Shown: positions 1 through 40,442 of the stretch, piece by piece
Position numbering within the stretch: position 1 is the stretch's first letter
How the letters are laid out: every line of letters starts with the position of its first letter
Source of the DNA: Flavobacteriia bacterium
Lineage (GTDB): Bacteria; Bacteroidota; Bacteroidia; Flavobacteriales_D; Crocinitomicaceae
NCBI GenBank assembly: GCA_947446925.1
Contig: CANFHU010000025.1
Span: forward strand, 1 to 40,442
DNA: 40,442 nt
Reading direction: 5' to 3'
Notes under the pieces: model-generated
The model's input: the letters and a program-made list of their open reading frames with translations, nothing else
The model's database searches: none
Told to the model about the DNA's origin: nothing
Position numbers and translations under genes: made by a program

Positions 1-540
1 AGGTTCCACTTACGCTTGGGGTTCCACTGATCGTAATTGTATTGGATGCCCATGCCGCTGTTACACCTGTAGGTAAACCTGTCGCTGTTCCAATACCAGT
101 AGCCCCTGTTGTCGTATGCGTAATATTTGATAAAGACGTATTGATACATAAGGTAGGAGTACTTGATGCTGATCCTGCTGTGTTTGCCGCCGTAACGTTA
201 ATTGTTCCTGTCGCGTTTACACTACCACACCCCCCTGTTAAAGGAATACTATAATTAAATGTTCCTGAAGCTGTTGGGGTTCCACTGATCGTAATTGTAT
301 TGGATGCCCACACTGCTGTTACACCTGTAGGTAAACCTGTCGCTGTTCCAATACCAGTAGCCCCTGTTGTTGTATGCGTAATATTTGTTAAAGTCGTATT
401 GATACATAAGGTAGGAGTACTTGATGCTGACCCTACTGTGTTTGCTGCTGTAACGTTAATTGTTCCTGTAACAGTTTGTCCTGCACACGTTCCTCCTGTC
501 AAAGTTATACTATAGTTAAATGTTCCACTTGAAGTTGGAG
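1..540 (-). repeat. Tandem 258/261-bp repeats inside the edge gene
   Basis: The block starting near 21 recurs near 279 with a period of 258 bp (86 codons). A more diverged third copy lies upstream in the gene, near 540, with a 261-bp period. The first roughly 195 nt of the two edge-proximal copies differ at only about ten positions, mostly silent or conservative. The final third, encoding the GGxC strand, is more diverged. The array enters the window edge, so the copy number is unknown. The pattern suggests recent duplication or gene conversion of Ig-like units. Confidence 0.9.
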
Positions 541-2341
541 TACCACTAATTGTAATTACATTAGCTGACCATGTAGCACGAACACCGCTTGGTAATCCGT
601 TACCTCCTGAAACACCATCATTACTAATACCTGTTGCAACGGCTGTTGAATAAGTAATGTTAGAAATAGAACTTACTAAACAAATAGTTTGACTATTTGT
701 ACCAACCACTGAGGTTAAAGTACCTGAACATACGGGAGTACAAGCAGGTGTTGTTAAATTAACTGTTATTGAAGTAGAGTTTCCACTTGCATCAGTAGCT
801 GTAATCACAACAGAAGTAACTGTACCAGCAGCAAGTGCTGTTCCTGAAGCAGGAACAGATGTTACGGTTGGGGAACCATCACATATGTCAGTAGCAGTGT
901 ATGTAGGCACAGTAAAAGTACAAGTTGAATTTGTAACATAAGTAGAATCATGAGCCTTAATTACTGGTGGTAAATTATCTGACGAACATGAAATTGAAAG
1001 ACTTCCACAACTCCCTGAAATAGATCCACTACAAGTTGGCGAAGGCAATGCAGAAGGTGCCAATGTATTAACGGTAGTAGGAGCAACTCCTAAAGAATAA
1101 ACAGGATTAGTTCCTGCAGAAATTGCTGAATTTGTTAAAGTCCAAGTTGATGATGAATAAATTTGGTTTACACCAGACGATGATGTAAATGTACAATTAT
1201 TAACAATAAACGTTCCTGAAGATTTATTATAAATACATCTTGATGATCCTGTAGTTGAATTATCAAAACTACACTGATCTACTTTAAGGTAGTTAAAACC
1301 TGAAGGTGAATTTTTGGAATAAGATGAATTCAAACCTATTTGACCTTTAGCAACTCCCGATTGATTGGAAAATGTAGAGTTAGAAATATTTAGCCTTGCA
1401 TTTTGCCCTCCTCCAATAGCAGTTCCTACATCAGAATTATTTAACGAACAATTATTACTAAAACAAGAATTTGTAACTATTAAATAGGCCCCCTCAACAT
1501 ATATTGATCCTCCAAGAGCAGTAACTGCACTGCTGGAAAAATTACCATTATTAGTAAACTTACATTTATCAATAGTCACAGTAGTTGTAGTACCAATATT
1601 ACTATTGCTTCCATAAATCGAAATTGCCCCTCCATTATCTTCTCTCTTATTATATGCAAAATAACAAGCTGAAAATGTAATGTTATTCCTGTCTCCATTT
1701 ATTGTAAATCCACCACCAAAAGTTCCATTATAATTACATGTTGAAAGCATATTTTTAATTGTTGCATTAATAGAACCTGTAGTAGAAGTTATATTACAAA
1801 CCCCATCACCACCTGAACCAACTGCTTGATCCATCCAAAATGCATCAAAAACTATTCCTGTCAGATTGGCACCTCCATCTACAATATTTACAGTACTACC
1901 TTCCCCTGAAGCAGTGTTTGCAAAGCCTTTCAAATAAAAGTTTTTAAAAACAACATTACTTGTTGAAATTTTCGCAAAATAATCTGTACTCTTCCCTGTA
2001 ATTACTGTATTTGTGGGACCGGCACCAATAATTGTTATTGCTTTACTTACATTTAGATAATAGCCTACTGCTGTAGTAGCAATCTGAAAACTTAATTTAT
2101 CTATATATATTATATCTCCTGCGGTAGCTGAATTAAAAACTGTTTGTAAAACATTACTTGTACCTGTTAAAAGTTTTGGACTACTTGGAGATAACCCAGT
2201 ATTACCTGCTGCACCTACAGCGGTACAATAAACATCACCAACAAGAGATCCATCATTCAAATACCAGTTCTTAGCAAACACACTCCCACTCCAGACAAAC
2301 AGGAAAAAAAAGAAAAATAATATTTTAAAATACTTAATCAT
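1..2341 (-). CDS. Partial large secreted beta-helix / Ig-like repeat surface protein (C-terminus beyond window)
   Basis: An open frame runs from an ATG at 2341 to the window edge without a stop (780 codons); the 3' end is missing. The protein starts with a signal peptide ([20 protein letters not shown], cleavage after VFA). About 400 residues follow with the Asn/Gly/Ser/Thr-rich pattern of a right-handed parallel beta-helix, with repeated N-x-S/T-F-S-N and GG-x-I-Y strands. Next comes an HYR-like segment ([20 protein letters not shown]), then Ig-like units of about 86 residues containing [15 protein letters not shown]. The last units are almost identical at DNA level. No catalytic motif is visible. 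Proteins of this build in Bacteroidota are usually T9SS-exported surface proteins or adhesins, and a sorting domain would be expected in the missing part; that is inference. AT-rich DNA precedes the start, with only a weak promoter-like TATTTTCG at 2382-2389. Confidence 0.85.
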
Positions 2342-2507
2342 AATAATATATAAATCATTCGTTTACAAATATTTAATGTAACGAAAATAGAATTAACTAA
2401 TAAATAGACGCTTTTTCTCAAAAAAAGATGCCAATAAAGGTACTAATAAGAAAAATAAAAGTTTGAAAATCTTTTTGATAGTTTTACACATCCAAAAACC
2501 AACTAAA

Positions 2508-4883
2508 CTATTTAATTACCTCAATATAACCTGATTCTGGGAAACTAGTTGAATTTTTAATAATTTGATAAAAATAGGTACCAGCAGGAACAAATGGTTG
2601 ATCAACCCCAACATTTGATCTACCATCCCAATTGTCTTTATAAGGAATACCACTCTCATACACCAAATTTCCCCAACGATTATAAATTAATACTTTAACA
2701 TTTGGGTATTGTTCAGAATAACCAACTACCCAAACATCATTTTTTCCATTACCATCAGGAGTTAATACTGAAGCTATTTTTTTTCTACATCCCAATTGAA
2801 TTAATGTATCCATAGTACAACCTTTTGAATCGGTGATTTTAAGCGTATAATCTCCCATAGACACTCTTTCTATATCTGCGGACTGGTTCCCTGTACTCCA
2901 TTTAAAATTATATGGAGTTGAACCATGAATTGGATTTGCATGCATTTCACCATCATTCTCATCGCAATTTGGCTCAAAAACTTTTATATTTCCAATTATC
3001 TCAGTAATAAATACTCGCACTTTAGATTTAGCACTTTGACAACTAGTGGTTGGATTCAAATAACTTACGTAATAAGTTCCTTGCTCTAATTTATCCTTTG
3101 ATTTCAAAGAATCTACATCCGTTAATTTTGCATACCATACATATTGATTTCCAAAAGGGATTATAGCATCCAATGTTAATTCATTTGAAAAACAATAGTA
3201 CAATGTATCCTCTTTGATGGTGGGTAAAGGAGGTGAATCAAACTTGACATTCACTTCTAATCGCTGCTGACTCTCACAACTTAATGTTATAGAAGCGTAA
3301 TATTTGGTTTCTGAAACTTGTTTAGCAAAGTCTAATGGAATACCTCCAACTGGAGAGGAATACCAATTAATATTTGAACCTGTTGGTTGTAATTTACCCA
3401 GTGTAGGTGATTTTTCTTTACAAACTAACTGTAATTGATCCGCAACTGGTGGACTTACTTTTGGCGCAATAATTTTAATCGGAACCTTGGGGCTTTCGCA
3501 ACCATTTATTGTTTGTGTAGTGTAATAGGTAATCCCATCAACAGCTGGCTCAATTTCAGGATTTAACTTATTACCAAATGCGTCATACCATGAAATCAAT
3601 TGCGCAACTACACTTTTTACATTACCAATTTTAGGATTAGGCATACATAACGTATCCACTAAAGGACTAACTGGGGTGGGAATAGTATCTAATAAATTTA
3701 AAGTACACAAACTCGTATCTTGCTTTACACAACTCTTGGAGGTGATGTTTTTAATTTTATAGACTCCAGGTAAACTATTCCTAACATCCACTACACCAGT
3801 AATAGTATCTAAAACTAAACCAATACTAGGAAAAACTTTTAAACGTCCAATTCCACTATTATTGTAAAATATAGGACTGGCTATCGAATCATATCTACAA
3901 TAATTGGTATTATACCCTATCGTTGTAATACATGCTGGACAAGGAGGAAACATAAAGGAAACTGTAATTTTGTAACCGAGCGCATCCGTCACATCCATTG
4001 AAAGTGTTTCTCCGTTGGTGAGTTGAGTTATCGTAAGTTTTTCACCATGATTCAAAGAAGTCGTTGAAAACAAAGCCTTTTTACTTATTATATTCGAAAT
4101 TGTGAGTTTTGTTCCAAAAAATTCTGCATCCCCACCATAAAAAATAATTTCAGACATACCATCCTTACAATGATTGTTAATTGTATACGTAATATCATTT
4201 AACAAGGTAAATTTTATTGGATTACCTGTTTTTTGACAATTTGGATCTATTTGCGGACCTTGAAGAGTTATATTATTACTTAATACAGGAACAGACCAAT
4301 AGGTTTGAGCCATCACTGGTTTTTTAACGGACAAAACTCCATCATTTTTTAAATTATTGATGTTTTCAAATGTGCCTTTATTGACACAGATATCATTTAA
4401 CACATTTGGTACTACTGGTGGTAAACAAGTATATAAAAAATAAGATATAGATGAAACAACACCTGTTGTTTTGGGCAAAACGGCTCCGACGGTATTAAAC
4501 TTTAAAACGGAGCCGAAACTTACTTTTACTTCCGATGCATTGACTACCTTTCCGATACCAATTATACTCGGTGTTGTTATACCCATTTTTGGGATAATAA
4601 CAGAAATTGTATCTTTACATGTATTATCTATCCATACAAAAGTAGAAATACCTTCAGGCAATTCTGTAATTAATGTAGATGAAATATTTGGATTTGCGAT
4701 TATCCCTCCCCCAGCAATTAAACTCCATGTACCAGGTAATAAGGATACTGAATGAAGGGTTACGGAATTTTCACATATTTTAATATCTTCTCCCGCACTA
4801 CAAGCAGTATTATTTTGAGAAAACAAAGAAAAAGCAGAAATAAATACTAAAATTAAAACAACCAATCTTCTATAAAACAACAT
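2508..4883 (-). CDS. T9SS type B sorting domain (CHU_C) surface protein
   Basis: 791 residues, secreted. An N-terminal signal peptide (MLFYRRLVVLILVFISAFSL, then FSQ) is followed by poorly conserved all-beta modules with scattered Cys pairs. Around 420-620 are Ig-like CHU_C-associated modules with the pattern ISWYDAFGNKL...GITYYTTQTINGCES. At about 640-695 is an SprB-type repeat (PYNFKWSTGNQSADI, GDYTLKITDSKGC). The last 90 residues form the gliding-motility-associated C-terminal domain: LTPDGNGKNDVW, VLIYNRWGNLVYES, WDG, PAGTYFYQI. This domain directs export by the type IX system without the type A signature. The gene lies 15 nt after recQ on the same strand, so it may be read through from recQ or use an internal promoter. 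A structural or adhesive role is likely; no enzymatic motif is seen. Confidence 0.9.
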   Translation of the reverse strand: MLFYRRLVVLILVFISAFSLFSQNNTACSAGEDIKICENSVTLHSVSLLPGTWSLIAGGGIIANPNISSTLITELPEGISTFVWIDNTCKDTISVIIPKMGITTPSIIGIGKVVNASEVKVSFGSVLKFNTVGAVLPKTTGVVSSISYFLYTCLPPVVPNVLNDICVNKGTFENINNLKNDGVLSVKKPVMAQTYWSVPVLSNNITLQGPQIDPNCQKTGNPIKFTLLNDITYTINNHCKDGMSEIIFYGGDAEFFGTKLTISNIISKKALFSTTSLNHGEKLTITQLTNGETLSMDVTDALGYKITVSFMFPPCPACITTIGYNTNYCRYDSIASPIFYNNSGIGRLKVFPSIGLVLDTITGVVDVRNSLPGVYKIKNITSKSCVKQDTSLCTLNLLDTIPTPVSPLVDTLCMPNPKIGNVKSVVAQLISWYDAFGNKLNPEIEPAVDGITYYTTQTINGCESPKVPIKIIAPKVSPPVADQLQLVCKEKSPTLGKLQPTGSNINWYSSPVGGIPLDFAKQVSETKYYASITLSCESQQRLEVNVKFDSPPLPTIKEDTLYYCFSNELTLDAIIPFGNQYVWYAKLTDVDSLKSKDKLEQGTYYVSYLNPTTSCQSAKSKVRVFITEIIGNIKVFEPNCDENDGEMHANPIHGSTPYNFKWSTGNQSADIERVSMGDYTLKITDSKGCTMDTLIQLGCRKKIASVLTPDGNGKNDVWVVGYSEQYPNVKVLIYNRWGNLVYESGIPYKDNWDGRSNVGVDQPFVPAGTYFYQIIKNSTSFPESGYIEVIK

Positions 4884-4898
4884 ACAATTGTGCCTATA

Positions 4899-7085
4899 TT
4901 AATTTGCCATTTCGCTCATAAACTTAATTCGCATTAAACGAAGTTCTTCTTCTGAATAATCACCATCAAATTCTTTATATGCTTCCGTCACATCATCGGT
5001 CTCCGCTTCTGAAAAATATTCGTAAATTTCTTCTTGATTTTCAGGGTCTAACAAATCATTAATATAATAATTGATATTAACACGTGTTCCAGAAGATACA
5101 ATTGCTTCAATTTCTTCTATTACTTCTTCTAACGATTTTCCTTGAGCAGCACCAATATCTTCTAGTGGTAATTTTCGATCAATATTCTGAATTAATTGTA
5201 CCTTCAAACCTGATTTATTGATGATGGATTTTACCACCATGTCTTGTGGACGTTCAATTTCGTTTTCTTCTACATAATTCTGAATCAAAGCTAAAAAAGG
5301 TGCACCGTAACGTGTTGCTTTTCCGTTACCAACCCCTTGAATATTTGTTAATTCATCCATCGTAATTGGATATTGAAAACACATATCTTTCAACGATGGT
5401 TCTTGAAAAATGACAAATGGAGGAATATTTCTTTGTTTAGAAAGCGATTTTCTTAAATCCACCAACAAATCATATAGTACTTCATCAAAAGCCCCAGTAC
5501 CTTTACCGCCCGAAACAATTACCTCATCTCCATTTTCATCTGTATTAAACACGCGCTCTTTAATCAACATAAAAGAAACAGGATTTTTAACAAACAATCT
5601 TCCTTTCTCCGTCAACTTTAAAGTTCCGTATGTTTCAATATCTTTAGATATCAAACCACCTACTAAAGATTGACGAATTACGGCATTCCAAAAATGTTCG
5701 TCTTTATAGTTTCCTTTACCAAAATTCACTAAAAGATCATGTTTGTATGTTTTAATATCTGAAGTTAAATTACCGGATATGAAAGCACATACATGTTTCG
5801 CTTTTTGCATTTCTTGTAATTCAACCATTGCATTCAATAATAATTCTACATGTTCCTTCCCTTCAGCACGCTCTCTTGGATGTTTACAATTATCACACAT
5901 ACATTTACAATCCTCTTCTTGAAATTCTTCCCCGAAATAATGTAAAATATACTTTCTTCGACATACTGAAGTCTCTGAATACGAAACCATTTCATGCAAT
6001 AATTGTCGACCAATCTCTTGTTCAGAAACAGGTTTTCCATGCAAGAATTTTTCTAGTTTTTCAATATCTTTATAACTATAGAATACAACACACTCACCTT
6101 CTCCTCCATCGCGACCAGCGCGACCTGTTTCTTGGTAATAACTTTCTAAGGACTTTGGAATATCATGGTGAATTACGAAACGAACATCTGGCTTGTCTAT
6201 CCCCATTCCAAATGCAATCGTTGCTACAATAATACTTGTATCTTCCATTAAGAACATATCTTGATGTTTTCCACGTGTCGCAGCATCTAAACCAGCATGA
6301 TAAGGAAGGGCATTAATACCATTTAATTGTAATAATTCAGAAAGTTCTTCTACTTTTTTTCTACTTAAACAATAAATTATACCAGATTTTCCTTGTTTGG
6401 AACGTATATATCGAATAATTTCTTTTTCTACATCTACTTTTGGACGAATCTCGTAATATAAATTATCTCTATTAAAAGAAGATTTAAATACAACTGCATC
6501 TAACATAGTTAGATTTTTTTGTATATCAAATTGAACCTTAGGAGTTGCCGTAGCTGTAAGCGCGATAATTGGCACATTTGAGATCTTCTCAAAAATATCC
6601 CGCAACCTTCTATATTCTGGTCTAAAATCATGTCCCCATTCGGAAATACAATGTGCTTCATCGATGGCAAAAAATGAAATATTCACAGAAGTTAAAAAAT
6701 CTATATTTTCTTGCTTGGTTAGGGACTCAGGTGCTACATATAATAACTTAGTATTACCTTTTTGAATGTCCGTTTTTACTTTATTTATCTCCGTTTTAGT
6801 GAGTGAAGAATTTAAAAAATGAGCAATATTTTCATCGTCACTGATGTTCCTAATTGCATCTACTTGATTTTTCATCAACGCAATTAATGGAGAAACAACA
6901 ATTGCAGTCCCTTCAGACAAAAGAGCAGGCAACTGATAACAGAGAGACTTTCCTCCACCTGTTGGCATAATCACAAAAGTGTTTTTGCCATTTAATACAT
7001 TCGTTATTATTTCTTCCTGCTTCCCTTTAAAGCTATCAAAACCAAAAAACGTGCGTAAAGCACCCTTTAGATCAACTTTTACCAT
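4899..7085 (-). CDS. recQ: ATP-dependent DNA helicase RecQ
   Basis: 728 residues. RecQ unwinds DNA 3'->5' and acts in recombination and replication-fork repair. Visible motifs: motif I MPTGGGKS with Lys46; DEAH at 142-145 followed by CISEWGHDFRPEYRRL, the RecQ aromatic-rich loop; motif III ALTATATP; motif VI QETGRAGRDG at 318-327. The RQC zinc-binding cysteines are at 375 and 393-400 (CKCMCDNC). A winged-helix region follows, then an HRDC domain at about 540-610 (LRKSLSKQRNIPPFVIF, then IQGVGNGKATRYG). An acidic tail extends the protein, and the total length is usual for Bacteroidota RecQ. Start ATG 7085 is preceded by a promoter-like TTG-N19-TACCTTTA. The gene is divergent from tatC and followed at 15 nt by a T9SS cargo gene. 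Confidence 0.97.
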   Translation of the reverse strand: MVKVDLKGALRTFFGFDSFKGKQEEIITNVLNGKNTFVIMPTGGGKSLCYQLPALLSEGTAIVVSPLIALMKNQVDAIRNISDDENIAHFLNSSLTKTEINKVKTDIQKGNTKLLYVAPESLTKQENIDFLTSVNISFFAIDEAHCISEWGHDFRPEYRRLRDIFEKISNVPIIALTATATPKVQFDIQKNLTMLDAVVFKSSFNRDNLYYEIRPKVDVEKEIIRYIRSKQGKSGIIYCLSRKKVEELSELLQLNGINALPYHAGLDAATRGKHQDMFLMEDTSIIVATIAFGMGIDKPDVRFVIHHDIPKSLESYYQETGRAGRDGGEGECVVFYSYKDIEKLEKFLHGKPVSEQEIGRQLLHEMVSYSETSVCRRKYILHYFGEEFQEEDCKCMCDNCKHPRERAEGKEHVELLLNAMVELQEMQKAKHVCAFISGNLTSDIKTYKHDLLVNFGKGNYKDEHFWNAVIRQSLVGGLISKDIETYGTLKLTEKGRLFVKNPVSFMLIKERVFNTDENGDEVIVSGGKGTGAFDEVLYDLLVDLRKSLSKQRNIPPFVIFQEPSLKDMCFQYPITMDELTNIQGVGNGKATRYGAPFLALIQNYVEENEIERPQDMVVKSIINKSGLKVQLIQNIDRKLPLEDIGAAQGKSLEEVIEEIEAIVSSGTRVNINYYINDLLDPENQEEIYEYFSEAETDDVTEAYKEFDGDYSEEELRLMRIKFMSEMAN

Positions 7086-7111
7086 TACCTCGATTTAAAT
7101 AAACTTGTAAT

Positions 7112-7141
7112 TAAAGGTACGAAAATTTCTAATTATAACAA
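7112..7141 (-). promoter_or_regulatory. Bacteroidota-type promoter for recQ
   Basis: On the minus strand, TTG at 7141-7139 lies 19 nt before TACCTTTA at 7119-7112. This matches the Flavobacterium pattern TTG-N17-23-TAnnTTTG with one mismatch (final A). It implies a leader of roughly 25 nt before the recQ ATG at 7085. Confidence 0.55.
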
Positions 7142-7369
7142 CAAACCATCAAATTAAAATATGCAACATCAAAACATTAAATTTTAATTTCATTTTCGAA
7201 TTTTGCTGAAAAATCTAGTAGAAATGAAAAATTAACCAAAAGTCAGAAATAGTGCTTTCGTTACGTCTACGTAAATATTATATAGGCTCATCAAATATTA
7301 AAAAAACAAAAAAACAGATTTTCAAATTAAAAAACTCACTCCAATTAGACGCATAACAAGAATAGATAT

Positions 7370-7377
7370 TACTTTTG
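7370..7377 (+). promoter_or_regulatory. -7 promoter box abutting the tatC start
   Basis: TACTTTTG fits TAnnTTTG exactly and ends 7 nt before the A of the tatC ATG at 7384. Transcription would therefore begin within a few bases of the start codon. The upstream element is poor (TTA at a 22-nt spacing). The rest of the 7086-7383 interval is AT-rich, and I see no gene in it. Confidence 0.55.
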
Positions 7378-7383
7378 TTTTTC

Positions 7384-8169
7384 ATGGAAGAAAAATCTAC
7401 AATGTCGTTTTTAGACCATCTCGAAGAATTAAGATGGAGATTGGTGCGGTCAGCAATTGCCGTTGTCATTTTTACAGTGGTATTATGGATGTATCAAGAA
7501 TGGATTATTGACAATCTATTCTTATCCATGAAAGATGCAAATTTTATCACGTATCGCTATATGTGTTCTTGGTTCGGGGTTTGTACTCCTGAAATACCTG
7601 TTAAAATGCAAAGTACGACGATGGCAGGACAATTTTCCTACGCCCTAATGATGTCTATAATGGGGGGACTTGTACTTGCTTTTCCATATGTTTTCTACCA
7701 AATATGGTCATTTATAAAACCAGGTCTAAAACAAAAAGAAAAATCTGCGGTGAAAGGAATCGTTTTCTATGTATCCATTTTATTTTTCATTGGAATCCTA
7801 TTTGGATATTTTATTGTTTCTCCACTTTGCGTTCAGTTTTTTGGAACGTACCAAATTTCTAAAAAAATAGATAACATCTTCACGATAAACTCCTACATGA
7901 GCACTATTATATCTACAGTGTTCTACTCTGGATTATTATTTCTAATGCCTGTTATCGCTTATATTTTTGCTAAAATCGGTATAATTACCGCTGCATTTCT
8001 TCGGAAATATAGAAAACATTCTGTAGTTGGGGTACTAATACTTTCAGCCGTTATCACACCACCGGATATGTTAAGTCAAATCATCGTATCGATTCCGATT
8101 TTACTACTCTACGAAATTAGCATTCTTGTCACTGCAAGAGTGAATAAAAAACAAGCACAAGAAGCATAA
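7384..8169 (+). CDS. tatC: Sec-independent protein translocase subunit TatC
   Basis: 261 residues. This inner-membrane core subunit of the Tat pathway recognises twin-arginine signal peptides and exports folded proteins. The N-terminus has the family signature [17 protein letters not shown], and about six hydrophobic segments follow. Other family features are [21 protein letters not shown] in the conserved central region and [11 protein letters not shown] before the last two membrane segments. The periplasmic loop after helix 1 carries an insert with two cysteines ([12 protein letters not shown]), as in other Bacteroidota. A longer reading from a TTG at 7375 is possible. I chose ATG 7384 because MEEK...[10 protein letters not shown] is the usual beginning and a -7 box sits just upstream. 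The stop overlaps the lptB ATG by one base (TAATG), suggesting translational coupling. No tatA is present in the window. Confidence 0.96.
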
Positions 8170-8894
8170 TGTTACTACATACAGAAGAAATCCGAAAATC
8201 TTATAAAGGCCGTAAAGTGGTAGACGGCGTAACCGTAAAAGTAAATCAAGGCGAAATAGTAGGACTTCTTGGTCCAAATGGCGCAGGTAAAACAACTTCT
8301 TTTTACATGACGGTTGGTTTAGTAAAACCGGATTCTGGAAAGGTTTTTCTAGATGATTTGGACATTACCGATTACCCTATGTACAAACGTGCTCAACTGG
8401 GACTAGGATACCTACCCCAAGAAATTTCTGTTTTTCGTAAACTAAGTGTAGAAGATAATATTCTAGCAATTTTAGAACTTTCCAAATTAACAAAAAAAGA
8501 ACAAAAAGATCGCTTAGAACAACTTTTAGAAGAGTTTAGTTTGACTCATGTCAGAAAAAACTTAGGAAATCGATTGTCGGGTGGCGAAAAACGTAGAACT
8601 GAGATAGCACGCGCATTGGCTACAAATCCTAAATTTGTATTGCTAGATGAACCATTTGCAGGTGTAGACCCGATTGCAGTAGAAGACATTCAAAGTATTA
8701 TATCTGATTTAAAACGTAAAAATATTGGCGTTTTAATTACAGACCACAACGTACAAGAAACCCTATCAATTACAGACAGGGCGTATTTATTATTCGAAGG
8801 AAAAATATTAAAGTCTGGTTCAGCAGAAGAATTAGCGTCTGATGAACAGGTTCGTAAGGTATACTTAGGACAGAATTTTGTGTTACGTAAATAA
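8169..8894 (+). CDS. lptB: LPS export ABC transporter ATP-binding protein LptB
   Basis: 241 residues. This cytoplasmic ATPase of the LptB2FG complex powers extraction of lipopolysaccharide from the inner membrane toward the Lpt bridge. Walker A is GPNGAGKT (35-42). The Q-loop is in [12 protein letters not shown], a sequence typical of LptB. The ABC signature is RLSGGEKRR (from 135), Walker B is [13 protein letters not shown] (Asp160, Glu161), and the switch His is in LITDHNV. Length and the GLGYLPQE and [11 protein letters not shown] blocks separate it from generic ABC ATPases such as LivF. The start codon overlaps the tatC stop, so the two are almost certainly one transcript. No other lpt gene is in the window. 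Confidence 0.95.
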
Positions 8895-8906
8895 CAAAAA
8901 AAGTAA

Positions 8907-9047
8907 TTATTTTCTAGCTAAATCACCCGTAGTTTGTTGAATACTTCCGTAAGCATCACATTTACTACTATGTTTAGTTGCACCACAAGAGGTTAAAACG
9001 ACAGATAACAGTAAGCTAACAGCAAAAAAAGTAACGATTTTTCTCAT
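8907..9047 (-). CDS. Tiny (46-residue) lipoprotein
   Basis: A short ORF of 46 codons plus stop reads MRKIVTFFAVSLLLSVVLTS then CGATKHSSKCDAYGSIQQTT and GDLARK. It has a basic N-terminus, a hydrophobic stretch and a lipobox LTSC with Cys21, so it should be exported and lipidated. The mature part is only about 26 residues, with a second cysteine in CDAYG. Support for a real gene: a full-consensus promoter (TTG-N20-TATTTTTG, 9068-9098) lies 20 nt upstream, and the signal and lipobox are well formed. It stands alone, convergent with lptB (12-nt gap) and divergent from the barrel protein gene. The function is unknown. I recall similar tiny Cys-x-Ala-Tyr lipoproteins in Bacteroidota but cannot verify this here. 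Confidence 0.75.
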   Translation of the reverse strand: MRKIVTFFAVSLLLSVVLTSCGATKHSSKCDAYGSIQQTTGDLARK

Positions 9048-9067
9048 TTGTAAAATAATTAGTTATA

Positions 9068-9098
9068 CAAAAATAGAATTAATATATAAATTAAACAA
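9068..9098 (-). promoter_or_regulatory. Consensus promoter for the tiny lipoprotein
   Basis: On the minus strand, TTG (9098-9096), 20 nt, then TATTTTTG (9075-9068). Both elements and the spacing match TTG-N17-23-TAnnTTTG exactly. It points at the ATG at 9047 with a leader of about 15-18 nt. Confidence 0.65.
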
Positions 9099-9148
9099 CT
9101 CTTTCGTTTATTTGATAAACTATTATCCGAAAATAACTATTCAGGTAT

Positions 9149-10840
9149 ATGAAAATTGTAATTATTTTGTTTGTTAGTTTCTTCTATTTCCTGGCGCATA
9201 GCCAATCTGATTATCTTTTAACATTAAATTCTACGAGCCAACTTCCTATAAAAACTATTCGAACGCACTTTAAAGATAGTTTAGAATTAAAAACTTATGT
9301 CGCTCAACTTCGGATCAAATGTATTGAAAAAGGTTTTCTACTTTTTTCTATTGACTCCTTGAAATGTTCTGCAAGCGAAGCGAAAATCAATATTCATATA
9401 GGTCCAAAATTCAAAAAAATATTTCTTACGATCGATAATAATCAACGAAAATTTATCGCTAACTCTCCTGCCACAATCGAAAAATTAATCGGAAACAATT
9501 CTTTCACACCAAAAAACATTGCATTTATTTTACAAAAAATAGAAACGAATTTACTTAACGCAGGATATGCATTTGCAAGTGTACGTCTAGACAGCATCCG
9601 TTTTGAAAAAGACGATTTATATGCACATCTGCACATTGAAGAAAACAAGAAAATTAGGTGGGGAGAAGTTATCATTAAAGGAAATACATCTATACCTAGT
9701 AAATTAATTCAATCGTACATTCAAATTAAACTAGGTGATTTATTTCAAGAAGATCAATTACATAAAATACCAAAGCAACTTAATCAAATTCCCTTTATCA
9801 CTGAAACGAAACCATTAGAACTCCTATTCCAAGAAGATATCGTAGATCTCTACATATATTTAACTACAAAACCAGTTAGTTTAATTACAGGAGTACTTGG
9901 TTTACAACCTAAAACGCAGAATAACATAACATCTTATGTACTCACTGGTGATATTCGCGCAAAATTAGTAAACAGTTTAAAAAAGGGCGAAAGTTTTGAT
10001 TTGCAATGGAAAAACTTACAAGCAAACACACAACTTCTAAAAACAAACATTGCATTTCCGTCTATTTTCAGCAGCACTTTTGGAGTAGAAAGTCAATTCC
10101 ATCTTTACAAAAAAGATTCCACCTTTCTAGAACTTAAATCCGCATTAGCTATTCAATACATGCTTTCCAATGGAAACATACTTAAATTATTTTACCGGAA
10201 TTATCAATCTTCTTTATTATCAAGCGGACTAGTAAATACAACAAACTATGCAAATGTTTTCACAAATTATTACGGTCTTTCCATTCAAAAACAAACTTTA
10301 GATTATCTACCTAGTCCAACAAAAGGCTATCTACTTCAATTAGAGGGGGCACTTGGGTTACGAACTAAAAAAGATTCTATTTTACAAACTAACACAAAAA
10401 CAACCACTTCCAAAATTGATTTTCTATATAACCTTTACATTACTATACATAAAAAACATATACTTAAATTACATGCTGCTTCAGAAGTTTTAGTTGCTCC
10501 TTCCTATGCAAGAAATGAACTATTACGGTTTGGTGGAATGGTATCACAACGCGGATTTAAAGAGGAAGAACTTCGTGCAACATCACGTATGTTACTTTCG
10601 TTGGAATATCGATTTTTATTAGATCAAAACTCTTATGTATTTTTGTTTTTTGATCAAAGTTGGTATGAAAACAAACTAGCATCTACGCGAAGAGATTCTC
10701 CGTATGGATTTGGAGGAGGATTAACGTTTGGAACACAATTAGGCATGTTTTCGATTTCCTATGCATTAGGAAAACAACTTACAAATCCTATATTAATTAG
10801 TAATGGAAATATCCATTTTGGATATACATCTTATTTTTAA
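9149..10840 (+). CDS. Outer-membrane beta-barrel protein with POTRA-like region (BamA/TamA superfamily)
   Basis: 563 residues. A signal peptide (MKIVIILFVSFFYFLAHSQS) is followed by an N-terminal periplasmic region. At about 165-245 is a POTRA-like module (IRWGEVIIKGNTSIPSKLIQ, then LGDLFQEDQLHKIPKQLNQIPFI). The C-terminal half has the alternating aromatic pattern of a 16-strand Omp85/D15-type barrel, with RFGGMVSQRGFKEEELRATSRM near the lid-loop region. The final strand (IHFGYTSYF) ends in Phe, the usual BAM-recognised terminus. The protein is smaller than BamA (about 800) and has fewer POTRA units, so it is more likely a BamA/TamA-like paralogue than BamA itself. It ends 5 nt from the convergent MlaF-type gene. 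The substrate is unknown. Start ATG 9149 gives the best signal peptide. Confidence 0.85.
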   Translation: MKIVIILFVSFFYFLAHSQSDYLLTLNSTSQLPIKTIRTHFKDSLELKTYVAQLRIKCIEKGFLLFSIDSLKCSASEAKINIHIGPKFKKIFLTIDNNQRKFIANSPATIEKLIGNNSFTPKNIAFILQKIETNLLNAGYAFASVRLDSIRFEKDDLYAHLHIEENKKIRWGEVIIKGNTSIPSKLIQSYIQIKLGDLFQEDQLHKIPKQLNQIPFITETKPLELLFQEDIVDLYIYLTTKPVSLITGVLGLQPKTQNNITSYVLTGDIRAKLVNSLKKGESFDLQWKNLQANTQLLKTNIAFPSIFSSTFGVESQFHLYKKDSTFLELKSALAIQYMLSNGNILKLFYRNYQSSLLSSGLVNTTNYANVFTNYYGLSIQKQTLDYLPSPTKGYLLQLEGALGLRTKKDSILQTNTKTTTSKIDFLYNLYITIHKKHILKLHAASEVLVAPSYARNELLRFGGMVSQRGFKEEELRATSRMLLSLEYRFLLDQNSYVFLFFDQSWYENKLASTRRDSPYGFGGGLTFGTQLGMFSISYALGKQLTNPILISNGNIHFGYTSYF

Positions 10841-10845
10841 CTCAA

Positions 10846-11607
10846 CTAAATTTCATTCAATTTACTCTTTATCTGCTTCATAAATTTAGAAGCATACACA
10901 AAATCAATTACTTCAGGATTATTAGTTTTGATTATTTCTTCCTTTGTTCCCGACCACCAATTTTTACCTTGATGCATAAACGTGATATTATCTCCTATTT
11001 CAATAACACTATTCATGTCATGTGTAATTACGATGGTAGTAGTCTTAAACTCATGAGTAATATCCTGAATTAATTCATCGATTAAAATAGAAGTTTTAGG
11101 ATCCAAACCAGAATTAGGTTCATCGCAAAATAAATAATTAGGATTCATGACGATGGCACGAGCAATTGCAACACGCTTCTGCATTCCACCGCTACATTCC
11201 GAAGGAAATAAATTATTGCGACCACTTAAATTAACACGTTCTAAACAAAAATCGACTTGTTTTTGTTGTTCCCCCAAGGTCATTTTAGTGAACATCTGAA
11301 GCGGAAAACGAATATTATCCTCGACAGTCATGGAATCAAATAATGCAGCACCTTGAAAAAGCATCCCAATTTGTTTTCGAATTCCACGCATTGCTTTTTT
11401 GTCCATCGTACAAAAATCCGAACCATTGTATAATATCTGCCCAGAATTAACCGTATGTAAACCAACAATACATTTTGCAAGTACAGATTTACCTTGACCA
11501 GACGAACCTATGATTAAATTAACTTTTCCTTTTTCAAAGTTTGCATGTACATTGTCTAATACCAAATGTTCTCCAAACTTCTTGTATACCCCTTTAACCT
11601 CTATCAT
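10846..11607 (-). CDS. mlaF: MlaF-type lipid-transport ABC ATPase
   Basis: 253 residues. This cytoplasmic ATP-binding subunit is predicted to pair with the upstream MlaE-type permease in phospholipid transport between inner and outer membranes (Mla/MCE system). Walker A is GSSGQGKSV (34-42), the Q-loop GMLFQGAALFDSMTVEDNI is typical of MlaF, the signature is ECSGGMQKR with Cys in place of the usual Leu, Walker B is LFCDEPNSGLDP (Asp162, Glu163), and the switch is VITHDMN. Residues 80-100 and GLDPKTSILID favour MlaF over other ABC subfamilies. The start ATG overlaps the stop of the permease gene by 4 nt (ATGA). No MlaD (MCE) gene follows, which is unusual. Confidence 0.9.
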   Translation of the reverse strand: MIEVKGVYKKFGEHLVLDNVHANFEKGKVNLIIGSSGQGKSVLAKCIVGLHTVNSGQILYNGSDFCTMDKKAMRGIRKQIGMLFQGAALFDSMTVEDNIRFPLQMFTKMTLGEQQKQVDFCLERVNLSGRNNLFPSECSGGMQKRVAIARAIVMNPNYLFCDEPNSGLDPKTSILIDELIQDITHEFKTTTIVITHDMNSVIEIGDNITFMHQGKNWWSGTKEEIIKTNNPEVIDFVYASKFMKQIKSKLNEI

Positions 11608-12350
11608 TTTAATAAAAACATTTGGGTGATAAAAAAGTTAGCGATAAGTATTGCTACACTACTATTTACAACTGCTTTCGTGGATGAACGTCCAACATCA
11701 ATTGCTCCTCCTTTAGTATAATAACCATAGAATGAAGATATCGAAACAATTAAAAAAGCAAACACTACCGATTTTGAGAGGGCATAAATTATATCACTCA
11801 CTTTAAAAAATGAACGTAAACCAAAAACATACGTATCTGTTGAGGATAAACCCGCACCCAACAACGCTAACCAACCACCAAGTAAACTTAACCCAATGGA
11901 GAAAGTAACGAGTAACGGAAAAAAAACTACAGATGCCATAATTTTAGGGAGTACTAAATAATTCAATGAATTTACCCCCATAATCTCCAGCGCATCAATT
12001 TGTTCCGTAACACGCATCATACCGATTTCAGAAGATACATTAGATCCAACTTTACCCGCTAAAATTAATGAAATAATAGTAGGTGAAAATTCTAGGATAG
12101 TACTAGAACGGGTGATATAACCAATGGTATATGCTGGCAAATAGGGTAAATCCATATTCGCGGCTGTTTGAAGTGAAATTACCCCTCCCATAAAAACAGA
12201 CATCAACATTACGATAGGAAAAGACTCTATTCCAATTAATTGAATCTCCTCTAAAAAACGTTTCCAAAACATTTTGAATTTTTGTGGTTTCGTAAACACC
12301 AACCACATCATTCCGGAATACCGTCCAATATTTGCTATAATTCGTAACAT
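11604..12350 (-). CDS. mlaE: MlaE-type ABC transporter permease
   Basis: About 248 residues, inner-membrane permease of the MlaE family. It shows the family N-terminus NIGRYSGMMWLVF, an amphipathic helix, and the block IGIESFPIVMLMSVFMGGVISLQTA written across 60-85. It also has the diagnostic GKVGSNVSSEIGMMRVTEQIDALEIMGVNS near the middle and a C-terminal hydrophobic pair. I chose ATG 12350 (MLRIIANIGRY), which fits the family length. A TTG at 12389 would add 13 residues (MKQLLKLSLKLAE) and would reach nearer the divergent SprT-like gene. It is translationally coupled to the ATPase. It likely works in outer-membrane lipid asymmetry; the direction of transport cannot be read from sequence. Confidence 0.9.
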   Translation of the reverse strand: MLRIIANIGRYSGMMWLVFTKPQKFKMFWKRFLEEIQLIGIESFPIVMLMSVFMGGVISLQTAANMDLPYLPAYTIGYITRSSTILEFSPTIISLILAGKVGSNVSSEIGMMRVTEQIDALEIMGVNSLNYLVLPKIMASVVFFPLLVTFSIGLSLLGGWLALLGAGLSSTDTYVFGLRSFFKVSDIIYALSKSVVFAFLIVSISSFYGYYTKGGAIDVGRSSTKAVVNSSVAILIANFFITQMFLLK

Positions 12351-12430
12351 CTCTGCTAATTTAAGAGATAATTTTAATAGTTGTTTCAAAAAAGAAGGAA
12401 ACTGAACGATATTAGCGTTGATTTCTTGCT

Positions 12431-12438
12431 TAACTTTG
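12431..12438 (+). promoter_or_regulatory. -7 promoter box abutting the SprT-like gene
   Basis: TAACTTTG fits TAnnTTTG exactly and ends 6 nt before the A of the ATG at 12444, so a near-leaderless mRNA is predicted. No TTG is found at the usual 17-23-nt distance. The box also argues against a start further upstream (12381), because that would put the promoter inside the gene. Confidence 0.55.
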
Positions 12439-12443
12439 TTTTG

Positions 12444-13076
12444 ATGGCAGAAAAATTAACAGCAAAAGCTAAAATCCAACAACAACTTAAACAGTTTGTT
12501 CCAGAAGGATTTGAGGAAATGATTGCCGATTTATTATTTAGTGCACATGTACAATTTAAAATTGTTAGACCTAGAAATACGAAACTCGGAGATTATAGAC
12601 CTGCACACGCTGGAAAACCTCATCGTATTACCGTAAATGGAAATTTAAATACCTATTCTTTTTTAATAACTACCGTGCATGAATTCGCACATTTAAATAC
12701 CTATTTAGAATTTGGAAGAAGCGTTTCTCCACACGGAAATGAATGGAAAAATCACTATCGAAAATTACTAATACCGGTTTTAGATAAAAAAATACTTCCC
12801 AAAGACATAGAAACAGCATTGATTAACTCTTTGGTTAACACAAAAGCATCCTCCTGTGCAGATATTCCCTTAATGCGCGTACTTAAAAATTACGACCAAC
12901 AAAATGAGACGCATGTATTTCTTGAAAACATTCCAAAGCACACACATTTCCTCCTTCAAGGAAAAGAATTTATAAAAGGGGAATTGCGTAGAAAGCGTTT
13001 TTTATGTGAAGAAGTTTCCACGAAAAAAAAATACCTGATTCATACTTTAGCTGAAGTAATTCCTATATTTGACTAA
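12444..13076 (+). CDS. SprT-like zinc metalloprotease-domain protein
   Basis: 210 residues from ATG 12444 (MAEKLTAKAK). An HExxH zinc-protease motif, VHEFAHL, lies at 79-83, followed by a further conserved His in SVSPHGNEWKNHYRKLL (His97), the SprT-family arrangement. Upstream is a beta-rich strand pair (GKPHRITVNGNLNTYSFLITT). The C-terminal 100 residues lack the CxxC zinc ribbon of some SprT proteins; only isolated Cys residues are present. Eukaryotic SPRTN relatives cleave DNA-protein crosslinks, but the role of bacterial short SprT proteins is not settled, so the substrate is unknown. It is followed at 17 nt by manC, so the two are probably cotranscribed, with a terminator after manC. Confidence 0.88.
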   Translation: MAEKLTAKAKIQQQLKQFVPEGFEEMIADLLFSAHVQFKIVRPRNTKLGDYRPAHAGKPHRITVNGNLNTYSFLITTVHEFAHLNTYLEFGRSVSPHGNEWKNHYRKLLIPVLDKKILPKDIETALINSLVNTKASSCADIPLMRVLKNYDQQNETHVFLENIPKHTHFLLQGKEFIKGELRRKRFLCEEVSTKKKYLIHTLAEVIPIFD

Positions 13077-13093
13077 TAAATACAAACTTTTCA

Positions 13094-14179
13094 ATGAAAA
13101 ATAATTATTGTGTAATAATGGCAGGCGGCGTTGGGAGTCGTTTTTGGCCAATGTCTACTCCTCAAAAGCCAAAACAATTTTTAGATGTTCTAGGTATAGG
13201 TAAATCGTTACTTCAAATGACTTTCGAACGTCTTTGTAACATCGCTCCAAAAGAAAATATTTTCATTGTGACAAACGAAGGGTATGTAGATTTAGTTAAG
13301 GAACAATTACCAACAATAGATACAAATCGCATTTTAACGGAACCAAAACGTAAAAACACAGCTCCATGTATTGCTTATGCTGCTGCAAAAATATTTGACC
13401 TAAATCCTTTAGCGACGCTGGTTGTAGCACCTTCTGATCACTTGATTTTGAAAGAAGAAAAATTCACTTCTATCGTTAACATCGCAATCCAACAAGCAAA
13501 TTCTGACGAACGACTTGTAACACTTGGTATCCAACCTTCTCGACCTGATACTGGATATGGGTATATTGAATTTGAAGAGGTTGGTGATATGATTGGTGGA
13601 GAAGTTAAAGAAGTAAAACATTTCAGAGAAAAACCAAACAAAGAATTAGCCGAAATATTTGTGAAAGCTGGAAATTTTTATTGGAATTCGGGAATATTTA
13701 TTTGGAAAGCTTCCTCTATTTTAAATGCTTTAAAAAAATTCAATAATTCGTTATACGAACTTTTTAGCCCTGAGAATGGATTTTACAACACACCCGATGA
13801 ACAAGATAAAGTAAATCATTGTTTTCATGTTTGCGAAGACATTTCCATTGATTTTGCGGTAATGGAACATGCTAAAAACGTTGACGTTGTTCTTGCAAAT
13901 TTTGATTGGTCCGATCTAGGAACTTGGGGTAGTTTATACACACATTTAGACAAAGACTATAATGGAAATGCAGTTATAGGAGAACACGTTCACATGATAA
14001 ATTCAAGTAATTGCATTGTGAATCTTCCTTCCAACAAATTAGCATTAATTGAAGGTTTGAACAACTACATTATTGTTGAATCAGACAATATGTTGATGAT
14101 TTTAAATAAATCAGACGAGCAAAACATTAAAGAATATATGTTTGCTCTAAAAGAAAAAAGTCCTACTCTTTTTAAATAA
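13094..14179 (+). CDS. manC: Mannose-1-phosphate guanylyltransferase
   Basis: 361 residues. It makes GDP-mannose from mannose-1-phosphate and GTP, feeding glycan and LPS synthesis in the cytoplasm. The pyrophosphorylase signature MAGGVGSRFWPMSTPQKPKQ (9-28) contains the nucleotide loop and conserved Lys. Further family motifs are VVAPSDHLI, TGYGYIEF, FREKP, FYWNSGIFIWKA and FDWSDLGTWGSLY. The length matches the single-domain nucleotidyltransferase with its short beta-helix tail. There is no fused C-terminal mannose-6-phosphate isomerase domain, as in bifunctional enzymes of about 470 residues. It lies 17 nt after the SprT-like gene and is closed by a strong hairpin terminator. Confidence 0.96.
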   Translation: MKNNYCVIMAGGVGSRFWPMSTPQKPKQFLDVLGIGKSLLQMTFERLCNIAPKENIFIVTNEGYVDLVKEQLPTIDTNRILTEPKRKNTAPCIAYAAAKIFDLNPLATLVVAPSDHLILKEEKFTSIVNIAIQQANSDERLVTLGIQPSRPDTGYGYIEFEEVGDMIGGEVKEVKHFREKPNKELAEIFVKAGNFYWNSGIFIWKASSILNALKKFNNSLYELFSPENGFYNTPDEQDKVNHCFHVCEDISIDFAVMEHAKNVDVVLANFDWSDLGTWGSLYTHLDKDYNGNAVIGEHVHMINSSNCIVNLPSNKLALIEGLNNYIIVESDNMLMILNKSDEQNIKEYMFALKEKSPTLFK

Positions 14180-14199
14180 AAAAGGTACTTCTACTAATT

Positions 14200-14229
14200 A
14201 ACGCTCAATGAAAATTGGGCGTTTTTTTT
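14200..14229 (+). terminator. Rho-independent terminator after manC
   Basis: A 9-bp stem ACGCTCAAT/ATTGGGCGT with one G-U pair and a GAAA tetraloop is followed by eight T. It lies 20 nt after the manC stop. Confidence 0.9.
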
Positions 14230-14313
14230 GTTTAATCTAACTTGTATTACGAGGCTGCAAGTAATACTTTTTTTATTTAAGATTATTAAAGTAAGTACCA
14301 AGGCGATGAGATG

Positions 14314-15204
14314 TTAGTGCAATAATGACCCATTGCCTTCTTTAACTATACCGTGTACGTTATGCCAACGTGATTTATCACCTTTGATGAGCTGGATGTT
14401 GTAAAGGTATAAAAACATAGATTTTTCATTTACATATGGTTTGAATCTTTCTATCAAATTAATATTTAGCTTATTGTTAATAAAATCACTTTTAGAAAAT
14501 GTAACTACAAAACTATTTGAATTTGGCAATTCAATAGTTCTCACATTATTTTTTTCTAAGCTAAACTTGTCATTAAAATTATTTTTGAGGTTCATCGTTA
14601 TTCCAACTCTATTTTGAAAATCTAGTATATTTAAGTCAGAACCTCGTTTAATTGTAAATTTGATTTTGGTGCCCGATTTATTTAAATATTGAATGTAAAC
14701 AAAGTTTGAATTATCAAAATTAATTTTACCAGTTGGTGAGTATTGTATGGTATAAGAAACTAAAGGTGTTAATTTTTGACCTTGTATTGTTGCTGTTTCT
14801 GATTTAACATTCCCATTTGGATAATATTCAACTTTCTTTACGGTATCCTCATTTAATCCATTACCAAATATATATTTAGACTGAAGTTTTCCAATTTCGG
14901 AAAAATACCATGCTGTATCATTTTTTTTACCCTTAAATACATTAGAAGTATTTTGTACAATTCCATTCTCGTAAAAACTCCAAAATTTACCACACGCTCT
15001 TCCATTTTTATATTCAATAATCATTTCTAATTTGCCGCTTGGATAATACGAATGTAATTTTCCCTGTGTTTTATTATGTGCATCAAGATATCTTTCAATT
15101 TTTTTATTGCCATTCTCGTAATAAAAAATCTGATGTTTTAATGTGTTTTCTTTACAACTTAATAAGCATAACAATAATACTATCACAACACTAAAATTTT
15201 TCAT
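14314..15204 (-). CDS. MORN-repeat (YwqK-like) lipoprotein
   Basis: 296 residues from ATG 15204. The N-terminus MKNFSVVIVLLLCLLSCKEN carries a lipobox with Cys17, so it is probably a periplasm-facing or surface lipoprotein. Residues about 25-145 contain at least four repeats of the MORN_2 type: FYYENGNKKIERYL, SYYPSGKLEMIIEYKNG, SFYENGIVQNTSNVF, EYYPNGNVKSETA. Databases often label these 'toxin-antitoxin YwqK family antitoxin', but no toxin partner is evident and I give that name no weight. The C-terminal half has no recognised domain. A TTG at 15216 could extend the frame, but ATG 15204 has AGGAG just upstream and yields the proper lipoprotein signal. It stands alone, divergent from the toxin-antitoxin pair. 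Confidence 0.85.
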   Translation of the reverse strand: MKNFSVVIVLLLCLLSCKENTLKHQIFYYENGNKKIERYLDAHNKTQGKLHSYYPSGKLEMIIEYKNGRACGKFWSFYENGIVQNTSNVFKGKKNDTAWYFSEIGKLQSKYIFGNGLNEDTVKKVEYYPNGNVKSETATIQGQKLTPLVSYTIQYSPTGKINFDNSNFVYIQYLNKSGTKIKFTIKRGSDLNILDFQNRVGITMNLKNNFNDKFSLEKNNVRTIELPNSNSFVVTFSKSDFINNKLNINLIERFKPYVNEKSMFLYLYNIQLIKGDKSRWHNVHGIVKEGNGSLLH

Positions 15205-15246
15205 ACTCCTCTTCAATTATTAAAACCCTATTTTTTTTACTAGATT

Positions 15247-15277
15247 TTGTTTAATATCAAAATAATCCTTAAATTTA
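15247..15277 (+). promoter_or_regulatory. Promoter for the toxin-antitoxin pair
   Basis: TTG at 15247-15249, 20 nt, then TAAATTTA at 15270-15277, one mismatch from TAnnTTTG. It lies 18 nt before the antitoxin ATG. Confidence 0.45.
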
Positions 15278-15295
15278 GTAGTAAATAATTGAATC

Positions 15296-15505
15296 ATGAA
15301 ATTAATCATCGAGATACCAGATCATGAAGTGGCTTTTGGAATGAAAGTTCTGAATAGTTTAAACTTTATAAAAAAAGCAAAACCTATGTCTGAATCCTCT
15401 GTTGAATTATGGAATGATTTAAAGGACGCCTCAAACGATGTGAAACTTCACAAACAAGGGAAAATTAAACTTAAAACAGCTCAAGAACTATTAAATGAGT
15501 TATAA
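15296..15505 (+). CDS. Predicted antitoxin of a RelE-type toxin-antitoxin pair
   Basis: 69 residues, starting MKLIIEIPDHEVAFGMKVLN and ending TAQELLNEL. The short size, charged helical C-terminus and 11-nt overlap with a downstream RelE-like gene indicate an antitoxin. The N-terminal beta-strand (KLIIEIPD) resembles the first strand of small antitoxins common beside RelE toxins in Bacteroidota. I see no clear ribbon-helix-helix or helix-turn-helix signature, so autoregulation is only inferred. A promoter-like site precedes it. Confidence 0.75.
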   Translation: MKLIIEIPDHEVAFGMKVLNSLNFIKKAKPMSESSVELWNDLKDASNDVKLHKQGKIKLKTAQELLNEL

Positions 15506-15827
15506 TATTTTTCCTACAAATCATTTTGAAAAAGAACTCAAAAAACTAACTAAGAAATTTCCTTCACTGAAAAGTGAGTATGCAAATTTAATTGCTGAAA
15601 TTTCAGAAAATCCTGATACTGGAACAGACTTAGGAAATAATTGTCACAAAATAAGAATCTCTATTGCGAGTAAAGGAAAAGGTAAGCGAGGTGGAGCAAG
15701 AGTAATTACCTATGTTTACATAGACTTCAAAAGTGTTTATCTTTTAACAATATATGACAAGGGAGAAAAATCTGATATAAAAACAAACCAATTAAAGGAA
15801 ATGATCGAAAGTTTAGACCTAGATTAA
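15495..15827 (+). CDS. RelE/ParE-superfamily toxin
   Basis: 110 residues. It has the RelE fold pattern: N-terminal strand YNIFPTNHFEKELKKLTKKF, two helices, then the basic strands CHKIRISIASKGKGKRGGAR and VITYVYIDFKSVYLLTIYDK. The lysine/arginine-rich stretch (SKGKGKRGGAR) fits ribosome or RNA contact. Members usually cleave mRNA on the ribosome and are neutralised by the cognate antitoxin; whether this one is active is not known. The start codon lies inside the antitoxin gene (11-nt overlap), giving translational coupling. It converges on the B12 operon end with a 19-nt gap. Confidence 0.85.
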   Translation: MSYNIFPTNHFEKELKKLTKKFPSLKSEYANLIAEISENPDTGTDLGNNCHKIRISIASKGKGKRGGARVITYVYIDFKSVYLLTIYDKGEKSDIKTNQLKEMIESLDLD

Positions 15828-15846
15828 TTCATTTTTTGATGAATTT

Positions 15847-16794
15847 TTATTCCACCACAATCTTACTCCCCACTCCATTCACCACCACAAAATACATTCC
15901 TTTTGGGAAAGCCGTCAAATCAACCTGCGTTGTGTTTAAAAAGTTATGTTGAAATACGTTTTCTCCTTTAACCGAATAAACCTCAACCCTATTTTCTCCT
16001 GGTGTATTGATCTTAAAAATACCAGTCGATGGATTTGGAAAAATTGAAACAGGTATTGTCCCTTCTTCTAATCCCAATGCTTCTGAATGGATGACCCCAA
16101 CGGCATCTAAATCAAATCCCGCAGAAGGATAAGGCGTTGGATATGGATCATTAATTAAATTGTTTTTTGCATCTCTACTTCCGAACATCGGGTTGATGCT
16201 CCCAACTACATCCAGGATTTTGATATGGGTAATCGCTTTAAGATTTAAACCAACACTGTCTTTGAGTTCTTCTAGATCGAACGGGGTACCATAATTTGCT
16301 TTGTATTTTCCGGCAAGATTATTGAGTTTTGTAGCATCCATGGCTGCGTTATTATCCAATTGCACGCTTGTATCTGATAGGGAAGTTGCTGGGAAACGGA
16401 CAAAATGTATTCCATCTGAACTCACTTCAACAAATGCTAGTTCAAGAAACGAATTATTAAATCCATTCTCAAACACAGCAAAATCAGGTCCTTCGCCATT
16501 ACTTATTGGATAATCGAATGTAACTATCGCTTCTCCTGCATCTCCAATGCTTAAAACACCATTCGTTCCTGCTTTACCCAATACAGATTGTATATCTCCA
16601 ACCGTAGGTTTTCCGAGATTTTTATCTGCAATATTTAACCAACCTATTTTGGCTGAACAAGCACTCGCCCAAAATTTGAAAACTACAGAATCTTTATATA
16701 GTGCTTGTGAACCGTCCAAACCAACTCCTGGTGCAAACTGTGCATTTACAATATAAGATAAAGAAACAAATAATAAAATAAATACTTTATTCAT
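15847..16794 (-). CDS. T9SS type A surface protein at the end of the B12 operon
   Basis: 315 residues. A signal peptide (MNKVFILLFVSLSYIVNAQ) is followed by a globular domain of about 220 residues with APGVGLDGSQALYKDS, GDAGEAIVTFDYPISNGEGP, DFAVFENGF, ELAFVEVSSDGIHFVRFPA, then FGSRDAKN and AGFDLDAVGVIH. The tail is a typical type A T9SS domain: SIFPNPSTGIFKI, VYSVKGENVF, LTAFPKGMYFVVV. It is therefore expected to be exported across the outer membrane and anchored by the PorU/PorV machinery. The start overlaps the YncE-like gene stop by 8 nt, so it is the fourth gene of the riboswitch operon. Position suggests a role in corrinoid capture; no direct ligand motif can be shown. Similar proteins are, as I recall, met beside btuB in other Bacteroidota. 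Confidence 0.88.
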   Translation of the reverse strand: MNKVFILLFVSLSYIVNAQFAPGVGLDGSQALYKDSVVFKFWASACSAKIGWLNIADKNLGKPTVGDIQSVLGKAGTNGVLSIGDAGEAIVTFDYPISNGEGPDFAVFENGFNNSFLELAFVEVSSDGIHFVRFPATSLSDTSVQLDNNAAMDATKLNNLAGKYKANYGTPFDLEELKDSVGLNLKAITHIKILDVVGSINPMFGSRDAKNNLINDPYPTPYPSAGFDLDAVGVIHSEALGLEEGTIPVSIFPNPSTGIFKINTPGENRVEVYSVKGENVFQHNFLNTTQVDLTAFPKGMYFVVVNGVGSKIVVE

Positions 16795-17824
16795 AATAGA
16801 TTAGAGAATTTGGATTCAAGCCAACATGGTGTTTTTGTATAAATTGACCAGAATTCGTATAGCGATGTATAAATCCAGAATTAGTATAATAATTAGCATC
16901 ATAAACAAAAATTTGCTTCAATGCTTCAACGTATTGAATGCGATAAATTGTTTTAATGGTTGTTGTCGAAATAAAAGAAGCGTCAAGAATGGAACTAGTT
17001 TGCATATCGAACAATGCGATCGCATCCGAAGAAAAAAGTAATAGTTGCTCTTCCATTTTTTCGATCCCTGTAATGTTATTTGCTACGACACTTTGAATAA
17101 CAGATGAGCCAAGATTTATTTTTTTGAGTGAAGAAGGGAGTGAAGAGTAATTTCCACGGACATGTACATAAAGAACCGAATCATTTTGAGTAACAATTTT
17201 TCCTGGATTTTTACCTACAACGATTTTGGAAATTTCTAGATTTGAATTACAATCAATTACCGATAAAGTAGAATCCAAACTCGGATTTAACCCACCAGAA
17301 TTGGAAACATATAATCGATCTTTGATAACAAGCATGTGTTCTGGGTTATCCCCCACTTTAATTCTTTTTTGAATTTGTAAGGTACTCGTATCCAATACAT
17401 CTACATACCCATCAAAACAAGATATATAGGCTTTTCCATCTTGAAAAACAATATTTCTAGGTTCCTTGGCTTTTCCATTTAATTGCATCGAAATTTGCTT
17501 AATAGAACTTCCCGTTTTGGCATCCAGTACTTCCAACGTACTAGATACATCTACTACTACATACAACTTATTGCCATATCGCTGTAAATCATTTCCTGTA
17601 TCTCCTAATTTACGCCCTGTTTTTGATAGAAATACATCTTCCGAAACTTGATTAGACGTAAGATCAATCCAACTCAAACTCGCATTATTCAAATCCTTGT
17701 TTCCTTCATTTAACACCAAAAAACCATTCGAAAATACCGAAGGACTATTTCCATTGAGTTTAATCGGCTTTTTCGTACAACCGACAAGAAGAAGTAATAT
17801 CAATATCAAATTAATTAAACGCAT
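16787..17824 (-). CDS. YncE/BtuG-like beta-propeller lipoprotein of the B12 operon
   Basis: 345 residues. The lipoprotein signal MRLINLILILLLLVGCTKK has lipobox Cys16. The mature part repeats a WD-like propeller pattern: LSWIDLTSNQVSED, TLEVLDAKTGSSIKQI, YVDVLDTSTLQIQKRIKVGD, NPEHMLVIKDRLYVSNSGG, LSVIDCNSNLEISKIVVGKN. This fits the YncE-like/DUF5074 family. In Bacteroides, surface propellers of this kind (BtuG) bind B12 tightly and sit on BtuB. Placement directly after btuB (14-nt overlap) under a cobalamin riboswitch supports that role. The following T9SS gene overlaps its stop. Ligand binding is inferred from family and context. Confidence 0.87.
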   Translation of the reverse strand: MRLINLILILLLLVGCTKKPIKLNGNSPSVFSNGFLVLNEGNKDLNNASLSWIDLTSNQVSEDVFLSKTGRKLGDTGNDLQRYGNKLYVVVDVSSTLEVLDAKTGSSIKQISMQLNGKAKEPRNIVFQDGKAYISCFDGYVDVLDTSTLQIQKRIKVGDNPEHMLVIKDRLYVSNSGGLNPSLDSTLSVIDCNSNLEISKIVVGKNPGKIVTQNDSVLYVHVRGNYSSLPSSLKKINLGSSVIQSVVANNITGIEKMEEQLLLFSSDAIALFDMQTSSILDASFISTTTIKTIYRIQYVEALKQIFVYDANYYTNSGFIHRYTNSGQFIQKHHVGLNPNSLIYYE

Positions 17825-19769
17825 AACTCATTGTGATTAAATAATTCCTACCAGGCATAACAAAATAACTAATGTATTGATAGGGCGTGTTAAAACAATT
17901 TTTCACCGTAAAACTAAATCTAACCGAGTTTTTAGTTTCTGTACTTGGCCTGTAGGATAATGCTGCATCATAGATAGAAAATCCCTGTAATTCATTTGAA
18001 GGTATATTTTCGTTCAATACGAACCGACTGGTTAAATTCGAATTACTAACATACAATCCGATTTTATTAAACATCCATAGAGAAATTTCAGACTGAAGTG
18101 TATGTAACGGAAAATATGCAAGTTGGTTTTTATACGTACTTGATTTCACATCGGATATATCGATTATTTTTTGAAACGAATAGTTCATAGAAGCACTTAC
18201 TTCCAAATTGGAATGTAACTTCCATATTTTCTTCAACAATACATCAACACCGTATACGGCCACTTTTCCAATGTTTTGGATCGACCAAACAAACAGATTT
18301 TTAGTGGGGATTGCTAAAATCTTTTTTTCAACTCTATTGTAATATCCATCTATGCTCAGATGTAATGAATTTTTAAAAAACCGATAAGAAGTCCCAACAT
18401 TAAATTGCATCGTTAATTCAGGTTTTAATGTTTTATTCCCAAATGAATTATAATACAATTCACTAAAAGAAGGCATTCGAAAAGTTTGTTTAAACCAAAC
18501 TCTAGGTAAACCTAAAGCCGTTGAATATTCATTTTTCTCTAATTGTAAAAAACTAGTGGATACAGATGTTATGGGATTCGAATTTTGTTGTCTATTTTGT
18601 ACTACATGATTCCCATATTGCAAGGTTACGTTTACTTTATCCATCTTATATTTCAACCCAACAACTGACTGAAAATGATTTCGTTTGGGAGAAAACAAAA
18701 ATTGATTTGGAGCATTAAGTATACTATAAGTATATTCAACTCCACCATATAAAACTAGCGTACTATCTTTTAATTTGCGCAAACCAGAAACACCTGTTTG
18801 ATTGACTGTATTAAAGTACCAATTATTTAATCCTCCGACATTATTTAGGTAGGAAGAATCGATATAATTCAGGTAACCATAATTTAAACTATTGTAAATT
18901 CTTATTTTACTTTTAGACTTCTTCCATTCTAGTTCCGAATTCCAGTAGGTGTTTTGTTGATTCAACAGTTGATTGGCCGTTTCATTATACAAAATGACTG
19001 CACCTGGTAAACCACGTTTAGATTGGTTAAAATGGATCGAAGTATGGATTTTTAGATGTTCTTTGAAATATTTAGTATAATTCAAACCAGCAAAACCTTC
19101 TTGCAAACCATTGTTTTTTCGTAATTGTGTACTAGTATTTGATCCATTCACTAAATCATATTGGTAATCCCCAGTAAAGCGTCTAATTTTTCCGTAAATA
19201 CTAAGTAAAGATGTAGTTACACCTCGTTTAACACTCGCATAGTTATCCACTAATCCAAATGAACCAATTTTGGATGTCCAACGAAATTCTAAAGTATCAT
19301 TAGATTGCTTATTTTCAAACGTATTCATGGATAAAATATTTCCTTGCATTAGAGCAGAAACTGGAACCAATTCATCCAATGTAACTCCACTTGAAGCAAA
19401 TTGTACATTTTGTAAATTATCGACTTGTAGATTACTTAAATCTAGTTGACCAACCATGTTGTTTTGAAGCATAAAACCATCCAACAATACCGCTGTATTT
19501 GTTCCCGAAATGCCACGATATGCAATTGTCTTCATACCACCAATACCGCCATAATTTTTCAAGGTAATCCCAGCTATTTTCTGCATTAATCCACCCACAT
19601 CTTCCGGTGAAGATAACAGGATGCTTTTGGATGTAATTCGCTGATTATCTCCCAATAGTAGCATAGAATCATTTTGTAATTCTATTCTTGCTTCAGGAAG
19701 TTGTTTTTCTTGCGAAAAAACTGGAAGTGCAACTAAAAATGAAAATAGAAATAAAGTGTTTTTTATCAC
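17811..19769 (-). CDS. btuB: TonB-dependent cobalamin receptor BtuB
   Basis: About 652 residues from a GTG at 19769, giving a clean signal peptide (MIKNTLFLFSFLVALPVFSQ). A TTG at 19805 would extend the frame into the preceding gene and has no better signal. The plug domain lies at about 35-150 (SPEDVGGLMQKIAGITLKNY, YRGISGTNTAVLLDGFMLQN). A 22-strand barrel follows, ending YLITMSYAFN. No carboxypeptidase-like N-terminal extension is present, and the length matches BtuB rather than the larger SusC type. It is the second gene of the operon, 10 nt after the DUF4465 gene. The cobalamin riboswitch at the operon head makes corrinoid the likely substrate. Energy would come from TonB-ExbBD, not present in the window. 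Confidence 0.9.
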   Translation of the reverse strand: MIKNTLFLFSFLVALPVFSQEKQLPEARIELQNDSMLLLGDNQRITSKSILLSSPEDVGGLMQKIAGITLKNYGGIGGMKTIAYRGISGTNTAVLLDGFMLQNNMVGQLDLSNLQVDNLQNVQFASSGVTLDELVPVSALMQGNILSMNTFENKQSNDTLEFRWTSKIGSFGLVDNYASVKRGVTTSLLSIYGKIRRFTGDYQYDLVNGSNTSTQLRKNNGLQEGFAGLNYTKYFKEHLKIHTSIHFNQSKRGLPGAVILYNETANQLLNQQNTYWNSELEWKKSKSKIRIYNSLNYGYLNYIDSSYLNNVGGLNNWYFNTVNQTGVSGLRKLKDSTLVLYGGVEYTYSILNAPNQFLFSPKRNHFQSVVGLKYKMDKVNVTLQYGNHVVQNRQQNSNPITSVSTSFLQLEKNEYSTALGLPRVWFKQTFRMPSFSELYYNSFGNKTLKPELTMQFNVGTSYRFFKNSLHLSIDGYYNRVEKKILAIPTKNLFVWSIQNIGKVAVYGVDVLLKKIWKLHSNLEVSASMNYSFQKIIDISDVKSSTYKNQLAYFPLHTLQSEISLWMFNKIGLYVSNSNLTSRFVLNENIPSNELQGFSIYDAALSYRPSTETKNSVRFSFTVKNCFNTPYQYISYFVMPGRNYLITMSYAFN

Positions 19770-19779
19770 GAAAGAAAAT

Positions 19780-20514
19780 CTATTTGATAAATTTGATATT
19801 ATCAATGGTAAAATATCCAGGAGTATTCATTCCCCACTGACCATTATCCGAACTTTCTAAGGAAAAATTCAACGAATCGATATTTACAAATTTATATAAA
19901 CTTACTGTTTTCCAATCTTTTTGAATATAATTCTGAGATAGATCTGCATAACGAAAATCTGCTAAATAAACTTCCAAGGAGTCCTTTACTTTTCCTGCAG
20001 CATATCCTTTTATCCAAACTTTGAAGAAATCCTTATCATTTGATGTAAATTTCTTTGCAAAAGCATCGCCATTTTTCATAGATAAAGCACCATATGTTGA
20101 ATTGGTAATCTCCATGGAGACAAGTTGTGCAGTACTCGGTAATTTGATGCCAGCATTATTTGTAGCCAACAAATAGTTTTTACTATTAAAGGCTCCAGAA
20201 CCTGCAAAGGTTGCATACAAATTATTGAATCCTGCAGAATCCACATTCACTAAATTCGAAACCGCAAAACCTTTGCTAAAATACCAGTATTTAGAATAAT
20301 CATCAAAAAGGTACGTGTTTTCAAAAGTAAAACCTTGACTAATCAACCCACCATTAATGCTATCCATATAACCTTTATTTGTTAAAGCTACATCTTCAAA
20401 ATCGATAGTATAGGTTGTTTTAAATGGAGTAGCTGGAATTTTAATTTCATCTTTTTCACAGCTAAAAAGACCTGCTAATAATGCAAATCCTACAATTACT
20501 AATTGTTTTTTCAT
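19780..20514 (-). CDS. DUF4465 lipoprotein, first gene of the B12 operon
   Basis: 244 residues with a lipoprotein signal MKKQLVIVGFALLAGLFSCE (Cys19). The mature part is a beta-rich domain with TTYTIDFEDVAL, GGLISQGFTFENTY, WYFSKGFAVSNL, DKDFFKVWIKGYA, LEVYLADFR, IQKDWKTVSLYKF and the end GQWGMNTPGYFTIDNIKFIK. This is the DUF4465 pattern, including the conserved WGxNTPxYFxxDN close. DUF4465 proteins recur in Bacteroidota corrinoid loci, and surface B12-binding lipoproteins (BtuH) have been described from such loci; equating the two here is inference. It is preceded by the riboswitch and a leader of about 140 nt. Confidence 0.88.
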   Translation of the reverse strand: MKKQLVIVGFALLAGLFSCEKDEIKIPATPFKTTYTIDFEDVALTNKGYMDSINGGLISQGFTFENTYLFDDYSKYWYFSKGFAVSNLVNVDSAGFNNLYATFAGSGAFNSKNYLLATNNAGIKLPSTAQLVSMEITNSTYGALSMKNGDAFAKKFTSNDKDFFKVWIKGYAAGKVKDSLEVYLADFRYADLSQNYIQKDWKTVSLYKFVNIDSLNFSLESSDNGQWGMNTPGYFTIDNIKFIK

Positions 20515-20654
20515 CTTTTTGTTCTTTACAAAAAATTAATAAATAACTAAAAAGAAGAAGTCAGTGGGAGTATCCCATAAATAGAAATAGTCATACACCC
20601 AAAAGTTCTGGATGGACAAATAAATCCGACTTTATTCTGAAGTCTTCATTCAAC

Positions 20655-20820
20655 AATTAATGGCAGGTATTCTGACTTGCTCCAACTCGATTTGCCTTCC
20701 CATTTCTTTAGACGTCATAGAAACAGTGACTTTAATAATCGATTTAACAGAGCTTACAGCTGCAGATACAGTTCCGGATTTACACCGAATTCCCTTTTAT
20801 TCTACGAGGTAGTACCAAAA
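20655..20820 (-). ncRNA. Cobalamin riboswitch (adenosylcobalamin/B12 element)
   Basis: Read on the minus strand, the conserved core appears in order: GGGAATTCGGTGTAAATCCG, AACTGTATCTGCAGCTGTAA, GTCACTG, ATGGGAAGGC, GGAGCAAGTC and the B12 box AGTCAGAATACCTGCCA at 20677-20661. This is the classic cobalamin aptamer. Roughly 140 nt separate it from the DUF4465 start, space for an expression platform. There, a 5-bp hairpin TGGGA/TCCCA (20565-20577) is followed by a U-rich run, a weak candidate for a regulatory element. The riboswitch should repress the four-gene operon when corrinoid is plentiful. The rest of 20515-20862 holds no gene. Confidence 0.95.
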
Positions 20821-20862
20821 ATCTTTGGCGAATTTAAAGATTATAAGATTACTTAAGTCAGA

Positions 20863-21852
20863 TTAGTCGATTTTTATTTTTCGAACTAATTGATTTTCTT
20901 TACAAGTATTAGAAATTTTTTGCGAAATAACAAACTCTCCTTTAGTAAGATATTTATGTGTAGTGTTTACCTCTGGTGAAATTGATCCATCACCAAAATC
21001 CCACAAATGTGATGTAAAATTTTTAGCATTGCTTATTACTTGAATAGAATCTTTATTCTGAATTAAATCGAAGCCAGGCTCTAATAATCGAGGGGTAGGT
21101 AAAAATCTCCAACGTGCTAAATTATTTAAGACAATTTTTGTCGCTGCAATTTCAATCACTTCCCGTTCAAAAGCATTTAATTCAACCTTTGCCGTATTTT
21201 GATACGGAGATTCCCCGAATATTGTCGTAAAATGAGTACAAGCAGAAAGATAAGAACCTGTAAGAATAGGATGAAAACGATCCTCATGATACAAATTTAT
21301 TTCCGGATTACTTTCTCTAACCTCTTTCCAAACCATTCCTACTGGGGAAACACCTGTATTCAGTTTATCTGCAAAAATCAAATATTGACGCTCGATACGC
21401 AATTGCATCGAATCATAACTTGCAATTGCCTTCCATTTCTTGTTTCCGTTTTTGTATCCCCACGTCATGTAAAACAAAATTCGCGCACACGGATTATATT
21501 TACGTACACTATCCACCATTTTTTTCGCAAAAGGAAAAGTGAGACTATCGACTTTGAAATCTGGCTGCGCAAATTCGTTACTATGTCCTTGTAAAATCAC
21601 ATAATCCCACTTATGGGCTTGAATCAACTGATAGGTTCTTGGACGTTCCGAATGAAATTTCAAATCTTTTCCACCAGTGACAGCCGTATCCACATGTACT
21701 TTCTTGCCTTTTGATGCAGCAATATCTTTAAAAATATAAGGCATATTATTATAGAATGTAAAACTATTCCCTACAAATAACACCGAAGTAGAATCTTGGG
21801 AGAAAGCATTAAAAGTAAACGTGAATAATATAAAGTAAAAGATAAATTTCAT
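20863..21852 (-). CDS. Secreted SGNH/GDSL hydrolase with C-terminal PKD domain
   Basis: 329 residues. The signal peptide is MKFIFYFILFTFTFNAFSQ. SGNH block I is LFVGNSFTF with the nucleophile Ser30. A Gly lies in VTGGKD, block III is in VILQGHSNEF, and the C-terminal catalytic pair is in YHEDRFHPILTGSYL (Asp191, His194). This arrangement resembles DUF4886-like SGNH proteins. Residues about 265-329 form a PKD-type domain (SHLWDFGDGSISPEVNTTHKY). Family members are esterases or carbohydrate deacetylases; the substrate is unknown. It lies upstream of the riboswitch on the same strand, about 45 nt before the aptamer. No separating terminator is obvious, so read-through into the riboswitch is possible. 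Confidence 0.87.
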   Translation of the reverse strand: MKFIFYFILFTFTFNAFSQDSTSVLFVGNSFTFYNNMPYIFKDIAASKGKKVHVDTAVTGGKDLKFHSERPRTYQLIQAHKWDYVILQGHSNEFAQPDFKVDSLTFPFAKKMVDSVRKYNPCARILFYMTWGYKNGNKKWKAIASYDSMQLRIERQYLIFADKLNTGVSPVGMVWKEVRESNPEINLYHEDRFHPILTGSYLSACTHFTTIFGESPYQNTAKVELNAFEREVIEIAATKIVLNNLARWRFLPTPRLLEPGFDLIQNKDSIQVISNAKNFTSHLWDFGDGSISPEVNTTHKYLTKGEFVISQKISNTCKENQLVRKIKID

Positions 21853-21935
21853 AACAAAAGAACTAATATTTCATTAAATTAAACATAAAACTAATAATTT
21901 TCAAATCAACAAATTTTCAAATTTTCAAATTAATC

Positions 21936-21943
21936 TATCTTTG
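21936..21943 (+). promoter_or_regulatory. -7 promoter box for the crotonase gene
   Basis: TATCTTTG matches the Bacteroidota -7 element exactly, 15 nt before the ATG at 21959. No good TTG element is seen at the expected distance; the upstream DNA is a run of AAATTTTC-like repeats. Confidence 0.55.
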
Positions 21944-21958
21944 TTTAAAATTTAAACT

Positions 21959-22732
21959 ATGTCAGAAGCGATAAATCAAGGTCATGTAACCTTTGAAATA
22001 GATTCATTAGGAATCGGAACCATTACTTTTGGTCACCCTTTAAGTAATTCTTTACCAGGAAAAATCTTACAAAAATTAGCGGATACGATTACAGAACTTG
22101 GTCAAAACGAGGAAGTAAAAGTAATTGTGTTACAATCGGAAGGTGACAAATCATTTTGTGCCGGAGCAAGTTTTGATGAATTAATATCGATCAAAGACTT
22201 GGAAACAGGGAAGAAATTCTTTTCCGGATTTGCCAATGTGATCAACGCAGCACGTAAATGTCCAAAATTCATCATTGGTCGTGTACAAGGAAAAGCAGTT
22301 GGTGGTGGTGTAGGATTAGCTTCCGCAGTTGATTATTGTTTCGCAACCAAATTTGCAGATGTTAAACTTTCTGAATTAGCAGTTGGCATCGGACCTTTTG
22401 TTGTTGGACCAGCAGTTGAGCGTAAAATAGGTTTATCCGCGATGAGTCAATTAGCAATCAATGCTACGGAATGGAGATCTGCAGATTGGGCATACAAACG
22501 TGGATTGTACACCTATGTTTATGATAGTGCTTCAGAAATGGATGTAGAGATTGCAAAATTAGCAAAACGATTAGCCAGTTCTAATCCAGAAGCAATGGCC
22601 ATGCTAAAAGGTATATTCTGGCAGGGTACAGAAAATTGGGATGAACTTTTATTAGAGCGTGCAGGCATGAGTGGAAAATTAGTATTATCTGATTTCACCA
22701 TCAATGCGATTAATGCATTTAAAAAAGCGTAA
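21959..22732 (+). CDS. Enoyl-CoA hydratase/isomerase family (crotonase) protein
   Basis: 257 residues with the crotonase fold. The first oxyanion-hole region is GDKSFCAGASFDEL (62-75), and the second is GKAVGGGVGLASAVDY (111-126). Aligned to enoyl-CoA hydratase GGGCELA, the first catalytic Glu (rat Glu144) is replaced by Gly119. The second (Glu164) is kept as Glu139 in KLSELAVGIGP, 20 residues later as expected. A plain syn-hydratase reaction is therefore doubtful. An isomerase, thioesterase-like or other CoA-ester role is possible; the exact reaction cannot be assigned. It is a single gene with its own promoter and no fatty-acid genes nearby. Confidence 0.88.
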   Translation: MSEAINQGHVTFEIDSLGIGTITFGHPLSNSLPGKILQKLADTITELGQNEEVKVIVLQSEGDKSFCAGASFDELISIKDLETGKKFFSGFANVINAARKCPKFIIGRVQGKAVGGGVGLASAVDYCFATKFADVKLSELAVGIGPFVVGPAVERKIGLSAMSQLAINATEWRSADWAYKRGLYTYVYDSASEMDVEIAKLAKRLASSNPEAMAMLKGIFWQGTENWDELLLERAGMSGKLVLSDFTINAINAFKKA

Positions 22733-22799
22733 TTCAACGTTTAAAAAACTAAAAACTAGCCCTGATTTTGAAAATAGTTGTAATTATTTCGTAAATCAG

Positions 22800-22830
22800 T
22801 TGTTAATAAATGTAGGAAGTTATATCTTTG
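22800..22830 (+). promoter_or_regulatory. Consensus promoter for the rplM operon
   Basis: TTG at 22800-22802, 20 nt, then TATCTTTG at 22823-22830: an exact fit to TTG-N17-23-TAnnTTTG. The leader to the GTG start of rplM is about 40 nt and contains a small CCC...GGGG hairpin possibility (22836-22850). Confidence 0.7.
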
Positions 22831-22875
22831 TCTTCCCATTTTAGGGGAATTGTCTTATTTAATTAATAAATAATT

Positions 22876-23331
22876 GTGGATACATTAAGTTACAAAACCG
22901 TTTCTGCTAACAAACAAACTGCTGATAAAAAGTGGTTGTTAGTAGACGCTGAAGGCCAAACAGTAGGTCGTTTAGCAAGTAAGGTTTCGAAGTTAGTACG
23001 TGGAAAACACAAGCCAAACTTCACACCTCACGCAGACTGCGGAGATAACGTTATCGTTATCAATGCGGAGAAAGTATCATTTTCTGGTACTAAATTAGTT
23101 GACAAGGAGTACATCCGTTACACGGGTTACCCTGGTGGACAACGTTCTTTAACAGCACAAGAGATTCTTTCTAAACATCCAGAGAGATTGATCGAGAAAG
23201 CGATTAAAGGTATGTTACCAAAAAATAAATTAGGTCGCCAATTGTTCACGAATGTAAAAGTGTACGCTGGTGCTGAGCACAAACAAGAGTCTCAAAAACC
23301 AGAGGTTATTAATTTAGATTCATTCAAATAG
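22876..23331 (+). CDS. rplM: 50S ribosomal protein L13
   Basis: 151 residues, starting with GTG ([20 protein letters not shown]), the usual beginning of Bacteroidota L13. Family blocks are [67 protein letters not shown], and [21 protein letters not shown] near the end. L13 is an early assembly protein of the large subunit. It forms the conserved rplM-rpsI pair, with rpsI 5 nt downstream. Confidence 0.97.
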
Positions 23332-23336
23332 GAAGT

Positions 23337-23723
23337 ATGGAAATTATCAATACACTAGGAAGAAGAAAAACTTCAGTTGCTCGTGTTTACCTTAAAAAAG
23401 GTACGGGTAAAGTAACAGTAAACAAAAAAGACTTTAAAGAGTTTTTTCCAGTAGCAATGTTACAATTTAAAGTTTTACAACCATTTGCATTAACAGAAAC
23501 TAACGATCAATATGACGTTACAGTAAATGTTCAAGGTGGTGGAATCAACGGACAGGCAGAAGCTATTCGTTTAGGTATTTCAAGAGCTTTGGTTAAAGTT
23601 TCTGAGGATTTAAAACCAGCGCTTAAGGCGGAGGGTTTAATGACACGTGATCCAAGAATGGTTGAGCGTAAAAAACCAGGACAACCAAAAGCACGTAAGA
23701 AATTCCAATTCTCTAAACGTTAA
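23337..23723 (+). CDS. rpsI: 30S ribosomal protein S9
   Basis: 128 residues. It contains [20 protein letters not shown], the glycine-rich block [40 protein letters not shown] and the C-terminal KFQFSKR, whose final basic tail reaches the P-site tRNA in known ribosomes. It follows rplM by 5 nt with GGAAG just before the ATG. rpsB follows after 109 nt of apparently structured leader. Confidence 0.97.
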
Positions 23724-23737
23724 TATTATATTATTTT

Positions 23738-23815
23738 GGCGGTGTTTAGTATCCAAGTTTATGAGTAAATGCCTCGAGCTCCCTCACCTACTGACTACTA
23801 AAGGAACGTAAACAA
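23738..23815 (+). promoter_or_regulatory. Candidate structured leader of rpsB (possible pseudoknot)
   Basis: In the 109-nt rpsI-rpsB gap, TTTAGTA (23745-23751) can pair with TACTAAA (23796-23802). GGTG (23741-23744) just before it can pair with CACC (23785-23788) inside the loop, which would form a pseudoknot. A small GTTTA/TAAAT hairpin fits inside. S2 is known to autoregulate rpsB-tsf through the leader in some bacteria; applying this here is inference. No -7 box was seen, so the leader may be part of the rplM transcript. Confidence 0.35.
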
Positions 23816-23832
23816 TTTAAAAAATTAAAAAA

Positions 23833-24594
23833 ATGTCAAAAGCAACTTTTCAAGAATTATTAGACGCAGGTGTTCACTTCGGACACCAAAAAAGAAAATG
23901 GAACCCAGCGATGGCACCGTACATCTTTGATGAGAAGAAAGGTATCCACATTATCGATCTAAATAAGACAATTGCTCATCTTGATCAAGCGTGTGCTGCG
24001 ATGACTCAAATCGCTAAATCGGGTAAAAAAGTTCTTTTTGTGGCTACAAAAAAACAAGCGAAAGAAATCGTTTCTGAAAGAGTAAAAACGGTTAATATGC
24101 CTTTCGTTACTGAGCGTTGGTCTGGTGGTATGTTAACAAACTTCCAAACTACACGTAAGTCTATCCGTAAAATGACTTCTATTGATAAAATGAAGACAGA
24201 CGGAACTTGGGATACTCTTTCTAAAAGAGAGCGTCTTTTCAAAACACGTCAACGTGAGAAATTAGAAAAGAACTTTGGTTCTATTGCTGATATGACTCGT
24301 CAACCAGCAGCTATTTTCTTAGTAGACATTTTAAAAGAAAACATCGCATTACACGAAGCAAAAAGATTGAATATTCCAATTTTTGCAATGGTGGATACAA
24401 ACACTAATCCTAAATTAGTAGATTTCCCTATTCCAGCAAATGACGATGCTACAAAATCTATCGCTATTATTTTAGATGCAATTTGTGATTCTATCCGTCT
24501 AGGTTTAGAAGATCGTAAAAATTCTAAAGATAAAGCAGATAAAGGTGAAGAGGCAACTACAGAAGTAGCTTCTGAAGATACAACAGAAAAATAA
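23833..24594 (+). CDS. rpsB: 30S ribosomal protein S2
   Basis: 253 residues. Family landmarks: ELLDAGVHFGHQKRKWNPAM, FDEKKGIHIIDLNKTI, KKVLFVATKKQAKEIV, ERWSGGMLTNFQTTRKSI, PAAIFLVDILKENIALHEAK, and IPIFAMVDTNTNPKLVDFPI. A variable acidic C-terminal tail (DKADKGEEATTEVASEDTTEK) is usual in this phylum. S2 joins late in small-subunit assembly and with S1 helps mRNA binding. tsf follows at 18 nt, the classic rpsB-tsf operon. Confidence 0.97.
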   Translation: MSKATFQELLDAGVHFGHQKRKWNPAMAPYIFDEKKGIHIIDLNKTIAHLDQACAAMTQIAKSGKKVLFVATKKQAKEIVSERVKTVNMPFVTERWSGGMLTNFQTTRKSIRKMTSIDKMKTDGTWDTLSKRERLFKTRQREKLEKNFGSIADMTRQPAAIFLVDILKENIALHEAKRLNIPIFAMVDTNTNPKLVDFPIPANDDATKSIAIILDAICDSIRLGLEDRKNSKDKADKGEEATTEVASEDTTEK

Positions 24595-24612
24595 TCTTAT
24601 AAAACTACTGAA

Positions 24613-25443
24613 ATGGCAATTACAGCATCAGATGTAAATAAACTTCGTCAGCAAACTGGCGCAGGGATGATGGACTGCAAAAACGCTTTAGTTGAGGCTA
24701 ACGGTGATTTTGAAACTGCAATCGACATCCTACGTAAAAAAGGACAAAAAATCGCTGCTAAACGTGGTGATAACGAAGCAAAAGAAGGCTTATCTATTGC
24801 TCAAGTAGCTGCTTCTGGAAACGAAGGAGTTATCTTGATTTTGAATTGTGAAACTGACTTTGTAGCTATCAATGATTCTTTCCGTACTTTCGTACAATCT
24901 ATCGTAGATGTAGCTTTAGCTAATAAAGTAACTACCGTAGACGAATTGAAAGCGTTGAAATACGATGACAAATTAACAGTAGATGAAAAAATCACAGAAC
25001 AAGTTGGTGTTATCGGTGAAAAATTAGATTTATCTAAATTCGCTCGTATTTCTGCTCCTAAAGTGGTTGCTTACAATCACCCAGGAAATCAATTAGCTAC
25101 ATTGGTAGGTTTAACTGTTGATTCAGCAACTGCTGAAGATGCTGGTAAACAAGTTGCTATGCAAATTGCTGCAATGAATCCAATTGCTTTAGACAAAGAA
25201 GGTGTTGATGCTGATACAATTGCACGTGAATTAGAAATTGGTAAAGAATTAGCGATTCAAGAAGGTAAACCAGCTGAAATGGCTGCTAAAATTTCTGAAG
25301 GTCGTTTGAATAAATTCTTCCAAGAGAACACGTTGTTAAGCCAACCTTTCGTTCGTGATAACAAAGTGAATGTTGAGCAATTCTTAGCATCTGCAGAGAA
25401 AGGATTAACAGTTTCTGAATTTTTACGTTTCTCTACGAAATAA
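24613..25443 (+). CDS. tsf: Translation elongation factor Ts
   Basis: 276 residues. EF-Ts is the GDP/GTP exchange factor for EF-Tu. The N-terminal UBA-like module is ASDVNKLRQQTGAGMMDCKN through AIDILRKKGQKIAAKR. The exchange-critical motif is LNCETDFVAINDSF (TDFV), and the C-terminal core has HPGNQLATLVGL, MQIAAMNPIALDKE and NKFFQENTLLSQPFVRDN. Length and domain order are normal. It is followed by a strong terminator, so the transcript ends here and pyrH has its own promoter. Confidence 0.97.
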   Translation: MAITASDVNKLRQQTGAGMMDCKNALVEANGDFETAIDILRKKGQKIAAKRGDNEAKEGLSIAQVAASGNEGVILILNCETDFVAINDSFRTFVQSIVDVALANKVTTVDELKALKYDDKLTVDEKITEQVGVIGEKLDLSKFARISAPKVVAYNHPGNQLATLVGLTVDSATAEDAGKQVAMQIAAMNPIALDKEGVDADTIARELEIGKELAIQEGKPAEMAAKISEGRLNKFFQENTLLSQPFVRDNKVNVEQFLASAEKGLTVSEFLRFSTK

Positions 25444-25461
25444 TAAATTTCAAAATATACG

Positions 25462-25493
25462 AAAAGGCTGAAAGAAATTTCAGCCTTTTTTTT
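25462..25493 (+). terminator. Rho-independent terminator after tsf
   Basis: A perfect 12-bp stem AAAAGGCTGAAA/TTTCAGCCTTTT with a GAAA tetraloop runs into a T tract, 18 nt after the tsf stop. Confidence 0.95.
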
Positions 25494-25550
25494 GTGCTTA
25501 AACTTTTTAAGATGAGGTTTAATAGTAAGGATATAATTTTTAAAATTAAG

Positions 25551-25592
25551 AAGTTGAGAATTGATTATTGAGAAAGGCGGCTTTGCCTTTAT
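25551..25592 (+). repeat. 42-bp direct repeat, copy 1, with hairpin
   Basis: Shares GAGAATTGATTATTGAGAAA with copy 2 at 25669, 118 bp away. It ends in a hairpin AAAGGC-GGCTTT-GCCTTT (25573-25590). Confidence 0.85.
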
Positions 25593-25668
25593 TTAGAAAA
25601 CTCAAGGAATGGAAGAATAGTTAAACGAAATAAAACATTGATGTAAAATTAAACATTAAGAAATTTAG

Positions 25669-25710
25669 AAGGTGAGAATTGATTATTGAGAAAGACGCCT
25701 TTGTCTTTAT
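25669..25710 (+). repeat. 42-bp direct repeat, copy 2, with compensated hairpin
   Basis: Same element as copy 1. Its hairpin is AAAGAC-GCCTTT-GTCTTT (25691-25708). The fifth pair is A-T instead of G-C, so the stem is preserved by a double change. Confidence 0.85.
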
Positions 25711-25776
25711 AAAGGAAAAAAGGTGAGAGAGTTAAAAACAATCAAAAGTGTTCAATGAATCAAAACGCGACACACT

Positions 25777-25811
25777 AATCGTCCTAAATTTCTTAATGCC
25801 TTAATGGTAAA
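25777..25811 (-). repeat. Dispersed ATTAAGAAATT repeat, inverted copy
   Basis: On the minus strand this reads TTTACCATTAAGGC, ATTAAGAAATTTAGGACGATT, a close relative of the direct copies at 32473 and 32570, with a 2-nt indel. Confidence 0.8.
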
Positions 25812-25985
25812 TCCTCTTTAATAAATAAATCAGTTACTTAAAACAACCAAAGGTAACTTAATGTAATCTTACTTAAAACACCTAATTCTCCTATATTTCA
25901 TAACTTGTGAATGGTAAACAACGCATCCACTTCGAACTTCCAATTTGAATTTTCAATCAATCAAAAAACCTAACAAATAAATCCC

Positions 25986-25993
25986 TATCTTTG
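25986..25993 (+). promoter_or_regulatory. -7 promoter box for pyrH-frr
   Basis: TATCTTTG matches TAnnTTTG exactly, 24 nt before the pyrH ATG at 26018. No TTG is seen 17-23 nt upstream. Confidence 0.6.
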
Positions 25994-26017
25994 CAAACGA
26001 TAAAAAATTCCGTTCTT

Positions 26018-26746
26018 ATGAAGTACAAACGCATATTACTTAAGCTTAGTGGTGAATCTCTAATGGGAGATAAACAATTTGGAATTGACAACAATCGTAT
26101 TGCATCCTATGCAAGACAAATCAAAGAAGTTTGTGATTCTGGAATTCAAGTAGCAATAGTAATTGGTGGAGGAAATATCTTCCGTGGAGTACAAGCAGAA
26201 GAAGGTGGTATGGATCGTACGCATGGAGATTACATGGGAATGTTAGCGACGATGATAAATAGTATGGCATTACAATCCGCATTAGAAGTAGTTGGAGCAA
26301 AAACACGATTAATGTCTGCCATTGAAATGCGTGAAATCGCAGAACCATTTGTTAGACGTCGTGCGGTTAGTCATTTAGAAAAAGGACGTGTAGTTATTTT
26401 TGGTGCTGGAACAGGAAATCCTTATTTCACAACAGATTCAGCAGCTTCTTTACGTGCGATTGAAATCACAGCAGACGTTATTCTGAAAGGAACACGAGTA
26501 GATGGAATATATACAGCAGATCCATTAAAAGATCCAAATGCAATTAAATACAACCGTATTTCATTTGATGACGTATATGAAAAAGGATTGAAAATCATGG
26601 ATCTTACAGCATTTACATTGTGTAAAGAAAATGATCTTCCAATCGTAGTTTTTGATATGGACACACCTGGTACGTTGAAACGTATCATGGATGGAGAAGA
26701 ATTAGGAACAATTGTACAAAACGAAACAACAGAATTAGTTAAATAA
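26018..26746 (+). CDS. pyrH: UMP kinase
   Basis: 242 residues from ATG 26018 ([17 protein letters not shown]). It phosphorylates UMP to UDP in pyrimidine synthesis, using the amino-acid-kinase fold. Motifs: [95 protein letters not shown]. An upstream in-frame start at 25991 would overlap the -7 box and add residues foreign to the family, so I reject it. frr follows at 26 nt, the conserved pyrH-frr pair. Confidence 0.97.
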
Positions 26747-26772
26747 TAATAAATTTTAAAAAATTAGTAACC

Positions 26773-27336
26773 ATGGTTGAAGAAGTTCAAAGTGTCTATA
26801 CTGATTTGAATAATTCAAATGCAAAAACAATTACGCATTTAGATTACGAAACACAAAAAATTAGAGCGGGTAAAGCTACACCGTCTATGCTACAAAGCGT
26901 AATGGTAGAATACTACGGTAACCCTACCCCAATTACCCAAGTTGCAAACATTTCTGCACCAGATGCACGTACTCTAGTGGTTCAACCATGGGAACGTCCT
27001 TTATTGCCTGAAATTGCAAAAGGTATCATTAATTCTAACTTAGGATTTGCACCTTCTAACAACGGGGAACAGTTAATTATAACGATTCCACCTTTGACAG
27101 AAGAAAGACGTCGTGAGATGGTTAAAAAAGCAAAAGCAGAAGGGGAACATGCAAAGGTTGGTATTCGTAACAACCGTAAAGATGCATTAGACATGATTAA
27201 GATGCTTAAAACAGATGGTTTGTCTGAAGATGCTGTAAAAGAAGCAGAGACTAAAATTCAAAACATCACGAATAACTTCATCGCGAAAGTAGATGAATTG
27301 ATTGTAGCGAAAGAGAAAGATATCATGACGATATAG
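26773..27336 (+). CDS. frr: Ribosome recycling factor
   Basis: 187 residues. With EF-G it splits post-termination ribosomes. Typical blocks: KTITHLDYETQKIRAGKATP, MLQSVMVEYYGNPTPITQVA, LVVQPWERPLLPEIAKGI, LTEERRREMVKKAKAEGEHA, VGIRNNRKDALDMIKML, and a C-terminal helix with KIQNITNNFIAKVDELI. Length is normal. It is the last gene of the pyrH-frr unit, followed by a terminator about 40 nt downstream. Confidence 0.97.
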   Translation: MVEEVQSVYTDLNNSNAKTITHLDYETQKIRAGKATPSMLQSVMVEYYGNPTPITQVANISAPDARTLVVQPWERPLLPEIAKGIINSNLGFAPSNNGEQLIITIPPLTEERRREMVKKAKAEGEHAKVGIRNNRKDALDMIKMLKTDGLSEDAVKEAETKIQNITNNFIAKVDELIVAKEKDIMTI

Positions 27337-27374
27337 TGACGAGTTAAGAGCGAAGAGCAACGAAAAGATATAGC

Positions 27375-27407
27375 AAAAACGTTTTGGGAAACTGAAACGT
27401 TTTTTTT
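27375..27407 (+). terminator. Rho-independent terminator after frr
   Basis: The stem AAAACGTTT (27376-27384)/AAACGTTTT (27395-27403) has a 10-nt loop and merges into a run of eight T. Confidence 0.85.
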
Positions 27408-27774
27408 GTTTCGATAATTTAGTAGGATTAGAAATCGATTTGAGTAGGACGATGAGTTAATTTGCGCAGAGAAAAGAGAGGATTTTGAAGTGTTTGACGC
27501 AAATTTCGAGGACGCAGAGGTTATCTAACTTCGTTAGATAATGAAACATAATTTATCACGTTCCGCTGGAAATGTTTTCCTGCGACATTTTCAAACCACA
27601 TAACCTTTCCTAAATTTACATTTTCTCTCAATAAGTCAACAATAGTTGGCCTATCTTTTCAACTTCGAATCCGAATCATATTTGATCATAAAAAGATTTT
27701 TGGTAACCGGTGTAGGAATACAATTCAAGCACAGCGGGAAAAATTATCATGTATGGATAAAAATATAAATATCC
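27408..27774. other. Gene-free interval with CGCAGAG-type repeat and a palindrome
   Basis: No ORF is supported. Around 27468-27520 the text alternates TTGCGCAGAG, GACGCAAA and GACGCAGAGG, the style of CGCAGAG/CGCAAAG intergenic repeats common in Bacteroidota. Directly after is a perfect 9-bp inverted repeat TTATCTAAC-TTC-GTTAGATAA (27521-27541). No T tract follows, so it is not a normal terminator. I see nothing in 27545-27774. Confidence 0.6.
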
Positions 27775-29196
27775 TTACTTATATATCTCCAAAATCCATT
27801 TCCCGATAATTTGTAATGCTTTTGGATTAAATGTTTCTTCAATAGTTGCGTATTCTGATGGACTTCCAGTTTTTGCTTTTTGGAAGAGGTGATTTAGTCC
27901 TTTTAATTCAACTATTTTAAAATGATAATTATTTGCTTTTTTTAGTGCTATTTTGATTTGTGTTAAATTTTCTTTTGCTGGAACCTGTAAATCTAAAGAA
28001 CCATTTAGGGCCAAAACATGACACGAAGTTTTCTCCAGATAGATTCTAGGATCCAATTTTAAGAAATAGCGAAACCAAGGAGAATTAATTTGTGCTAATA
28101 ACACATCCAAATCTTCGTCCGATACATGTGCAGCCGAATATTCAGACACCAATTTTGATGCCTCTTTACGTATCGCCATTGAATCTTGTGCATTTAAGAC
28201 TAAGGAATATAACTTTTCGTTTAAGGAATTTGATTTTTTTATTTGCGCATCCGAAATACCATTTACTTTACTAATCAACTGATTTTGCAACAAAATAATA
28301 TCTTTTCCCGGTAAACCCGTACCTGCTAATAGCACGATAAATTTAACTAGACTTGGATTTCTGGATGCAACTATCGGTGCTATAATACCGCCTTCACTAT
28401 GACCAATCAAACCGATAGATTTAACTTCTTTTCTAGAATTTAAATAGCCAATTGCCGCCTCTACATCTGTTGCAAAATCTTCTGTTGTTGCAATGCTAAA
28501 ATCACCAGTAGATTTACCTACTCCACGATCATCATATCGTAAAACAGCTATTCCTTGACGTGTCAAATAATCTGCTAGTACCAAAAATGGTTTGTGCCCC
28601 ATTAATTCCTCTTCCCTATTTTGTGGACCACTTCCAGTAATTAAAATGACACATGCACCAGATGGATTTACTTTTGGTAAACACAAAGTACCCGCTAAGG
28701 TATGACCAGCAGTAGGATGTTTAAAAGAAATTTCTTCTTGGTCGTATGGAAATGGAGCAATCGGTTCTTGCGGTTTTAACTTCACGGAATCTTGCTTTAC
28801 TTGCCTTTGTAGATTAATCGGAAATGTTTTTCCGAATTGTGTTACTTCTCCATTAATTGCATCATTTGATACTAATTTACCCTTGTAAACAAATTGAATT
28901 TTATTGATTTGAATTAGAAGTTCATTATTTAAAAATACGGTTGTATTTGTCGGTATATCTTTTGCTCCTTGACTTGGACTATCCATGGTGGAAACAAAAC
29001 CTAACTTCGTCGAATCAATATGAAAAATAAGTGGTAGTGTCATCCCTGAAAGGTTTAACTCCCCTTTCCAAGCACCTTTTATGGATTGTGCAGAAACATA
29101 GGTAGAAAAGAATAAAAAACAACTAATAAAAAAGAAAAAATGGAGAATAAAAATGCTTCTAGTTGGTATGCAGAAAGACTTAAATATAGATTTCAT
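27775..29196 (-). CDS. Secreted alpha/beta hydrolase (serine hydrolase)
   Basis: 473 residues. A long hydrophobic N-terminus (SIFILHFFFFISCFLFFSTY, then VSAQ) serves as signal peptide. An N-terminal beta-rich module of about 110 residues (GAWKGELNLSGMTLPLIFHI, GEVTQFGKTFPINLQ) precedes the hydrolase domain. The latter has VILITGSGPQNREEELMGHK near the oxyanion hole, RYDDRGVGKSTGD, the nucleophile elbow GHSEGG with Ser267, Asp402 in LNGSLDLQVPA and His436 in GLNHLF. This arrangement fits the serine aminopeptidase S33/BAAT-like families with esterase or peptidase activity; the substrate is unknown. It stands alone, and no operon partner is seen. Confidence 0.88.
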   Translation of the reverse strand: MKSIFKSFCIPTRSIFILHFFFFISCFLFFSTYVSAQSIKGAWKGELNLSGMTLPLIFHIDSTKLGFVSTMDSPSQGAKDIPTNTTVFLNNELLIQINKIQFVYKGKLVSNDAINGEVTQFGKTFPINLQRQVKQDSVKLKPQEPIAPFPYDQEEISFKHPTAGHTLAGTLCLPKVNPSGACVILITGSGPQNREEELMGHKPFLVLADYLTRQGIAVLRYDDRGVGKSTGDFSIATTEDFATDVEAAIGYLNSRKEVKSIGLIGHSEGGIIAPIVASRNPSLVKFIVLLAGTGLPGKDIILLQNQLISKVNGISDAQIKKSNSLNEKLYSLVLNAQDSMAIRKEASKLVSEYSAAHVSDEDLDVLLAQINSPWFRYFLKLDPRIYLEKTSCHVLALNGSLDLQVPAKENLTQIKIALKKANNYHFKIVELKGLNHLFQKAKTGSPSEYATIEETFNPKALQIIGKWILEIYK

Positions 29197-29308
29197 GAGG
29201 TACGTATTTAGGGTAAATTTACTAGTTAATATTTATATGAAGGACTAGAAAGATACTATAAGTTTTAAGAAAGAATCTGTTAACAACTAACGAAATAAGC
29301 TGTTAGTT

Positions 29309-30229
29309 TTAACCATGTATTTTAAACAAATATGCTTGTTCTAATTGTCCAGGAGTTGGAATATAGATTGCTTTTTTATTTAAACGTAATACATCCATGA
29401 TTGTTGTATATCCACTTCGGGAAATGATAGAATCGCATCGGTAGAACAAAGAATCCATTTCTTTCCAGGTCATAGTATCCAACACTTCCAAATTGGAAGG
29501 AAAATCCAAAATCTGGTATTTACTCGTACAAATACATTTTACAATTTGATTTGTAGTACCTGCAAATTGCACGATTTCCTTAAATAATTGTTTTGCATAT
29601 GGTTCTGGACCACTTACTACTGCTAATACAAAATCTTCTGTTGTTTTTTTTACCGTTGAAAATCGAGACTGAATACCGATATAATGCATTGGCAAAGGAA
29701 TAGAAGATACACTCAAAGCACCAGCGTAGGTATGCTGATCATCATCTAACACCCAAATAGAAGTAAACTTTTTAAGTTGTTTGGTATGCCAATAATTTGC
29801 ATTTTTTTGAATCCCTTCAAGAGGTAGAGTGACTTGATGCGTTATAAATATGGACGGAATATCATTATATCTAAACCCATACCGATGGTCTGAAATAATC
29901 AAAGATATGGGGATTGATTGACAGACGGAATGCACAAACTCACATTCATCGGAAATTATACGTTTGAATCGAAAAAAATTAGACGCCATTTCATAGGACC
30001 ATTTTCCGGAACCTGAAAAACGAAAATCGTAGCCATTCAAAGCGATACAATGAATCGATGGGAAATATTCTTCTACAATAGCGTTTTGCTTTTTATTACC
30101 TGCAAAATAAATCGTGTTATTTTGAGACACTAACTGTTCGATAATTGGAATTGAGCGTGCTACGTGCCCAAACCCCCAATCGTTACATGCATACAAAATA
30201 GTTTGACCGAATACATCCGTTAGGTTCAT
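29309..30229 (-). CDS. GT-B (MurG-like) glycosyltransferase, possibly shortened at the C-terminus
   Basis: 306 residues. The N-terminal Rossmann start is QTILYACNDWGFGHVARSIP (G-x-G-H loop). The C-terminal domain has FVLAVVSGPEPYAKQLFKEI, then CDSIISRSGYTTIMDVLRLN, KKAIYIPTPGQLEQAYLFKI and a stop. The SRSGYTT and TPGQxEQ motifs are the nucleotide-sugar-binding signature of MurG-like enzymes. Relatives normally continue for some 25-40 residues after GQxEQ to pack back on the N-domain; this one ends three residues after YLFKI. No frameshift that restores a long tail is visible downstream. It is cytoplasmic, the acceptor is unknown, and it is divergent from mnmD with an abutting promoter. Confidence 0.82.
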   Translation of the reverse strand: MNLTDVFGQTILYACNDWGFGHVARSIPIIEQLVSQNNTIYFAGNKKQNAIVEEYFPSIHCIALNGYDFRFSGSGKWSYEMASNFFRFKRIISDECEFVHSVCQSIPISLIISDHRYGFRYNDIPSIFITHQVTLPLEGIQKNANYWHTKQLKKFTSIWVLDDDQHTYAGALSVSSIPLPMHYIGIQSRFSTVKKTTEDFVLAVVSGPEPYAKQLFKEIVQFAGTTNQIVKCICTSKYQILDFPSNLEVLDTMTWKEMDSLFYRCDSIISRSGYTTIMDVLRLNKKAIYIPTPGQLEQAYLFKIHG

Positions 30230-30233
30230 ACCT

Positions 30234-30241
30234 CAAAGGTA
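30234..30241 (-). promoter_or_regulatory. -7 promoter box abutting the glycosyltransferase start
   Basis: On the minus strand, TACCTTTG (exact TAnnTTTG) lies 4 nt before ATG 30229, so a near-leaderless transcript is predicted. It forms a 7-bp inverted repeat (AAAGGTA/TACCTTT) with the divergent mnmD box at 30251. Confidence 0.5.
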
Positions 30242-30250
30242 GAAAATTTG

Positions 30251-30258
30251 TACCTTTA
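30251..30258 (+). promoter_or_regulatory. Divergent -7-like box for mnmD
   Basis: TACCTTTA, one mismatch from TAnnTTTG, 39 nt before the mnmD ATG at 30298. It overlaps the footprint expected for the opposite glycosyltransferase promoter. Confidence 0.4.
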
Positions 30259-30297
30259 AGCAGTAAAAATGAATTATATCCTCGCTAAAACTTATTT

Positions 30298-30963
30298 ATG
30301 CAACGTACCATTATTACTACTGGAGATGGATCAAAAACTATTCACTTACCGGATTGGAATGAAAATTATCATTCTTCGCATGGCGCTGTACAAGAAGCAA
30401 AACATGTCTTTTTAAAACATGGCTTGGACGTATTTTTGGGGAATTCCGACATTCATATTTTGGAAGTTGGATTTGGCACCGGATTAAACACAATTTTAAC
30501 CTTAGAAGCAGCATTAAATTCTGACTCAAACATAACGTATGACGGGTTAGAAGCGTTTCCAATATCAAATGATGAAATGGTTGCTTTAGAATATGAAAAT
30601 CTACTTACTTCAGACTTTCTTAAAAATAAATATAAAGAAATCCATGCATCGCCATGGGATCGTTCACAGAAAATCACACCTAAATTCACCCTTACTAAAA
30701 TTCACCAAGAACTTCAAAAACAAAACTTTACACCAAATACCTATGATTTAATTTATTTTGATGCTTTTGGACCGCGTGTACAGGAAGGTATGTGGACAAA
30801 AGAAATCTTTCAAAAATTATATACCTCTTTAAAACCAGGTGGATATTTGGTCACCTATTGCGCAAAAGGGCAAGTAAAAAGGGATTTAAAGTCTGTTGGA
30901 TTTTTTGTGGAGGCATTACCTGGACCTCCAGGAAAACGAGAAATGACGAGGGGGAGGAAATGA
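30298..30963 (+). CDS. mnmD: tRNA 5-methylaminomethyl-2-thiouridine methyltransferase MnmD
   Basis: 221 residues. It is a SAM-dependent methyltransferase equivalent to the MnmC2 domain (Methyltransf_30/DUF752), forming mnm5s2U at tRNA wobble position 34. The SAM-binding motif is HILEVGFGTGLNTILTLEAA (Gly58, Gly60, Gly62). Substrate-site signatures are IYFDAFGPRVQEGMW (Asp155) and the C-terminal TYCAKGQVKRDLKSVGFFVE, LPGPPGKREMTR. There is no fused FAD oxidase domain, so it is the stand-alone MnmD form rather than bifunctional MnmC. Start ATG 30298 gives the conserved N-terminus (IITTGDGSKTI). Confidence 0.94.
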   Translation: MQRTIITTGDGSKTIHLPDWNENYHSSHGAVQEAKHVFLKHGLDVFLGNSDIHILEVGFGTGLNTILTLEAALNSDSNITYDGLEAFPISNDEMVALEYENLLTSDFLKNKYKEIHASPWDRSQKITPKFTLTKIHQELQKQNFTPNTYDLIYFDAFGPRVQEGMWTKEIFQKLYTSLKPGGYLVTYCAKGQVKRDLKSVGFFVEALPGPPGKREMTRGRK

Positions 30964-31236
30964 GTGACGAGTGATCCTTCGACTGGCTCAGGAATCGAAG
31001 TGACGGTAATTCCTTTCGACAGGATAAAAGTAAACTAGCCTCAAGAACCGTTGAAATGAGATGTTAATTAAAGAGCCTTAGTAAAAGGGAGTGATGAAAG
31101 TGATGAGAACAGAACGGGTTTAGAATATCTAATTAAATTAGGTAGGAATTAACATCGATGCGCTCATAAGTATCCCCAATTCCTGAGATTTAGCGTGTGG
31201 TAAATACTAAATTTACATATTAAAGCACGTAAATTT
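30964..31236. other. Intergenic region with a CCTTCGAC-type repeat
   Basis: No gene is seen. CCTTCGACTGGCTCAGG at 30976-30992 followed by TCCTTTCGACAGGAT near 31011-31025 resembles the CCTTCGACAGGCTCAGG repeats scattered through many Bacteroidota genomes. A TAAATTTA (31208-31215) near the phosphatase start is a weak promoter candidate. Confidence 0.5.
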
Positions 31237-32469
31237 ATGCACGAAAAGTTAGTACTATCTTTAGAAAATCAAATCGAATTTCAAGAGTTTAAACTAACAT
31301 CTTTGTTGGAAATTACCAATGCTATAAACACCAAACAATCCGTTGATACCCTTACCAAAATATTAGGATTCATTCTTAAAGAACAATTAGGTTTCTCAAA
31401 ATTCATTCTATTACACAGACAAGAAACTTGGAAAACACTCTTAAAAACAGGAGTAAAAGGTTCATTAAAAGAGGAAGAAATCATCGTTAATCTCGCGCGA
31501 TTTAAAGAGATTACTACTATAGAATCTTCCCCTTCGGAGATTATCGCTCAATTTGATAGTGTAGTACCTGTCTTTCATCAAAAAGCACCACTCGCCTACT
31601 TGTTGATTTCGGGTGATTCTTTAAAAAACAATCCATCCTCCGAAACGATAAACAATATGCGCTTTGTGCAAACATTAGCGAATATTATCGTGGTAGCTAT
31701 TGAGAATCAACGCATGATGCAAGTAAGTATCAAACAAGCGCGGCTAAAGAAAGAATTAGAAGTTGCATCGGAAATGCAAAAAATGTTATTTCCTTCGGAT
31801 TTACCTTCCAACCGCAAATTGGATGTACACGCCAAATACACCTCCCGTCATCAAGTTGGTGGCGATTATTACGATTTCATACAATTAAATGAAGATGAGT
31901 ACATTATCTGTATCGGAGATGTATCAGGGAAAGGTATCAGTGCAGCGATGTTAATGGCAAATTTTCAGGCTACATTACGTGCATTATATAGTTACCAGCA
32001 ATTTGAACTTGATTTTCTGATTGAGGAATTGAATAAGAAAGTCATGAAGAATGCGAAAGGAGAAAAATTTATCACCTTTTTTATCGCTAAATACAATATT
32101 GAAACACGAAAACTCACCTATATCAATGCAGGCCATAATCATCCTGTTCTAACCAATGGAAAAACGTTTGAATTATTGGATAAAGGAACTATTGGGCTTG
32201 GTATGTTAGAAGATTTACCCTTTTTAAAAGTAGGTAGCATTCAACTAGAACCTAATTCTACTTTAGTAATGTATACGGATGGTATTATAGAATTAGAGAA
32301 TGAAAAAAATGAATTCTTTGAATTAGATCGTTTGATCAAGTTGGTACATAATTATTATCCATTGAAAATGGAAGATATGAATAATATTATCTTTTCAAAG
32401 TTGGACGAATGGAGGGCATCAAGGAATTACGTGGATGATACAGCGATTTTTAGTTGTCGCTTTTTTTAG
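31237..32469 (+). CDS. GAF-domain PP2C (SpoIIE/RsbU-type) serine/threonine phosphatase
   Basis: 410 residues, no signal peptide. A GAF-like sensor region occupies about 20-160 (TSLLEITNAINTKQSVDTLT, AYLLISGDS, FVQTLANIIVVAIENQRM). A coiled linker (IKQARLKKELEVASEMQKML) leads to the SpoIIE phosphatase core: RHQVGGDYYDF (207-214), CIGDVSGKGISAAMLMANFQ (Asp228), TYINAGHNHPVL, LVMYTDGIIELEN and VDDTAIF. The metal-binding Asp residues are all present, so it should be active. Relatives such as RsbU dephosphorylate anti-anti-sigma factors in partner-switching systems. No anti-sigma or STAS gene is in the window, so the partner is unknown. Confidence 0.92.
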   Translation: MHEKLVLSLENQIEFQEFKLTSLLEITNAINTKQSVDTLTKILGFILKEQLGFSKFILLHRQETWKTLLKTGVKGSLKEEEIIVNLARFKEITTIESSPSEIIAQFDSVVPVFHQKAPLAYLLISGDSLKNNPSSETINNMRFVQTLANIIVVAIENQRMMQVSIKQARLKKELEVASEMQKMLFPSDLPSNRKLDVHAKYTSRHQVGGDYYDFIQLNEDEYIICIGDVSGKGISAAMLMANFQATLRALYSYQQFELDFLIEELNKKVMKNAKGEKFITFFIAKYNIETRKLTYINAGHNHPVLTNGKTFELLDKGTIGLGMLEDLPFLKVGSIQLEPNSTLVMYTDGIIELENEKNEFFELDRLIKLVHNYYPLKMEDMNNIIFSKLDEWRASRNYVDDTAIFSCRFF

Positions 32470-32472
32470 GTT

Positions 32473-32509
32473 TTTACCATTGAGAAAAATTAAGAAATTG
32501 AGGACGATT
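32473..32509 (+). repeat. Dispersed ATTAAGAAATT repeat, direct copy 1
   Basis: TTTACCATTGAGAAAA then ATTAAGAAATTGAGGACGATT. It recurs 97 bp downstream with two base changes, and inverted at 25777-25811. Confidence 0.85.
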
Positions 32510-32569
32510 GGAAGTGTGTGATGAAAGAGGTTATTAAGGATATTTCGCGTTGCTCAATTTGAGATTTTT

Positions 32570-32606
32570 TTTACCATTGAGAAAAATTAAGAAATTAAGG
32601 ACGGTT
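32570..32606 (+). repeat. Dispersed ATTAAGAAATT repeat, direct copy 2
   Basis: Same 37-bp unit as at 32473, differing at two positions. It directly abuts the inverted-repeat element that starts at 32609. Confidence 0.85.
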
Positions 32607-32608
32607 GT

Positions 32609-32764
32609 GTCACCTCCCTCGGTCCCTCTTTCTCTTCGAGAGCCTCAGAGTCCGAGGGAAGATTTATGGTTACTTAGAATTTTCGTATATTATTTTTAAA
32701 AAAAACATATCAAACTAAATGATCCTTAGATTTCCCTCCTAGAGGAGGGATTAAGGGAGGTGAC
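32609..32764. repeat. MITE-like 156-bp element with inverted termini
   Basis: The ends are an 11-bp perfect inverted repeat GTCACCTCCCT (32609-32619)/AGGGAGGTGAC (32754-32764), continued by imperfect homology. Inside are two hairpins. One is CCCTCGG/CCGAGGG (32616-32622 and 32652-32658) enclosing TCTC-TTC-GAGA. The other is TCCCTCC-TAGA-GGAGGGA just before 32750. There is no coding capacity. A non-autonomous mobile or REP-like element is likely. No clear target duplication was seen. Confidence 0.6.
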
Positions 32765-32803
32765 AATCATAATCCATCACTCATAATCCATCCCCCTCTT
32801 TTC

Positions 32804-35800
32804 CTAACGCATCAGATACATCTTACCAAATTCATTTTTGAAATGGTAATCGATTTCTGTGGAACGATGTTTCACTTCTTGACCATTACTTCTTGCGATG
32901 ACTCTGTATAAATAAATACCATTTGCTAACGGATCTCCAAATTGGTCTTTTCCATCCCAAGCAAAGTTTGTAATTTGATTTCTACCGATTTGTAAAGGTC
33001 CTAATTCATCCTCTGTAATTTCGCGCACCACTTTTCCAGAAATAGTCATGATTTGAATATGCAGATTTTCAGGAACACTATTACCAGTAAGTGTATAAAC
33101 AAATCGAGTATTTGAACTAAAAGGATTTGGATAATTCGTTAAATAAGAAATAGAAGTTTCATTAATAACTTCAAAATTTATCGTGTATGCATTATCACCA
33201 GAAATATTTCCAGTTCGGTCGGAGGCTTGCACCGAAAGTTTATATTTTCCATCCATCATAAAACTACCTGTATGTCGTAATTTGCACTTTTTATTTTGGG
33301 CAGTTGCAGGAATAAATTGAATAATTTGATTACCATTTTTATCTATAAACGGAATACGTTTTTGAACACCTAGAGGATTCGTGATGTACACTTGAAAGTG
33401 GGAGGTATCCGTGATTGCGTTCATAATCGCAAATTCATTTTCATCTTTCAACGAAATTTCAATTTCAGGATTAGGTCGCACTAAATCTTGGTTCAGTATA
33501 TGTCTGCCATCAAACGTTACATCTAAGATGGGATTTGTTTGATCTGCTAAAACATAGAAGTTTTTTGCAATTAAATTATTAAAATGAAATTGTTCTAGTT
33601 GATCCGTTCGATTCGGAGAAACATACGGATTAACTTCCATCCAAAGCGTATTTGCTCCAGCTAATCCGTCTGTTGCAATAGTTATAGTATCTCTAAAAGT
33701 AGTGTTCGTTAATAACGGAGATTTACGGGGATAATTGATTACTTTCTTTTGTTGATTTGCATCTTCTACCCAATAATTGACGAGTAAAGAATCCATCGAA
33801 AACGCACTTATATTTCGTACATCTACAGCAAATTTAACTCCCATACCTTCATCGATAGTATCCTTTTTAGGTAGCCAAACATACCCATTTCGAGCATCAA
33901 CAACTGCTTCTGGTACAGGTTGATATAAAAGATGTAAACGTTTAACTTGCGCAGGATTAAAATTAATTAAATCTTTATATTTTGTTATTAACCTTACATA
34001 TGGATATGCAGCAGCATTTATTATCGCGTTTAAATTAAGAATTGAATCTTGAGGTGTCATTAGCGTATCTATTACTTTCGCTAATACCAAATCTTTATCT
34101 AACACCTCAATTTCTAGCACTGTAGAATCTTTCGTTGCTGTTTCCAAAGCATCTTGTTTCCAAGAGAGTGTGTTCCATTGTTTTGCTGGGCCAATAATTG
34201 GCGTACTTTCTTGTCCCGTATTTGTAAACAATTGGATTTTTTCTTCCATACGCATTAATTCTCCATTATAGGTAGCAAGCACCTCTCTCACAGAAGAGGT
34301 ATCCCCTTTTTTAACAAAGAATATAAACCCATGATTTGGACGTCCTGGAATTAGACTATCTGAACCTAAAGTTTTTAATGTTTCAAAAATAGATGGAGTT
34401 ACATTGTTCCAATATTGGTATTCCGCAAATCGATGGGAGTATATAATTAAATAATGACCATTTGGCACTTTATTCAAAACCATATCCTGAAAACTAGCCA
34501 ATTGAGTTGGACTGTTTTGTTGAAATATAAAATAGGCTTCTGGTCTTGAGCGACAAGCACCTAAATCATTCATGTTTCCAAAGGAATTCTGTGGATTTTG
34601 ATTTTGATAATGTGTTTTCCAAGGAATCATTGTTTTAGGATCGATCACCGCAACATGAATCGCTGGTGTCATTCCGCAACCAGCATATTCTTGCATCTCA
34701 TTATTTATTTTATATTGAGATAGATTGAACATATTTTGATTATATGGATTATCATAAATTTCAATCACCAATTTTTTAGAGATTGTATCGAATGTTCTTT
34801 CTCGTATTTTACGATCAAACATCAAACTTGAAAAATTATTGTCTTTTCCTTGAAAAAAATGCGCTTGTCCCCAACCATTTTTACCCAAAATATATTGAAA
34901 TGAACTTTCGTTCCAATTCAAAACAGAACTATCTACTGCAACCCTCCAATAGTAAACAGTACTATCTACACAAACTAATTTATCTGCTTGATTTGAGTTC
35001 TTATTTTTCCAATCTGTTGGATATACTTCTTGTACACCTCCTAGTCCTGAAATGCTTGCCTTTTTACAAAATGGACTATTAAACAAATCGGTAGTATCTA
35101 TTTCGAATCGATAGGTATTTATAGCGGCTAATGGATTGGAAGTACACGCTTTCACAACCACACTATCCTTAGGAACTACCGCATACATATAAGGATAAAT
35201 AGGTGTTATGCCATCTAACTGAAGTAATTGTTGTCGATTTGCCTGATTATTTTGCAATTCATCGTATTGTTCTGAAACGAAAGAAGGGATGTCTACCAAA
35301 GCATCAAAATTATTTAAACCTGCAGAAATATTCGCCTGCAATGGTACTCTAAAACTTATGGTATCCATATACGCCAATCCAAACAAAGGTTTTATGTATA
35401 CAGAATCAAATTTACTTTTTGGCATTTTCCGATGTAATTCTAGATTCACCGTATCTTTAAATGCACGTCCAAGATTTTTAACTGCAACTTTAATCGTTAG
35501 ACTATCTACAGATAAAGACACTTGTTTTGGTGAGATTTGGATACTTTGATTGGTAATTTCAATTTCAGGTTTATGGTGGTAATTTACGCGCATCATAGGA
35601 TCCCCGTTTAAAATAAATCCAAAACTTGTAATTTCATTCAAATGATTAGGATCGTTAACACACATGGAAGCAATCGAATTTTTTATTTGTTTTCCAAAAT
35701 ATTCTCCATAATTAGTTTTAGCGATTTCATTATATAACAAAGAAGCGTATTTATATAAATAAGCATCATACGACAAAATACCAGGAGATAGAAACCCGAT

Positions 35801-37933
35801 TGCCCCCTTGTTAATCGCGTTTAGATAACTTTCTGAAAGTGTTTGATTTGCGATAAACAATTCCCCTGCATCGCAACCATTCGCAATCACTACCGGATAT
35901 TTTCCCTTGTTCGTCCATTCGCTTGGATCCTGAATCGGAACACTGAAAGCAGATGCACTGGAGTGACCAAAAAATGTCATTAAAGAAACACCATCTTCTA
36001 TTCTTTTATTGATTTTCGCAAGATTTGCAGGATCAATAGGCGCACTACTTTTTTTGGTATAAGATAAAACATCTCCTCCAAAAGAATTAGACTCAATAAT
36101 CGATTCTAAATTGGTTAAATAATTTGTAAAGTTCTGTTGTTCTCCCGTTGTACTACCACCAGATAAATGCAACACATGCTTCTGCCAATCTTTAGTTGCT
36201 GAATTATATACCGAATTTTGATCTTGTTCCTTTTCGTATTCTTTAATTTTACCTAGATAATTTAATAATTCTTGATCATTATTTACGGACAACCTTCCTG
36301 TAGCGATTAGAGGAGCAATCGTTCCTTCTAACCTTCCAGTAAAACCATTATCTGAAGATGGGAAACCAAAAGTTGGCAATAAACAAACAGCGCTGTTGTA
36401 GGCTACATTACCAACTGCAGCAATATTTTGCGTTCTTAAACCTTTATTATGCACCGCCTTTCCAAGCAATAACAATGCTTCCGGTTTATTTAAACTTTGG
36501 TTGTACATTTTGTGTGCAAAACGTCTAATCGCAACAAAATGTCTAGGAACTCCTCCTCCGAATTGTAAATACAATTCTTCCGCATTTGCAAACACCACAT
36601 TATGGTTTCCACCTTCTGGAGATGTTCTGTAAGCAGCATATTGACTTGCGCTTGATTTTAAGACACTTGGATATACCATGATGATTGCACGTTCACTACT
36701 AATCGCGTCAAAGTCAATAAAGTTTGCTGTACCATTCACTGGATTAATTAGTGGGATTGTTTGCACCAAGCTTTCATCGGTAATAATGACTTCTTGTTGT
36801 GTACCATCCGTTGTATTTGGTATAAGTACCTTACAATTTCCAGCAACATCTAGTGTTGGTGTCGCCCAAATAAGATTTGAACCAATGGTAAAAACAATCG
36901 GTTTTTGTATTTTATGGTTGGTAATTGATAGATTGATTTTACTAGAAGTATTTGCATTATCTAACCAAAAGTCCCCGTATTTAGTTCCTTCTAAATTTGT
37001 CTTTTTTGGATAAGAATATCCAAACCAGTTAATCCCTTGATTATCGGTCAATGCACCTTGATCATTGATGATAGACCAATTTAAAATATTATCATTTATT
37101 ACGTCCGTAACAGGTATTATCCATTCTTGGTGAATATATTTATGCCCGATAAAAATGGTGTCCACCAATGTTTTTTTACTGTTTTTCCACGTATAACGAA
37201 AATGATGGTTTCCTTTTTCGATGTACTGTGCTGCCGAATGGGAAGTTACTTTTGAGTCGATTTTAAGATCCGGCGCATCAAAACCAGTATACAATAAATT
37301 AGGATTAAATAAATTTAAGTCTAGTGAAATATTAGATGCTACTCCATCATAATTAGTACAAAATCCTTCACCTGGTGCATAAAAAGTGGAAGACAAATTA
37401 TTTGCATCCATTGCTTCGCTATAGTAATTGATGTTATAATACGCGTTTTTAGAAATCCAATAATTCGTAGGTGGATAATTCGCATAGTCTACAGATGCAT
37501 CCTTGGTGTATCTTAGATTTGTTGTTTTTGTATTCCAAGTAAAGAAATAATGTAGCCCATCACTTACAAGACTGTAACTCGGATTACCAATATCTTTTGG
37601 GTTTTCATACAACACGGAATCAAGCCACGCATCGTTGTGTTTTGCGTGAAACAAAATATAATCTCCAGAATCTAATTTATTATCTCCTCCATCCACAACG
37701 TAAATTGGAACTTCCCTTTCACGACCAATAATTTGAATATTTGCCGAAGAAAATGTTTTTGTATCGATACCACTTGCTCTGATTGCTGTATAATCTAGTT
37801 TATATACACCATCTGAGGCAATGTAAAACGAATAATACTTTTGGGAATAATTAATCCATTCGTTGCCATATTTCTGAGCAAAACTGACCAACGAAAAACA
37901 AACGAAAAGAAAAACGGCGATATACTTTTTCAT
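32804..37933 (-). CDS. porU: T9SS C25-family sortase PorU (long PorU/PorU2-like form)
   Basis: 1709 residues from ATG 37933. It has a signal peptide (MKKYIAVFLFVCFSLVSFAQ), an N-terminal region SQKYYSFYIASDGVYKLDYT typical of PorU, and a gingipain-type peptidase C25 domain. That domain has the catalytic pair His in LMTFFGHSSASAF (about residue 657) and Cys in PVVIANGCDAGELF (about 687). A long beta-rich region follows. The C-terminus is a FlgD/Ig-like domain (NYPNPFSSNTRFVYTL, WDGKDQFGDPLANGIYLYRV). PorU removes the T9SS signal of cargo at the cell surface and links it to anionic LPS. PorU proteins I know are about 1100-1300 residues, so this is a long form, perhaps PorU2. The start overlaps the porV stop (TGATG). 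A GTG one codon upstream is less likely. Confidence 0.88.
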   Translation of the reverse strand: MKKYIAVFLFVCFSLVSFAQKYGNEWINYSQKYYSFYIASDGVYKLDYTAIRASGIDTKTFSSANIQIIGREREVPIYVVDGGDNKLDSGDYILFHAKHNDAWLDSVLYENPKDIGNPSYSLVSDGLHYFFTWNTKTTNLRYTKDASVDYANYPPTNYWISKNAYYNINYYSEAMDANNLSSTFYAPGEGFCTNYDGVASNISLDLNLFNPNLLYTGFDAPDLKIDSKVTSHSAAQYIEKGNHHFRYTWKNSKKTLVDTIFIGHKYIHQEWIIPVTDVINDNILNWSIINDQGALTDNQGINWFGYSYPKKTNLEGTKYGDFWLDNANTSSKINLSITNHKIQKPIVFTIGSNLIWATPTLDVAGNCKVLIPNTTDGTQQEVIITDESLVQTIPLINPVNGTANFIDFDAISSERAIIMVYPSVLKSSASQYAAYRTSPEGGNHNVVFANAEELYLQFGGGVPRHFVAIRRFAHKMYNQSLNKPEALLLLGKAVHNKGLRTQNIAAVGNVAYNSAVCLLPTFGFPSSDNGFTGRLEGTIAPLIATGRLSVNNDQELLNYLGKIKEYEKEQDQNSVYNSATKDWQKHVLHLSGGSTTGEQQNFTNYLTNLESIIESNSFGGDVLSYTKKSSAPIDPANLAKINKRIEDGVSLMTFFGHSSASAFSVPIQDPSEWTNKGKYPVVIANGCDAGELFIANQTLSESYLNAINKGAIGFLSPGILSYDAYLYKYASLLYNEIAKTNYGEYFGKQIKNSIASMCVNDPNHLNEITSFGFILNGDPMMRVNYHHKPEIEITNQSIQISPKQVSLSVDSLTIKVAVKNLGRAFKDTVNLELHRKMPKSKFDSVYIKPLFGLAYMDTISFRVPLQANISAGLNNFDALVDIPSFVSEQYDELQNNQANRQQLLQLDGITPIYPYMYAVVPKDSVVVKACTSNPLAAINTYRFEIDTTDLFNSPFCKKASISGLGGVQEVYPTDWKNKNSNQADKLVCVDSTVYYWRVAVDSSVLNWNESSFQYILGKNGWGQAHFFQGKDNNFSSLMFDRKIRERTFDTISKKLVIEIYDNPYNQNMFNLSQYKINNEMQEYAGCGMTPAIHVAVIDPKTMIPWKTHYQNQNPQNSFGNMNDLGACRSRPEAYFIFQQNSPTQLASFQDMVLNKVPNGHYLIIYSHRFAEYQYWNNVTPSIFETLKTLGSDSLIPGRPNHGFIFFVKKGDTSSVREVLATYNGELMRMEEKIQLFTNTGQESTPIIGPAKQWNTLSWKQDALETATKDSTVLEIEVLDKDLVLAKVIDTLMTPQDSILNLNAIINAAAYPYVRLITKYKDLINFNPAQVKRLHLLYQPVPEAVVDARNGYVWLPKKDTIDEGMGVKFAVDVRNISAFSMDSLLVNYWVEDANQQKKVINYPRKSPLLTNTTFRDTITIATDGLAGANTLWMEVNPYVSPNRTDQLEQFHFNNLIAKNFYVLADQTNPILDVTFDGRHILNQDLVRPNPEIEISLKDENEFAIMNAITDTSHFQVYITNPLGVQKRIPFIDKNGNQIIQFIPATAQNKKCKLRHTGSFMMDGKYKLSVQASDRTGNISGDNAYTINFEVINETSISYLTNYPNPFSSNTRFVYTLTGNSVPENLHIQIMTISGKVVREITEDELGPLQIGRNQITNFAWDGKDQFGDPLANGIYLYRVIARSNGQEVKHRSTEIDYHFKNEFGKMYLMR

Positions 37934-39042
37934 CACTTACCAATATTTGCAGGTTTATCTAGTAATAATTTCACCGAAAACACATTCGAATACAAAGCAG
38001 TTGATTGATCTCCTATATCCGTAAATGCATAATTCAAGACCACTTGCGCAAACTGAACCCCAACACCGATATTAGGCTGAAACGTTAAATTTTTCTTTTT
38101 ATCAAAATCTGTGACATATTGCATATTTCCAACACCACATCGAAACATAAAGAATTTACGTATTCCAACTTCCACACCTATATGTGGATCGATGCTAAAT
38201 GGGGAGCCAGAAAACACTACATTTCTTTTTCCATCCGTCGTTATATCTAAATCTACCTCGCCAGCTATGTAATCACCTTTTGCATTAACAGGGAATTTTC
38301 CTTGTGTACCAAAGATAAAACGAGGTAACGTATATTCCATGCCATTTCTCGGAATTGAATTTCCTGTCATGGAAAACACTTTCTTTGTTTGTTCATCCAG
38401 TGTAAATACCCAGGCATTAAATGTAGAAGTAATATCACGTGCCATTAAACCAAACTTCCAATATTTCTTTGCATCGTATTGTAACCCTGCATCCAATCCA
38501 AATCCCCAAGAATGTGCAAAACTACCCACGGCGCGGTGTATCAATTTAACACTTCCTCCAAAACGTAAACCTTCTACTTTCAATTTGCGTGCATAGGAAA
38601 ACGAAAAAGCATAATCAGCAGCGGAGAACAAAGTAATTTTATCGTAATTTACATTTCCTCCATTGTCAATTAATTGCGTTGTGTTTGGTATATCATCTAC
38701 CGCAAATCGAATCATCGAAAATCCGATTCCACTTTCCCCATCAATAGCGTGTGCCAAAGAAATAAAATCATATTTAGCAATTCCTGCAAAATATTCGGAG
38801 TGCATCCCTCCTACTTCCAACCATTTTTTAGTTAAGGCAACTCCTGCAGGATTCCAATACGTTGCGCTAGAACCTTCTGTACTTGCAACGACTGCATTGG
38901 ATTGCCCTAAAGCATCCGCACCAACACCAATTTGGAGAAATTCGTTGGAATATTTAGGAGCAGTAGTAGTGGTTTGTTGTGCGGTAACAGAACCATAAAT
39001 ACCTACTAAAAAAAGTAATATAAGTGATAAATGAAACTTCAT
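37933..39042 (-). CDS. porV: T9SS outer-membrane protein PorV (LptO)
   Basis: 369 residues from ATG 39042. The signal peptide is MKFHLSLILLFLVGIYGSVT AQ. A FadL-like outer-membrane barrel follows with the PorV signature start NEFLQIGVGADALGQSNAVV, EGSSATYWNPAGVALTKKW, then GFSMIRFAVDDIPNTTQLID, GSVKLIHRAVGSFAHSWGFG, and a final strand GDQSTALYSNVFSVKLLL. PorV shuttles cargo from the translocon to the PorU sortase and is required for type A cargo. The signal-bearing ATG 39042 is preferred over a TTG at 39105, which adds a charged non-signal extension. The gene directly precedes porU with a one-base overlap, so the two are cotranscribed. It is divergent from pssA. Confidence 0.93.
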   Translation of the reverse strand: MKFHLSLILLFLVGIYGSVTAQQTTTTAPKYSNEFLQIGVGADALGQSNAVVASTEGSSATYWNPAGVALTKKWLEVGGMHSEYFAGIAKYDFISLAHAIDGESGIGFSMIRFAVDDIPNTTQLIDNGGNVNYDKITLFSAADYAFSFSYARKLKVEGLRFGGSVKLIHRAVGSFAHSWGFGLDAGLQYDAKKYWKFGLMARDITSTFNAWVFTLDEQTKKVFSMTGNSIPRNGMEYTLPRFIFGTQGKFPVNAKGDYIAGEVDLDITTDGKRNVVFSGSPFSIDPHIGVEVGIRKFFMFRCGVGNMQYVTDFDKKKNLTFQPNIGVGVQFAQVVLNYAFTDIGDQSTALYSNVFSVKLLLDKPANIGK

Positions 39043-39161
39043 ATGTAAAATTTGTACTTCAACTAACACGTATTTTTTAAAAAAATTGTGTTCTTTGTAT
39101 TCCAACTTATTTTTAAAAGATAAAAGTAAGAAAAGATACGTTGATAAAGACTACAAAATAG

Positions 39162-39992
39162 ATGAAAAGCACCCTATCCATGTTTAATATCCCGAACCTA
39201 TTTACAGCTTCCAATATGTTGTGTGGGATCCTAGCCATCTTACTTTCTGTTTCCGGAAGAATTGATCTAGCACCTTTTGCGATTTATTTAGGCGCTATCT
39301 TGGATTTTTTCGATGGATTTTTGGCACGAAAGTTAAACCAACAAGGAGAATTAGGGAAACAAATGGATTCCTTGGCGGACATGATTACGTTTGGTGTTGC
39401 TCCGGGGGTGATGATGATGGTGTTATTAGCAAGTGTATTAGATCCAACTTTCAATACAGGTAATGGAACACCGTTAGGTTGGAGCATTCAAATTTCGTTT
39501 GCTTTTTGGGTGGAAAATATCCTAACAGGTAAACCTACTTCTTATTTACCATTCCTAGGATTAATCATCCCATTCTTTTCGATCTTTCGTTTAGCAAAAT
39601 TCAATATTGACACACGCCAAAGTGATTCTTTTATTGGTTTAAACACTCCAGCAAACACTATCTTTTTCACCTCCTTTCCTTTGTTATGTTTTTATTACGA
39701 TGGAGATCACTCTTTTGCGGGAGAATTGGTTCGCACGATTGTAACACCATCCGTTTTGGTGCCATTGATTATTTTGATGTCGTTAATGTTAGTCTCTGAA
39801 ATTCCTTTCTTTTCCTTTAAATTCAAGCATTTCAAGTGGAAAGGTAATGAGCTTCGTTTTTTATTCTTAATAACTTGTGGAATATTAATTCCAACAATAT
39901 TGGTGTGGTCCATTCCAATTATTATACTTTTGTATATAATTTTATCTGTAGTCGAAAATTTATTCATTAAAAACAAACAATATGAAGTTTAA
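39162..39992 (+). CDS. pssA: CDP-diacylglycerol--serine O-phosphatidyltransferase
   Basis: 276 residues. This integral membrane enzyme makes phosphatidylserine from CDP-diacylglycerol and serine, the precursor of phosphatidylethanolamine. It contains the complete CDP-alcohol phosphotransferase motif D-G-x2-A-R-x8-G-x3-D-x3-D at 51-73 (FDGFLARKLNQQGELGKQMD, SLAD). The preceding IPNLFTASNMLCGILAILLS and the following ITFGVAPGVMM place it in the PssA type rather than PgsA. Several hydrophobic helices follow, with a charged loop FKFKHFKWKGNELRFLF before the last pair. The frame overlaps purS by 11 nt. Confidence 0.94.
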   Translation: MKSTLSMFNIPNLFTASNMLCGILAILLSVSGRIDLAPFAIYLGAILDFFDGFLARKLNQQGELGKQMDSLADMITFGVAPGVMMMVLLASVLDPTFNTGNGTPLGWSIQISFAFWVENILTGKPTSYLPFLGLIIPFFSIFRLAKFNIDTRQSDSFIGLNTPANTIFFTSFPLLCFYYDGDHSFAGELVRTIVTPSVLVPLIILMSLMLVSEIPFFSFKFKHFKWKGNELRFLFLITCGILIPTILVWSIPIIILLYIILSVVENLFIKNKQYEV

Positions 39993-40233
39993 AGCTGAAA
40001 TCGATGTAATGCCATTGGATGCATTATTAGACCCACAAGGAAAAGCTGTATCAAGCAGTATGAAAAACATTGGATTACCTGAAATTGATGGTGTTCGTAT
40101 TGGTAGACATATTCGTTTGTTTGTAGACGCAGCAACTAAAGACGAGGCAACTACAAAAGTAGATACGGCTTGTAAAAAATTACTTTCGAATCAAATCATG
40201 GAGAGTTATACGTTTGAATTAGTGGAAGCGTAA
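39982..40233 (+). CDS. purS: Phosphoribosylformylglycinamidine synthase subunit PurS
   Basis: 83 residues. It is the small dimeric subunit of the PurSQL formylglycinamidine ribonucleotide synthase in purine synthesis. The pattern FKAEIDVMPLDALLDPQGKA, VSSSMKNIGLPEIDGVRIGR, then HIRLFVDAATKDEA and LLSNQIMESYTFEL matches PurS, whose usual length is 80-90 residues. The start lies inside pssA (11-nt overlap) and a terminator follows, so it is cotranscribed with pssA. purL and purQ are not in the window, an uncommon separation. Confidence 0.92.
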   Translation: MKFKAEIDVMPLDALLDPQGKAVSSSMKNIGLPEIDGVRIGRHIRLFVDAATKDEATTKVDTACKKLLSNQIMESYTFELVEA

Positions 40234-40254
40234 GAGTTCTTTAAAAGTATATTG

Positions 40255-40285
40255 AAAGCCATCTGTCATAGGTGGCTTTTTTTTT
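40255..40285 (+). terminator. Rho-independent terminator after purS
   Basis: The stem AAAGCCATC (40255-40263)/GGTGGCTTT (40271-40279), with one T-G pair and a 7-nt loop, runs into a long T tract. It lies 21 nt after the purS stop. Confidence 0.9.
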
Positions 40286-40293
40286 GATTATTC

Positions 40294-40436
40294 TTTAACA
40301 CGAAGTACTCAAAGACACAGAGAAACACAAAGAAAACATACACTGGTTAGACACGAAGGTTCTCTAAGATCTGACTTTGTGGACTAAGTCTTATTCTTGG
40401 TGTGCTTTGTGAAAAACTTTGTGACTTTGTGTTAAA
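40294..40436. repeat. CACAAAG-type inverted intergenic repeat
   Basis: The left arm TTTAACACGAAGTACTCAAA, with GACACAGAG and AACACAAAG, mirrors the right end. Read on the minus strand the right end starts TTTAACACAAAGTCACAAAG and continues TTTTTCACAAAGCACAC. The arms are about 45 nt with a spacer of roughly 50 nt. No ORF is present. It belongs to a style of repeat seen between genes in many Bacteroidota; I recognise the style only and have made no database comparison. Confidence 0.7.
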
Positions 40437-40442
40437 TTAAAT

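Follow-up and report, generated by a model that had tools for sequence, protein, structure and literature searches.

A gene for a 46-residue lipoprotein lies beside, and divergent from, a gene for a TamA-like Omp85 protein in the 40,442-nucleotide stretch of Crocinitomicaceae DNA analysed here (the window). It is a member of a conserved, unnamed family of tiny lipoproteins of the class Bacteroidia. We tentatively propose that the protein faces the periplasm and acts as a small cofactor in the biogenesis of the outer membrane, probably for the neighboring Omp85.

The lipoprotein gene and its selection

The reading frame begins with ATG and encodes the precursor MRKIVTFFAVSLLLSVVLTSCGATKHSSKCDAYGSIQQTTGDLARK (Table 1). 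It has the n-region, hydrophobic stretch and lipobox cysteine of a signal peptidase II lipoprotein by sequence, and the assignment was made by reading LTSC together with the invariance of the lipobox cysteine in 30 of 30 aligned rows, rather than by a signal predictor. The initial annotation had described a frame of this length with an LTSC lipobox, a 26-residue mature part and a second cysteine within CDAYG, and we find all of these. The convergent lptB ends (8894) 12 bp from the gene. The genome carries a single copy, its sole other match having an E value of 0.58 and lying inside a 448-aa frame.

Table 1. Features of the lipoprotein locus, in coordinates of the window
Feature	Position	Strand	Basis
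CxAY lipoprotein gene, 46-aa precursor	8907..9047 (stop codon included)	-	ORF; matches in 12/12 same-genus genomes; purifying selection
Type II signal peptide, residues 1-20, LTS/C lipobox	8988..9047	-	Sequence; C21 invariant in 30 rows (alignment A1)
Mature part, 26 residues from predicted lipidated Cys21	8910..8987	-	Sequence; pN/pS 0.16
CDAYG motif, residues 30-34, with second invariant Cys	8946..8960	-	C30 and A32 invariant in 30 rows, Y33 at least 90%
Promoter-like pair: TTG (9096-9098), N20, TATTTTTG (9068-9075)	9068..9098	-	Box conserved in 49/74 loci; pair alone not above chance
Divergent intergenic region common to lipoprotein gene and omp85, 101 bp	9048..9148		Start codon to start codon
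TamA-like Omp85, 563 aa, signal peptidase I type signal; neighbor and proposed partner	9149..10840	+	POTRA, structure model, fold matches, linkage
lptB, convergent neighbor, kept in part of the window's family only	8169..8894	+	TIGR04406

A short frame in an AT-rich intergenic setting could be spurious, and the initial annotation had named the lack of a conserved frame in related genomes as grounds for discarding it. The frame is in fact conserved, with a match in each of the 12 same-genus genomes searched (E values of 8.5e-25 to 1.8e-5). In pairwise comparisons among seven sequences, that of the window and the six orthologues closest to it, dN/dS ranges from 0.06 to 0.43. The pooled pN/pS is lower for the mature part (0.16) than for the signal peptide (0.42), which marks the mature peptide as the product that selection maintains. 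The shifted frames contain 2-8 stops. The gene is thus under purifying selection, and the conservation of frame, length and motif together with this selection refutes a spurious frame, to which we give practically no credence.

The CxAY motif and the extent of the family

Members have the pattern lipobox Cys-x(4-10)-C-x-A-Y/F. In an alignment of 30 loci taken in search-rank order (A1), C21, C30 and A32 are invariant, and G22, Y33 and D42 are each conserved in at least 90% of rows. The motif reads CDAYG in 63 of the 74 loci of the window's bacterial family, with CDAYS in 5, CEAYG in 4 and CEAFG in 2, and the mature tail there is 25-29 residues long. In an alignment with other orders added (A3; consensus CPAYG) both cysteines, the alanine and the tyrosine are present in all 29 rows, but the rows from other orders were selected with a pattern demanding CxA[YF], so this invariance proves nothing; the rows of A1 were not selected in this way. 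The two cysteines are 5-8 residues apart in the alignments, and 4 or 10 apart in a few loci. A single non-lipidated cysteine that hardly varies suggests thiol chemistry.

A profile of the family matches 177 of 295 genomes of the class at E ≤ 1e-6. At E ≤ 0.002 this rises to 252 of 295, many by the signal peptide only, and looser counts generally (52/59 relatives at E ≤ 1 and 203/296 genomes of the phylum are further instances) mix in the signal peptides of other lipoproteins. We chose E ≤ 1e-6 as the family threshold for this reason, and it misses some true members. The motif is present in all 30 of the best class loci, although the profile was itself built from motif-bearing rows. In the sample of 296 genomes from the phylum, all 12 genomes with matches at E ≤ 1e-5 belong to the class of the window, and they are only 12 of about 73 genomes of that class in the sample, a much poorer yield than in the class sample. 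Among 11 matches other than the window in the phylum sample CxAY is present in 10, the exception being L038. The family thus appears to be spread across many families of the class, and to be weak or undetected in others; no convincing lipoprotein was found in f16, f17 and f98, where Omp85 is present.

L038 is one of three f15 loci read (with L053 and L057) in which the second cysteine is kept and is followed by proline, while the Ala-Tyr is lost; in this family the cysteine has outlived the Ala-Tyr. Together with L045 of f19, these diverged relatives read CPGN, CPSH, CPMT and CHSYG, and the boundary of the family is wider than CxAY. Tandem double copies of the CxAY lipoprotein occur at L223:6594-7083, L230:9261-9555, L237:7105-7408 and L301:560-854. 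The duplication suggests that the copies are paralogues with different uses, and in L230 and L301 the pair precedes brxC. A further type of paralogue, C..CSAYN with a longer N-terminal stretch, is found in f9 genomes (L080:7779-7946, L086:7505-7660), adjoining genes other than omp85 or brxC.

In tables with scores no Pfam or NCBIfam model matched the lipoprotein family at its cut-off, and in tables giving E values only the best was 1.4e-5. Pfam gave two matches to the window protein, both below cut-off, and those to LptM, entericidin and other NCBIfam models were set aside, as they too fall below cut-off and start in the signal peptide. A search of solved structures returned 11 sequences at E ≤ 1, the best at 0.057 and mostly over the signal region. 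A literature search of titles and the opening of abstracts, mostly of open-access journal papers, found no paper describing the family.

The upstream region

The initial annotation had assigned the gene its own full-consensus promoter. The exact arrangement TTG-N20-TATTTTTG occurs once in the window, vs a mean of 0.4 in shuffled sequence, and the looser TTG-N19..21-TANNTTTG occurs three times vs 4.4 expected from 50 shuffles, which is not above chance. We therefore dropped the two-element match in the window as evidence and relied instead on conservation of the upstream box. Of the 74 family loci, 49 have TANNTTTG in the 90 nt preceding the start codon, whereas 200 mononucleotide shuffles gave 5.6 such loci on average and never more than 11; this makes the promoter-like box credible where the motif by itself does not. 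In the window and its six closest relatives TTGTTTAATTTATATATTAATT stands in front of the TANNTTTG box. A separate box also fits the suggestion that the gene is independently controlled, but the two divergent start codons are so close that the lipoprotein gene and omp85 may be co-regulated.

The neighboring Omp85

Pfam recognizes a POTRA domain in the neighboring protein, and its match to the NCBIfam BamA model is sub-threshold (62 bits vs a cut-off of 297). In the predicted structure (mean pLDDT 83, pTM 0.65) we read by eye three POTRA-like units and 16 barrel strands. Comparison of this model with the PDB places BamA first and TamA from rank 27, with TM values of about 0.4-0.6. In the alignment the signal peptide ends before a near-invariant glutamine, with no lipobox cysteine. 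Judged by the model, the protein is a TamA-like Omp85, having POTRA domains and a predicted 16-strand barrel and not being lipidated. It is probably not BamA, because a separate BamA-like match is located at C1:452.6 kb of the genome, in an 875-aa frame. In the 20-row Omp85 alignment cysteine occupies fewer than five rows of every column, and beyond residue 25 it is absent from 5 of the 20 sequences. A conserved disulfide between the lipoprotein and Omp85 was considered and is unlikely for this reason.

Directly downstream of omp85, and convergent, the window has mlaF- and mlaE-like ABC genes (10846-12389). These are retained in part of the family, and mlaF is sometimes found on the lipoprotein side instead (L016, L031).

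Linkage of the lipoprotein and Omp85 genes

We scanned named genomes with an Omp85 profile (250 relatives, the best 80 kept); those nearest to the window are Crocinitomicaceae, including Fluviicola, Brumimicrobium, Taishania and many MAGs. In 74 of the best 80 loci the lipoprotein gene lies 88-558 bp upstream of omp85 and divergent from it. The remaining six have less than 250 bp of upstream DNA, so that the pair is found in 74 of 74 loci with enough upstream sequence. Searching from the lipoprotein gave a similar result, with Omp85 adjoining 27 of 30 loci, the window included; the exceptions are L015, near a contig edge, and L019 and L029, which lack Omp85. Lipoprotein genes away from omp85 in the window's family are found in G025, where the two are on different contigs, in G013, on an 8-kb contig, and in G031, which has two tandem copies and no omp85 within the 15 kb examined.

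The other neighbors are less constant. lptB is found in 59 of the 80 loci of the window's family, counting truncated ones, with mlaFE, sprT or others elsewhere, and some Omp85-paired lipoprotein loci have no match to lptB, tatC, recQ or mlaFE nearby. A partnership with lptB was rejected, given this count and its absence from the vicinity of most other lipoprotein loci read.

Across the class, the lipoprotein and Omp85 genes are no more than 1.2 kb apart in 61 of the 119 genomes with both coordinates among the matches listed. All 61 pairs are divergent; the gap measures 102-224 bp in 9 of them and 787-1201 bp in the other 52, and in each of the 14 long-gap loci read the intervening gene is ung. 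The two genes are on different contigs in 53 of the remaining genomes and far apart in 5. Of 60 class Omp85 regions of up to 18 kb that we read, 16 contain the motif, with 19 occurrences in all, and each occurrence is upstream of omp85 and in divergent orientation; this is a lower bound, since the pattern missed lipoboxes such as LESC.

The co-occurrence of the two proteins is moderate only. The Omp85 profile matches 249 of the 295 class genomes at E ≤ 1e-10, although 11 of these matches, with E values weaker than 1e-40, may represent fragments or BamA, frames of BamA size reaching 1e-12. Omp85 is matched in 162 of the 177 genomes with the lipoprotein (E ≤ 1e-6) vs 87 of the 118 others, giving an odds ratio of 3.8 (Fisher p 6e-5) in a statistic that ignores phylogeny. 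The 15 lipoprotein genomes that have no Omp85 match (8 shown to be negative and 7 inferred from their absence among the positives, some genomes being incomplete) and the 87 genomes with Omp85 alone argue against an obligate partnership. A CPAY lipoprotein with no Omp85 match is found in G136 and G178 of f14, G105 and G242 of f19 and, as inferred from absence among the positives, G246 and G305 of f21.

Bacilliredoxin, OsmC and a probable older gene order

A second recurrent neighbor is brxC/ytxJ, encoding bacilliredoxin. It follows the lipoprotein gene on the same strand within 300 bp in 28 of the 67 class genomes with both coordinates among the matches listed, and in 15 of these 28 the distance is 17-33 bp, match to match. 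It is also downstream in 7 of 15 weaker short-frame matches picked by hand, five of which are f14 genomes, and in two f15 genomes (G147, G182) it lies 62-64 bp downstream. brxC was found near none of 80 loci of the window's family, and in the genome of the window it is on another contig, C16.

Of the 30 best class lipoprotein loci, 25 have osmC nearby, 24 ung, 24 a conserved gene of 250 aa, 17 this Omp85 and 9 brxC. The identities of UDG, BrxC (PF11009) and OsmC are confirmed by Pfam. From these recurrent neighbors the old gene order was probably omp85 - ung - lipoprotein - brxC - osmC - 250-aa gene. It is complete in L100, and complete but for ung in L351. The family of the window has probably retained the omp85-lipoprotein pair of this order.

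The conserved 250-aa protein (L273:2238-2987 and relatives) begins with what resembles a signal peptide and matches no Pfam or NCBIfam model. In f20 and f21 the lipoprotein gene has another conserved setting, between genes that by eye are HAD-type phosphatase-like and decarboxylase-like (L089:7442-7564, L337:1489-1602, L341:1447-1596).

Cellular location

The lipoprotein had been described as a surface peptide, of undefined role. It is a lipoprotein by sequence, and surface lipoproteins are common in Bacteroidota (PMC5080379). However, the export signals described in that study require acidic residues shortly after the lipidated cysteine. Positions +2 to +6 are free of Asp and Glu in all 74 members from the window's family, and a basic residue, be it Lys, Arg or His, occurs between +2 and +9 in 73 of them. 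The export signal was worked out in families of the phylum other than that of the window. Given its absence here, the lipoprotein is more likely to be on the periplasmic face of the outer membrane, and we regard surface display as improbable. Of the earlier interpretation, the existence of a very small lipoprotein gene with its own conserved promoter-like box is supported, and the placement at the surface is not.

Comparison with known lipoproteins and Omp85 systems

Small lipoproteins that assist barrel machines are already known. LptM (YifL), a lipoprotein of Enterobacteriaceae, is likewise very small, has a short mature tail and assists a single β-barrel machine of the outer membrane, and thiol chemistry is involved in that system too, in LptD (PMC10567701). 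Unlike the present family, LptM from Enterobacteriaceae and other Proteobacteria has no CxAY or second cysteine described in the accessible text of that paper. The window protein scores 15.5 bits over residues 1-22 against the NCBIfam LptM model, short of the cut-off of 27.7; three of 29 members match at E ≤ 0.01, and the matches with coordinates span residues 1-23 at most.

PG1828 family lipoproteins (NF050142) are also small lipoproteins of Bacteroidota, and 7 of the 29 members match that model at E ≤ 0.01, the best at 1.4e-5. The best score is 25.7 bits vs a cut-off of 50, over positions 1-24 of the 59 in the model, and the longest of four matches extends to residue 38 and scores 18.9 bits. 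In the 11 loci of PG1828 type that we read, the tails are rich in Asp, Glu, Ser, Thr and Ala and lack CxAY, unlike those of the present family. Membership was rejected, as the match is mainly to the signal peptide and the type of tail differs.

Outer-membrane assembly in Bacteroidota has recently been shown to use subunits not known elsewhere, and BamH and BamM are lipoproteins that work with an Omp85 in the same phylum (PMC12611786). As described there, they build extensive structure outside BamA, whereas in the window a mature peptide of 26 residues is encoded next to a short Omp85 additional to BamA. Similar to that Omp85 is TamA of Flavobacterium johnsoniae (Fjoh_0402), with a signal peptidase I signal, three POTRA domains, a 16-stranded barrel and no adjoining tamB; the architecture is the same when compared by description, not by sequence (PMC12045153). 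The available portion of that report mentions no small lipoprotein for Fjoh_0402, and describes normal growth of the tamA deletion in the media tested. The present lipoprotein family matches none of the models tested; its wider membership and its neighbors omp85 and brxC go beyond the initial annotation. So small a lipoprotein, in which C-x-A-Y hardly changes across many families of the class and which is often tied to Omp85 or bacilliredoxin, offers a concrete handle on the role of the extra TamA.

Possible functions

Only the lipid anchor, the second cysteine and the Ala-Tyr are conserved, which suits a short docking peptide and not an enzyme. In the scheme that we favor, the lipoprotein would reach the outer membrane and most likely stay on its periplasmic face, where the short C-x-A-Y tail with its otherwise unpaired thiol would serve a machine that builds the outer membrane, either as a cofactor or as an assembly subunit. 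From gene order the best candidate for that machine is the divergent TamA-like Omp85, which the lipoprotein might serve as LptM serves LptD. Against it stand the genomes that have the lipoprotein but not that Omp85, the recurrence of brxC as a neighbor and the loss of Ala-Tyr in f15. We hold this scheme tentatively, with a role in thiol redox almost as likely and a lipoprotein without any dedicated partner not far behind.

According to the redox explanation, which is possible but doubtful, the second cysteine would sense or buffer oxidative thiol stress in the envelope, the ancestral unit would be the lipoprotein with brxC and osmC, and the order with omp85 would be inherited. The frequency with which brxC directly follows the lipoprotein gene in the class, the proximity of osmC to most of the best class loci and the invariance of the second cysteine in the alignments are all consistent with this, as are the f15 loci that keep Cys-Pro without Ala-Tyr, two of whose genomes have brxC close downstream. 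Yet brxC is not adjacent in 39 of the 67 class genomes or near any locus of the window's family, and the BrxC sequences read have no export signal that we could see by eye, so BrxC should act in the cytoplasm, apart from the mature lipoprotein. A general structural or bulk outer-membrane lipoprotein would need no dedicated partner at all, the gene order being kept by inertia and by the shared divergent promoter region. The tiny size and the conserved promoter box fit such a role, several families have lipoprotein loci that adjoin neither omp85 nor brxC, and many members in the window's family end in lysine (LASK in 22 of 74, for example). Braun-type lipoprotein (Lpp) has a conserved C-terminal lysine that is linked to peptidoglycan. 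In the present family the C-terminal residue varies (LAAL, QLPS and LAQR in the window's family, and unrelated ends elsewhere), which makes attachment of the Lpp type unlikely, and the concentration of conservation in C-x-A-Y suggests a specific contact; we consider a bulk role rather unlikely. There is a small chance that two of these ideas combine, with redox state, through the second cysteine and the brxC operon, coupled to outer-membrane assembly by the TamA-like Omp85; CxAY would then dock the peptide and the cysteine would act as the switch.

Elsewhere in the window, two overlapping small genes at 15296-15827, encoding 69 and 110 aa, resemble by eye a type II toxin-antitoxin pair.
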